From Salisapilia sapeloensis (Eukaryota; Oomycota; Peronosporomycetes; Peronosporales; Salisapiliaceae), in assembly GCA_023334545.1 (NCBI GenBank), contig JAADVB010000093.1, positions 1 to 63,143 of the forward strand: a stretch of 63,143 nt of DNA, read 5' to 3'. How positions within the stretch are numbered: the stretch's first letter is position 1; each line of letters begins with the position of its first letter. This document shows, one piece after another, positions 1 through 63,143 of this stretch. The position numbers and the translations under genes were made by a program. The notes beneath the pieces were generated by a model. It had not been told where the DNA came from. It saw only the letters and a list, made by a program, of their open reading frames with translations, and did no database searches.

Positions 1-1411
1 CTTATATACGAGCGAAAACCTTTCGAAAGCACCAGCCCCGTTGGCGCGGCAGATGGCGGACACGACCTATAAAGGAAAGCTCTCGGGTTCGAGCCTACGC
101 GTCGACAGTGGTTTTTACAGGTTGCCCTTTTTATCATTTTCGTTTTTTAATCGAATTAATTTACGACGCGAACGCAGACCAGCGCTGGCCGCACTTCGCT
201 TCGGACAAGACCCACGCGAAATAAAGCTTCCTTTAAGCCATTCTCGACTCGTTTATCGTGCTTTGTCTTTCTTGCGTCGCTGGCGACACGCGCCTACATA
301 AGCGTAGATGGAGAGAGGTTTCCACTGGCGCGCTATCGGACCAGTGTGCGCTACTGCAAATGCCCATATGGATGCTAGGAACGAACTGCAGATGGCAGTA
401 TGCAAAGCTTGCAATATTTCCATGCGTTTTCTATCTATGTCGATAGAGCACGGTTATAGTGGAAGAAGCTACGAATCGGAGTGCTAGTTGAGGGCAAGTT
501 GCGAGTGTGTCTACACGTCAAGCTGTCAGATGAACCAAAAGTAAGCAAGAATAGACCATGTTTTGACATATCGTTCCATCTGTGAACCATACAGGATCCA
601 TTGGGTTAGTAAGCTAAACTTAGTTGCACACTGAGGACATGTTCGTTGAGAGTACAGTCGGGGATTATGCTAGGCAAAAGATGCATTGAGCAAACGAGGA
701 AATCATAATGTATACTATGTCTCGATAATTCCTCTTTTCCTAGTTGACGAACAAGGTATATCAAATTGAGTGGGTATGTCGATGTAGGCCTAATTCGCTC
801 CGGACAGAACTCATCCATATGTCGAGATTCTACACAATGCATGTTACGAAGAGCATGACAATGGAAGCGTCAATTTAAGGAGAGGATGGAGCACCAAAGG
901 CAAGTTGGACCGAGAATATTGAGCGGCAACTCCATTGGCACGATCCTTCACTTACTAATATATTCTAGCAACGATGGCAAAGTTATATCGAGGAATTTCG
1001 TTAGTTTTTCAATGCCATGTAGCTAGTCCGGATTGGCTATTCTCAGCGAAAGCAGAATGTCCCGATTCGACTACCGTGGACATGACTACAAAAGGTGGGT
1101 ATCCAATGACGCCGAGTCAGTATTCAGAGTGAACGCCGTCCTAGTAGCTTTATAATGCAGTATTTCCACATCATCTTTGGTGGTAACCTCGTAATTGAAC
1201 GCAACAGAAAGACCTTTGCGAACGAGATAGACTGCATTCAAACAACCTCCATCCAACTAGAACGCACTCAAGCAAAGCAAGATAGTGGAACATCTTTGTC
1301 ATGGTCAAAAAGCCCGCGAACATGGTTATCCACCACCATACAAAACTCCAGTCATTTTCAAACGCCGTGCGAAACGCTACGCACGAGGTCTAATAGCTAC
1401 TTCCGCCCTCC
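1..1411. other. 5' end of window, no gene recognised
   Basis: I see no supportable gene here. The open frames are short, overlap on both strands and match nothing I know. A pyrimidine-rich stretch with CATTTTCG near 136-144 loosely resembles an oomycete initiator, but no gene follows it. The last part is presumably the 5' flank of the WDR6 gene. Confidence 0.5.
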
Positions 1412-4400
1412 ATGCACATGTTCAAAGAAGAGTTTATCGGTGCAGTCACTTTCGTCCGTTTCTCGAAAGACGGATCAATCCTCTACGTTGGAGCTGGAGC
1501 CACGCTCTACCTGTACCACGCAGCAAATGGGGAGCTCCTCGCCAGTCATTCCATCTTCTCCCGTGGCATTCTGCATGGCGCTGACTTTGGTACGTCTCGT
1601 GTTATTCGATATCCACCACAAGCTATGCAAGCAATTTTAATGCTAATCTATCGTCTATCTACCTCTAGCAACCTCTAGTACAGGCGATTGGAGCCTCTTC
1701 TACGGTCAGAAGAAGCTCACGTACATCTCGAATCTGCCTTCCACCGTCGAAGAAGCAGTTGCAACGCAGAAGTTAAATCGAATCGGTTCAACCCGTGTCT
1801 TTGACGACTGGATTGTCGACGCTCGTATCCTGACAGAGGAAGATGAAAACGCGTCCGTACCTCCAATTGCAATAGGCTTTGCCAAGAACTACATTCAGGT
1901 ATGGGACGGTGGTATCCAGGAAAGACTCTCCACGATCCAATGCTCAGACCGCTGTGTCGTCTACGCTCTCTCGTTCCACGGTCGTCGGACGCAAGACTTG
2001 ATCGTCGCGTCTGGAACGGTCTTTCAGCAAATCCTCCTGTGGCATCCTTTCGCTCCAACCGCGTCGCAAGAGTGTACTCCTACCCAACGCTTGCATTCTC
2101 ATGACGGTGTCCTCTTCAAGCTCACGTGGTCTCAAGACGCCTCTTTCCTCGCCTCCGTTTCAGACGACCGAACGGTCCAGCTGTGGTCCAACGCCACTCC
2201 AGAAGATGAAAGTAAGCTGGAAGCTGCCTTCCTTCATGCTAACGAAGCGCACTCGTCATCTAAAGTCTCTGTAAAAGAGCAGGTGGCACGACCCTTCCAC
2301 TCTGTCTTTCGTGCGTGGGGACATGCTGCTAGGCTATGGGACGTCCAGTTCTGCGGCAAGTACATTGTCACGAGTAGTGAAGACTGTCTCGTCAAGGTAT
2401 GGACGCTAGGAGGTGTCTGTGCTGCCACGCTGCATGGGCATGACGGGAAGCACGTATGGCGAGTAGCAGTGCATCCGTCCAACACGCTCTTAGCTTCCGG
2501 TGGAGGCGACGGAGCTGTCAAGCTGTGGGACATGCAGCAGCAAATCGACTCGAACAAGGAGGCTGGGGAGTGCCCAAGCATTCATTTCACACCATCCGAA
2601 GCAAAGGACACATCGTCCAATATCCGGAGTGTCTTGCTGGACCCGACATCACATCATATAGGCTACGCTGCGATGGAGACAGGGGATCTATACAAACTAG
2701 ATCTGTCTCGGAAGACGTCTGAGAAACTAACAACTAGTCCATCGTCTCATGACGCTAGTCGATCAAGTGTCTCTTGCTTTGCATATGATCCAGAATCGAA
2801 ATGCTTCCTGCTTGGGGACGCAACTGGACACTTGCAACTGATCGACTCGGATAGTATGCAAGTTGTAGCTATGTGGAAGGGCCATCGGACGCGAGTGCTG
2901 AATATCTGGTGGAGCAAAGGAACGTCTGACTCGATCTTCACGGCCAGTGCCGACGGACTGCTTTGTGAGTGGACGAAGCCTAGATCAAGTGTAGATAAGT
3001 CTCTATCGCTAGTGTGTACGTACAAGATCACGGCCAAGGCTGGTGTCTCTAGTCTAGAGGTAGTAGAAACAGCTAGTCGATGCTACATTGTCTGTGGAGA
3101 CGGTAGAGGACACTTGTACGTTTTCAATCGTTTTGTAGAAACCTCGGAAGATCAGGTAGATGGGGTCGAGACCCAACCAGCTTCTGTACTAAAGAGTGTG
3201 CATGGCCGAGACTTGGTATCGTCCCTAGTGATGGACACCAAACGTTCCATTCTTCTATCCAGTGGTCACGACGGATACATTTGCAAGCACCGACTGGATC
3301 TTGCAGACGACCATGTCTCGTTAGAATGCATCGGACGATACCCTGTCAAAGGAATGACGACTATAAAACGCATGTGGCTAGATCAAAGCAACGACCTCCT
3401 CGCGTTCGGCTTCCATTCCTCCAGAGCCATCCTAGAGAACACAAGCGCTCACTATCGCCTCTTCTCCATCGATTGCGGCGGATGGAAGAGACCACATGAC
3501 ATCTCGATACTACCTCGGACATCTCTCGGCAGTCCAGCTCACACACTTCTCTTTTCTCCTACATCGTCCAAGGATGCAGACGTACCTGTGATCCAAGTCC
3601 ACTCGACCATTCCGACCCCTGTAGATAGAAGAGAAGCTCCTAGCGCATTCAAAGCTTCCATCCATGACCAGTTCCATAGCAAAATCGTTTACTGCCTAGA
3701 GTACCTAGAGGATGGAGAGCGAGTGGTAACTGGAAGTGAGGACAATAGTCTCCGTCTGCATCGACGACAGCAATGTAGAGCTCTGGCGTCTGGCTGGAGA
3801 TGGCGGTGCGTCGACATTGGAGTTGCACATACGACTGCCATCCGGAGCATGACATCCTTCCAGTACCTCGATGGAGACGTTGTCATTACAGGTGGAGGCA
3901 AGCACCGGCTGAACGTGTGGAGAGTAGGTACGACGGACGTCCTAGAGCACCTCTGCGGATACGAAAAGCAAGGTGCTGAGCAGGACCAGCGTATCTTGGG
4001 GCTGACTGTCCTGGAGCTAGGAAGTGACCATACGCATCAGCGACTGGTAGTGTCCTGCGACTCGGAAGGTGTCGTCCAGCTCCTACTCTTAGACCTCTCG
4101 TCCTCTCGACTCGTCGCTCTTGGACATGTGAGTGCGTCTAGTAAGCCAATCCTTTCGTGTGGGAGTGTCGACGGTCGAAAGACGAGAAGCAGCCTGCCTG
4201 TCGTCGTCACGGGAGCAACGGACGGAACGATCCACGTATGGAACTTTGCAGAGGTGACTGCCACTCTAGAGACCTTGCTCAGACAAGGTCAGTGGGAGGA
4301 AGCAGAGCTCCTTCGTCAAGTAGAGACGATCACAAGTCGAATGACCGTATCAGCAGCATGGAGAGCGCATGACATGGGTGTCAACTGCCTCGCTGTTCTG

Positions 4401-4763
4401 CCAACTGAGGAAGCCATCAACACATACGCCGTGGTAAGTGGTGGTGACGACCAGAACCTGTGCTTGAACGAGTTCGACGCATCCACTTTCCACCTCCTTC
4501 GTTCCAGTCGAAAGGTAAACGCCAGTGGATCTGCCATCCGAGCCGTCTGCAGCGACAACCGAGCGGTCTTTTCATCCGGGTACGACCAACGCGTCAGTCA
4601 CTGGACGATCGAAAGCGACCTCTCTCTAAGCTTCAAAGCGACAGTCGTCTCGGAATGTGCCGACGTCGCCAACGTCGCCGTGTGTCATCATGATGAAGAC
4701 TACCATGAGGTCATTGTCGTCGGCCAAGGGCTCCAAGTGGTTCGGTTCGAGAGAGAGAAATAA
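1412..4763 (+). CDS. WDR6: WDR6/Rtt10-like WD40 protein (tRNA 2'-O-methylation partner)
   Basis: Two exons, 1412-1589 and 1669-4763, joined across a 79-nt intron (GTACGT...CTCTAG), give about 1090 aa; human WDR6 is 1121 aa. The family (WDR6 in animals, Rtt10/Trm734 in yeast) is the non-catalytic partner of FTSJ1/Trm7, which 2'-O-methylates position 34 of tRNA. The protein is WD40 repeats throughout. An early repeat has HDGVLFKLTWS followed by LASVSDDRTVQLW, and the next has GHAARLWDVQF, SSEDCLVKVW and ASGGGDGAVKLWD, the characteristic WDR6 signature. ATG 1412 was chosen because the frame is open from it and FIGAVTFVRF matches the usual first strand. An extra upstream exon cannot be excluded. 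The stop lies 235 bp from the convergent ATG8 stop. Confidence 0.88.
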
Positions 4764-4998
4764 ACGAAAGCGCTTCCTTGCTTGGTATATATATTGAACG
4801 TACGGTTAAAAGCGGCTACGTCCACTTCCAAGGTTTTTTCCTATTTTGTGCTCCCATCCCGACTCAACTCGTCACACGAATCCAGTCCAGACGCAAGCTT
4901 CATGTCGAAATAATGCAAAGAGAAACGTCTTGTCCGTTGTTGTCGCACAGCCACTTCAAAATCCATCTCCGGCCACGGCCAACGACAGTTTCAGACGG

Positions 4999-5528
<530 letters not shown>

Positions 5529-6759
5529 TCTAGTCGATGTGGGTTGAATCTGGAGCGTGGAGGGAGAACTAGACCAAAAGATTCAGTATCAGTTTGTCGT
5601 TCTGTACTCGTGATGTGTCGGTCAAGGCAGGTAGTAGACAGTATGTCTAGCTCAAAAACAAAGACAGAGGTACTAGGAGACAGTTTGTCGACTGGAAGGA
5701 GGAGGAAGGAGAATCTAGTCGATGCGACATTGAAAAGAAGCGATTCCTTCTCGACTGACTCGAAAGCCCATCGGATACAAGGGTCCTCCTCGTGAACTAT
5801 CCAGTCGCACGAGCCTGTCTCGTTTCCTCGGCCTAGCCTTGCACCGAGGAGCATGGAAGCGCACATACCTTTAACGGTCGTTTCTTCTTCCGTTTGAGCT
5901 CTTCTTCGCTTTTCTCGCTTTGAAAACTTTTCACACTGGGTCAGGTCGGCAGAGGACGACAATAGTACCCACGCTTTGTCTTGGACGCTGTATGCTATCC
6001 ACAAAAAGAGCGACGGAGAACAGGTCGTACCCAGCTGGAGAACTACGGTATAAGTCTCGCGGATGAAGGTCCTGGCCGCCACCTCTCGCCCCAAGTAGCA
6101 AGATTTGGAGATAGGACACCACAAAGTGGTATGTGCGCTTTACCACTGACAAGAGTTAGGATTTGATTGCAAGTAGATGCATTGCTAGTATTGTCGAATC
6201 AGAGTACCGCATATTCTAGGTGTCTTTGCATCCAGTTAAAAACCTTCAAACGGAGGACGATGGCAACGTACTGGACTCTAAACTTCCATCCAGTGCACTT
6301 GCACTTTTCTAGTCGTTCTACGACGGCATGCAACGCCACGACCTTTTTTCCTTCTTCCCTCCTCTACTTCCTCCAAGTCTCCAAGGCTCTTCCCGAAGCC
6401 AAGTTTCCATCCTCTGCGTCTCTTTTCATTGGTGCTAAATATACATTATCACCCAATCGCCTAGAAAGAAGAAGCTCTGGGATCGAACCAAGACATTAGG
6501 AAAAAAGCGTAGGAACCGCAGACTCTTTGCTCTTCGACGCTAGACGCCACACGACCCTCCCCTGCCTCTACTTTGCTACAGACCAAGCGCTGACAAGGTA
6601 CATCTCCCTCTCATCTAGTTTTGATACAGGCAAGATACGTCGGATATGGTGGCTTGGAAGAAAAGATTTCGGGCCGAAAGCCTTCCGTCGCATGTATTCT
6701 CCCTCCCTCTTCCATCACTAACTCTTTTCTTTCTATCCTTGTTTCTAGACTAGACCAGC
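5529..6759. other. Intergenic, divergent ATG8/RAB1 promoter region
   Basis: About 1.2 kb separates the divergent starts of ATG8 and RAB1. Open frames of 199 codons (-) and 110 codons (+) exist, but their translations look like chance Ser/Arg/Leu-rich sequence with no family resemblance. The long minus frame overlaps the 5' end of ATG8. The stretch presumably holds both promoters and 5' untranslated regions; I recognise no specific element. Confidence 0.5.
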
Positions 6760-7538
6760 ATGAATCCAGAATAGTACGACTGACAACGTCTAGCTTGTAA
6801 TATTTCTCCATCTAACCTTGTCTCTCCCAGCGACTACTTGTTCAAGCTCCTACTCATCGGTGACTCTGGTGTCGGTAAATCCTGCCTCCTCCTGCGTTTC
6901 GCAGACGACACGTACACGGAGAGCTATATCTCGACTATCGGTGTCGACTTTGTACGTCAACTCAGTTCTCTACTAGCTACTCTTCCCCATCTTTAACGCT
7001 CTTGTACTAGAAAATCCGAACCATTGAGCTCGACGGCAAGACCATCAAGCTCCAGATCGTACGCTTGCCATGTTCTACCTACCATGTTCCTACTAACTCA
7101 GTCGAAATCTAGTGGGATACGGCCGGACAGGAACGCTTCCGAACCATCACCAGCAGCTACTACCGTGGCGCCCATGGCATCATCGTCGTGTACGATGTGA
7201 CGGACCAAGAGTCGTTCAACAACGTCAAGCAGTGGCTGCACGAGATCGACCGGTACGCCTGCGAGAATGTGAACAAGCTGCTCGTCGGCAACAAGAGCGA
7301 TCTGACCGCCAAGCGCGTCGTGTCGACGGACGCGGCCAAGGAGTTCGCCGAAAGCCTCGGCATCGAGTTCCTCGAGACGAGCGCTAAGAACGCGGCCAAC
7401 GTCGAAAAGGCCTTCATGATGATGGCGGCGCAGATCAAGAAGCGGATGGCCAACGCGCCTGCGCCGCCGCGCCCCGGCGGACACCGCCTGACGCCTGGGC
7501 AGTCGGTCCAGTCCAACGGAGGCTCCAAGTGCTGCTAG
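6760..7538 (+). CDS. RAB1: Rab1/Ypt1-type small GTPase
   Basis: Four exons (6760-6773, 6831-6951, 7011-7058, 7113-7538) encode 202 aa. The protein starts [20 protein letters not shown], with P-loop GDSGVGKSC, switch [35 protein letters not shown], the nucleotide motifs GNKSDL and TSAKNA, and a C-terminal CC for double geranylgeranylation. Switch I and the RabF motifs are those of Rab1/Ypt1, which controls ER-to-Golgi transport and autophagosome formation. The introns are 57, 59 and 54 nt, and the third has a perfect TACTAAC branch site at 7091. The first exon is only 14 nt, so automated annotation may miss the start. The gene converges with the bZIP gene, stops 128 bp apart. Confidence 0.97.
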
Positions 7539-7665
7539 GCGCTTCATTTATCTCGGCTTTTACGTTTGCCTCGGCTTCTAGATCAGGACAAGGAATCATC
7601 CGAGAGCCTTTCTCTTTCATTTGCACCAACACTAGCTTCGTTTTTCTTTGATTTGTCTTGCCACT

Positions 7666-8823
7666 CTACTGCGATGGAAACTCAAAAGGGACATCCGACG
7701 ACGTCGTCGGCGCACCCGCCATGATCTCCAGGTGGTCGATACGCTCCTTGTTCTCGACGGCCCACGCCAAGTACTTCTGGAATTGCTGCGGAGACAAGTG
7801 CGACTGCATCTGCTGCAGCGTCGACTCCGTGCCGCCAAAGTAGAGCCAGTCATGCGCCCGCAGCGTCGTGAAACACTTGTCGATCGCACGCAGCTTACGT
7901 GCCTCGTCCTGAGTCAACGCCGCCAGGTCCCGGAGACGTCGACACTGGTCCTCCGACAGCTCAAGCTCTCGCAACGGTCCGTCCTTGTCGTCCACGTCGC
8001 CCAGGACCGCGGCGATCAGCGCCTGGTTCTCCAAATTCGCTCGTTCGATCTACTCTGTCGTTAGCAAGATGCTCCGAGGTAGATATCTAGATGCGTACGG
8101 CTTTCGTGTAGAGCGAGTGCTGGCCGAGGATGCGCTTCAAGAGACTCATCTTGGCCTCTCGGCCCATACGCGCATGCCGCTGATGCTCCCCTGATCCGTA
8201 CTCTACGCACTCGTTACCATCTCCTCTGTTTCCTACTCTACATCATACCGACCTAGAGCGTTCTTCAGGTCGTCGACACAGCCTTGGCCGAACGTGTGCT
8301 TATTCAAGAGTCCTAAAGCCTTCTCGAGGTCCGCCACCTCGGCCTCGTACGTTTCAATCACGCTCCGCTTCTTCTCTCGACGCACTCTTGCAGACGCTCG
8401 ATTACGCTCCAATCTACCATCGACCATGAATACCTCTACCGAATGGAAAATACGACGATTGTACCTGCGTTGGCGCCGATCGTCCTCCTCCTGGAGCTTC
8501 TGGTAGATAGTCAAAATGTCCGGCGTGTGCATGATCTGCTTGAGCTGCTCTGGATTCATATTGGCTGCATCCTCTGCTCGGAGCCTCGACAGTTCCCCAG
8601 AGCTCACTGCCGGTGTCTCACTCGATGCTTCGGGACCTCGAGAACTGTCGCTCGACCTCGCGGCAGTCCCTCGCTGCTGTGTCTCTGCGAATGGAAACGG
8701 CGGTCGCCACGTGTCTCCAGACGCATAGCCCATCGGGATGTCAGCACTCGAGCTAGATGGTGGTGCGTACGATGGTAAGGAAGGCGGCAGGTCGCCGTCC
8801 TCGCCGTCTCCGCCTCGCTGCAT
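7666..8823 (-). CDS. bZIP transcription factor
   Basis: Proposed exons 8465-8823, 8242-8413, 8099-8185 and 7666-8049 give about 333 aa. After a Pro/Ser-rich N-terminus comes a basic region, LERNRASARVRREKKR (NxxSARxRR signature), leading into a leucine heptad helix around EADLEKALGLLNKH-like sequence, then a Gln-rich helical C-terminal half containing LSPQQFQKYLAW. Intron 1 is 51 nt, a multiple of three without stops, and sits exactly before the basic region, so it could be retained (see findings). Intron 2 (8186-8241) is the least certain: an alternative acceptor a few bases away is possible. Intron 3 (8050-8098) has a GCTAAC branch. The start codon is 89 bp from the divergent TFIIIC90 start. 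DNA target is unknown. Confidence 0.85.
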
Positions 8824-8912
8824 GTCGACGTTTGCTCAAGATACACTTGCTTTCACTATCGTACGGCCTAAAGGTCTCACGGCCAGCCACCACCATTCTA
8901 CCCGGACGCGTC

Positions 8913-11276
8913 ATGACGGCCAAGTGGACGGATGCACGGTCGAGAGAGCGCATAGGCGCGATTCCGATGACGCCAGGCAATGTCCAATACTCGGACGATG
9001 GCAAGCTGCTCGTGGTCACGGACACCAAGGTCCTCGTCGCGAGCTATCAGAACCGCGAGCTCGAGATGTACTTGCAATTCGGTCCGAGCGTCACCAAGAG
9101 CTACATCCAACTGCCATCGTCGACTGCAGATGAGCGACTGCCCATACGTCCACCAGTGCTGGAGGAATTGAGCAAACAAGACTACTTTGAGCTCAACCAC
9201 GACCAAGTGCCGACGGAAGGACTCGCAGCACTCTTATCTGCGTCCACGGAACGAACCAAGGCCGATCCACGAGAAGTCTCGATCGCGAGGAACGACGGCA
9301 ATAGCTTCACATCAGCTGTATTCGGTCCACGAGGCTCTGGACCGAACGCCACTTGTGCCGTCATGACACTCACGTCTCTCGGTCGCATCGGCCTCCACTA
9401 CTCTCCTGGCTTTAAGCTCCACTGGACACACGGACCAGTGCTTTCAGACATCTTGTACGACTATCTAGCGAGTAAAGGCTTTAGTATGAACGGCGACAGT
9501 GTGATCGACGTCCAAGATGAGCCAGAGGTAGCGCCTCGGTCGCTCAAGACGCGAAAGCGGTCTCGTGCCAGACCGTCAACCATGGCTGCAGAGAACATGC
9601 TGGCTGTCACGACTCGTAAGATCAATATGATGACAACCAAGACCATCGCGTGGTCTCCTTTTTGCCACGTTACGCCCACAGAACGCACGTCTCTCCTCGC
9701 GCTTGCCGGTCAGAACGTCGCTACCGTGTGGAAGTACGCTCCCTACGTAGATGCTAGCGACACGTGCTGTCTATCAAGAGCTCCTATCGCATGGATCGAC
9801 ACGGAGCAGTATGGTTGGGTCCTTTGCAGCGCATGGGAACGTCGTAATTATAGCAAGAAAGAACAGAGCTCGTTGCGTCTCGTGTTGGGCACTGCGTCCG
9901 GCAGCATCTTACTCTCGTCCATCCCTCTCTCTTCTCTCGAAACGACTCAAGTGTCCATCGACCGACACATTCCTTGTCCTCTTGCCCAGCCAGTACTCTC
10001 GTTAAGTCTCAACATGACCGACAGCAGCCACTTGATCGCTGCCTACGGATCCACCATCTCCGTCTGGAACGTCGAGCAGGAGCAGGAGCCTCCAACGGCT
10101 TGGAAGGCTCATGAAGGGAATATCACTGGCCTCGACACGGATACCACAGGGTCGCTCATCCTCTCTTCAGGTATCGATGGCGCCGTCCGCGTCTGGGCAA
10201 GTGCGTCTGGAGCTCCCGTGCCGTACAAATTCACCACACCAAGCGGCGTCGATAGTAGCTCCCACGAGAGCAAGGACGTTGCCAATCGATACCCGCTCTT
10301 TGGTGTGGCCATGTCCTCTTCCTCTGCCCAAGTAGCAGTTGTATACGTCGTCCCTCCGACGTCTCGACCGAGTCGACGGTCGCAGGCGGACGTGACCTTC
10401 TCCCGCGTCTCCTGTGCCTACGAGTACATTCCGTCTCCCGTCGCCCGCAACCGAAATACGTTTGCAGAGAGCATGGTGGCGCTTCTGGATAAGACGAAGA
10501 GGGTGAGTGCCTTCCGAGACGTCCTGTGGCTATGTCACGATGACAATCGGTCTGTCGAAGCTCTGTATGCCAGTGCAGCTCTTCCAAAGCTCATGAAGCT
10601 AGTCAAAGGTAGTGAAGATGTAGACGCTGCAGCTGATGACGAGGTCCAAGAACCGCTGTACATTGGACTGTGCGACGCTCTAGAGAAGAAGCATGAGGAG
10701 AGTCAGGAGCTCGTCTTCCTCCAAGCGTCCTACCTCTTACGTAATTCCATTCGACCAGTAGAACAGTATGCACATATACATGAAAAGAGACTAGAGCATG
10801 CCTATCGAAAGCTACTAGTGCATTGGGCACACGTATGTCTAACGGCATGGAAGGCTCGTAATACGAGTCTGTCGGAAGAAGAGCAGAAGAGTGCTCTGGC
10901 CATGGCAGACATCCTAAGTGTCCAGTCGTCTCCTGACTCCGTGAGTCTAGCGCAGGACGTGTACGACCACTTGTCTCCTGGAGACAAGGCTGGAGACAAG
11001 GCCTCTCCACCATCTCGACACTCGTGCTACATCTGCGAGGCTCCCGTGCCATTCGCAGAGCTCCGTCTCGAATGCAGTCGCGAGCACTCGTTAGATCGAT
11101 GCTTTCTATCCTTTGCACCAGTGTCGCCAATGGAAAGCTGCAAGTGCATGGGGTGTGGTGCCAGTGCTCACGTAGCGTCGGACGCTTTTTATTTATTACC
11201 TCCTGACTCTACTAGCCTAACGCTCGAGTGCCGTCTTTGTGGCAACGATTGTGTTCGGTGCCATGACCGGTCATAA
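8913..11276 (+). CDS. GTF3C4: TFIIIC subunit, TFIIIC90/GTF3C4-like
   Basis: A single exon gives 787 aa from ATG 8913 (MTAKWTDARS); human GTF3C4 is 822 aa. The frame is open upstream to 8757, but that would run through the 5' end of the divergent bZIP gene, so 8913 is preferred. The N-terminal half is a WD40-like propeller (YSDDGKLLVVTD, ISVWNVEQ, GLDTDTTGSLILSSGIDGAV). The last about 80 residues form the TFIIIC zinc region, with CYICEAP, CKCMGCGASAH and CRLCGNDCVRCHD. The family is part of the B-box/A-box-binding complex that recruits RNA polymerase III to tRNA genes. The stop codon ends at 11276 and directly abuts the stop of the next gene on the other strand. Confidence 0.85.
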   Translation: MTAKWTDARSRERIGAIPMTPGNVQYSDDGKLLVVTDTKVLVASYQNRELEMYLQFGPSVTKSYIQLPSSTADERLPIRPPVLEELSKQDYFELNHDQVPTEGLAALLSASTERTKADPREVSIARNDGNSFTSAVFGPRGSGPNATCAVMTLTSLGRIGLHYSPGFKLHWTHGPVLSDILYDYLASKGFSMNGDSVIDVQDEPEVAPRSLKTRKRSRARPSTMAAENMLAVTTRKINMMTTKTIAWSPFCHVTPTERTSLLALAGQNVATVWKYAPYVDASDTCCLSRAPIAWIDTEQYGWVLCSAWERRNYSKKEQSSLRLVLGTASGSILLSSIPLSSLETTQVSIDRHIPCPLAQPVLSLSLNMTDSSHLIAAYGSTISVWNVEQEQEPPTAWKAHEGNITGLDTDTTGSLILSSGIDGAVRVWASASGAPVPYKFTTPSGVDSSSHESKDVANRYPLFGVAMSSSSAQVAVVYVVPPTSRPSRRSQADVTFSRVSCAYEYIPSPVARNRNTFAESMVALLDKTKRVSAFRDVLWLCHDDNRSVEALYASAALPKLMKLVKGSEDVDAAADDEVQEPLYIGLCDALEKKHEESQELVFLQASYLLRNSIRPVEQYAHIHEKRLEHAYRKLLVHWAHVCLTAWKARNTSLSEEEQKSALAMADILSVQSSPDSVSLAQDVYDHLSPGDKAGDKASPPSRHSCYICEAPVPFAELRLECSREHSLDRCFLSFAPVSPMESCKCMGCGASAHVASDAFYLLPPDSTSLTLECRLCGNDCVRCHDRS

Positions 11277-11572
11277 CTAGTTCTTGTCTTGAGCTTGCAT
11301 CCTTTCTAGTTGCTGTCGTTTCGACCGGAGTACGTCATCCTTGTTCCGTAGGAAATACACATTGCTCTTCTGGACGTACGTCGACTAGCTTGGCACGTGA
11401 GACCACCAATCAAAGACTCTAGTACATCCTACGTGGTACATACACTGTCATGTTTCGCCGTCTCTAACTCGGCAATCGCGACGCGAAGGTGTTGGATCTA
11501 GCATGTAGAAGCGATTAATACACTCTTTTGCCATCGTAAGAAGAGTTCTCGTACCTTTGCTTGCGTCTCCAT
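11277..11572 (-). CDS. Small ASDURF/prefoldin-like coiled-coil protein
   Basis: Three short exons (11555-11572, 11444-11497, 11277-11369) with introns of 57 and 74 nt (GTACGA...CTAG and GTATGT...CAG) encode about 54 aa. It is too fragmented to appear as one open frame. The product has ELETAKHDSKSNVYFL followed by a charged helix, resembling the ASNSD1 upstream-ORF protein (ASDURF), a prefoldin-like subunit of the PAQosome, around its QQ-NS-IFFL core. What is seen: consistent frame across three exons and the NVYFL core. What is inferred: the family. The 5' end is uncertain; another exon may lie upstream, although the GRAM-like gene starts only 87 bp away on the other strand. Its stop directly abuts that of TFIIIC90. 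Confidence 0.62.
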
Positions 11573-11659
11573 CTCCCTCTGCACTTGTCCTGGAGGTATC
11601 TACTGCGCCTATTCCAGTGAGACGACCAACGCCCCTTTCAATCGACCAGCCATTCGACC

Positions 11660-13553
11660 ATGCCGAGTGAAGACGAACAAGAGTACGGACGACAACTGAC
11701 GGTCGAAACAGACCCGATGGAGCAGGAGACGATGCCCACAGCTATGCATGCACATGAAGACTTTCGACTGTTGACGTCAGACCAGCTAGCGGCTATCAAG
11801 CCACAGCAGGCGACCACCGCCTCCATCGGCGCGTGGCTCAAGTCGCTTCCAGTCGCATGCGACTCACACGAATGGAACGTCGTGGAGATTCGCATGCGGC
11901 CGGATCGAGCGTGGGAGGTCGTGAAGGACCTTGTCGTCACAGCGTGCATGGGCAAGTCTCTGACGATGCAGGAAGAAAAGGAGAACAGCGTCCTATTGCG
12001 TCGACAGCTCCATCAGGAGACCATGGCAGCGGGCGTCGCGCAGGCCACGACCTACGAGAACGCCTTTGCTCGCATCGGCGTCCTCCCGTCGAAACTCCGT
12101 GTGCTGCACATCGGCTACGTCGTCTCATGCGAGCGGAACGTGCTGGGTGCGGCGGTGCCAAGTCAGGCGCAGCGACTCGCAGCCATGAACCTCGAGACGA
12201 AGAAGGAGGCGGAGTACGGTCTCGACCGACTCTTGGGGTCCATCCAGTCGACTTTATTGAGCCAGCAGCTTACGCTCAGCCAACTGGACGATGCTTGTGC
12301 AGACTCGACCGACTCTGGTACGTTGTAAAGGTAGAGTACGTCTATCACATGCCTCATCTCCTGTCATAGTCGAGACAGCAGAGCTGGATGCAGGGTACAT
12401 CAAGGACGTTCGACGTAAATTTACAAGGTACATGCTCTCTCGACTAGTCGATAGATAGACGCTAATGATCGCACAAGTGAGATGAAGACGAATATGCGAG
12501 AGCTGTCGATTCCTTTGGAAGAGTACGCTTATGAAGAAGAGTTCTCCTGTGCGCTTCTCGTAGGTCTCGTCGAGCCTCTCCTGAAGAAGCACGAGATCGA
12601 CGTGAACGCTCTCTCGACTTCGGACGCCTCGGCGCCCAAGCTCCCGGAGAAACTGGTGCCGAACGCTACTGCAGATGACGCCAAGGACTTGGAGGAGAAG
12701 GCTGCGCCTCCAGCCCACTTGCAGGAGAAGGGCGCATATGCCAAGCGTATCCAGCAGCTCGTCCAGCGTCTGTGGGACCAAGCGCAGACCGAGTGTGAGC
12801 GCAAGGTCCGGGAAAAGGTGGAGGAGAAGCAGCAGCAGGTCCAGTCCCGCGTCTCGACCGTCCAAAAGCTCCGATCTCGAGTCATTCAGGCGATCGTCGA
12901 CTGTCCGAACGCAGACGTCTCTAGCATCAAGCCTCAAGCGCAGGCGAACAATAGGTAGACTGTATCCTCTACTACTTGTGTCTGTACAATGTGCTTATGG
13001 TGAAAGCAGAGACGACGTCCTTCTGTATGAAGCGTCCTGTATGATCAACAAGACACCAGTGAAACTACACGTCACCTATGGGTAGGAACATGGTATGATA
13101 TCAAGACAGGATAGATGCTGATAGAGTATGCTGCAGAGCTATTGTCTACCGATCCATGGTCCCCTTCTTCTCCACCACGACCGTCGTGCCCTTCGACGAC
13201 ATCCAGACCGTCTCACCCTCCATGACACTCGGCCTCCGGACGCTCTACGTCCAGCTCAAGGACAATAGTGGCAGCACCCAGTCCTTTACCATCGCCATGG
13301 GCCTCGAAGTCGACCTTCTCTATCAACTCTTACTCGAGGTATCTCCTTCCCTCCTACATTCCTGTCTAGTATACTTACAGTAAAGTAGATTCTGTCTATG
13401 CACGGCATCGAGCTCGAGCGTCAGGCGTTGGAACGGTCGGAGGAAGAGGCAGCCGAAATCGAGCGACTTGTGGGCGGAGAAGAAGAAGAGAGCAAGCAGG
13501 CGGAAGATGTAGATGCTCCGGCGGTGTCTAGAAACGTAGAGCTGCCCGCCTAG
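11660..13553 (+). CDS. GRAM-like/coiled-coil protein of unknown function
   Basis: Six exons (11660-12317, 12370-12428, 12482-12954, 13010-13081, 13137-13338, 13389-13553) encode about 542 aa; introns are 50-55 nt. I do not recognise the whole protein. Residues about 1-330 are mostly helical, with coiled-coil around AKRIQQLVQRLWDQAQTE. Residues about 395-485 look like a GRAM/PH-type fold: LLYEASCMINKTPVKLHVTY, then VPFFSTTTVVPFDDIQTV and LYVQLKDNSGSTQSFTIAMG, the pattern of alternating strands plus final helix that GRAM domains use to bind membrane lipids. The tail is acidic (GGEEEESKQAEDVD). Frame is kept through all five introns. A GRAM domain suggests a membrane-contact or trafficking role, but that is inference. 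Confidence 0.75.
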
Positions 13554-13602
13554 ATGAACTTATATTGACGAGGAAGGAATACAAAGCGTCTTTGGATTAT
13601 AC

Positions 13603-13950
13603 TTAGACTTCTCCATCCGACTGGGGTCCGCTGCCAGAGTCTTCCCACGTCAGAGGCGGCGCAGACGGACTTTGCTTCGTGCCACCACGTTCGTTTGCTA
13701 AGAGAGGCTCGTCCATATCGTCCGACATCAAGTCCGTAGACGACACTCGCGCGTAGGTAACTGGATACGACGAGCGAGCGCATAGCGACCGGCAGCACAG
13801 GAGCGACGTGACGAGCAGCAGGAGCATGACGACCATGATCCACACGGCTTCCGTGTGTCCGGCCGTCATGCCGACCTGCCTCCCATGCCCCGCTGCTTGC
13901 TGGAGCTCAAAGGCCGTAAGGATGCTCGCGTCGGCGCCTCCGTGGTACAT
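13603..13950 (-). CDS. Small single-pass membrane protein, unknown
   Basis: Single exon of 115 aa from ATG 13950. The frame stays open upstream to a non-ATG at 14010, so an upstream exon is possible. One strong membrane segment, AVWIMVVMLLLLVTSLLCC, lies at about residues 35-53 and is followed by basic residues (CRSLCARSSY), predicting a cytosolic C-terminus. The tail is acidic and Ser/Pro-rich with DDMDEPLLANERG, reminiscent of an acidic dileucine sorting signal though not an exact match. There is no signal peptide. The start is 72 bp from the divergent ROK kinase start, and the stop is 49 bp from the convergent GRAM-like gene. Function unknown. Confidence 0.6.
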   Translation of the reverse strand: MYHGGADASILTAFELQQAAGHGRQVGMTAGHTEAVWIMVVMLLLLVTSLLCCRSLCARSSYPVTYARVSSTDLMSDDMDEPLLANERGGTKQSPSAPPLTWEDSGSGPQSDGEV

Positions 13951-14022
13951 GAGCTTCTGATTCTTCAAGGAAGTAGGTCTGAGACGACGCCATATGCGGA
14001 CTACGGACACGAGTAGCAGATC

Positions 14023-15275
14023 ATGGACAGTGCCATCGCAGGCATCGACATTGGCGCCACGAGTGTCAAAGTGGGGGTTGTAGATGCAGACGGAAAGGTG
14101 CTAGGTCGGAAATATAGTGCATATGATCTCGTCGGAAGGGAACCGGAGGCTATTGTACGGCTCGCGTGCCAAACGCTCCAAGTGGTTCTGGAAGAGGTAG
14201 AAGGTGGTGGAGGATGGTAACTTGGCGTGGACTGACCTTGCTGTTTGTAGCTGCAGATAAAGTTGATCGAGCTGCAAGGTGTTGGCGTCGGATGTCCTGG
14301 TGTCCTTACCTCGGATGGAGTCGTACGGGCTGCTAGTAACTTTACCACGTGGAAGGACGTGCCTCTCCTCCAGCTCTTCCACGCAGAACTTTTGGCCGTC
14401 AAGGTATCTAGACAGCCTTTCGTATCAGCTAGTAGCAATATGCTCAGTCTGCCTATAGGTAGTCCTATGTAATGATGCAGACGCTGCTATCCTCGCCGAG
14501 CATTGGATCGGCAGCGCTCGGAACGACGTTCATACTTTTGTCATGTTGAGTACACTCTCTCCTACCTTCCTACACGTTCACTAGAGACACTGACAGACAT
14601 ATACACCAAGCTCTGGGCACAGGCGTCGGCTCTGGACTGATCGCCAACGGCCAAATTGTCCAAGGAGCTTCGCACAACGTCGAAGGCGGTCATATGGTAC
14701 CTCCCGTATGATCCATGCCACTTGTACGGCAGATAACACTTCTATGAACAATATAGATCGTAGAGAAAAACGGTCGACTATGTGGGTGTAAACAACAAGG
14801 ATGTCTGGAAATGTACAGCTCTGCTTCGGCTGTCGTAACTCAAGCCAAAGAGCGTTTGTCTCAATGTGCATCCGTCTAGCATCTACCAACACCCGACCCA
14901 CCATTGATCCTCTACATAGATCCAACCAGCTCTCTGCGCCAATACGCTTCCACCGATATCAACTCGAAGCTCATCGTCCAGCTCGCTCGTCAAGGCGATT
15001 CCCTATGCCAAAGCGTCTTGGAGGAAGCAGCCGACTACCTAGGTTTTGCCTGTGTCAACTACGCTCGTATCCTCGATCCGCAGCTGATCATCCTCGCAGG
15101 CGGACTAGCAGAGGCTGGAGACATCCTCTTCGACCTCGTCCGCGAGGCCTATCAAAAGTACACTTCTCCACTCATTTCGACTCGTCTGGAGATCGCACCT
15201 GCCTCTGCAGGCTACGAGTCTGGAGTCGTCGGTGCGGCTGCCATGGCAAGACAGCAGATAAAGTCGGAAGAATAA
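14023..15275 (+). CDS. ROK-family glucokinase-like sugar kinase
   Basis: Six exons (14023-14196, 14251-14403, 14459-14549, 14611-14696, 14757-14865, 14920-15275) encode about 322 aa, the usual ROK length. Motifs in order: N-terminal ATP loop GIDIGATSVKVGVVDADG; VGVGCPGVL; NDADAAILAEHW with catalytic Asp; LGTGVGSGLI; the ROK zinc site GGHMIVEKNGRLCGCKQQGC; and C-terminal PQLIILAGGLAEAG. ROK enzymes phosphorylate glucose or N-acetylated hexosamines with ATP. The family is mainly bacterial, so this copy may be an ancient acquisition now carrying five host introns. The fifth intron (donor GTGCATCC) is the weakest junction, but without it the frame hits TAG. Substrate cannot be read from sequence. 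Confidence 0.9.
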
Positions 15276-15326
15276 AGAATGGTCCTCAACCTAAATGTAT
15301 TGCTAGAGGTAGACGAGAGTCTATTC

Positions 15327-16888
15327 CTACTCATCGCTCTCCGACCCACTCTCATCGCTCACCATCGGACTCCCGCCCTTGTCCTCCTTACTCTCTTCCT
15401 CACCCTCCTTCAAACCACTCGACTCCTTCGTCTCTTCCTCTGCCGACGCATCCTCTTCTCCAGAAGTCTCCACACGTCGACGCTTCCGGTCCGGCTCCTC
15501 TTCATCCAGAGAAGGGTCGTAGATGCCTCCGTAGTTGAGTAGAACCCCATTCCGACTCTGCAGCTCTGCCTCCGAGTACTCTCGACGATGCACGAGCGCT
15601 CCATGCCGACGCTTTTCGTCTCCGCTGCCCTTGGTCTTCTTGAGCTGGACGCGGTTGTAGATGTCACTGTAGGTGAACTGGTCCGAGTTCGGATCGAGAA
15701 CAAAGATGCAGTGCTGACTGTCCTCCTTGTTCTGAAGCGAGTTGATTGACACGTGGTACTCGCGATAGTATGAGAATTTTTCCTGCGTCGGCTCGCTCTC
15801 TTCCTTCCTCTACACATCATCCATTAGAAACACAATGTACATCTCATCGTCTGCACAGGAAGTACCTCTTCGTCGTTGCTACTGGCGCCAGGCAGCAGGA
15901 GAGAGCCATAGTACGCAGAGTTGGACTGCGACATGGCAGAGACGTCGCAGAGGAGAGCTCGACGCTCCTTGTCCTTCATGCTCTTGGACTTGACGTCGTT
16001 CGACGGAAGCAAGTCGTAAGACAGGATCGAGTAGTGGTTGGCGCCAAGCACCTGGTCTGGAAACACATCCCACACCTTGGTCGCCTTCATGCTCCTCTTG
16101 AACGGGTGCGTCAGCGTCTCCGTCTTCTTGACATCTTCGAACGACGCTTCTGCTCGGTCCTCGAGACTCACACTGACCTCGTCTGCCAGAGCCGTCTCCG
16201 TGCCTTCTCTCAAAGCGCTCTGGATTTCCACCTCACTCTTGAACTTGTGCACCGAGTCGTACAGGTCATTGCCCATGTACTCTGTCCGACGCAGCCACGA
16301 CACGCTCGGACGCACCTTGTTCTTCGCACTAGCCTTGCTCCCGTTCTCCTTGAGGTGCAGCACCTGCTCGTCGCCGATCTCGAGCTTGGGCGGAGCCTCG
16401 GGAGCTTCGTACTTGGCAGGATCGATCAGGTCGATCTGAAGCCCAAGGTCCGGCTCCTCATGCACCTGGAATGTATAGTCTTTTTCCAACGTGTTCGGCT
16501 TGTACTTGACCAAACGATTCGGCTCGTGAGGGTACTGGACGAACTTTGGATCGAACGGAACGTCTGGCAGGTCGTTCCGGAACTCGAGTGTCGCGAGGAA
16601 CTCGGACTTGCTACCTAACAGCGCCCGCCTCTTGTTCTGCGCATGGCTCTCTAAAATCATACGCGTATGGTCTCGACGAGCGCGAAGCTTGTCTTCCTTG
16701 TACTTAGCCACACGCTTGCGCTCGAGCTCGTACTTGGCCTTCTCACTCGCCGACGCATCAGGCCCTGGAGGTTCTCGTCCATGGTGGTGCTTCTCGCCTT
16801 TGCTGTGACTACTCTTGCGCTCCTTTGCACGCCGAGAGGACCTGTCCTCGGGCTTCTTGGGCGCGCTCGCGGCGCTCGCTTGCTCCAT
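15327..16888 (-). CDS. PAF1: RNA polymerase II-associated factor 1 (PAF1 complex)
   Basis: Two exons (15867/15866-16888 and 15327-15809, intron about 56 nt) encode about 501 aa. The Paf1 core is clear: FRNDLPDVPFDPKFVQYP, NRLVKYKPNTLEKDY and EPDLGLQIDLIDPAKY. The N-terminus is Lys/His/Arg-rich and low complexity. The C-terminal tail is highly acidic (EEEESKEDKGG), as in other PAF1 proteins. The PAF1 complex travels with elongating polymerase II and promotes H2B ubiquitination and H3K4/K36 methylation. ATG 16888 (MEQASAASAP) was chosen over upstream open frame, which is hydrophobic and unlike the family. The stop is 51 bp from the convergent ROK kinase stop. Confidence 0.93.
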
Positions 16889-17148
16889 CCTCTTCTTATG
16901 GTCGGGAAGGATAGAGGTACATGCAGATAGACAAGTAGATAGACGGTGTGTTAGTAGTAAAAGGAAAGGATCTTGAAGAGATGCTGCTAGGTTACCACTC
17001 TCCACTGACCACGTCTCTCCTTTTTACGTTCTACTCAGTATACGCTACTAGAAAGGGACCTGGAAGAAGGATGGAAGAGATAGCCAAGTCCAAGGTAAGA
17101 CGTTGTCGGACGAGAGAGCGGTTTCAGGATGCGATGTTACTATAAAAG

Positions 17149-18246
17149 ATGGCGGTGAGGTTGCTACGACAGCTCACGGACCACCCGGCCGAGTCGGCTG
17201 TCGTGCTCGTACTCTTGAGCTTTTGTTATGACTTTGCAAGGATACTCGTACTCCAAGCTGCTCTGTCGTGGATCCACAACGCTGTTGAGCGTCGTCCACT
17301 GCCGTTTATCCGACCCAAACACATCCGAGCGACTTTACTTGGTATCGTCGTCGTCGTCGCGTGGACTGATGCATCCATCCTATATATCCTTTGGAGGTAT
17401 CTAATACCATCAGCACTGACGTTACGTGGCCGAATGGCACATATTGTTGGTGTGCCAATCTTTGTGGCAGCTTGTGGTGTTGCTGAAGTCTTGCACACGT
17501 ACCGCCATGCTCCATCTGCAGAAGCCTCGACATTGTCGAACGTGGAGCAGTATTTTCAACCGTTAATAGCCAAGGATAAAGTCGATGCAGACGCTTTACG
17601 AGTCATGGTGATCGACACAATCCATAGACAACCATCCTCTGTATTTGATTCAACTGTCTTTGCAGTCGCAGGACTCGTCAGTGAAGTCGGTCTTGTCCTT
17701 TTTGTCACCTGTGCCTACAGTATCTGTGTCCTTTGTCACGAGCCCAAGCACGGTAGGCATTTCTTCGTACCATCATCTCTTCTCTTTACATAAAATATAG
17801 TAGACGGCGAAGAGCTTCGAGAGGCAGTTCGGAATAACGACAATGAACGAGTCAAGCTAACGCTAGCGAGAGGCGTCAATGTAGACGACGCATCAACAGA
17901 CGGAACTACGGCTCTCCATATCGGTGGTCAGCAAGCTCTTCCGACCATTGTAAAGTTGCTCTTATGTGCCAAGGCGAATCCGAACGTTACGGACCGGATC
18001 GGATTCACACCACTGCATTGGGCGGTGCAAGTCCGACGAGAAGAGGTGTCGGTGTCGAATCGCCTCGACGTCATTCGCCTCTTGCTGGAATATGGCGCAG
18101 ACCCAAAGCTAGGGGACGCGAGGGGCGTGACAGCAGCAGTGATAGCTTCCAAAAAGGAGAATGTTTATTCTTTAGAAGTTTTAAAAGAGGTCGTGGGAGA
18201 CGACCTGGGCATTCCGAACGAGAACCGGCCGCTCGAGTCTTTTTAA
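17149..18246 (+). CDS. Four-pass membrane protein with C-terminal ankyrin repeats
   Basis: Two exons (17149-17752 and 17804-18246, intron 51 nt) encode 348 aa. Residues about 1-200 hold three or four hydrophobic helices (AVVLVLLSFCYDFARILVL, LLGIVVVVAWTDASILYIL, IVGVPIFVAACGVAEVL, VFAVAGLVSEVGLVLFVTC). Residues about 205-335 hold three ankyrin repeats, including DGTTALHIGGQQALPTIVKL and GFTPLHWAVQ with a 7-residue insertion. The architecture resembles no family I can name; a membrane scaffold is plausible. An alternative 5' exon at 17071-17094 (MEEIAKSK) could join to ATG 17149 in frame over a 54-nt intron ending TATAAAAG. The gene diverges from PAF1 and converges with the HECT gene. Confidence 0.8.
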
Positions 18247-18347
18247 TTCCATCTCTGGACCCCTATCAGCTCCAAAGACACCGGCACAAGCACTACGCTC
18301 CGTCCTGTACGTACACTAGATAGACAAACGTGTAAAAGACGTCTTGC

Positions 18348-20754
18348 CTAGGACCGATTGAAGCCCGTGACGTCCATCTGGATTAACTAGTAGAGCGTTA
18401 GGACGTGCAGAGGTGTAAAGTGTAGAGAATAGAGACACGTACCATGGTGAGTGCATCGTCCACTTCCTTCTTCGTTTCGTACACCGGCAGGTCGAGTCGG
18501 TTGAGACAGGTGCTGGCTCGAGGGAGCATGGCAAAGTTGTGCGGATCGTACTCGAGCAGTCCGATGGTAAACGGCTGGAGCTCTCCGTCCATACCCGTGA
18601 GTGCCTGGAAGCCGCCGACAGGAACGCCACTGGATCCAGTCACGTATTGCAGCAGCCGCGCATGTCCGTCTGGCGTGAAGGTATCCAGGACCTGCCAGAA
18701 CCACTCGACCACCTGCGTCTCCATGTCCACGTCGACATTAAGCATACGGACGCTCGTGTTGGCTCTCCAGTCCGCGAGACTGATCTTGGGCAGACCGGAG
18801 AGCACGAGGTCGAGCTCCTTGTGATCCAGGACGTGGAGCAAGCCTTCCGGAACAACACTCCGGAGGCCTTCCAGCAGACTTCCGAGCTCCGCCCTGACGC
18901 TGTCGAAGAGGTAGTACTGAACGACCTTTTGGACGTAGTCGTGCTTGTTCGTGTCGTCCAGCAGCGTATCTGTTCCGTCTGGCACGAGAGGCGTGCCGTC
19001 GACTGTAAAGTTGAGTCCGAGGGCGTCCGTCCCGTCGTTCTCTAGAATCCAGACAAGACTCGAGTAGATCTGTTCGTCCAGAAGCTTCATGTCCACCAGA
19101 GACACCGGTGCGCCCAGCAGGTGTTTGAGCAGCGGCACCGACAGTCGGACGTTAAGGACGAGTCCCTCCATGATGGCCTTCCCGAGCACCTTGCCGAAGA
19201 AGACGAGCATCTGGAGATGGTTGCGACACTGGCGATAGGCGAGTCGGTTGAGCCAGTAGCCAGGGTGCGCCCCAGAGTCGGCCATGACAAAGACGGCTCG
19301 CTCGGACGAGAAGAGGTCGGTCGTGATGAGGTACAGCCACTCTCGAAGGATGCCTCCGCCGTCCACGCCTGGTTCTTCCATAAAGTCCACACGCAGTCTA
19401 CGTCGGAGGGATGGCGCTGGCGCCGTCAGGAAGAGGTGCTGCGACTGTTTTAGGACGTGCTCTCGATGGACGCCTAGAGGTCAGAGTGAGGATGGAAGCA
19501 GAGTGAAGAGCATGATAGGGGCGTACGGATGGTGTGGTATCCGTCGGCAGGGGTGGTGTTCATCTTGTTCAGAGTGTGTCCGATCCACCGGACCTTGTGC
19601 ATGAAGGGCAGTTGAGACACTCGCTACCATCATATCGTCAGTTGTGTTGAGATAAAGCTGTCTGCGGCACGTACCTGGAGCTCTTTCACGCGAAGGCTTA
19701 TCGTGTACTCTGTCCTAGCCTCTTCTGCTCATCATGCGTTACGGGACTTTTACGCTACAAGGCATATATAAACTACCTGCTGGGATCCACAGGAGAGGCT
19801 TCCCTGGCACAACGTCTCGGACGAAGGCCTTGTGGCTGTCGAACACAATTTCCGTGAGACTGAGGGAAGCGTCCTCCTCTTCCTTCTCACGACGTCGACA
19901 CACTTTCGACTGCACCCAATTCCACAGACCCTGCCGCTCACTCACAGCCACGTCTCGCTCCGACACGATCGTAGCACGCAGCCACTGGTTGCTCTGGACA
20001 CACTCTCGTTCCAGGTGGACCTATAGATATCTAGTTAGTCTTATAGCAACAGTCTTGAACAAAATACAGGACGTACCCATCGGACACCTTGGGACGACAC
20101 GCAGCGCTTCCACTCGTGCCGAAGGAAGGCCACGTTCTGACGCTCATTCCACTCGTCCACCTCGTTCGTCCGTGTCTCTCGCGGCGTCGAAACTACCTGA
20201 TAGTCAAAGTCAGCGTCTTCCACGTCGCCCTTGGACTCTCGAACTCTCGAGCGGCTGCGATCCGGCTTGTGCTCTAGTGACCAAAGCGTCAATCCGATGT
20301 AGCCAGCTCTTCTTTTTTCTATAGTTTGTACGTTTGGTGCCGCAAAGGACGCACACTGTCTCGCTAACGTCGTTCGCATGGTAGCACACGCCGCACTCCC
20401 ATCCAATTGCTCTATATGATGCCACTGGCGTTAGTGTCCCACGCAAGTCACCTAGTACCTCGACATGTACCCTTGGTGGAGCAGTACGCGCAGACGTATT
20501 GTGCGTATCCAGTCCATCCAGGCTTTGTGCAGACCCTTGTACGTGAAGCAGCAGGCGAGGAAGATGAAGATGATGCCAAAGGAGCCGCCGATAGTAATCA
20601 GGATCAAAAAGTCGCTGTTTCCATGGCCGTCCGTTCCTCCGTGCTGGTTCGAGTCCAGGTGCTGCAGCCGTCGGTGATAGAGCGATTCGCCATGAACACC
20701 AGCTGCGCAGGACGCGATACGAAGAATTGTTCGTGCCTGCCGCCGCCAACACAT
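18348..20754 (-). CDS. HECT-type E3 ubiquitin ligase with TM helix and RanBP2 zinc finger
   Basis: Eight exons (20459-20754, 20332-20411, 20077-20273, 19777-20020, 19675-19709, 19527-19623, 18443-19473, 18348-18386) encode about 672 aa. Residues 49-70 form a transmembrane helix (FLILITIGGSFGIIFIFLAC). At 103-122 is a RanBP2-type zinc finger, WECGVC...VCVLCGT, with the canonical Cx2C-x3N-x6-Cx2C spacing. After an acidic linker and a helical region comes a HECT domain in roughly the last 340 residues, beginning near LRRRLRVDFMEEPGVDGGG. Catalytic Cys is in RASTCLNRLDLP, and the end LIQMDVTGFN fits the HECT terminus. RanBP2 fingers often bind ubiquitin or RNA. A membrane-anchored ligase is inferred. 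The first ATG could also be at 20859. Confidence 0.87.
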
Positions 20755-21282
20755 CTCGTCGCAGTCGGAACTTGTCAAGTGCTGTGTGAGACGAGTCTTC
20801 TGATATGATGTTTTGCCAAAAGAGGAACGGATTGACTGCGTTTGACAAGCCTTGTACAATCTGAAGCGAAGGGCTACGTTTTCCTCTTTCTTGAGGCATA
20901 TAAAAAGCTGAACGGCTTACTATAGGCACATCTACTCTAAAGACCCGTACGACCGATTCTGGAGGCTATGGAAGTCTACATGTCCAAGATAGGCCAGCAC
21001 CATTTTTATTCCAAACATCCTGACTTTTATCTACAACCGCACAATGGCCCCTCTTTTTGGCAAATGCCTATAAAATGACACAGACTGATTACGAAGCGAG
21101 AAGGCTGGAGAGAGAACGCAGCAGCAACCTTCCGTCGCCTTTTCAACCATGTCGTGTTCCGAAGTGTCCCATCTCTTCTGAACTATGCTGACGTCACTAT
21201 CCGGACCCATCGCCACCAACTTCAAACACGACCAAGATGCTTCCACGCATGTACCGAGGCAAAAGCCAAGCTATATTTCTTC
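20755..21282. other. Intergenic between HECT gene start and WDR82 stop
   Basis: About 530 bp between two same-strand genes. It must contain the WDR82 3' end and the HECT ligase promoter. A 71-codon minus-strand frame is present but has no family resemblance. Nothing else recognised. Confidence 0.5.
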
Positions 21283-22547
21283 CTACAACCTTCCTGCCGT
21301 CCAGAACACAGTAGTCTTAGCTCCAATAGAAGCCAAGAGATGTCGCTGCGGATTCCACTGGACGCCCACCACCGGACCGTCGTGGCCTTGCGGAAGCGTG
21401 TGGACGTGCTCTCCGGTCGAAGTCTTATAAAAGCAAATGCGACCGTCTTCTGAGCCTGTACTGACGTAGCAACTGTCGGGAGAGAAGCTGGCGCCCAGCC
21501 TAGTCTCTCTCTTGGGGTCCGCCACGTGCTCACTCAAGACGTGCAAGAGCACTCCTTCGAACGCATCTAAGAGCAGGAAGACGCCTCGATTCGTACCGAC
21601 CAGCAGCGTCTTGCCGTCCGGACTAAAGTGCAGCGTCATGGCATGCAGAGGCTTCGTCCGGAGATCGGCCGTCTGCATGCGAGCCAGCAGAGGCTCCACG
21701 ACGGTCGTAATGCTCGCGTCGTGCAGGTCGAACTTGGCAAAAGGTCCGTCCTGGTAGTTCCGAGCGTCGTACATGCGGATGAGGCTGTCGTCGAGCGAGA
21801 CGCCAAAAACCATGCCTTCGTCGTCGTATGCGCCGCACATGTACTGGACAGGTGAGTGGTCTGCCTTGAGCACTGCCTACATGTCTTGTCAGCACCTTGA
21901 GAGACGTCTGGTGGGTCGTGTCTATGACCTACCTTGGCTTCGGGCGACTGGAGGTCCCATATGCGTACAGATCCATCGAGAGAAGCGGACATGAACTCGT
22001 CGGCCGTCGGGTGCATCATGAGCGACGTGACGCTGTCTCGAGGTTAGATCCGACAGATATACATCTCGTAAATAAGAATCATCGTACGTGGCTGTGTGTC
22101 CGGAAAAGTATCGTAGGAACTGGTTGTCGTAGAAGGAGTGGTAGCGAATACGATCTAGAGCAGTATGAGGTGCATGTAGGTCGCATCTATTCTGTCGAAA
22201 CGTACGGTCGTTGGTGGCGTCGGAGAAGAGGACGCAGTCTGGGTGGTGCGTAAATGTCAGCAGGTCCACGCCATACCTCTTGGAGAAGATGGTCTTGACG
22301 ACTCTACCTCATCGTGAGCTCCTACCTCGTCTAGAATCCAATCATAGTCCTACCGTCCGCTCAGACAATTGATGAGCGTCAGGACGCCGTCGCTACGTGT
22401 GGTGGCGCATACTTGTCCTTGCTTGTGAAAGTCAATGTCTCGCATGTAGCCCGCCGCCCTCTCCTCTTCATCCGGCGGCGCAAAGCTCCTTCCGACGCCA
22501 TATCGTCGCAGCAGGTCGTCCGTGAGCGCTTGTCCGCGTGTGGTCAT
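21283..22547 (-). CDS. WDR82: WDR82/Swd2-like WD40 protein (COMPASS / termination complex)
   Basis: Five exons (22354-22547, 22206-22303, 22088-22154, 21933-22032, 21283-21876; introns 50-56 nt) encode about 350 aa. Colinear landmarks with WDR82 are SKRYGVDLLTFTHHPDCVLF, RYHSFYDNQFLRYFSGHTA, DEFMSASLDGSVRIWDLQSP, QDGPFAKFDL and ASFSPDSCYVSTGSEDGRI. Swd2/WDR82 is shared by Set1/COMPASS, which methylates histone H3K4, and by a phosphatase/termination module. It recognises Ser5-phosphorylated polymerase II. Two inserts of low complexity lengthen it beyond the 313-aa human protein. The start, 22547, is 65 bp from the divergent AP-4 epsilon start; the frame stays open to 22601. Confidence 0.9.
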
Positions 22548-22612
22548 CTGGGCTATGGCATTGTGTAGAAACTGGATCCGCCGGGTGTCTCCGAGGCACA
22601 AGACGTGGCAGC

Positions 22613-25600
22613 ATGTCGGGATCCCACCTATCCAAGGAGTTCTTTGAGCTGGTCAAGAGCATCGGCGAGAGCAAGAGCAAGCAGGAGGAAGACAGGATCA
22701 TACAGCATGAAGTCGCGACGCTCAAGCGGAAGCTGCAGGATCCGTCAGGAGGAGGCACGGGGGCCTCGGAGAAGAAGAAGAAGAAGGAGTTTTTGATCCG
22801 ACTGCTCTACGTCGAGATGCTCGGCCACGATGCGTCCTTCGGCTACATTAAGGCCGTCGAGATGACTGCGTCGACCAACCTCGTGCAGAAGCATGTGGGG
22901 TACTTGGCCTGCAGCCTGATGCTGTCTCCGACGCACGAGTTCCGGTTCATGATCATCAACCAGCTCCAGCGAGACCTCCAGTCGTCCAACCACTTGGAGG
23001 TGTGTGCAGCCTTGACGGCCGTGTGCAAGCTCATGACGGTCGAGATGATCCCTGCCGTCCAGCCGATGATCCTCGACCTCCTTCGGCACGACGCCGAGCT
23101 CGTGCGGAAGAAGGCTGTCATGGCGCTCCACAGGTTCCACCAGCTCCAACCGGAAGCCATGAGCGACGTCGACCAGGCGCTGCGGAGAGCTCTGTGCGAC
23201 CGCGACCCGAGCGTCATGGGCGCCTCCCTCTGCCTCCTCCACGACATTTGCGTCCAGACTCCAGGCGCCTACAAGGACCTCGTGCCGTCCTTTGTGAGCA
23301 TCCTCAAGCAGATCACGGAGCATCGGCTCCCGAGAGAGTTCGACTACCACCGCATCCCTGCACCATGGATCCAGATCCGACTGCTCAAGCTCCTGGCTCT
23401 CCTCGGCCAAGCAGACCAGCAGACGAGCGAAGGCATGTACGAGGTGCTGCACGACGTCATGCGCAGAGCGGACACGGGCATCAACGTCGGGTACGCCATC
23501 ATCTACGAGTGCGTTCAGACAGTCACGAGCATCTACCCGAACTCGACCTTGCTCGACGCTGCCGCCGCCAGTATCTCTCGCTTCATCAGCAGCGAGAACC
23601 ACAACCTTAAGTACCTCGGCGTCACGGGCCTCGCTGCCATCGTCAAGGACCACCCGAGGTACGCCGCACAGCACCAAATGGCCGTCATCGACTGTCTCGA
23701 GGACCCGGACGAGACACTCAAGCGCAAGACGCTCGACCTCTTGTACCGGATGACCAACCCTGTGAATGTCGAGTTCATCTCGGACAAACTGACACAGTTC
23801 CTGCGAGAAGCCACAGACGTCTTCCTCCGACGGGACCTCGTGAGTCGCATCACGCAGTGCGCAGAGAGGTACGCGCCGTCGAACGCATGGTACATCCAGA
23901 CCATGACCAACGTCTTTGAGCTCGGAGGAGAGCTCGTCGAGCCAGAGGTGGCGCACAACCTCTTGCGGCTGATTGCAGAGGGCAGCGGAGAGGACGAAGA
24001 GCAGGACATGGAGCTACGGAGGGACGCCGTCGACACATACCTCGATCTCCTGGAGCAGCCCAAGCTCCCAGACCTTCTCGTTCGCACCATGGCCTGGGTC
24101 CTCGGCGAGTACGGCTATCTCTCGGATGTGATGCCGCAGGAAGAGCTGTGCGAACGCATGTGTGAGCTCGTGGACCGGCCCTTCGACGACGAGGATATGA
24201 CGAGAGGCTACGTCCTGTCGGCCGTCACCAAGATCACGGCGCAGATGGGCCACTCGATCGACGCCGCCGACGCCCTCATGCACAAGTACAAGCTCAGTCG
24301 GAGCTCGGACCTCCAGCAGCGCTGCTTCGAGTACCTCGCCATGACGAGGAACCCGCAGGTCATGACAGAGGTGTACCCGGAGGACGCCAGCTGCGAGGAC
24401 ATTGAGATCGACCCGAACATGCCTTTCCTCTCGGCCTTTGTCGAGCAAGCGCTAGCCAACGGCGCGCCGGCCTACGACCCGCCGGAGGACTCGGACGAAG
24501 ACGAGGACTTTGCGTCCAGGTCCAAGGGCGCGCAGGATGGACTCAACTTTGAGGCGTACCAGAAGCCAGAGATGCCGTATGCCATGAAGCCTCCTCCGCA
24601 GCAGCCAGACCCGACGGCCAACCGCTGGGGACAGCACCAGCTCCAGTCGACCCAGTCCCAGCCGCCGCAAGACCAGGCCGCTGGGTTCGGAGCGCCGAGG
24701 AACCCTCGAGGCAACGTCTGGGGACCCTCTGGACTGTCCAACCCGAACGAGAGTGCAGACCAGTACCCCCCTGCGTCCCAGCCTCCTCCGATGGACGTCC
24801 AACCTCCGGTCCAGCCGCAGAACATGTACGCCCAGCCACCTCCTGCCAACACGTACGGATACAGCGGCGGCTACGTCGACGAAGACGTGTCGGAAGACCT
24901 ATCCGAGCATGAAGAGGTCGACCAGCCGGTGGACGAGCGACAGGTCATGGCCTCGGCGCTCTTTGGAGGCATCTCTGGCGGCCCCGCACCTGCGACGACG
25001 GCTGCACCGAGACGTAGTCCTGGTGGAAGACCGCCTCGACGCACTAGTGGGACTGCTCGTCAGCCGGTAAGACGGCAGAGCGGTCGTCAGGAGCTCAGCC
25101 ACAGTCAGTCGTCCAACCCGTCTGCTCCTCCTCAGCAGCCGCAGCCCAATCTGGACATCGACCTCCTCGACATGACCTTCGACTCGGCACCTCCGCAGCA
25201 GCCCCCGACACAAGCGCCGTCTCAGTCCTCCGATCCATTCGGCATGACTTCGAGCAACCCTCCGGTGCAGACAGCCTACTCGCCTGTCAGCTCCGAGCCG
25301 TCAGTCTCGTCATCCCAGCCATCCCAAGCCATGCCCAGTCAGGATCCGTTCAACATGGCAGGACTCGCATCCAGCATCAACGGTACCTCTTCTCTCGCTC
25401 TTGATCTCTACTAGCCTCTAACTCTTTTGATGTGACAGACCCTCCGCAGTCGGGAGACCCGTTCAACATGACTGGCACGTCGTCCGGCATGCCCTCCATG
25501 TCCACCGGCATGCCTGGGGAAATGACGTCATCCATGCATAGTGCCAACCTCGGCATCAGCATGGGCAGTGGCAGCGGAGAGTTCGAGTACCAGGGACGAA

Positions 25601-25982
25601 CGCTCGAGCCATGGCAGATCACCACGCAGGACTTTGGCGGACGCTGGGGCGCTTGTCCGTGCGAGCGCAAGATCAAGGTCACTTTCAGCACCGTCCACAC
25701 GCTCGACGAATTTGCCACTCGAGCCAGACAGTTCAACGTCCACCTCGTGGAAGCCATTCCAGCCAGTACGTAGCTTTATTCTTGTAGCTTACTAGAGATG
25801 CTAACGATCGAGTCATGATAGCCAACGAAGCCATTGCTGCTGGACGCCTGGCCAACTCGGAACACGTCGTCCTGATCCACGTCAAGGTGCGCAACGGAGG
25901 CTTCTTAGACCTGACTGTCCGTACGGCCGACATGGGGCTCACGGAGCAACTGCTGGAATCCTTTTCCCAACGACTGCACTAA
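22613..25982 (+). CDS. AP4E1: AP-4 adaptor complex epsilon subunit
   Basis: Three exons (22613-25382, 25439-25765, 25822-25982) encode about 1085 aa. ATG 22613 begins MSGSHLSKEFFELVKSIGES, matching epsilon-adaptin (KSIGESKSKQEEDRI is diagnostic). The adaptin trunk runs to about residue 600 (VRLLYVEMLGHDASFGYI-like, RKKAVMALHRFHQLQP, GYAIIYECVQTV). Next is an acidic, Pro/Gln-rich hinge (about 620-960) with repeated DPFGM/DPFNM motifs, then an appendage domain ending ADMGLTEQLLESFSQRLH. AP-4 sorts cargo at the trans-Golgi network, including ATG9 in animals. The first intron splits two DPFNM motifs. A long antisense open frame (22745-23956) is a codon-bias shadow. Confidence 0.93.
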
Positions 25983-26074
25983 CTCTGAAACAAAGTCACT
26001 TTACTTCATGACGTTCCAACTGCTTTCTACACTTTTGTTTGACATCTGGACAAGATCCTCTACGATTAACAAAG

Positions 26075-27202
26075 ATGAACGACAGTCAAGTGCCGTCGAG
26101 ACCACAGGAGCTCACGAACGGCACGCTCTACAGACTACTCCAGCCAAAGTATCCTCTGCAGGCCATCTCTCGAGTGGAATGGAAACCCATGGGTGCAGGA
26201 GTGCTCTCTGAAGTCGTCATTATCACCGCAGAAGGATCGACAAGAGAGAACGTCCCGTGGCGAGAAGAGTTCGTCGCCAAATTCCGACGACCAGAGTTCC
26301 CGTTTGAAGGCATGTTCAACGTCGAATCCACGCTTTACCTCTTGTTGGACCAGGATAGAGACTTGAACGACCGAATGCCCTTCGCATTGCCCCCAATTGT
26401 CTTCACGTCAGACAGACTCATCATTCTCGAGCGAGTCAAAGACGTCACGTCGACGCCAGCAGTCGAAGGATGCCCTGCTAGCAGCATACCACCAATCATC
26501 AAGAAATTGGCGCAAATGCATGCCCGATTCGCCGGCCTCGACTGCACCTCATTGGCGGCGAACGCTGGCATTGGAAGCGACTTGACTGGAGATACGAAAC
26601 GCGACAAATTCCCATCCACCTACAAGCCATTCCTTGATGACCTCGACCTGGAACAAGCAGATCGCTCTCGGATGAACAGTCTTTGTGAAGCTCTGAGCTC
26701 CAAGCCGGAGATCTTGAAACAGGTCCATGACGCTTTGCTCTCGAGTCCCTCCACGCTTATTCATGGCGATTTCCATATCGCTAATATGCTTTTCCCAAAT
26801 GAGGAAAACGACCGAACATGGCTTCTGGATTGGGCTGCCAGCGGACGTGGCAATCCCATGCGCGATGTCGCATTCTTTTTCATTGTGAGCACCACGACAG
26901 AGGACCGGCGTGCCCAGGAAAAGAACTATCTGAAGTTGTACATGTCAACAGTCAAGGACGAAGATGGATCGCTTGCATGCAGCGAGCAAGAATGGTGGTA
27001 CCAATACCGTCTTGCCGTCCTAAACCAGTTTGCTATTCTCGTCGTCTATGACCAGTTAAGCAAGCAACTGGCAAACAATGCGCCGACCGAAGAACTACGC
27101 ACTGCATTGCACCATCACTTTAAAGTCGTCAGCACCCGAGCGTGCCAATGCTTACTGGACCAGTTTCCGACCGTGGACTCTGTTCTGAGCTGGCTTAACT
27201 AG
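26075..27202 (+). CDS. APH/CHK-type kinase-like phosphotransferase
   Basis: Single exon, 375 aa from ATG 26075. The aminoglycoside-phosphotransferase-like/ecdysteroid-kinase-like fold is shown by the catalytic loop STLIHGDFHIANMLF (HGDxHxxN) and the metal-binding segment LLDWAASGRGNPMRDVAFF (DW...G). The N-terminal lobe carries EEFVAKFRRPEF, where Lys may be the ATP-binding residue, and IILERV as hinge. These kinases phosphorylate small molecules such as choline, steroids or sugars; substrate is unknown. It lies only 93 bp after AP4E1 on the same strand and is the last gene before the desert. Codon use is slightly more AT-rich than its neighbours. Confidence 0.82.
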   Translation: MNDSQVPSRPQELTNGTLYRLLQPKYPLQAISRVEWKPMGAGVLSEVVIITAEGSTRENVPWREEFVAKFRRPEFPFEGMFNVESTLYLLLDQDRDLNDRMPFALPPIVFTSDRLIILERVKDVTSTPAVEGCPASSIPPIIKKLAQMHARFAGLDCTSLAANAGIGSDLTGDTKRDKFPSTYKPFLDDLDLEQADRSRMNSLCEALSSKPEILKQVHDALLSSPSTLIHGDFHIANMLFPNEENDRTWLLDWAASGRGNPMRDVAFFFIVSTTTEDRRAQEKNYLKLYMSTVKDEDGSLACSEQEWWYQYRLAVLNQFAILVVYDQLSKQLANNAPTEELRTALHHHFKVVSTRACQCLLDQFPTVDSVLSWLN

Positions 27203-29399
27203 TGTCCATGAGAGCGGAATGCCTCGGGTGGCAATACATTGCACATGCGCTATCCTTTAAAACCCAATCAAAGACTTTGACCTATCCGACTATTTCGTTA
27301 TTCGCGTGCAGGATGAGTCGTTGAGAGGAAAGAATATGCTGTAACAAGCTATAGGTACATGGAACTTACCCTTCCGCTGCTCTGGAGGATAGACAAAGGA
27401 CTGACACAACATCCATTTGATGAATATCAAGCAAGGTAATGAACATGCCAAATGTAGTGTATCAAGGTACAACCATCGACACGAATGACGCATAGAAGTC
27501 ATAACGTCACAAACCGCATAATAATCAAACGACAGTATATGAATGCTCTCCAAGAGACATTGGCATCAATGTACATGAAATCGCGATAGCAACAGTTACA
27601 ATGCAGCTTGTAAACAGTACGATAAAGCTACATAAAGTTTTTTGCTTAAGCTCGCGTTATTCGTGATTCAGTTTTGTCTGTGAGTAAACACACTTCACCA
27701 AGAGCTGAGTACAAGCTTCTGAAATGAATTGCATCGTGAGCACTTTAAAAGCACTTTTATCTCTAATCGCACAAGGCAGAAATTTGATAAAATACACTAC
27801 GGATTGTTCACAAACCAGTCGGCGACTGACACGGAACGACATTAGATTAGTCGAGACATAATTGTGAACAAGAAATACAATAAGTATGTGCTTCTAGCGT
27901 AAAGCCGATACGTTGTGAAGGTAAAAGTGAGTTGGACTACTCTTAAGCATACTCAGCTTTGCGCAACGATTACGTCCAATATATCGTGTCGTGTGAAGGT
28001 TAAAATTCCAGGTCATCTCGTAGATGTGTCAAGGATACTGTCGAGTCATGATCCTGCGTCTAGGCAACTGATGCATTTATGTATTCCGGAATGGATGAAG
28101 ATTGTTTCAAACCCGAAGCATATTCATGTGGGCTTACGTGCTGGTGTTTCTTTTCAAGAGGATTATATTGCATACATAGGCATTCTTCCGCATAAGCGCA
28201 CGGTGTATTTTCGACGAAGAGTATAAAAGCTGATTTTGTCAAAATGCTTGACTGTCAAACATGACAATATAGATAAAGTTGCGTATGTCAGAGACTTCGA
28301 CTATAAACGAAGGATAGAACATATTAGTTTAAAAGACGGAAAGCATCGACACCGCTAGTAGGTGTAGTTCAGAACAAGTATTTCGGAGCAGATAATCAAA
28401 CGACAATGAGTGCCACGATCGAAACTTTAGCGTTTACAGTTATTGGCCTGGATCGAATGACCAGATGCGAGAGAAAAAGAAAACAAGCGACAAGAAGCCG
28501 AAAGCTTTACCAAGTTGCAGCGTACGTCTACTCCAAGGTAGACCTACAATGCGAAAAACTCCACAAAGACCTTGGCTTCATGCGTCTCTCTTCTCGTTCA
28601 AGATAGGCGCACACTGCATAATGTCTTTTAGCGACTTTCATCTATAGCCGCGCATACTATGCACGCAGGTGACAGCGCACTTACTTACACCAATTTCAAA
28701 AAGACATCTCCTCTGAAGTCGATATATGAAGTCGATCGGTGGACGTTGTGCCGAAAGGTCTTCGGTCAAGAACACACTACCTTTGAGTCCATGGCACCGT
28801 TGTCGTCCTCATCAGCCATTCGATTGAAGCATGGAGGCGCCGTTTTCAATCTTCAGGGCAGGCTTCATGTTCCGATCTATACACTTTCACAGTTCGCTTG
28901 TCCTACGACACTCGTCAATGGTATTGATACGAGACATTTGTTTCACACGAGCTGACATCAAAACACTAAAGTTAGACTTTCACTCGCCAAAAGAGGTAAC
29001 TATGTACACATACATAGTTCCCTCAACAAATGTAAACTTTCACATCAAGCTAGAAAATGGCTTTATAAACTAGACCGTGGGTCAACAACAGCAAAAGTAT
29101 TTGGCATAGAGAAGATATAACCGAGCGGAGCGACAATTTCCGCATAAAAGCTAAGTTAAGACACAGGTTAAACAGCAACCATACTCTTTATGACTCGCTC
29201 TTAGAAGGGACATAAATAGAGGATTTACAGTCTTACACATCAAAATATTTCGGTAAAGTGTCTTTGTTTCCATGATACGCATAAAGTTGTAAAACAAAGT
29301 ACGGCCAATACAACAACGAATCCCTGTTAGATTCTACAACGCAATCGTCGGTTCGAACTGCCTCCGACTCGAGTTAACGTTAAATAAATGCGTTCTCCT
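27203..29399. other. Gene-free left flank of AT-rich desert
   Basis: No open frame here looks real; the longest (about 100 codons around 27915-28226) lacks an ATG and any family pattern. Composition falls gradually from gene-like to AT-rich. A GTTCGAA motif at 29351 recalls a tRNA T-loop, but flanking stems do not pair. I see no terminal repeats, target-site duplications or transposase. Confidence 0.6.
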
Positions 29400-32250
29400 G
29401 AATGCTTAGTTTTTTAAATAAAACGTATACTTAGCATTAGGTATACAAATATGTCACAAATAAAGCTAAGTGTGATATAACAATAAATTGAGCAAATAGA
29501 AGACAATTCTTTTTCAGCAAAAAGATGGTATTGAATCGTTTATCGCTGTGTTAAAAAACTTAAAAATATGAAACAAATTCAACAATGCATTTCTACCTAT
29601 TATGACTTACTCCAAAAAAAAGTGACAAAAAAAATTTCAAGCTGAGAATAGTTTTAAGTACCTCTTCCCACGAAAAAAATGTAAACAAAGACGAACCACA
29701 TTTTTTCAAATAATTACAAATGCAAATCAATCGTTCAAATTTTAGTTTTTGTAAATAAATATTTATGGATATAAGTCTTATTATACTAACGACTTCGTAG
29801 AATTAAAGTGGTTTGTTTGATAGCGCATTTGCTAACCTTTTTAGTAGTATATACAGGTTATATAGCATCACAACTTAAACTTAAACTTAGGTTAAGTGAT
29901 AGCTTGCTAAGCAAACAAAAAATACCACAACATATCTTTATAAAATAGTTACTAGAATCAAAATAAAACTTAATTTTACACACAATTTACAAATTCAACC
30001 TCTGAAAAAAATAGTGCAAATTTCAAATATAACGTTTGCAGATGGTCAAATATGCCGTTAGTTTAACATAAATATAAACAGAAACAAATAAAAATTATAA
30101 TTAGTGATAGCAAAGACTTATTTATATTAACTAAAGCAATATCAAATAAAATTGTAAACATTTGTTTTCGTAACAATTAAATCAGTAGTACTTATTTGTT
30201 TTGCAAACCACTGTCGTCTGTATTAAAATAAATATGTACAATTTGGAATTTATAAATTGGTTTGTTTTAATAGAACAAAATCGCAGAGAAACGGGTTTTT
30301 TTGTAACAATTATCATAAAAAAACAATAGAGTATTAAACGTTATACAGCCACTGTAATATAAAACGTAAACTTCAATATAAAACATGTATCTCATAAATA
30401 AGATAAAAAATGTTAATTTAACACAGCAAAATTCAAAATTAATAGTTTTAATCCTTAAGCATATAACAACACAAAAATGCAATATACGCTATAAATACAC
30501 AGTTACGACAAACGGCAACATCAAGCAATAAATCACAATAAAATCTATCTAACACATAAAATATTTATTAATAAAACGACTTCATGAAGAGTGTTAAATA
30601 TGAAAGTTTTATCAAAATATTGAAGATAATCTATATATTTTATTATATCTTAAAAAGTGCATAGTTGAAAAATATAGACACAAATTATAAGATAATATAT
30701 AATAAAAATTAATATTCAATTCTTCCTGATTAATATATAATTGTGTTGTAAAATTATTGTTTTCATTTTTTAATATTTTGAAAAATTTAAAAATTGTGTA
30801 CTATGCTGTATGTGTTAAAATGCAGACTTTCATATTTCACAAACAATACAGACAGTTCAATTTCAACCTGTTGTATAAAATACTTTGTATTTCATCTTTG
30901 CATTTTGCACGTTTTATAGATGTATTTTAATTTACTTTTGCGTTTTTAAATATAAACAGTCATTTGTTAAGCAATATTGCTATCTATAAAGTCTTTTACA
31001 TATCATTTTGTTTTAAGGAAACTTAAAATGAGTAATAGCTTAATTGTATGCATTTCAACCATGTTGTATTGTACCATTTTTTTAGCGATGAAATTTCTAC
31101 TTTAACATGCAAATGGTATTAATGTACTGTATTAATATATAATTTAAAAGTCTTTTCAGAATATACTATATTTTGTAGAATTTACTATTTTAAAATAATA
31201 ATAAAAAGGTTACACTACCTGCAATTAAGATCACATGTTATTAGTTTGTATGTGTAGCAGTTTTTACAAAGTCAGCACACATTAAATAAAAATAGTTGTA
31301 TAATGTTGTGTATATGCTGTATCTATAAGATGGTCATACTTTTATTGTTATAAGTATAGAAGTCGATTGTGTTTTAATGACTGCTTATGCAAAATATAGG
31401 TCATGAATTATTTTACAAACTTTAAAGATTTTACTTTTATATTAAAAGACCATAGCCTACTATTCTTCTTATATTTTAATGTTTCTTATTCACAGATTTA
31501 AGAACACAAAACATTATAAAATTTTTAGCAAATGACTTTATAGATTTTAAAACATTTAAACATAAAAAAATATATTGTAGAAAAACTGTTAGCATACATT
31601 ATGCTTAGGAATTTAATGTAGCATATTTAAGGACTATTTTGGCTATGTTAGGTCTACTGTCATCTACATAAACGTAGAGTTTTACGATATACATCTCGTA
31701 TTATTTTTTTTTTGTTGAACACATTACAAAGCTTTGTGGTTGTAAATTACATAAATGGCGACTTCGAAACGTTTTACAAAAATATTTTATTTAAAAAAAA
31801 TAAGTCATTTTGTTCTTGAAAATTTGTTTACATACGCTTAAAATGTACGTGAGATAGTTTGCATTATCTTGATAAGTGCTGCTTTATATATGTTGAATTT
31901 TTTTATGTTATATAATACTTTAAGTTTCCTTGTAGCTACACAATGGTAACTGTGGTTTATTAAACTATTTTGTTAAATTGTAATAAATATTGACAGTACG
32001 ACATGACTAATTTTCAATGCGACATGACACTTTGCACTGTATTGGATATGTGTGTCATCTTACATATGCACACCGTATATCAACAACCTATAGTCAAGTG
32101 CATGTACAATTAAAATAAACACGTATTTATTCGATCTAGAATATTGCAAACTGTTTTTTAAAATTCTTTTACAAATTTGCAAATTGATGGTTTTATGATG
32201 CCATGAAGAATAAGTGTACATTTAAACTTATAGCAATAAGCTGGCAGCTA
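29400..32250. other. Deep AT-rich core, candidate centromere or origin
   Basis: Counting G+C by eye on three 60-base lines (30061, 30661, 31021) gives about 18, 12 and 27 percent, against roughly half in neighbouring genes. No frame exceeds about 71 codons. There are many A and T runs and TTTGTTTT/AAACAAA patches. A short heptamer run (AACTTAA-like, three copies near 29873-29893) is the only tandem pattern noticed. No long tandem array, terminal inverted repeat, rRNA or tRNA was seen. Compositional troughs of this size mark centromere cores in some small genomes. The sequence alone cannot tell a centromere from an origin, an insertion of foreign AT-rich DNA or decayed repeats. Confidence 0.6.
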
Positions 32251-35200
32251 TGTGTAGTATAAAAGTCTCTTTGATGACCACAAATCTGAGCAGCAGTATT
32301 AATGTTTGGCCGACCACGAATAGCAATTTCAAACCGCTTACAGCATATGTGGCCCTTCTTTGCAATACATCCTTCTCTTTGGCTAAGCATGCAAGATAGT
32401 TTTCATAATTTAAAATTAATCTTTGTATCCTTTAGATCTAAAATTAAAACTGCAGAACTACTCGACACATCAGTTACTGCAGTCGGGTATCACAATGAAG
32501 CTAAGGTAGTGTTTGTAGAAAATACAGTTTTGTGAAATGTGGTAGCTGGAAACCTCTATGCTCTCAAGACTGTATCGATACATTCAATTACTTGTTTATG
32601 CATGCATAGGAGTACAAAGTACTTCCGAGGTGTCTAGCTCAGACGAAAGAATTTTCAGCACTACGAAAGATGTCATGTACACATATGTGTAGAATCCTGG
32701 AGTGATCAACAGATGTGCTATACTTGCAGGTTTATATTCAAGAGAAAGTGTATTCAATCTGAGTACGACATTCTTTCATAGCGCTTTTGTCATACTAATT
32801 TGTCTACGTAGAACTTTATACGTTTCGGATATGCCTTTGTTATGAAGATTAAGGTCTTATAGAATCTCCGAATTCCTGAGAAGTTATGAAATACGCGAAT
32901 ATTACGCTCTGTTCAATTTCGCATCGCTTGCTCCGGTAATATACCATCTTAGTAGCAGCACAGGCTCTGAAGATTCTTAATGAACAATTATTGTACTTGC
33001 AGTCCTTGCTATATATATTATATTATTACCTCCAGCATTTACCGCATTATTTGCAGTGCGATATAGTTTGGGAAAACGATATTTACCATGGCTTATTTAT
33101 CTAGGATCCTAAAAAGGAAGTGCTATTGATCGCTGGGAGCTACTGAGGTGAACCAGACTGCAGCCAACGAACAGATGAAGGTTGAGCTTTGTACTTGACT
33201 GAACGAATCCAGGTATACACAATGGGCCGTATTGGTATAATAGCCGAAGTTAATCCGGAGGTAAGACCTGAATTTCAGCGAATTTAGTCCGTTTGCACTC
33301 TTACATATCAGTCTAGCATCTAGTCAACGAAGAAAGCGTTCTTGTTCCAAAGAATAAAGGTATTTTAAGATCGCATATCATCAGTAACGACTTCCTTAAG
33401 CGAAAGCAACCTAGATTTTTGCGTTTGAGATCTACTACAGCGGCCTAAATTTGCACTTGAGTCAGAGCTGGAATTGATCTTTCGTCCATGTATGTACTTG
33501 CTACAGAGCCTGCCGATGTTTGTAATTTTAACGGGTCAGGTTTGGTCTTAGCGATTGATGAACCTCATGCTACAAAATTAAATAGTGTACGTTGTCTATA
33601 TAATGGTAACAGCCAAGACAGTATGAAGACGGCTATAAGTCTCACAGATTTGCCCTCTGGACGATCCTAGAAGCGTTTATGAGTGATAGCGCTGCACCTA
33701 TACAACTTTTCCTAACCCATAACACTAAATACTTTGCGATTATTGCGGGTCTACCTGCGCCTTCACAGTACTATGGAGGTTTCAGCGTTGTCATAGTTCG
33801 ACTACGCGCGTCGACGCCAGAAGCTCAAATACGCTGAACAATGGGTCAATGTACGTTTATCGGTCAAATTACACATATATCGCAACTACATCGTGGCCTA
33901 TATCACCGGCTACGTGCTTGCACGACTAATGCCTCGGATCCATTTCACGTAGTATCTGACTCCCGTCAATTTGTCAGACACTACGCGTGCAGGCGGCCAC
34001 CGCTAAACGGCATAATAACATCTATTGGATGTATTTACAAATGGCTGATTCCCGAAACGTTGCCTCCTGGAGTAGGTTAGTAACAAGCTATGACAAACCT
34101 GCTAGGCGGTTGGCTGTTTCCTGCGACTAGCGCATGTCAATAATGACGTTAGAAGAGGTGAATTCCCAATTATACCAAAACATCATCGAGCGCGAATACA
34201 GTCTGTAAGATCCGAATACGAGCTGATGAAAATCCTGAAGACTGTACTCTTCAAAACTGTCTTGGATAGGGAAGTGAGGTTCATTGGAGTCGAATGTCAT
34301 ACGAGATCTAACTCTGTTTATGACGACCGACTCGGGCAATTCTGCGTTCGCTAGGAGTAGCCGATGCTTCTTTGCCACTTGCGATTGGTAACCCAACATA
34401 ACATTTTAATGTAACTTTCCCGACAAACGAGGAGTACAAAGACAAGCGATCGGTGGTACCAATGGACACGCCGCCTTACAATGTTGATAAATCTCGCCTC
34501 ACGTGTTCCATCCTCTGTCGTAATTCACGTTTCCATTGCCATGCTCGCTATAGCATGAGTTGTGTGGGAATTGCAACATATAAATGTCTTGCTTGGAGCG
34601 AAGCAGGCCTTTGTAGATGTATTCTTCGAAATAATCTACTTTTTTCGTCGGTTTCTAGTAGGCCAGTTCAAGAGGCATGATACCGATCACAACTCGCATG
34701 TACTCGTTTTCATATTGCATCCTTTGCCTCGTATGGTCGCCAACTGCCTTCTCAACGAGCACAACCTTAGTTCTTTCTGGTCCATCTCTGTCTTCATCTT
34801 GGGTGCAATCAGGAGGAAACGCTCTTCGAGAAGACTTCAAGCCACGCCTGGGTCTCGAAATGTGCACATTTGAAAAAGCGCGCGAACGACTCGGTGAGCT
34901 CTTCGCTATTATTTTGGAACAGACGTAGTACAGTGTTAGATGGAATAACTGAGCGACATCTGTGACTCACTGTACTCCGTCCCAATGAAATGACGAAGAG
35001 CTCAATAGCGCAAATAAATCGACTACAACTTCAACCTGAAGGGCTTCTGAAGATACGCACGACACGATTCCCGCCAAGGCATGACAGAGGTATGCGCGAT
35101 ACACGTGGATAGGTCTGGAGATATAAATAGCTACGTGAAAGTAGCACAAGCTATCAAAGACTCATGCTTAATGAAGTTCATGTACATATGTGATTCTACC

Positions 35201-35819
35201 CGCGTTCATTGAGCGGATAATCGGGTATTAGTCTAAGAATATGCAAAGAAACATAGATGAATTGTAACAGGAATTAATGCCTATCATCTTCGTCTAGATC
35301 GATCCATTGGATTAACCGTATACAAATCCTCTTGTGCCGTTTGTCCATACGATATTGTGTACCTACATTTGCGATCGCATCCCGTGGCATTGAGGCTTCA
35401 CTTGACCAAATCATTTTCATATCAACGGACGTAGCGATGCCATCGAAGTTTCTAGCGTCGTCGACCGACCCAAGTTTCCACCATCGAGCGCATTCTCTAT
35501 ACAGGCAGCTTGACTGTCGAGACAGTGTATCGTATCCCGCACCATCTATCCACTGACGAAGCCAAACCGCAACACGTACTCCTTTTGACGGTTGCCACCT
35601 GTGTCCGTGTGTATCATCTGCGTCTGCTCCAGTGCCTCCTTCCCGCCGCCTGTACCAGTCTCAAGTGGTCGCTGTACCATTACCCCGTAGCCATGATGGA
35701 CCTTTGCCCAATCCGAGTGCCAGAAAGTCACCTTTTCGACCAATCGCAGTCTGTACATCTCTACCATATTCAGCACGGCCGAAGTCAGTTGGTAAAAGGA
35801 CAAGAGCAGACTAGTCACG
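32251..35819. other. Gene-free right flank of AT-rich desert
   Basis: About 3.6 kb of intermediate, slowly rising G+C. Short open frames occur, for example 90 codons on the minus strand at 34127-34399 and 103 codons on the plus strand at 34562-34873, but none resembles a family I know and they overlap in several frames. This may be decayed transposon or gene sequence. The final few hundred bases are the promoter side of the LEA-like gene. Confidence 0.55.
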
Positions 35820-36509
35820 ATGGAAGACGTTAGCTTAAAGACCACGGAGCAGCCACAGGCACAGGAGGCCGGCAACGACAAGGCCCTCGACAACCTCATC
35901 TTTAGCGAAAACAAGGAAGAAGGGTCGACGGAGCACTCGGAGACGAAGCCCAAGAGCGGATCGCAGGACGGAGCTCCCGCCGCCACGTCCTCCGAGACGG
36001 ATTCGAACGAAGATGGAGAGGGAAAAGAGACCAAGCAGCGTTCGTCTTCTGGCCGATCTTCTCTCGTCAACGCCTTCCCCGTCGACAAGCTCAAGAACGG
36101 CGCGTCCACTGCCACCAAGGTAGCAGGCGGCGTCTTTAGCCTGGTCCGTGAAAAGTCTGGTGTCGCCTACGAGACAGCCAAGTCTTCCCAGGCGGGCTCC
36201 GCTGTCTCCAGCGGCTACACTCGTGCGACAACGGCTGGGTCGGAGCAGTTCGGAAAGCTCAAGGAGACCGATGCGTACAAGCGCAGCACGGCCGTCGCGT
36301 CTGGCGCTTATGACAAGGTGCTTTTCGTATTTGAACTAGAAAGAATGCAGTGTATTGATGTGTCGTAGGCTCGAATGGCTGCATCGTCTGGGTATGAGAT
36401 GGCCAAGACTGGCGCTTCGACTGGGTACGAGACCATCCGCTCACGCATGAACTCTGGGCAAGGGAGTGCGGAGACGGCAGCACCGTCGCAGGAGAGCAAG
36501 AAGGAATAA
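35820..36509 (+). CDS. LEA-like amphipathic 11-mer repeat protein
   Basis: Two exons (35820-36317 and 36369-36509, intron 51 nt GTGCTT...CGTAG) encode 212 aa. Residues 1-85 are acidic and disordered (ETDSNEDGEGKETKQ). From about 90 onward the protein is a series of Ala/Ser/Thr/Gly-rich segments with a Tyr-containing period near 11: YETAKSSQAGSAVSSGYTRA, then AYKRSTAVASGAYDKA, GYEMAKTGASTGYETI. This pattern forms amphipathic helices in LEA proteins, perilipins and synuclein-like lipid-binding proteins. Desiccation protection or lipid-droplet coating is possible; neither is shown by sequence. First gene to the right of the AT-rich desert. Confidence 0.75.
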
Positions 36510-37760
36510 AGGTTTGGACATGAGCGTGGATAATCCGGCGTCCTAGGCGCATGCTTGGCTTGCTCTTTTCCCAGTTTTGTATGATGGTCGACGCGTCCTC
36601 TCGGCCGACTTTGCTTTTCACTTTCGTATCAGACAAGAGCTAGCTACAAAGAGAATAAAAAGAACGTAAAGCTTTGGACTTTGTGCATGAAGTCTTGCCG
36701 TTTGGTCGGCGGACTTGAACTCGACTTGAAGGTCCACTTGAACACCTGTATCAACATCAAGTTCGCTTCGACAACAACCGTTTGGTTTGGACTATCTTAA
36801 TACGTAGAAACAGTTCCTGGTTATTGTAATGAAGCTGCTAGTCTGAAGCATTGCTTCGTTGCTCTCTTGTACAGAGTCTGTTAGGTGGCTAGTGGAGTAG
36901 TGATAGTCTGTATTGCTACAGGACTACTTGACTATATTTTTGACGGGTGACACTTGGAAGCGACGTGTTCATGCTTCCGTATCTCTTGAACACGTCTACC
37001 ACTGTATCGTCTACCGACCTAGTCATCAAGTGAAATGTGATTCTTCTAGCTCTGGATTTAGACGACCGAAAGCTTTTCAGACCATACTCGATCTTGTCTT
37101 CGACTTTGGTGAGTACATCCAAGCATGACTTCAGTCGTCTTGTAGACTTCGTTCGAGTCTAGTAGTCGGATCTGTAGCGAAGACTCCCACTCTTGGAATA
37201 CTTGTACGTGTGGAATTGTAATTTCATGTTCACGGCGATAGGCATCGAGGTAAGGACCGAGAATACCGGACCAAGATTACTTCAGAAAGCAAAGCCCTCG
37301 ACACGATATGACTGTGCACCTATCTGCGTTAGCTGCCATCGTATCCAGTGGAGCCCACCGACCAAGTCTAGAAGAGGTAAACGGTAAAACGACAGTTTAT
37401 GGAGTAGCTGCGTGCTGCCCTATAACAGTCGTATCCTGCCGGAATCTCCACGTCGCTTCCTGCCAATCCTGCCATGTATTCGACTCACTCCAAACGATTG
37501 AAGGCACTCATATCCTTCCTCTGTCACTTGGTTCTTACCAACCAAGTGCATTAGATTCAATAGCTGTACTCTCTACTCCCGCAGCTAGATCTAAAGCGTA
37601 TATGCATGACCAGCACCTCTTGAGCACTCGGTAGCTTATATCTAAAACACTGCTACGGACGTTTACCATCCTGATGGCAACTATGACAGACGAAAGCAAG
37701 AGCAAGAGGTAGAAACGTATTCGCGTTGTTGCTTAGAAGAGATATCTCGTCCATCGTCCA
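36510..37760. other. Intergenic, no gene recognised
   Basis: About 1.25 kb between the convergent LEA-like and PEX22-like genes. Short frames only. A loose direct repeat of ACTTGAA-type words occurs at about 36712-36745. No structure that I would defend as a gene or mobile element. Confidence 0.5.
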
Positions 37761-38543
37761 TCATCCGCTTCCGACCGCACTCATGAGCTTAAAGTACTCT
37801 GTCGCGTTTTCTGTCACATGGTGCTTCATGAGCGTCATGTCCGTCGGCGCAGCGCTCGTGACGTGGACAACTCGCGCAACGTGTTTCTCCAAGGCCAGCA
37901 CCGTCTCCTCTTCCACTATAGCCACCATGTCGTTAGTTACCTTCTGACCGTCCTATCGATCATACATACTACCTTCCACGTGGACTTGCGGCTCGATCTG
38001 ACGCACGAATGCGATCCGTCCGATGCTCGTGGTGCAAAAGAGGATGCGCTGCGGTGCGAGTCCCGTCGGAGACGAAGGCTTCAGGAGCGGATCGCTCGTG
38101 ACAAACGACCGGAGTTTTTGCATATGCTCCTGCGTCTGCTTCTCGTCCATGCCGGAGACAGTTGCTAGGAGGTAGACGTCCGCGACGCGGACTAGATCCG
38201 CGATCATCTGCGGCGTGTCAGCACTCGCCCACTCGCATTCGCCGTCGGCTTTAACGAGCGTCTCGAGGCAGATCGTAATGGCCCTCGTGCCCATCCGCGA
38301 CGGCAGCGATCGATGCAGTGTAAGCTGGCTGTCGCTCAGTCCGTTCGTATTAATGAGCTTGGCGGGCAGCGTCGCGTGTTCATTCGTCTGGAAGCGTCCT
38401 GGCATCAGCCGATTGTCATTCTGGGCCGGATGCCGGTCGCGTATGGCCGTGGGTTGCTGGGAGACGAAGAGGTAGGTCGTAGCGGCTAGGAGGACGAGTA
38501 CAAGGAGCACGAGGCCAACAGAGCTGTCGTCCTGCACGTCCAT
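37761..38543 (-). CDS. PEX22: PEX22-like peroxisome membrane protein
   Basis: Two exons (37973-38543 and 37761-37915, intron 57 nt with CTAAC branch) encode 241 aa. Residues about 7-28 form a membrane anchor (SVGLVLLVLVLLAATTYLFV). The C-terminal domain has ITICLETLV, VADVYLLATV, then QRILFCTTSIGRIAFVRQIE with PQVHVE, which matches the plant/stramenopile Pex22 pattern of LFC-T-GR-FVRQ-EP-H. Pex22 anchors the ubiquitin-conjugating enzyme Pex4 on peroxisomes for receptor recycling. The second exon (LALEKHVARVVHV...) is unusual in length but stays in frame. ATG 38543 is only 34 bp from the divergent TRAPPC6 start. Sequence conservation in this family is low, so the name is good but not certain. 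Confidence 0.8.
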
Positions 38544-38577
38544 GATTAGACTTGGTTTTTGTATACGCTTGGGCCGG

Positions 38578-39310
38578 ATGAAAGAAGTGGCGGATGGCTG
38601 CATGCAGCAGCTTTATGCAGAGCTCGTGCGATCGACGGTAGGTTTCAGAGTAGGATTTAGGCAAGAGCAAATGGGGAATGAAGAGTGGATCGGATGCATG
38701 TAGATCGCAGCGTACCCCCGAGCGCTGGATGGTGACGAGAGCCATCGGGAGAAGGAGGATCTGATACGGCGGCTGGAAGCCATGGGATATGACGTCGGAT
38801 ATCGATTCGTGGAACGGTAGATGTAGTTGATAGGTACGAGGCACTAGATGTTATTGATATGAAAGTCAGGACGTCCAAGGACCGACCGCGGATGATGGAG
38901 CCGCTGGACGTGATCAAGTTCCTGTGCAAAGACTTTTGGGTCGCGCTCTTTAAGAAGCAGATCGACAAGCTCCAGACCAACCACCGCGTGTGTACTCGTT
39001 CTCTAGACTCTTTAGATGGTCTACTAAGTCGCAGGACGATAGGGTGTGTTTGTCGTCCAGGACCTCCACTTCCGCTGGCTGACGAATCTGTCGGCCGGGA
39101 GCGACGACAGGACCAAGGAGCTCGCCCTCCTCTTCCTCGTCTTCCCCTGCGGCGTCATCCGAGGTGCTCTGGCGAACCTCGGCATCTCCGCCGACGTGAA
39201 CGCCGACGTCGGGACTTTGGGTCTCCCAGGCTGTACTCTTTCGTCCATTCCAAAGTCGTACTCGTACTAACGATCTACTAGGTCTGTTTAATATCAAGAT
39301 GAACACGTAG
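38578..39310 (+). CDS. TRAPPC6: TRAPP complex subunit 6 (Trs33)
   Basis: Five exons (38578-38637, 38704-38816, 38870-38987, 39043-39232, 39282-39310; introns 66, 53, 55, 49 nt) encode 169 aa, the family length. Landmarks: LEAMGYDVGYRFVER; PRMMEPLDVIKFLCKDFW; FKKQIDKLQTNHRGVFVVQD; FPCGVIRGALANLGI; and C-terminal LPGCLFNIKMN, equal to the PACKF-V-I end of Trs33. TRAPP is the tethering complex and exchange factor for Rab1/Ypt1, whose gene is also in this window. Intron 4 has a TACTAAC branch. The start could also be the internal ATG at 38602. The stop is 18 bp from the convergent methyltransferase-AspH stop. Confidence 0.92.
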
Positions 39311-39328
39311 CTCCTTTCATTCCATTTC

Positions 39329-40960
39329 TTAGACGCCCATGCTTTGCCCAAAGGCCTGGATGAACTCATCCAGCGCATCCGTATGTCCTCCCTTGGCCCT
39401 CCCTCTCGGCAGCTCCTCCGGTCGGTACAGGTCCACGATCAGGATCGTCCGGTTCTCCGTCGGATGGCTGTTGAACGCGTAGTGGAGCTTACTGTCGTCG
39501 AATACGAGCACCTCATTTGTCTTGTGATACTTTTTCTCTCCGTCGTTCCCCACCACCATCGCACAGCAGTCCTCTCCGTCTACCGTCGGCACATCTAGTG
39601 GCAGGTGGCACCGGAGGATGTGGTTTGACAGGTCGGCCCAGCCTCGATGGGCGCCCAGTGTCGTGCCGGGCCCGAGCTTGGAGAAGAGGGCAGTGCGGAT
39701 GCCTGGGAGTTGCCGTAGGAGCTCGACGGTGCGAGGACACCTGTCGCATGTGGTGGGCACCCACGTCGTCTTGGACGCGTCCCACGCCGGGAAGGTGTAG
39801 CAGAGAGGAAAGACGCGCCACTCGCTGTCTTCGTCCATGTAGTGGGACTCTGGCCAGAAGGGCCACGTGGCCGTCTTCTCCACCGCCTTCATCTCGTCCA
39901 AGATCGTTTCGAAGTGGTCTTGGAGGAGACGGAGGGCAGGGAAGATGGACTGGTAGTCGTAGTAGTTGGGCAGGTCGTCATCCTGGATGTTGTTGATGTC
40001 ATCCTCGGACGCAGTAGCGTCCCAGAAGCTAGAGTCGTCTTCCTGGTACTCATCCGTCTGGCCTTGAGGTCGACGACGGAGACACACGAGACGGTAGTCC
40101 ATCTCTCCGGCTTCTAGTCGCCGATAAGTCTCAGAGCCTCTGACGAAGAACACCTTCTTCATCTCGTCCTGGAACTCGAGAGGGAAGAGCTGCTCGATGA
40201 GCGTCGTCATGGTGCTAGAGGAGGCAGCACAGGCTCTCGCGACGTCCTTCCCGACGCGTCTCTCGTGTAGAATGTCAAAGCCAGCGACGCTAGGGTCGGA
40301 TCTGGCGAGCGAAAGGAGCTCTTCTTCTACTGTGTCTGATGTGCTTGGCACCAAGTCAGCTAGGAGTAGGATGCCACCTGGACGCAGGACACGGAGAAAC
40401 TCGCCAATTGCTAGCTGCAATCGATCTACCTCGTGCAGCGTCTGGACGGTCGTGAGGAGGTCGACGGAGGAGGATGGCACCGACAGCATCTTTTCACAGG
40501 ACGTGTGGAGAGGTCTAAAGGACGGAGCGGAGGAAGTCTTGTGCTTGCTCAGATGCTGCTGCCACACATCTTTGGCACGAGCGAGGGCCTGGCTGGAAAT
40601 GTCGACACCAACAAGGTGGATGTCTGTGTCTAGGTAGGAGTGGATGGCAGCTAGACCTCCGCCTGGACCACAGCCGACTTCGAGGACGTTGGCAATCGGT
40701 CGACTGTCGTGAGGCAGGAGAGACAGGAGCTCATGATACAGTCTCTGATGCAAGGTGTCTGGAGATACTTTATCATCATCCTCGTCGGTGATGAAGAAGC
40801 CGAGGTTGCAGCAGATGAGATGGTGGGCTGAGTACAGGGGTGCGTAGTAGATGCCGTCGTAGAAGCCTTGGACGCCCATACTGTCCAGGTCGAATTGCAA
40901 GATACATTCGGCTCGATGACACGCATGAGCGGGGAGAGTTTTATGAGATGCTGGTGGCAT
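39329..40960 (-). CDS. SAM methyltransferase fused to aspartyl/asparaginyl beta-hydroxylase domain
   Basis: Single exon, 543 aa from ATG 40960 (internal ATG at 40879 also possible). Residues about 30-275 are a class I methyltransferase: motif I VLEVGCGPGGG, acidic LVGVDISSQAL, VDLLTTVQTLHEVD, and FLRVLRPGGILLLAD. Residues about 330-520 are an AspH-type 2-oxoglutarate dioxygenase: LGPGTTLGAHRGWADLSNHI with the first iron-binding His, EVLVFDDSKLHYAFN with the second, and TILIVDLYRPE with the 2-oxoglutarate Arg upstream. AspH enzymes bind iron with two His only. An acidic, Asn/Asp-rich linker separates the domains. The fusion suggests sequential methylation and hydroxylation of one substrate, protein or small molecule; this is inference. 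Confidence 0.88.
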   Translation of the reverse strand: MPPASHKTLPAHACHRAECILQFDLDSMGVQGFYDGIYYAPLYSAHHLICCNLGFFITDEDDDKVSPDTLHQRLYHELLSLLPHDSRPIANVLEVGCGPGGGLAAIHSYLDTDIHLVGVDISSQALARAKDVWQQHLSKHKTSSAPSFRPLHTSCEKMLSVPSSSVDLLTTVQTLHEVDRLQLAIGEFLRVLRPGGILLLADLVPSTSDTVEEELLSLARSDPSVAGFDILHERRVGKDVARACAASSSTMTTLIEQLFPLEFQDEMKKVFFVRGSETYRRLEAGEMDYRLVCLRRRPQGQTDEYQEDDSSFWDATASEDDINNIQDDDLPNYYDYQSIFPALRLLQDHFETILDEMKAVEKTATWPFWPESHYMDEDSEWRVFPLCYTFPAWDASKTTWVPTTCDRCPRTVELLRQLPGIRTALFSKLGPGTTLGAHRGWADLSNHILRCHLPLDVPTVDGEDCCAMVVGNDGEKKYHKTNEVLVFDDSKLHYAFNSHPTENRTILIVDLYRPEELPRGRAKGGHTDALDEFIQAFGQSMGV

Positions 40961-42461
40961 TTTGGTATCTGAGTTGAAACGTTTCAACCGAATAAGTCTG
41001 GATGTAGCAACTTCAAGGAGAACATGCCGAGGTTGAGTGTCAGGTGGACGCTGGGAAGAGGGATGTGAGAGTAAGTGATACTGTTGGTCAAGGATGGAGA
41101 GCGAATAAATCGGTTTGACTTAGGAGTGACAAACTTGGCTAGTTTTGTTATCTTGTAACGGTTACAAGAGATTCATGACGGACGTGATTGACGATACTAG
41201 CGGTATAATCTCGGCTTGTTTCATCCGTCTAGCGTTGTCTGAGTGTTGCAATGTACGGTACTTGAGTGTTTTGCATGCGACCGATGCTACATTGCTCCGG
41301 CTTCCCGTCACTATCTTTGTCTATCCTTTTCTAAGACGACACTGGCGACAGGATTTGAAAGATGATTCCCCTGACACATCCGAGTAGTTCTCTTGGGAAA
41401 GTGGAAGCAATTCATACTAGCATGTGCGTTCAGTCGTACAGGTTTGACTCGGTACGGATCTATTGATGTTCTGGTCACTGAAATAAACTTTGACAGTGCC
41501 GTGCACGACGCTTCGTCGAACCAAACAATGTAGGATGGAAGCTTACGAGGTGCTCTATTCGAACAGTGTTCCCCTCTGACCACAATCGTACATTATTCCC
41601 CATGCATGTGAATAACCTATATCCTTGCCTGTTTGTGAAGCAAGACAACAAACTAGACAGCAAGCGTCTCGAGTTGATACGCGCAGACTGCCACATGTCC
41701 ATTCGTACATCAAATTGTAACCGAACGCCGGAAAGGACCAGCTATAGACTGCTTCTTATTATTTGCACTTTCAGAATAGCTAGGCTATGAAAGGATGCCA
41801 CAAAGTACATGCTGGACAAGTATCTATCCTTACCACTCCTTTACATACGTTCTATACGACTTAGGATGCTGCATGTGGGGAACGCTGTTCTTTTTTTCCA
41901 TCTAGCTATGCCATTCGATGCATTTATAGCACTCACGGACGATTACAACTTCCATGCTTAGCAAAAGAGATGGCAAGTGAAGCGGCCATCAAGTTTACGA
42001 GTCAAAATTTTACCCGTTTCACGTCTGTGGTGGAATAAGTCCAGGGTCTGTAGACTTTTACGAGAGAGATCTATGTTCTTGCTATGAAGCCCCTAGGTTT
42101 CCGTGAGAAATCGGATGCTCCAACGAAAAGGCAGTGAGGTACCAAAATATATTTCTACCAACCTCGGAATGCTATACTAGCGAGTAGGGACTATCGTTGC
42201 GTTTAGGAATGTCCACATACTGCGTTACCGCTAAGTACATGGTCCGTTCTAATCGTACAGATGGGCCTGATCCGTTTATATCTGTTCTTCGTTTGAGCTT
42301 TTCATTGCTCATGGCATCTTATAAGTCATCCTTGTGCAAGCAGTGGTAACGAAGGAGTGATCAAAGATCACATTAAACCAATTGTATTCGTGACCTTTGC
42401 GTCAGTCTTTCCTGTCCCTCTTAGAGACCTATTAAAAGCTCCGTTGTAATCTTGTCGTCTC
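40961..42461. other. Intergenic, no gene recognised
   Basis: About 1.5 kb between divergent genes. Several frames of 75-90 codons on both strands show no family pattern. It should contain the promoters of the methyltransferase-AspH gene and of the small disordered protein gene. Confidence 0.5.
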
Positions 42462-43049
42462 ATGTCCTGCAATCTTATCTTTGGAGCAAGGCGTCGGTTC
42501 GTACACAAGAATAAATCCGTCCGGATGGAGACGACGCCCATCAAGGCGATGTCACCTCGACGTTTATCCGACAAACAGTTGCGAGAGCAGTCATCAATGA
42601 AGGGCCCGAGCTTGCACGATTTCGACAGTCCGTTGGTAGTAAGGCCCAAGACTCCATTTCTCGAAGATGACTTGGGTCGATCTCCGCAAAGCTCCAAGCC
42701 TCCGCATCGATCTCGACGCTCCGCCTCGACGGAGCATATCAGTACGCATGCCCTCGAACGTCTTGGCGTGGACTTGGAGGTGCTCAAGAAAGAGAAGGGT
42801 ATGAAAAAGTTAGGTATATGCGACGAGGATATTGCTCGCAGTGAAGAGCTGCGGCGGTACAGTGGCATCGTCGTCAAGCGCGACTCGACTCCTACGAAAA
42901 AGGAGTGTATTCTCGGCTTCTCGGAAGAACAGTTGCAACGTGTAAAGGCAGTCAAGCACCTCGGGACGAGCGAACACGAGATCTGGGAAGACTACAGCAA
43001 GCGTGTATCTGGTCTCGGCAGCAATCTCAAGGGCACACCACGCAAGTAG
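42462..43049 (+). CDS. Small disordered protein, unknown
   Basis: Single exon, 195 aa from ATG 42462; internal ATG 42525 (METTPIKAMS) is an alternative. I do not recognise a family. The first about 90 residues are basic and Ser/Pro-rich with proline-directed phosphorylation-like sites (TTPIKAMSPRRLS, RPKTPFLEDD, RSPQSS). The second half has a repeated helical pattern: LERLGVDLEVLKKEKGMKKLGICDEDIARS and a similar unit LQRVKAVKHLGTSEHEIWED, so it may be an internal duplication. The stop is 45 bp from the convergent MIOS stop. Codon use is like neighbours, which supports a real gene. Confidence 0.65.
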   Translation: MSCNLIFGARRRFVHKNKSVRMETTPIKAMSPRRLSDKQLREQSSMKGPSLHDFDSPLVVRPKTPFLEDDLGRSPQSSKPPHRSRRSASTEHISTHALERLGVDLEVLKKEKGMKKLGICDEDIARSEELRRYSGIVVKRDSTPTKKECILGFSEEQLQRVKAVKHLGTSEHEIWEDYSKRVSGLGSNLKGTPRK

Positions 43050-43094
43050 AATTGAAACGAAATACATTCGCACGATGATGATCCTAAAATTTGT

Positions 43095-46000
43095 TCATCT
43101 ACCGAATGAAAAAGCACTCGGGTTCTTCTCGAGCTGATCCAGCTTGTTACCGAGAGACGCCGAGGACGGCAGTCCACCCGTCCGCCTCCCTCCATGTGCA
43201 CTACCACTGGCAGCTTCCGGTGCCCTGGAAGAACCAACACGAAAGTTGGACAGCGCTGGCGAGTCCATCGTCGCGGAGGCGAACCTATTGGCGCTGCTCT
43301 GCCCTAGCTCATTCCCACTGGAGCTGTGGCGCCGGTGGTGGTTTGCTCTCGGCGTTGCACTCTCGACTCTTGCAGGTGAAGTCGCTTCCTTCTCTTCCAC
43401 CCTCTTTCTGTCTCGCGCCAGTGGCAGGTCGAGGTTCTGGCACTGACATTCGCAGTCGGTGACAGGGCACACGCGGTGGCTTTCGAACCAGTTAGACATG
43501 TGATGTGCGTGTCCGCCGTGCTTGCAGGACTGGCACCACGTGAACCATTCGGCGAAAGGGATACTGGAGAGCTGGGCGAGACTCTCCTGCGACGTCTTGC
43601 TGCTGCCGTCATCATGCTCCAGACCGGCATTGCCCTGCGTCGTGAGAGAAGACGCGATGCTATCGGCCTGGTGCTTGCTCCGTCGATGCGCGAGCTCAAA
43701 GTACGGGTTGAGCGTCCCGAATGGCATGAGACAGAGGGCGCATTGGGGCAAAGGCTTGCGGCACGTAGGACAGCAGGACAGCTTGGGCTTGGTGCGGTTC
43801 AGCCAGGACGCATGGGAGCCTCCTTGGCGCAGGAGGTTGGACAGGGACAATGACGTGTTACAAAAGTTACAACGAGCAAAGAGCTGCGGGTCTATGCGGA
43901 GTGTCGTGGGTGGTTGGAGGGACGCCGTGACATCGGATGTGACCTGCTCGTCGTCTTCCGCCGGCGCATCTAGGGACGACAGGTAGTTCTCGAACTGCGC
44001 TCGACCGACGTCGAAGCGAGCGCGTTCGTGGAAGAGCTGCCACTGGTTCAAAAGGTCTCGATAGACCTCGACCCAGTGCCACATGGCTCTCGTCCGCGCG
44101 ACATGGGCGACCGGCAGACGTGCCGCCAGTAGTGCCAGCGTCTGGACGTCTCCGCCGCGGTCAACGTACCTCTGTAGCAGCTTGCGGCCGCTATCTCCGA
44201 GACCTGTGACGAGCAGACCGTCGAGGCGGCCGATGAACTCGCAGTCCTCTTGTTGCTGGGTGACCCACGTGAGAAGTCCTTCCGCAGGCAGGTAGCGACA
44301 CGCGAGGGCGAGTCGGTCGCTCAACGGGAGCGTCGTATCGCTCAGCAGCGGTGCGTACATGCTGACAGTCGGCTGCTTGGCAGACGCATGACGTCCGGAG
44401 AGCGTTTGGAAGGCCGAGTCGGACGACTTGATGACCGTCAAGAACGTCAAGAGGGCAAAGAGGTAGCGAGGTTGGTGCGGCGACAGGATCTCTTCTCGTC
44501 GCAGCAGTTGCTGGCACATGCCGCTCCACATGGATGTGGAGGCGCCGGAGGCCGTAGAGTACCCCGCGACAGCCATCGCGACGAGCTGCAGGACGTCGGA
44601 CGAGTACGGCGCCGAGACGCTCACATGCAGGTGCTGCATCTGCGACAGCCACGCGGCACCTTGCTGGAGCAGATGAACGGCCGCGACCAAGTCGCCGTGG
44701 AAGACCGCCAGTGCCGCGCCGCGCGCGTAGCTCTTCTCGGTCTCGCACTTGCGTAGAATGCTCTTGAGCTCATATCTCTCCGACTCGATCGCGTCCTCCG
44801 AGGTGCTGGCGCGACTGCTCCGGAGACTCGCTGGCTCTTCCTCCTGCTCACCGTTCCCTCGACCGCAGTTCGGATCCCAGTTGCACGCTTGGAGCGCCAG
44901 GCGCCGACCGACACCGTCGTAGTAGCAGCACCCGAGCACCGCGTCGACACAGAGCTCCGACTCGATGCCGGCGCTCAGTCGGGACTTCTGTCGCGGCGAC
45001 GTCGCTGCGTGATCTCCGGCGTACAAGAGGTCGCGGACACCGCACGTCTCGAGGGCGGTGGCGCTCGTCCGCCAGCCACTGAGCGCCTGGAGGTTCGTGT
45101 CGGAGTGCGCGAGGCGGCGCAGCGTCTCCACCTGCTCCACCCACGTCCAGAGACTGCGGAGTTGCCGATGTCGCTCCGACGACGCGTAGAAGAGCTTGAG
45201 GTTCGTCGCGACGGACATAGAGTAGCCTTGCTTGGCCAGCGAGTACATGGCGCGCGAGATGTCTTCCGCGTCTTGTAGCGTCGACGCGCGTTTCAGCGCT
45301 CCTTTCTCCATCCGCGCCTGTTGCTGCTCGGCGTCCATAGCGCCGGAGAAGAGGACGCGGCCGCAGCTGAAGCCAAGGTCGCTCAGAGGCGACAACGCGA
45401 TGGGGATCGTGTCGTGCACCGACATGTCCTCGAGCTCGCCTGACAGATTCGCCGTCAGAAGCCGGTTCGGGAACGCCGCGGCGGCGATCGCGCGCGCATC
45501 TGTGTGCTTCTCCTGCGGCGGCCACCCGGCGCTGGTTTCCGTCGCGCGAGGGACGTACTGCCACGAGAAGGAGGACAGAGGACCGGACGTGTACCGCCGA
45601 CGGAAAGGTTTCTTCACCTTGTGCGTCTCCTGCTCCTCGGCGCCGTCGCTTGTGGGTGCGCTTCGCCTTCCGACTACCTCTTCCTGCTCCAAATCTTCAT
45701 CCAGCTCGAAAGCCGTCTCAGCGCCGGCGTCCCACAGCGACACCCACTTCTCCTCCGCGGAGGACGTGATGAGGATGCCTGGCTTGGCGGGACACCAGGA
45801 CACCTGCGTCAGCGTCTTGCTCGTTGGGTGCAGCGACAGCACTGGCCCAGCGCTCGAGTCCAGGCGACGAATGTCCCACACTTTGATCGGCTCGTTGTGT
45901 CCGTCCGAGTACGTCGCGACCATGTGCGGTCGGTGGCGATCAAAGTCGACGCCGAGGACGGACTTGGTGTGCGCCACGACGCTGAGCGGCGAGTGCGAGT

Positions 46001-46823
46001 TCTTCGTCCGGAGGTCGTAGATACGGAGCCATTTAAAGCCCGTGCCTGTCGCCAGACACGTGGGCTGGTGCGGCACCCACGACAGCGCCACCGTCGCCTC
46101 TGAGTTCGATAGTTCGTACAAAGGTTTATCGTTCGAGTCGCGCTTGTGGACGCTCGAGTCGTGCCGACTGCGCGGCGGCGACGCACCGCCGGCCGAATTC
46201 GACATCACCGAGTGGGCACTCGGACGGCGCTGGGGACCTGCCAGCGTCATGCTGTTGCTACCGTCCAGCGCTTCCCCCGGGTCGCCTACGAACTCGGTGC
46301 CGAGGTCGTCGCCGCTGCTGCTAGCGTGGGACCCATACTGGCCTGGCGATGGCGCCGAGACGCTCAGGCCAGGGACGGCGGAAGGCGGCGTCCCCGTCGC
46401 AGCCTGGACGTCCCATACGAGTGTGCAAAAATCGCTTCTAACTTTCTCGAAGCCGGCGGCTAGCTGGTTTGGTATCGCAGCGTTCCATGCGACAGCATTG
46501 CATGGACGGCTATACTTTGGATGGAGCTCGCCGGCCGTGGCGTTCCCGGCGCTATCCTGGAAGTCGGTCAGGACAACTTTGCCGGCACCTACGCCTGCAG
46601 CGATGAGCGACGGACAGTGACTCGATGGGCTCCAGGACAGACACTTGAGCTGGGAGATCTGAGCATTGATTTTAAGCAATCGAAAGGAACGCTTGCGATG
46701 CGTAGTGCTGGCGTTCGAGGCAGAGTCAAAGGTAGTCTCGAATAGCCGGAGGTTGTCTGTCCCGACGGCGAAGAGCGACGAGTCGTGTGGACTCCACTCG
46801 ACCACCGTGCGCTGCCGGCTCAT
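43095..46823 (-). CDS. MIOS: MIOS/Sea4-like subunit of GATOR2
   Basis: Single exon, 1242 aa, longer than human MIOS (875 aa). The N-terminal about 400 residues form a WD40 propeller (VEWSPHDSSLFAVGTDNLRL, LKCLSWSPSS, VAWNAAIPNQLAAGFEKVR, IKVWDIRRL, LTQVSWCPAKPGIL). Ser-rich inserts around 170-230 explain the extra length. A helical middle follows. Residues about 1020-1170 form the MIOS-type zinc/RING end: CNFCNTSL, CCPTCRKPLPQCALCLMPFG, WCQSCKHGGHAHHMSNWF, CPVTDCECQC. GATOR2 activates TORC1 by opposing GATOR1 when amino acids are plentiful. The C-terminal about 70 residues are Ser-rich and disordered. Confidence 0.9.
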   Translation of the reverse strand: MSRQRTVVEWSPHDSSLFAVGTDNLRLFETTFDSASNASTTHRKRSFRLLKINAQISQLKCLSWSPSSHCPSLIAAGVGAGKVVLTDFQDSAGNATAGELHPKYSRPCNAVAWNAAIPNQLAAGFEKVRSDFCTLVWDVQAATGTPPSAVPGLSVSAPSPGQYGSHASSSGDDLGTEFVGDPGEALDGSNSMTLAGPQRRPSAHSVMSNSAGGASPPRSRHDSSVHKRDSNDKPLYELSNSEATVALSWVPHQPTCLATGTGFKWLRIYDLRTKNSHSPLSVVAHTKSVLGVDFDRHRPHMVATYSDGHNEPIKVWDIRRLDSSAGPVLSLHPTSKTLTQVSWCPAKPGILITSSAEEKWVSLWDAGAETAFELDEDLEQEEVVGRRSAPTSDGAEEQETHKVKKPFRRRYTSGPLSSFSWQYVPRATETSAGWPPQEKHTDARAIAAAAFPNRLLTANLSGELEDMSVHDTIPIALSPLSDLGFSCGRVLFSGAMDAEQQQARMEKGALKRASTLQDAEDISRAMYSLAKQGYSMSVATNLKLFYASSERHRQLRSLWTWVEQVETLRRLAHSDTNLQALSGWRTSATALETCGVRDLLYAGDHAATSPRQKSRLSAGIESELCVDAVLGCCYYDGVGRRLALQACNWDPNCGRGNGEQEEEPASLRSSRASTSEDAIESERYELKSILRKCETEKSYARGAALAVFHGDLVAAVHLLQQGAAWLSQMQHLHVSVSAPYSSDVLQLVAMAVAGYSTASGASTSMWSGMCQQLLRREEILSPHQPRYLFALLTFLTVIKSSDSAFQTLSGRHASAKQPTVSMYAPLLSDTTLPLSDRLALACRYLPAEGLLTWVTQQQEDCEFIGRLDGLLVTGLGDSGRKLLQRYVDRGGDVQTLALLAARLPVAHVARTRAMWHWVEVYRDLLNQWQLFHERARFDVGRAQFENYLSSLDAPAEDDEQVTSDVTASLQPPTTLRIDPQLFARCNFCNTSLSLSNLLRQGGSHASWLNRTKPKLSCCPTCRKPLPQCALCLMPFGTLNPYFELAHRRSKHQADSIASSLTTQGNAGLEHDDGSSKTSQESLAQLSSIPFAEWFTWCQSCKHGGHAHHMSNWFESHRVCPVTDCECQCQNLDLPLARDRKRVEEKEATSPARVESATPRANHHRRHSSSGNELGQSSANRFASATMDSPALSNFRVGSSRAPEAASGSAHGGRRTGGLPSSASLGNKLDQLEKNPSAFSFGR

Positions 46824-47342
46824 GCTCTAGACGAATAGCGGCTGCTGTCGTTCCTGCCTCTCGTCTGATAAATACCCCCTTTTTACCCATCGATTCTCTC
46901 CGGATGACGAGAGCTGTTTGTCCTTCTCCTATGAGAGAGGGTCTACGGCTGAGGAGGTGGCATCCTGGTACTATTTTAGTGTACTATTTGATTATACATG
47001 GAGAAATGAGCATGGACGTAGTATCTCTACTAGAGTAAGAAATTATTGTTCCTTATGTGGTAATGTCGATACAAGTCGGATGGTCCATTATTGATCTTCC
47101 TACGCCTGTATGACAATCTCACTCCTACATTCACGCTGGAAGGGTAGGCGGTGTCCTCATATAGAGATGCGAAGGAAGGAGGATGATATCGCAGGCGTCA
47201 TGGACACGAGGAACGACCAGTTCATGGCGATTGGCTGGAGGCCTAATCTCGGCACACGTTCCTATCTCTATCTCAATCCGCTCCCCACTTTGTATCTCGA
47301 CGCGCCTTTACCAAGTCCTATCTAGCCAAAAATATCGCTACG
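46824..47342. other. Intergenic between MIOS and an ankyrin-like fragment
   Basis: About 520 bp containing the MIOS promoter. Short frames only; nothing recognised. Confidence 0.5.
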
Positions 47343-47741
47343 ATGGATGCTTCGCTATCGCCCTTCACGAGTGCCATCGTCGTGACTCGAAGCCAAGTTT
47401 CCATGTCGGACCGTGCCCCATCGGACTTTGCCCGGATCATCACGAGCTTCTTGGACACTTCACACTTGCATAGTTTCCACAAGGCCATCGAAGTGGGGTC
47501 GCCGAGGCTGATGAGGCGCTGGAGGAGAATCCAACGCGAGTCGTATGTCAATTACACGGACTGGACGCGAGGGCTGGAAATCGCCAGCAAGAGAGGACAC
47601 GTCGAGCTCATGCACTGGGTTGCCACGTATCGACCAGAGCGGAGTTTATCGGTTTCGCACATGCGAACGTCAAAGGACTCGCGCAGTCTCGGTCGGGCGT
47701 CCATGGCACCCAGTCGAAACCAAATCATATATGTCGAATAG
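47343..47741 (+). pseudogene. Ankyrin-like short gene or fragment
   Basis: An ATG-initiated frame of 132 codons. Residues about 40-97 (LHSFHKAIEVGSPRLMRRW, WTRGLEIASKRGHVELMHWV) follow the degenerate ankyrin pattern common in large lineage-expanded families, in which a helix pair ends A-GH-E-M-W. After ATYRPERS the pattern stops and the sequence becomes low-quality Ser/Arg. This suggests a truncated member, a broken gene, or one continuing through an intron that I could not place. I see no convincing continuation in the next 300 bp. Confidence 0.4.
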
Positions 47742-48056
47742 AAGTTTATGCTATGTACTCTCCGTCTTCCCACGACCGTTTTACATAGAGCAAACATACA
47801 CTTTAAATCCTGCATGCATACGTCTCTTCACCGTGTTTAATGCGAATGCCCATTTCTTACAGCACGAGTGCGAGAGAATTATGAGGAGTACCATCTACTA
47901 GCTACATTCTACATAAATATTCGGAAGAGGCAGACATGATATTTTCGATGCTCTTCAATGTACTGCAAAGATGACATGCGACCAGGAAAGGATTGGTCAG
48001 GAGCTACCATAAGCCAGTGCCCAGACGAAAACGAAAATTTACTACGCATTCGCGAA
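47742..48056. other. Intergenic upstream of LETM1-like gene
   Basis: About 315 bp with no gene seen. The LETM1-like reading frame is open back to 47958, but that part does not look like a mitochondrial presequence. Confidence 0.45.
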
Positions 48057-49205
48057 ATGGCATCCCAGTTACTGTACCGCCCCACTACCGCGCTTCTCGT
48101 GCGTGCACCCTGCCGCAAGTATGCCCCTGTACTCGCCACGACGCTGCAGACACGGAGCTTTTCGACGCCGTCGCCCATGGACGGCGAGACCGAACTGACG
48201 CCGTGGCAAAAGGTGCGTCGATGGCTACAGCCGTTTGCGACGGGGACCAAAGCCATGTACCTAGAAAACAAACAGGCGTGGCATATCCGCAAGCGTCTGA
48301 AGGCTGCGGAAGAAGCAGGGGATGCGACGCCCACCGAGACCAAGCTCACGCGGCAGGAGATGATCATTCTTCGTCGAGCTCACCGTGATCTTCTAAAGTC
48401 GCTGCCGCTCATGGCACTCTTCACCGTTCCATTGCTCGGCTACATCGCTCCTATCATCGGTTACCAGTTCCCGAAGCAGTTGCTGCCGTGGCAATTCTGG
48501 CGTCCGGACCAGAAGACACAGTTCTTCCGAGAAGATGCCTTGGCACGGGCTGCGTACTACCCGAAGCTGCTGACGTTCTTGGAACGCATCGAGGAGCCCC
48601 AGGTCGCTGGTGACTCTGGTCCGGGCTCATCGTCTTCAGGTGAGACGGAATCGCTCAAGCAAATGCTTCGAGACAACAGCGATGGTGCGGATGGATTGAC
48701 ACCTGCACAAGTCGCGGAGCTAACTCCTTTCTTCGACGAGATCGGTCCGGCGAGTTTGACCAAGCTCAACTGGCAGCACATTAGCACGCTGACCGAGTCC
48801 TTTGCGGTGTTCCCGGCGTTTTCCTTTGTGGCCAACTTTTTCCCTCGTAGCGTCCTCTTGAACCACTTGGAGAAGCAAGGCCAGCAGCTCGCTGTCGATG
48901 ACCAAATGCTCTTGCAAGAAGGCATCGAGTCCTTGTCGTTGAACGAGCTCGAGTTTGCCTGTGCGGAGCGTGGCATCGTGTATGGCTACGGCGACATGGA
49001 AGCTCTTCGCTCGGCTCTGAACCAGTGGCTCGAGATGTACGACAGGAGTCAATTGGGCTCAGCTTCGCCCCGTGCGCTTCCGTCGTCCTTGCTGCTGCAT
49101 GCGCCGGCGCTATCCTTGTTCTCAGCGCCTTCGACGCCACGACCAGAGGTCGAGCCTCTAGAAGTCGAGCAGCTCGAGCAAGAGAAGACGAGTATCTCTG
49201 GATAA
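48057..49205 (+). CDS. LETM1-domain mitochondrial inner-membrane protein
   Basis: Single exon, 382 aa from ATG 48057; the frame continues upstream to 47958. ATG 48057 gives MASQLLYRPTTALLVRAPCR, rich in Arg and hydroxylated residues and lacking acid, typical of a mitochondrial targeting presequence. The LETM1 core follows: LTRQEMIILRRAHRDLLKSL, a membrane segment PLMALFTVPLLGYIAPIIGY and FPKQLLPWQFW. The ribosome-binding-like domain has ESLSLNELEFACAERGI and LRSALNQWLEMYD. LETM1 proteins affect K+/H+ or Ca2+ exchange and mitochondrial ribosome binding. A second weakly hydrophobic stretch (LLLHAPALSLFSA) precedes an acidic tail. It is shorter than human LETM1 and lacks EF-hands. Confidence 0.85.
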   Translation: MASQLLYRPTTALLVRAPCRKYAPVLATTLQTRSFSTPSPMDGETELTPWQKVRRWLQPFATGTKAMYLENKQAWHIRKRLKAAEEAGDATPTETKLTRQEMIILRRAHRDLLKSLPLMALFTVPLLGYIAPIIGYQFPKQLLPWQFWRPDQKTQFFREDALARAAYYPKLLTFLERIEEPQVAGDSGPGSSSSGETESLKQMLRDNSDGADGLTPAQVAELTPFFDEIGPASLTKLNWQHISTLTESFAVFPAFSFVANFFPRSVLLNHLEKQGQQLAVDDQMLLQEGIESLSLNELEFACAERGIVYGYGDMEALRSALNQWLEMYDRSQLGSASPRALPSSLLLHAPALSLFSAPSTPRPEVEPLEVEQLEQEKTSISG

Positions 49206-49348
49206 AAGCCATTTAGAAATAGACCAAGCACCCTTCTCGCATCCGCCTACTTGGTAGGAACTATCCGTAAGGTAGTAGTCGTCTACTAGAGAATAGAAAC
49301 GTTTGGAGCAAATGCTTTTTATCATTCAAATCTATCGGTACATGGTAT

Positions 49349-52300
49349 CTACTCAAGCTTAATTTTGGCCTTGGGGATGTGAATGACGTTGGCGCCAGTG
49401 ACTTTTGTGAGCGTCTCGGGGGATCTCAAGACTCGTATGAGCGTTTCAAAGATGCGCACTTCGTCTTTGAGATGACCGATGTAGTTTCCGTCGCGCGCGA
49501 TGTAGACGCCTTCAATGAGCTCTAGGACGTCCTCCGGGTCCGGCAGTTCAGCGTACTGGATCTCGAAGATCTTGCCTCGGAAGAAGCCTTTGACGGCACT
49601 TCCGATCGTCACGACGACGAAGAAGTAGACTGCTGCGAGACCGTACTGGTCAATATCGAGCGAGTTGAGGCCCTGGACGATATTGTCCGATACGGCGATG
49701 ATGCAGAAGGGCATCTGTTTGGAGCAATAGTCCTCTTTACTCGACGTCGCTTCGTTGAACGAGTCGATGGTCCACCAGCTCTGCGAGTCGGCCATGTGTC
49801 GCTGCAACTTGATGCTCCTCATGGTCGTGGATCGATTCAGCACGCCTTCCGTCGCTGTCAGCTGCATGATCGGAGGGTACAGATCCGGCACAAGCAGCGG
49901 CTCCGTGCTTTCGATCGAACTTCCGTTCTTGTTCGTCATGTCGAGCATGCGTACGAGGAGCTCTCTCTGCTCTGGATCAAGCTGTCCGTAGTACTTTTGC
50001 TCGACCGTCTCGTCATTCTCAGGTCCAGGTCGAACGAACGTGAGCTTCATGCTCCACTGGAGCTTGGTCGTGTTCGCCTGGATCTGCGACACGAGGAGGT
50101 CGATGCGCGGTGGAGACGTCGTCCAGATGTACCTCGAGAACGGATTGAATCGAATGCGCTGGACACTCGCGCCTTCCGTGTTCTTGTCGATGTCAAAGTC
50201 TGGGCTATTAAAGTCTGCGTTCGAGTACAATTCGCTAAAGGTGCCGAATGAGTCTTCGAGGCCAAAGACGACGGTCGAGTGCGTGACTTTATTCTCGGCC
50301 GTGGACGGATTCGCAGAGCTGAAGATCGCGAGTGGGCCGATGAGACAGAGCAAGAGGAAGAAGAGCATGACACCAGCCGTCATGAGTTTGGTTCGCATCG
50401 GCTGCCGGCGTTTGCCTTGCAGTACCTCTGCTTCTTGTACTCTCTTACGCATTTCTAACTTTACTTTAAAGAGGTGGGCACCAGCGTCTTCTAGAAGGAC
50501 CCAATGGGCCCACTCGAGCGACGTCTTGGTGCAGATGTAGTCTAGCAGAGCTCGCATCTCGAAGAGGAACGGGATGAGCATCATGAGAGGGAACGTGACT
50601 TCCGACAGCTTGGTGTAGATGTTGTGCTTGGTGTAGTTGTACCTGGATCCGCGGAAGACCTGGTAGCCGTATCGGATCTGAAGCGCACCGAGCCATAGGT
50701 AGCAGCATTGGACGAGGTAGAAGATGACGAGACCGGCGCGGTGCTGAAAGTACTTGTTCGTATGCGATGGGATGAGGTACCACACGGTCAGGTGGAGGAC
50801 GAACGTGTAGACGTATTGGAGGACGAGTTTCGCACGTAGAGAGCCTCGTACGAAGGCTACTCGGTCCCAGATGACGGTGATCATTTGGATAAAGACCGTC
50901 AGGACGAGGTAGCCAGAGAGCATGGAGCTACTGGTGAGTCGACCACTGGCGTTCGCTACGTCGCTCTCGTCGCTCGGTTCGCCAAAGTCTTCGAAGAAGA
51001 TGAGCGAGTACACGATGAGGAAGAGCTGGACAGCCAGTGATGACGTGTAAAAGTCTCTCCCAGGCTTCTCGCCCTGGACTGCGACGTAGATGTCTTTATC
51101 CCATTGCGGCGGCGGGTCCGCCATGACGCCTTGGAAGTAGTGGTAGACCTTTGGGATCTTTTGCTCGAGCCACTTTTGCTTCGTATGCCCATTCACGTTG
51201 GTCGTCGAGTCCTCGATCTCGACTTGCTCCGTCTCTTCGACCTGCTCCTTTTCTTTCTTCTCGTCCTCTGGGATCGAGTCGGACGAGAGACGCTGAGGAG
51301 CTTGGTGCTCCGCTCCCTCCTCTTCCTTGTCTTCTTCCTCTGCCGCTTTCAGTCGTTCCTCCTCCTCCTCTTCCTCTTGCAGCTCTCCTAAGAGCTCCGA
51401 GGCCAAGTCGGTACTCATGTCCGTACTCGGCTTGCTCATGTGGTTGCTGATCGCCGTCGTCGTCGTCTGTCTCGTAAGCATGTGGACATCTCCTAGTCGA
51501 GCATCCGTGGATGATCCATTCTCCATCTCGGAGCTCTCGTGCTCCGAGCTTTGTCTCGCAGTCGGTTGCGGAGGTAGCTGCGTCATGTTATCAGCCGGAC
51601 GCATGCTACTGACGCGATAGACTTCATCGATCGAATCTCGAGACGAGCTCTCCGAGTTCTTGATCACATCCGAGTGGAGCACCATGTCTTCATCTCCTTC
51701 CTCCTCCTTGGAGATCCAGAAGCCTCGTATCATGAGCTCTCGCCTGTGCCAAAGGATCGCGAGGACGATGTAAAAGTCCCATTGAAGACCAATGTAGATG
51801 CTGCTGATGCTACTGATGGCGCTTTCATCGAACTTGTACAGGCCGAGCAAGACCATCGGCTGGATGGCTTGCGGCGACCGAGTGATCGTATACGAGTTCA
51901 TGGACGTGCAATGGGGCTCAACGCTCGGGACGTAGTACCCGTCGTTATTCAGTTTATCGCAAAAGACCGACAGCTGATACGCGTACCGGAGGCCGATGAC
52001 GAGGAACGAGTAGAGGAGGAGGGTGACCCATGCCTTGGCGCTCGGCCGCGGGTTTTCCAGGATCAAGTAACAGAACGCAAAGAGGACGTAGATCATGTTC
52101 AAAAGGTCTGCCTGGCTCATGAACGAGATGACCATGACGAGGCAGCACACGGCGGCGCTGTGGCTGCGGAAGACGTTGGTCGTGATGCGCAGGAGCTCGG
52201 CCATGGATGGCTCGAACTGGTCTTCCGGCTCGTATCGTATCGTGTCGAGTCGAAAGCCAGCGTCCTGGAGCTCGTAGACGAAGCGGTATACCGGGATGCG

Positions 52301-55300
52301 CCAGCTCAAGAGCGACTTGCTCGCTTCTTTATCGAACTCGAGGTCTTCCAGGTCACCCAGAGTGCTCTCGTCGCCCGTTACGCTACTCCATTCGCTGTGG
52401 CTGTCGTCTGTGTCGTCGTCCTTGCCGTAGATGTCACGCGCCTCTTGGTCCAAGGGACTCGGGAGGTTCTTCTCCGCCAGTGTCGACAGGATGCTGGGCT
52501 GCAGCGCGTCCTTGGGGGCAGCGAACGCGAGCGCCTGGAGAAACTTGGCAAAGTCCTGCACCTGTTCTACCTGGAATTCATACTTGAAGTCGCACTTGCG
52601 TTCTGTGCTGCGGACAACGATCTGATATGTGTATAGGAGAGGCGAGACGTCGTCGAACTGGACCTTGTTCTCGCTCAGCTGAAGCTTGAGGACATGTCGC
52701 CACGGGAACGACGTCTTGATCTTCTTCCGGCGCTTGCGACTTCGATGCTTGAGCGCTTTCTCTTCATCCTGGTAGAACGCCAGGCCGTTGTTGTCGACCA
52801 CGACATATCGATGGAGGTACTTTGGTCGCATCCAGGACACGACAAAGTCGAGCTTCGGGGGAGGAACGTGTTCTCGTCGGTACTTCATCCACCCGGCGGT
52901 GCACGTGCCATTCAGGTTGAGCGCGAGCGTCGACACGGGGTCACAAGCGGTGCTAAAAGGTCCTTCGCCCATGCGAGAGACGGCCGCCACTTTGAACTGG
53001 TAGCTCGTGCCTGGTCGCAGGCCTTCGATTGTGACTTGCGTCGTGGATCCCTTGACTTCCATGAGGTCTCCAAAGTCTCCTAGTAAGGTTAAGGATGGGT
53101 ACTGCTGTCGTACGATGCGGTAGAAGCGGATCTTATGGAGCGACTCGGACGGAGGCTCCCAGGACAAGGTGACCGAGTTCTGTGTCGTGTCGACGACTGT
53201 CGGCCGAGGCGGTGCCATGGGTGGAAGGTTGTGGTGGAGTCCCATGGCGATGTCCATGAGCTCATGGACTTTGTGCACGAGTTTCGACACGATGACACGC
53301 AGGCGTTGGATCGCCGCGCTCTTCTCGCGTTTCATCTGGAGCCACTGGGCCGTCCGCTCTTTGAAGAAGGCGCGAGTGATCTCGTAGCTCCGGACATGGG
53401 CTCGAAGGAGCTCGCGTTCATAGTACTGACAGACCTCAAAGTATGACGAGCTCTGGAGCATCTCGCACTGGACGCTGATAAAGGCAAAGACGACGATCAG
53501 CCCCACTGGTGTATAGTCGAGCGGGACGCCCAGGAGGTTGGCGATGGACGCACAGCCGCCGTAGGCGTCAGCAGCCGAGCGGTTGCCGAGCTTGCAGTCG
53601 AGGAGCTGGTCTCGAAAGTACGGCGCTTGGAGGACAATGATAAGGAAGAGATGGAACCAGTTGAAGCGTCGGAGGTAGCGGATCCAGACGTTCTGCGGGT
53701 CGCGCGTGTCGTCGATGCGATAGAGCATGACGCCGGACGCCCAGACGTACGCGAGCGACAGGATACCGCCTTGATTGGCGCCGACGACGAAGCACGTGAA
53801 GAGCACGACTGGCAGCCACGTCGACAGGACGATGAACTCGAGGTAATACCACATGTACTTGCGCGTGCGCATGATGTACTGGGATTCTGGCTGAACCTCG
53901 GGCGACTGGGCAGTGAGGCCGCTGGCGCCAGAGGCATGACGCGCGAGAGGCGAGGCTTCCATGACCGAGACTTGGTTCAACGGCGTCGGGCCGGAGGACG
54001 GTTTGAGGAATCGATGGGACATGGGAAGGAGGTAGACTGCCATGAGCGCGATGAAGTCCGCGAGCATCGCCCACTTTTGCTGATGCGCGAGCATGTACCA
54101 CTGCTGGTAGTCTAGAGGGACGATGCGCCAAGGGAAGGTGCTTTGTTTGTCCCATCCCAAGTCTGGCGGGAGGAAGAGGAGGAGATAATACTCAATGAGA
54201 ATGACAAGAGAGAGGACGATGGCGAGAAGCAGCCATCGCTTGATGACGTTCACTGCTTTGGCATACATGAGGCTATAGACTATCAGCATATACGGAATGG
54301 ATACAATGTCTTCATGCAAAAAGCTAGAGACGACAAAGAGCAGGATGACGGCGTTCACGGACACTTTGCTCGCATAGTCGACGCAAAAGTCACGGAGACA
54401 CGAGAGGAAGTCTTTGTCGCCTGCGCCGGAAGAGTACCCAGCGTTCAGGAGCATGGCCGTGGACGATGGACTGCGTGGCGAGTCGCCACGGACGCCTGTG
54501 ACATGGGACATGTTGGAGGGCGCAGTGCTCGGCGGATGGACGTCATCATCGCTGTCCATGATCGCGACGTTCGACGCTGTCTGGTGCTTAAGGTCTCTGT
54601 TGCCCATGCGCTGGGCAAAGTCATGCTCAAAGCGTGAGATAGCGAGCTCGACTCGGTCTTTCGATCGATTCGGAGTAATGCCGGTGCTGCCGTCAAAGTA
54701 CTGTGCCGCGCGATGGAGGATGCACATGCCGACGATGGCGAGTTCTCCGCTCAAGAGACCCCAGAGCGAGGCCGTCGCTTGGTTCGTGTCATACCTTTCC
54801 GAGAGACGCAAGAGACCGATCCAGTCGGTCGTGTCTTGGATGTGCGTTGGCGCAACGTTGGTCTCCTGTTCCGGGTCAAAGGTGCTCATCTGGATGAAGA
54901 ACTTGAGGACGGCGGCAGTAGCTGCGATCCAGAAGAGTGGTCGCCAGAGACAGCGCCAGTTGCCGCTAAAGAAGCGGCCGAGGATGATGGTGAGGACGTA
55001 GAGAGCACCGATGGCATCGATCTTACGAATCGCGACTACCATGGAGATGATCGTTAGTGCAGGCGTGCTGATGGCGACGAGGATGCGACGTATCGAGTCG
55101 AGAGCGAAGAGGAAGCGATCTGCCGCGACACTTCTTCCTGCAGCGAATAAGGGATAGACCTTGACGTCTTTGGACATGGAAGACATTTGCCAGAAGGTGA
55201 GTGCCATGAGAATGGCGGTCGGGAGGAGGTAGAAGAAGACATTGGAAAGGTTTTTATAAGTCGAGTGGTTTTCGAGGCCAATAGCTTCGGCCGAGACAAA

Positions 55301-58017
55301 GTGCGACGTGAAAAAGTGTTCTTCCAAGTAGTTCGCGACACGATCGAATTGATAGATGTAGCGACAGGTGAGGACGAGGAGCTCGATGAACAAGGCGAGT
55401 GACCAAAGGAGTTTTAGACGAAGACTTGTGCGTGGTGCACCGAGGAAGCCACCGAGGTGATTGCCGAGGATGAGGAAGAGCAGGACTAACTGGATGGCAC
55501 CGACAAAGTTCGTGTGCAATGACGTCACGCCTCGCTCGTACTGCATCGAGACGACGAGGAACGCAATGTAGCACAAGAGAGCTCCGCCGATACGAAAGCA
55601 ATTGTCGATTTCGACGACGAGACGCGAGACGAAGTAGATGGGGTTATGCACCGCGTCATGGATCGTCCGTTTCCCCTTCTCGATCGTCCGTTCATTCGCG
55701 ACGTACAGCGCCATTTGGAAGACAAGTTGGAAGACGATGACGAGTTGAGCCATGAAGAGCGTCGGCCAGAGCGCGCCCCATGTGTTGGCGTTCGGGTCGA
55801 AGCAGACGAGGCCGATGAGCGCCAGACGCTCGTTCTCTTTGCAGTCAATGTTCCGCACAAACTGCGCGAGGCACGCGAGTAGCGCGTAGCAGAGCAAGAC
55901 GCGCCAGAACTGACGTCGACGCTCGAAGAAGAACATGAGGACAACGGCGATGGCGAGGTAACCGATTTGAATGAACGAAACACGAGTGCTTAGGACAACG
56001 GCGAGGATGGTCACGAGGACGAGGGCGTCGACGTGGGTCATTACGACGATCTTGGCGTCTGCGAGCCACAGGCCGACGATGCTGCGCCACCCAGACTCGA
56101 GCTGAACCTGCATCTCCGCTTGCATCTGGATATCTTCTGTACTCGGTCGATGCTCAATGTCCTTATCTTCATTGGAGATCGTGCCAGAGGACGTCCGCGT
56201 CGGCTCTGGCGCCATCTCTTCCATGCGTTTCTGCCGCTGCGACTCTTTCAACAGATCTTCAAAGCGCCATCGCGTCCGGATGGAGTAGAAGAGGAAGAGA
56301 AGACAGAGATTATGCATACCTAGGTCTAAAAAAGGGTACTCGAAGGCTTTGAGGCCGATGCTGACATACTCGTCCTTGTCGATGAGGCCGATGGTCAAGT
56401 TGCAGATGTACTCGACGATGGCGAGGCCGACGCCGTAGCACGGGAGGACCCAGATGACAAAGGCTGGTGTCGGGAGACCGTAGAGTGCGAGGTAGAGGAA
56501 GGCCCAGGCCATCATGGGCGTCGACAGGTACGAAGGGTACGATACGCACCAGCAGATAGCCCAGACGCTCGCGAGGAGGAGACCTCCGCCACGCAGCAGG
56601 ACGCGCGTGAAGAACGGCTGTTGGTTCAAGAGGTCTTCGATGCGGACGCTCCCTTGCTCCGTCGCGCCGGCGTCCTGCAGTGGAGCCGCCGCAGCGCCGT
56701 GCATGACACGATCGTTCTTGAAGACCTCGTCCTGTAGAATCCGCAGCTTGGCGCAGCACACCATGAGGAGCGTCTGGCAGATTAAGAGGATGTAGTGCGT
56801 CCAGTCGGCGTGTCCGTCGGAGAAGTCGACGAAGCCGGCGTAGAGCGCGATCTTTTGCATCGTATCGTTCTGTCGGATGTCGCCAAAGTGGTAGATGTAC
56901 CAGAGGACATTCATGACGGCAGACATGCCCATGAGGAACGTCGTGACTTGTCGTCCGAGGAACATCTGAGCTGTCACTTTGTACGTCTGACGTGCCTGGA
57001 GGTGCGCAACGGTCTCTTTCTTGGCTTTCCATGTCCAGTGGACGAGGCGCTGGAGGAAGATGAGGTAATAGACGGCAGTGACGAACGCAGGGACGCTGAG
57101 ACTCGTGATGAACAAGAGCGTGGCGGTGAGCAGACCAACAGATCGGCGCATGGCTCTTGTCTTTTGGAAGGAACTGCGTTTCGTGCCTCGAACGCCTCGC
57201 ATGAGGTGGTCGCCGAGCTCAAAGACGTCTAGGTACTGCCGCTTAGCGCGCAAGTGCCGAAGGACATAAAAGTAGTGGAAGAGGCTACAGACGATGACGA
57301 TGGTATCGACGCCAAAGCTCGTCCAGTAGTCTATCGCGCCGTCCATGCGGTCGAAACCAAAGTACGAACGAGCGTCTGCACCCGGGAGCGAGTCATGCGT
57401 TTTAAATAGAACGAGAAAAGTGATATGACCGACGAGCGCTAGTAGCGAGACGGCAAAGGTGACGAGTGCGAGGGGCTTGGAACCGAATGATGTAATGGTT
57501 CCGAAGCAAAACGCGAGTAAATAGTACAAGGATACGACGTTGATGCGGACGAGAGCGCATGCGAGGAGGCAGACGGCGAAGACGACGTCCGCGAAGGTTT
57601 CCAGGAAAGCGATGGCGTTGATCGATAGACCGTTATTTTTGGATCTGTAGCAGTAGAGGAGGTCAGCTAGCTTACGTAGGAAGTATACTAGTACACGTAC
57701 GTCGCACGCGTCGACGTCCCATCGGCACGGTGGGAGTTGGTGGCGAAAGGAGCATATTGCGTCCGGAACGACTGCTGTGTCGGGATAGAGCTCCCGTCCT
57801 GTACTTGTGGCAGCGCCGTCGTGGAAGCCGTGCCACGCGATTGAGCGTCTGCGTTGGGTGTATTAATCTCCCGATAGGGCGTCGTCGGTGCCGAGCTCGG
57901 TCGTTCTGGTGATCTCGAGATTTGAAAGGACCGATTATGCTGTGTCGGCATGATGGAAGATGGCAACTCTTCGGCTGATGGCAGTCGTTGTTGACTCGTA
58001 CGTCGCCGGAACGCCAT
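49349..58017 (-). CDS. PIEZO: Piezo mechanosensitive channel with FN3 and PH-like insertion
   Basis: Two exons (57701-58017 and 49349-57644; intron 56 nt, GTACGT...CTACAG) encode about 2870 aa. Exon 1 encodes a hydrophilic Ser/Pro/Gln-rich N-terminus of about 105 aa. Exon 2, 8.3 kb uninterrupted, encodes the many transmembrane helices of the Piezo blade. At about 1580-1680 is a fibronectin type III domain (SVTLSWEPPSESLHKIRFYR, GLRPGTSYQFKVAAVSRMG). At about 1690-1810 is a PH-like domain (HRYVVVDNNGLAFYQDEEKA, DFKYEFQVEQVQDFAKFLQA). Acidic coiled-coil-like sequence lies near 2170-2270. The C-terminus has the cap-domain region and the pore end VIHIPKAKIKLE preceded by RVLRSPETLTKVTG, the Piezo signature. 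Piezo channels open on membrane tension and pass cations. The long antisense frames in this region are codon-bias shadows. Confidence 0.93.
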
Positions 58018-59172
58018 GTTCGTGTTAGCCACCGGGAGTAGTTTCGGGACTGGCGCCTGTCAATGAAAAAATCGTTTCGTAGCTGATTTGTCCGTTTGAC
58101 TGGCACCGAGTATAGAGTCGTACGGCGTGGTACGAGGTTTCCACTGGATTCGACTCGGATCGATATAACGGTTGTCGTCGAGAGCTATAGTTGCTTACTT
58201 GGAATGGGATTGGATGTGGATGACAAGTGCAGCTGAAACGACTTGGCGGATGTACAGAGATTGGACTTGTGCTTCTTCTTCTGGTAGAGACAATGGACAT
58301 GTTGGCATGGCAAGTGGTCAGCGCGATACGGAGGCGATTGATATAAACATGATATATTGCATTTGGTTCATGATGGATGGGAGGGTTTATCTAGTATCTG
58401 TTGTGTCTTACATGAGAGCAAGTGTGAGTGCTTTCGAAAGGTCTGAGGATCGTGGTAGCAATGGGACATGTTGACGATCATATTGACAGTTGGAGATGAG
58501 GTTGAAATGGCTTTGGTAGGCGAGGTCTGTGGCGCTTTGGACGGACGGAATAGTGCGAGGTAGTATGCTAGAAAGCATGGTGTGTAGAAGAGTCGGTCAT
58601 GAAGGGTGGAAGTAAGTCAGTCTGGTGTATTCGAAGTGATGTTCTGGGCAATCCTTTCTCATGGAAACTCGGTGACACGTACGAACAAGAAGAATTTTGG
58701 ATCGAAATAAAGGCGGTCAACTGCCTACATACAAGAGATCGAGTAGTACCTCGACTACAAACTTCGTTCATGGGAATAACTTTCGCTCGCTAAGCCCATC
58801 GTGCATCGTATCAACCATACGAGATCATGTTCTTCTCGACAACTACAATCCCGTTACAAAGTTGAACAAGAAATGATGGCCATCATACCAAGCACATCCG
58901 GCTGCAAGTCCTTCCAATCCCACTACACGGAAACTCTAGCTAAAACACCCATGTGCCGACTACCAAGCGTTTCCTCACATATACCTCTAGAAATCGCTCT
59001 ACCACCATGTCTCCAACCAAAATTTCAAATCCAACTCCATCTAAGCACCATCTCTATCTCGGTCGCAGCCTGCTCTTCCCGCCCTCGTCGTGTCTATCTT
59101 GCAGAGTCGTTTGAAACGTCTTGTTATCTAGTGTTGTTAAGGTGTTTCTAACATCTTCGATTTGCCACCAGC
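58018..59172. other. Intergenic, divergent PIEZO/RPL17 region
   Basis: About 1.15 kb upstream of both PIEZO and RPL17. Frames of up to 116 codons occur but look random. It should hold the PIEZO promoter and RPL17 upstream elements. Confidence 0.5.
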
Positions 59173-59180
59173 CATTTTCC
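59173..59180 (+). promoter_or_regulatory. Initiator-like element of RPL17
   Basis: CCATTTTCC, with CATTTTCC at 59173-59180, resembles the oomycete initiator core (YCAYTYY). It lies about 45-52 nt upstream of the RPL17 start codon, the expected place for a short 5' leader. This is pattern resemblance only. Confidence 0.35.
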
Positions 59181-59224
59181 AAGTCCTCGAACTCGTTTGG
59201 TAAAGAACCCTTTTGCTTATTGAG

Positions 59225-59794
59225 ATGACGTACAGCCAGGAGCCGGAGGATGCCCAGCGTGCGGCCAAGGCCCGCGCGACCCAGGTCCGTGTCCACTTCA
59301 AGCACTGCCGTGAGGTCATGCACGCTATCAAGGGCCTGCCGCTCGTGAAAGCCAAGACGTACCTGCAGGACGTGCTCGACTACAAGCAGGCCGTTCCGTT
59401 CACCAAGTTCACGGGTGGATGTGGCCGTCACGCCCAGGGCAAGCTCGCCAAGGCCGCCGGTGACAAGGTCAAGTGGCCCCACAAGGCGACGCAGGTGATC
59501 GTGGACTTGCTCAAGAACGCCGAGTCCAACGCCGAAGTCAAGGGCCTCGACACGGACCTCCTGTACATTTCCCACGCCCAGGCCAACCTCGCCATCAAGC
59601 AGCGTCGCCGTACGTACCGTGCCCACGGTCGCATCGGACCGTACCTCGCGCACCCGGCCCACATCGAGCTCATCCTGACGGAGAAGCGCACGAACGTGGC
59701 CAAGGCCGAGGAGCCGGCCAAGCAGCCCAAGCTCACGCGCAAGCGTCAGGCTCAGCTGCGCCTCAAGTCTGGCGGAGGCGTGCCTGCCAACTAG
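59225..59794 (+). CDS. RPL17: 60S ribosomal protein L17 (uL22)
   Basis: Single exon, 189 aa. The start MTYSQEPED parallels MVRYSLDPEN of the family; ATG 59225 was chosen for that reason, although the frame opens at 59213. Landmarks are [52 protein letters not shown], and [20 protein letters not shown] followed by IELILTEK. uL22 lines the peptide exit tunnel of the large subunit. Codon use is the most GC-biased in the window, as expected of a very highly expressed gene. The stop is 65 bp from the convergent ceramide synthase stop. Confidence 0.98.
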
Positions 59795-59859
59795 GAAGAC
59801 AAGAAAGGATAAGGCATAATTCAGTTTGCTTTGCCAAGGGTTCCATTATTTCCATGTTT

Positions 59860-60986
59860 TTAATCGTCTTTGTTGTCCTCCGAGTCATCGTCCGACGAGC
59901 CTTCGTACTCGTCTTTCCCGGCAGAGTGAGCGCCGCTGCGGAGGACGCCTAGGAGCACTCGGATCAAGAGCGCCGTCCACCAGATGTGGAGCAGGTAGAG
60001 CGTGATCAGGAGCACGTTAAAGAGCAGCCATGAAGGCGGTCCTGGCGACGGAAACAAGATGGAAAAGTCGTGTGCGTCTACCAAGGCCATGCTGGCCTCT
60101 CGGTTCTCGACCAAGGTCGTGTAGAGGATCTTGACCGGGTAGAGGTAGACGCGGAGGTAGATCCACTGGAGCAGCATGAAGACAAAGGTTATTTCGCTCG
60201 CAAAGAGCGACTTCATGCCCTCGAGTTTGAGGTAGTTGATCATCTTGAGGACGTCTAGAGGGACGTCGGAGACGTCATGCAAGAAGAGGACGATGACGCC
60301 GACGGGGAGGAAGCCGACGGCGTAGGACCAGGTCATTAAGGCGATCGTGACGACGTGATGGGTCATCATGACGTAGTAGTCTTTCCGTATTTCTTCCAGG
60401 AACTTGCACGAGAACGCCGTGTAGATCCAGATCGACAGCTGCGTCACGTATAAGAGTTTGACGGCAAGCCGTTGCGTCGGGAAGACGCCCGTGGAGGTCC
60501 CTTGGGCCCACACTGTGGCAATGTGCAGATATGAATATAGAGTACAAGTGTTAAGTGGTGCGAATGTGTATACGTACAGGTGGTCGTATCATGCCACCAG
60601 TCCTCGTCCTGGAGGATGTAGCACTCAAAGATGGACATCCAAAAGTGGATCGTCAGTTGCCAAGACTGGTCACACCATTTCTTCATCGTCAGGTGCTTGT
60701 GCAACGGGTCACCTAGGTATTGGAGGTAATTGCGGCTGAACCAGCCGCCAACGGTCGCGAAGAACTGCTTCGTGATCTTCACGACGATGGCGACGACGAA
60801 GCAGCCGCCGACGAGGAGCTGGAGCATCAAAGGGTCGTCCCATAATGTATGTGTGATGACGACGAGCTCACCGAACAGCGTCGCCAGGAGCACCGTGTCT
60901 AAGAAAGAGTCTGGCTTGGGGTTCTTTGGCATACTCCCTTCGTCCTCGTACCGAACCGCTTCTGGGAGCTCCTGTGTCCACCTCAC
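59860..60986 (-). CDS. Ceramide synthase (LAG1/TLC domain)
   Basis: Two exons (60578-60986 and 59860-60512, intron 65 nt GTACGT...CACAG) encode 353 aa. Six or more hydrophobic helices fit the TLC domain. The Lag1 motif is intact: MMTHHVVTIALMTWSYAVGF with the essential His pair, then VLFLHDVSDVPLDVLKMINY with the essential Asp residues. The N-terminal WFSRNYLQYLGDP and KKWCDQSWQ are typical of the family. The tail is acidic (EGSSDDDSEDNKDD), as in ceramide synthases regulated by casein kinase 2. The enzyme acylates sphingoid bases in the ER. ATG 60986 or 60932 (MPKNPKPDSF) could be the start. Confidence 0.93.
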
Positions 60987-62204
60987 GCTCGAATTAGGTT
61001 GTGCAGTCCCAGATTATTCACATACAAATGAAAACGTTTTTCTAGGATGGGTACACGAGTGCTACTCTCGGTCGAGATGGATACGAACACACGAACGACG
61101 ATGGCGGGATAAAGCAAGGTGTGTGCAGCTATGGGTAATAGAGAAGGATCGAAAGTATCCGGTTGTGTCGAAGAAGGATCTGTCCGATAAGTGTGACAAG
61201 GCAAGATTGTGATCGTTTGAACTGGCTCGTGTCTGTTCACAATTGGTGCTTGGTTCATTCCGTTCAACATGTGTACCTTCCATTCGGCCACGGTTTGGGT
61301 CTTGACACGGCTATTCATGGAAAAGGTTGAAGGTCTAGGACGGTCCGTGATCAGACCGTACATGCCACTAGTCATTTGAAATGTGGATCGCTGTCTAGTC
61401 TGACTTTGTTTGTGGATTTAAAGCATTTATGGAACCTTCGAGGTGCAAAATTCATTGTAGCACACGTCCAGATCAGTCGAAACCCGAGTAGACAGTGTGG
61501 GAGTTAAACTGATTGGCAAGATCGCGATTAATTTTACTACTAAAAATTCGCCACTGACGTACATGTATACTTGTTCGTCTACTTACGACTACCAAAAGGA
61601 TATATCTTGCCATCTTTGCTTACGTTTGTCATGCTAATCATCTTCAATACTTGAGACGATCGAACTCTCGAATAAATATGTTTACCCCTTGTACTCCGCG
61701 TCTTGTAGCTTCTTAAAAAGTTGTGAACTAGATACCTAGATGCCAATGTCTATCCATCAACATTTAAGGAACGTCGATGGTCCTAATCTGGCTAGAGATG
61801 GTTGCTGAGCGTTGTGCGTCGAACGAATGCGTAAGATATGGTGCGTAGAGCTCTAGGCTGTATCAATAGTTTGCAGAGCCAGGTAGAATAGTAAGGTCGC
61901 AGACATGTAATAAACTTGTAGCTCTTACCAAAGTGATATGTCCTAACAAGGGAATGCTTAAAGTCTGACCTGCTTTCTCTTTGTGCCATCTCAGGAGAAT
62001 ATCCTAATAAAGCATGGTTTTAATGCTACCATTGCAGCAAATAACATCTACCACCTAGCGCTCTTGGAAATATAGATGATCAGACCTTTGCAAGTTTCCA
62101 CGACTGCCAAGCCTTGTCAAAAGACGATACTATCTACATAAGAACACTCATCACGTAAGCTTGTAGAGACAGCTACGCTCACAGATCAGACTACCAATTC
62201 TGGT
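60987..62204. other. Intergenic, no gene recognised
   Basis: About 1.2 kb with moderately AT-rich sequence and only short open frames. It includes the ceramide synthase promoter. Nothing else I can support. Confidence 0.5.
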
Positions 62205-62211
62205 AAAAAAA
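62205..62211 (-). terminator. RNA polymerase III terminator of tRNA-Lys
   Basis: Seven consecutive T on the minus strand, starting five bases after the tRNA discriminator base, the classical polymerase III stop. Confidence 0.85.
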
Positions 62212-62216
62212 GTAAT

Positions 62217-62289
62217 CGCCCACCGTGGGGCTCGAACCCACGACCACAAGATTAAGAGTCTTGCGCTCTACCGACTGAGCTAGACGGGC
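62217..62289 (-). tRNA. tRNA-Lys (anticodon CTT)
   Basis: A 73-nt cloverleaf without intron on the minus strand. Acceptor stem GCCCGTC pairs with GGTGGGC (G-U pairs tolerated) plus discriminator G. D arm is GCTCAGTCGGTAGAGC. Anticodon arm is CAAGA-CTCTTAA-TCTTG with CTT at 62254-62256. T arm is GTGGG-TTCGAGC-CCCAC. Internal A and B boxes are normal. It reads AAG codons, which suit the GC-biased codon use of the window's genes. Confidence 0.97.
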
Positions 62290-62947
62290 TTGTTGTATAA
62301 TTGTGTTTTATGTTATATAATAATATAGTTATAATTTGTAGATATCATTCTATGTCGATGATAGTCTCTAGAGTAAAAACTTAATTCTTTGATGTTTTTG
62401 ACTTTGTTGACATCTTTGAGGAAAGAGGATAGCTTCAAAAGCTACAATAAATGCTCAGTTCTTTGAAAAAGTATTTTAAATTGCTTTAAACATGCTACAG
62501 AGAATCAACAAGCGGATAAGTGAGAAAAGGAAGCACAAGATATTTCCCTTCACCAGGTTACCAATACTTTGTTCCATCCAGATTCACTAGAAGACAAAAA
62601 TTAAAATTAAAAGATTAAAATTATAAATGCGGTGTTCCCTACCAAGCACGCGACTGCTCCCGATCCAGGTAGTATCGAATCTCAATTGTCAGTCCGTTTA
62701 AAGCTATGGAATGGGCAGACTCAGTTGCTTACTTTTGAGTTTTATGTCGAAAGCGTGAGCAGATGACGCATAGGGCAACATCTCTGCCTAAAATCTTAAA
62801 CAAGCCCAGCCCCGAAATGACTTGAATTCATATCAGACATAAACAAGATTAATGCGTAAACTAAGCACAAGAAGCGCCTCAATTAAAGCTAAGACTTTAG
62901 TAATTTGGCCCGCTGATAGAACTAGTTCTTAATGCAAGCTTCTTGTT
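62290..62947. other. Intergenic, AT-rich, no gene recognised
   Basis: About 660 bp of AT-rich sequence with no convincing frame, between the tRNA and the partial gene at the window edge. Nothing recognised. Confidence 0.5.
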
Positions 62948-63143
62948 TTACTTTAAAGCTTCATCGCACAAGTACAAGTCATACTTCATGTCCGTCTCTG
63001 TGAGACAGAACCGGCACGGAGTGTCCGTATCGGAGGCAAAGCAACCGGACTCCTCGTCAGACACACACGTCGGGTCCGACAGCCACGACATCACTTGCGG
63101 AAGCATCGCTTTGGAGGCAGGACACTTGGGGTCCAGAAGCACC
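62948..63143 (-). CDS. Partial Cys-rich protein, C-terminal end
   Basis: The frame enters from beyond the window end and stops at 62948 (TAA). The 64 visible codons include PKCPASKAML, DPTCVSDEESGCFAS, DTPCRFCLTET and YDLYLCDEALK: six Cys in 64 residues. Even Cys spacing is typical of secreted, disulfide-bonded proteins, but the N-terminus is outside the window, so signal peptide and family are unknown. Do not read this as an effector without the rest. Confidence 0.55.
   Translation of the reverse strand, partial: VLLDPKCPASKAMLPQVMSWLSDPTCVSDEESGCFASDTDTPCRFCLTETDMKYDLYLCDEALK

Follow-up and report, generated by a model that had tools for sequence, protein, structure and literature searches.

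The window, a stretch of 63,143 nucleotides from the oomycete Salisapilia sapeloensis, carries on its minus strand an open reading frame that four Pfam families assign to the Piezo channels. Its features, including a cassette of FN3 and PH domains, are listed in order along the forward strand:

49349..57529, minus strand: Piezo channel open reading frame, 2726 aa from the listed TTG, in a frame open for 2837 codons
49394..50185, minus strand: Piezo cap family match, aa 2449-2712
50318..51058, minus strand: THU9 and anchor, aa 2158-2404
51716..52165, minus strand: THU8 (Pfam THU_Piezo1), aa 1789-1938
52364..52396, minus strand: linear motif SEWSSVTGDES in the PH-to-THU8 linker, aa 1712-1722
52526..52909, minus strand: PH domain, aa 1541-1668 (Pfam stretch 52526-52861)
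52706..52750, minus strand: lysine/arginine-rich PH loop between predicted strands 3 and 4, aa 1594-1608
52922..53236, minus strand: FN3 domain, aa 1432-1536 (Pfam stretch 52949-53215)
53081..53110, minus strand: FN3 signature RQQYPSLTLL, common to the Piezos of the environmental clade B described below, aa 1474-1483
53246..53437, minus strand: beam helix with its conserved MDIA end, placed by MAFFT alignment with animal Piezos, aa 1365-1428

Homologues extend upstream of the listed TTG start. The cap family matches with 188 bits, THU9_anchor with 196.3, THU_Piezo1 with 85.9 and TM1-24 with 29.4, all above their cut-offs, and PF25288 gives 16.4 bits, which is below its cut-off. The cap, the THU9-anchor region and the THU repeats follow one another as in Piezo channels, and this reading frame is the single Piezo cap match found across the 19.5-Mb assembly. 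The motif PF(X2)E(X6)W, described in the available part of a 2013 study as absolutely conserved in the Piezos of that study (PMC3681921), is a conserved mark and does not define the family. In the window protein (aa 2320-2331, PFLFEMRALLDY) the P, F and E of the motif are kept and W is replaced by Y. Taking the first pattern match in each record, Tyr stands in place of the Trp in 21 of 25 oomycete records and Trp is present in 2, and the remaining 2 have other letters there, perhaps from chance earlier pattern matches. The Trp is found in all 11 clade B proteins and in 46/54 Piezos outside the oomycetes and clades B and C; it is not universal, since P0026, which is not an oomycete record, also has Tyr.

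The adjoining genes are MIOS-like (43098-46823, minus strand) and LETM1-like (47958-49202, plus strand), and no link of either to the channel was seen. A 320-aa open reading frame (51674-52636, plus strand), a mechanically listed candidate, overlaps part of the cassette and THU8 on the opposite strand. Further along the window, a 552-aa open reading frame (39332-40987, minus strand) combines a methyltransferase domain (aa ~100-230) with an aspartyl/asparaginyl beta-hydroxylase domain (aa 357-523), and we know of no other such pairing in one reading frame.

The last helix of THU7 continues into the beam, through which the animal Piezo rows align with the oomycete rows (MAFFT). The beam is predicted as one helix (model residues 2-61), its segment has 67 residues in all 20 full oomycete rows, and it ends in MDIA in 22/22 oomycete rows. 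The long beam helix is followed by a proline-rich joint, the FN3 domain, the PH domain, an acidic and serine-containing linker and THU8, and this order is the same across all aligned oomycete rows, with a nearly fixed net spacing. The Pfam FN3 match (aa 1439-1527, E 2.9e-17, better than the curated cut-off) starts about 10 residues past the last beam residue, across the proline-rich joint, and the FN3 fold was also recovered by structure prediction. The nearest FN3 folds include those of the intracellular, filament-associated proteins titin, myomesin and integrin beta4 (the last in complex with plectin), but many extracellular proteins are also among the neighbours, so the fold by itself does not point to a function. 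The second-position G+C of the FN3 stretch is 0.50, versus 0.33-0.40 in other regions, as expected from its different amino-acid make-up, and the third-codon-position G+C is 0.70 in FN3, 0.74 in PH and 0.69-0.83 in other regions.

The PH domain gives a weaker signal. The plain Pfam PH model scores 18.6 bits in the window protein alone (cut-off 25.1), 25.2 bits with its frame neighbours and 28.4 bits in the Phytophthora infestans homologue. PF00169 is precomputed in 14/25 oomycete rows, P0023 has no PH match and P0025 has one of 14.7 bits. Profile-profile comparison gives 95.5% for PH versus at most 0.5% for nine controls. The seven strands of the PH fold (model residues 177-188, 205-211, 215-219, 240-242, 246-251, 268-274 and 279-287) and its C-terminal helix (290-303) are all predicted. 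In the fold search, all 50 of the matches listed are FN3-type and the PH part is barely probed. The PH profile has 7 matches among PDB sequences up to E 1, the best at 0.25; four are named PH proteins, and the other three, KIAA0053, ROCK2 and beta-spectrin, are presumably PH chains as well. The canonical phosphoinositide-binding signature, K-Xn-(K/R)-X-R, lies in PH strands 1-2. It is incomplete in the oomycete Piezo PH: the strand-2 Arg is present in 22/22 rows, and the residue two before it is L, I or T and is basic in 0/22. The loop between strands 3 and 4 contains 9-11 Lys or Arg residues in 22/22 oomycete rows. Non-canonical lipid binding by this domain is possible.

The identity of these parts, an oomycete Piezo with FN3 and PH between the beam helix and THU8, is near certain. 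A Piezo with FN3 and PH in line in one open frame had been proposed by a sequence-only reading of this DNA, and the raw DNA frame, Pfam, the profile comparison and the predicted strands bear it out. The HMM search and structure prediction suggested there agree with the proposal: the Piezo families and FN3 are above cut-offs, the PH domain, weak in the window protein, is upheld by the P. infestans homologue and the profile comparison, and both folds are predicted. That reading had set the cassette between blade segments; the inserted position stands, and the exact site is the interval from beam helix to THU8 rather than simply between blades. From homology with animal PIEZO1 we infer that this slot would be cytosolic, at the pore-side end of the beam. 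The structure model of beam, FN3 and PH has a pTM of 0.50, which is too low to fix the domain orientation, and a 1101-residue model for placing FN3-PH relative to the pore (mean pLDDT 53.3, pTM 0.28) was too poor for use and was set aside. In the linker, WSSVTGDES is exact in the window protein and in 20/25 oomycete records, and SEWSSVTGDES could be a candidate phosphorylation or docking site.

FN3 is annotated in 23/25 oomycete records (P0001-P0025, with P0016 counted as oomycete by its tree position), and with the same order in the aligned rows this confirms the earlier expectation of an FN3-PH pair conserved across oomycetes. The two records without FN3 annotation, P0021 and P0024, are both Phytophthora kernoviae gene models missing FN3, PH and the latter half of the beam along with other channel stretches, and they are probably faulty gene models rather than true skipping. 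The beam-to-THU8 interval has 430-468 residues in 22 aligned oomycete sequences including the window protein. Counted net, 149 residues separate the strand-2 Arg of PH from the beam end in 21/22 and 153 in one; P0022 and P0023 make up for a slightly shorter start of PH with a slightly longer FN3. The mean identity of the window protein to 19 relatives is 0.77 in CTD, 0.69 in FN3, 0.61 in THU9 and anchor, 0.58 in the beam, 0.57 in PH and 0.43 in the blades. FN3 is thus the second most conserved of 11 channel regions, after CTD, and this identity indicates a tighter constraint on it than on most of the channel.

The blade units, beam, THU8, THU9, anchor, cap and CTD of animal PIEZO1 and PIEZO2 are recognisable in the oomycete channel by Pfam and alignment, and the difference lies after the beam, where the animal channels have plugs and latch, which shut the side exits of the pore, with loop and clasp, and the oomycete channel has FN3 and then PH. 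In human PIEZO1, the intracellular side from beam to THU8 comprises the central plug, lateral plug, latch, latch-to-clasp loop, clasp and clasp-to-THU8 linker, according to the available part of PMC12308237. One disordered stretch of the animal interval has 239 residues in PIEZO2 versus 99 in PIEZO1, and deletion of the latch-clasp loop in PIEZO2 leads to higher unitary conductance (PMC8924262, from the part available). No animal-type plug or latch was found after the beam in the oomycete interval, by eye and by profile comparison with 4 animal rows; the profiles of oomycete FN3 and PH show no similarity to the animal interval (0.2% and 0.4%, with 4 of 19 chosen animal rows aligned).

Among the literature sources, the available text of PMC4820453 goes no further than a tally of Piezo homologues in oomycetes (a single Piezo-1 homologue for P. 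infestans, 3 for S. diclina) and has nothing on FN3, PH or their position. The available text of PMC3681921, on protozoan Piezos, makes no mention of fibronectin, pleckstrin or Phytophthora, and the accessible part of PMC13413365 has calpains as its subject. The oomycete Piezo records of the databases have the same family and domains as the window protein, and one from Plasmopara bears the name 'putative pleckstrin domain, fibronectin type III, immunoglobulin-like, Piezo family', by which the co-occurrence of FN3 and PH in a Piezo is already public. Among the titles listed in the literature searched and in the text consulted, with most subscription journals outside its scope, no description of FN3 or PH in a Piezo was found, and the position and distribution of the cassette appear nowhere.

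Two environmental clades, found by searches with two divergent matches, have one of the two domains each. By precomputed Pfam, clade B (P0029, P0083-P0092) has FN3 without PH in 11/11 proteins and clade C (P0062, P0073-P0075) has PH without FN3 in 4/4. Pfam was rescanned in 1 of the 11 clade B proteins and 3 of the 4 clade C proteins, and PH gives 25.8-38.9 bits in the latter 3. Both domains lie between beam and THU8, as in the oomycete channels. Clade B resembles these in having FN3 after the beam with the same signature and differs in lacking PH, whereas clade C shares a PH domain in this interval and differs in having no FN3 and a longer linker from beam to PH. FN3 and PH therefore do not evolve as one unit, as these clades have either alone in the slot. 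Neither domain is found by precomputed Pfam in 54 of the 94 Piezo records, those outside the oomycetes and clades B and C, and the plant, animal and several protist Piezos returned are without both; the sample comes from three protein searches and is shaped by their queries, so these counts are not frequencies. In the clade C protein P0075, aa 2451-2522 at the C-terminal end may be a PDZ domain (19.2 bits, below the cut-off of 27). Two pattern scans of viral contigs for copies matched 11 stretches and 1 stretch, none of which was confirmed.

The signature [KR][QRE]x(1,2)Pxx[TS][ILV][LFI] is present in 33/33 oomycete and clade B Piezo FN3s and in no other FN3 of the pool, a count made after it had been spotted in both sets and so not an independent test; elsewhere it occurs 3 times in 162,141 residues of 61 other proteins. 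Profile comparison of the oomycete and clade B FN3s gives 96.9%. A clade B FN3 profile scores the 22 oomycete Piezo FN3s at 28.7-46.0 bits, above every single non-Piezo FN3 (at most 18.5, in a small pool). In the other direction, the oomycete FN3 profile scores the FN3 of L006, an unrelated protein, at 46.2 bits, above clade B at 22.9-36.2, and places one FN3 of P0054 (33.2) among clade B. Because the rankings agree in one direction only, the case for FN3 orthology is not one-sided. With a five-row clade B profile, the best PDB chain reaches 34.7 bits in two stretches, within the oomycete range of 43.3-31.1 among the matches listed. L006 (G000:C122:28603-28884), from the same genome as the window, appears nuclease-like by eye and holds the best non-Piezo FN3 of the pool by the oomycete profile.

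In two channel trees, with SH-aLRT as the only support measure, the window protein branches outside the rows sampled from Phytophthora, Pythium, Globisporangium and the downy mildews (95% and 96%), and the Saprolegniales rows lie outside the group that it forms with them (100%). Oomycetes and clade B come together in both trees, weakly (20% and 17%), and a branch with 98% support separates these two from animals, plants, clade C and some protists. FN3-less protists stand on the oomycete side: P0065, P0081 and P0082 in the first tree, and in the second, from which P0081 and P0082 were left out, P0065. The FN3s of oomycetes and clade B are probably one inheritance, and the PH domain looks separately acquired; an FN3 gained once and a PH gained separately would be the simplest reading. 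The view that FN3 would be the older core part and PH a later lineage-specific addition is weakly supported, by the FN3 without PH of clade B together with the signature it has in common with oomycetes, and it depends on the weak joining of oomycetes and clade B in the trees and on the one-directional FN3 rankings. Comparison of the oomycete PH with the clade C slot (hhalign, 6.9%, E 0.005) falls short of a common PH origin. The animal plug and latch look like the clade C PH by eye, and shared ancestry was considered for this reason but rejected, as hhalign gives a non-significant 0.24% (E 0.25, with 4 of 19 chosen animal rows matching the beam pattern).

The function that we tentatively prefer, at somewhat less than even confidence, is that the cassette may take the place of plug, latch and clasp, as folded domains at the tip of the beam. 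The FN3 domain would sit on this tip as a rigid block, packed beneath the pore module. Since no long tether separates the compact FN3 from the end of the beam, the block should move with the beam tip: it would do the work of plug and latch by holding the side exits, or closing them, while the blades are curved, and would travel with the beam as the blades flatten under tension. The PH domain may rest via its basic loop on the inner leaflet or on a neighbouring channel surface, by an electrostatic contact, and the charge of the lipids would through it set how easily the beam moves. This mechanism is favoured because of the position of the slot, the fixed beam length, the constraint on FN3, the fixed spacing and the kept basic loop. 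Against it count clade C, whose PH without FN3 means that FN3 is not needed in every such slot, and the plant and several protist Piezos without both domains by precomputed Pfam, so that Piezos in general do not require a folded block. The P. kernoviae models without the cassette are also counted against it, though other stretches are missing from them too.

Several other explanations share this evidence. FN3 and PH might instead bind a partner protein or the cytoskeleton, so that filaments and membrane both pull on the channel through an attachment at the beam tip. The filament-associated proteins among the nearest FN3 folds, the strong constraint on FN3 and a PH domain without part of the canonical lipid signature, as in many protein-binding PH domains, speak for such an attachment, but the many extracellular proteins among the fold neighbours speak against it, and we consider it rather unlikely. 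That the PH domain is a specific phosphoinositide sensor licensing gating, a link to phosphoinositides that the earlier reading had suggested, with FN3 as its spacer, is possible but less favoured, and in our estimate improbable, because the canonical signature is incomplete in 22/22 rows, with a residue two before the strand-2 Arg that is never basic. An identity higher in FN3 than in PH is odd for a mere spacer, and clade B retains FN3 without PH. In favour of a sensor are the Lys/Arg-rich loop kept in all rows and the functional importance of PIP2 for Piezo1 activation, reported in the available part of PMC13232553.

A tolerated, largely neutral domain insertion into a disordered loop would agree with the disordered stretches of varying length in the animal interval (PMC8924262, available part) and with contents of the slot that differ by lineage. 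It is strongly disfavoured and very improbable, given an FN3 second only to CTD in conservation and the same net spacing in 21/22 oomycetes. Even less credible is an artefact, be it gene-model fusion, assembly error or a read-through intron, for which the two P. kernoviae models without the cassette region might be cited. The earlier reading had already excluded a gene-model fusion, and artefact and fusion are rejected here on the open frame in raw DNA and on homologues from many genomes that share this order and spacing; in third-position G+C, too, FN3 and PH stay inside the span of values seen in the other regions.

The step by which a moving beam opens the pore of a Piezo and its side exits has been studied mainly in mammalian channels, where a plug, a latch and mostly unstructured loops make up the stretch from beam to THU8. 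The folded replacement preferred here could belong to a wider pattern, to which we give somewhat less than even odds: the post-beam stretch would be a socket in which whole eukaryotic lineages swapped the animal-type plug, latch and clasp for folded modules, FN3 having been gained once, in a line to oomycetes and an uncultured clade, and PH at least twice. If this is true, side-exit gating in Piezos would be done by different parts in different lineages and would depend on the binding of each module. Domains that are compact and can be expressed separately, at the point where beam couples to pore, would make this coupling testable by deletion, swap and binding. Since FN3 and PH are absent by precomputed Pfam from the animal and plant Piezos returned, the trait separates the channels of water moulds from those of their hosts.
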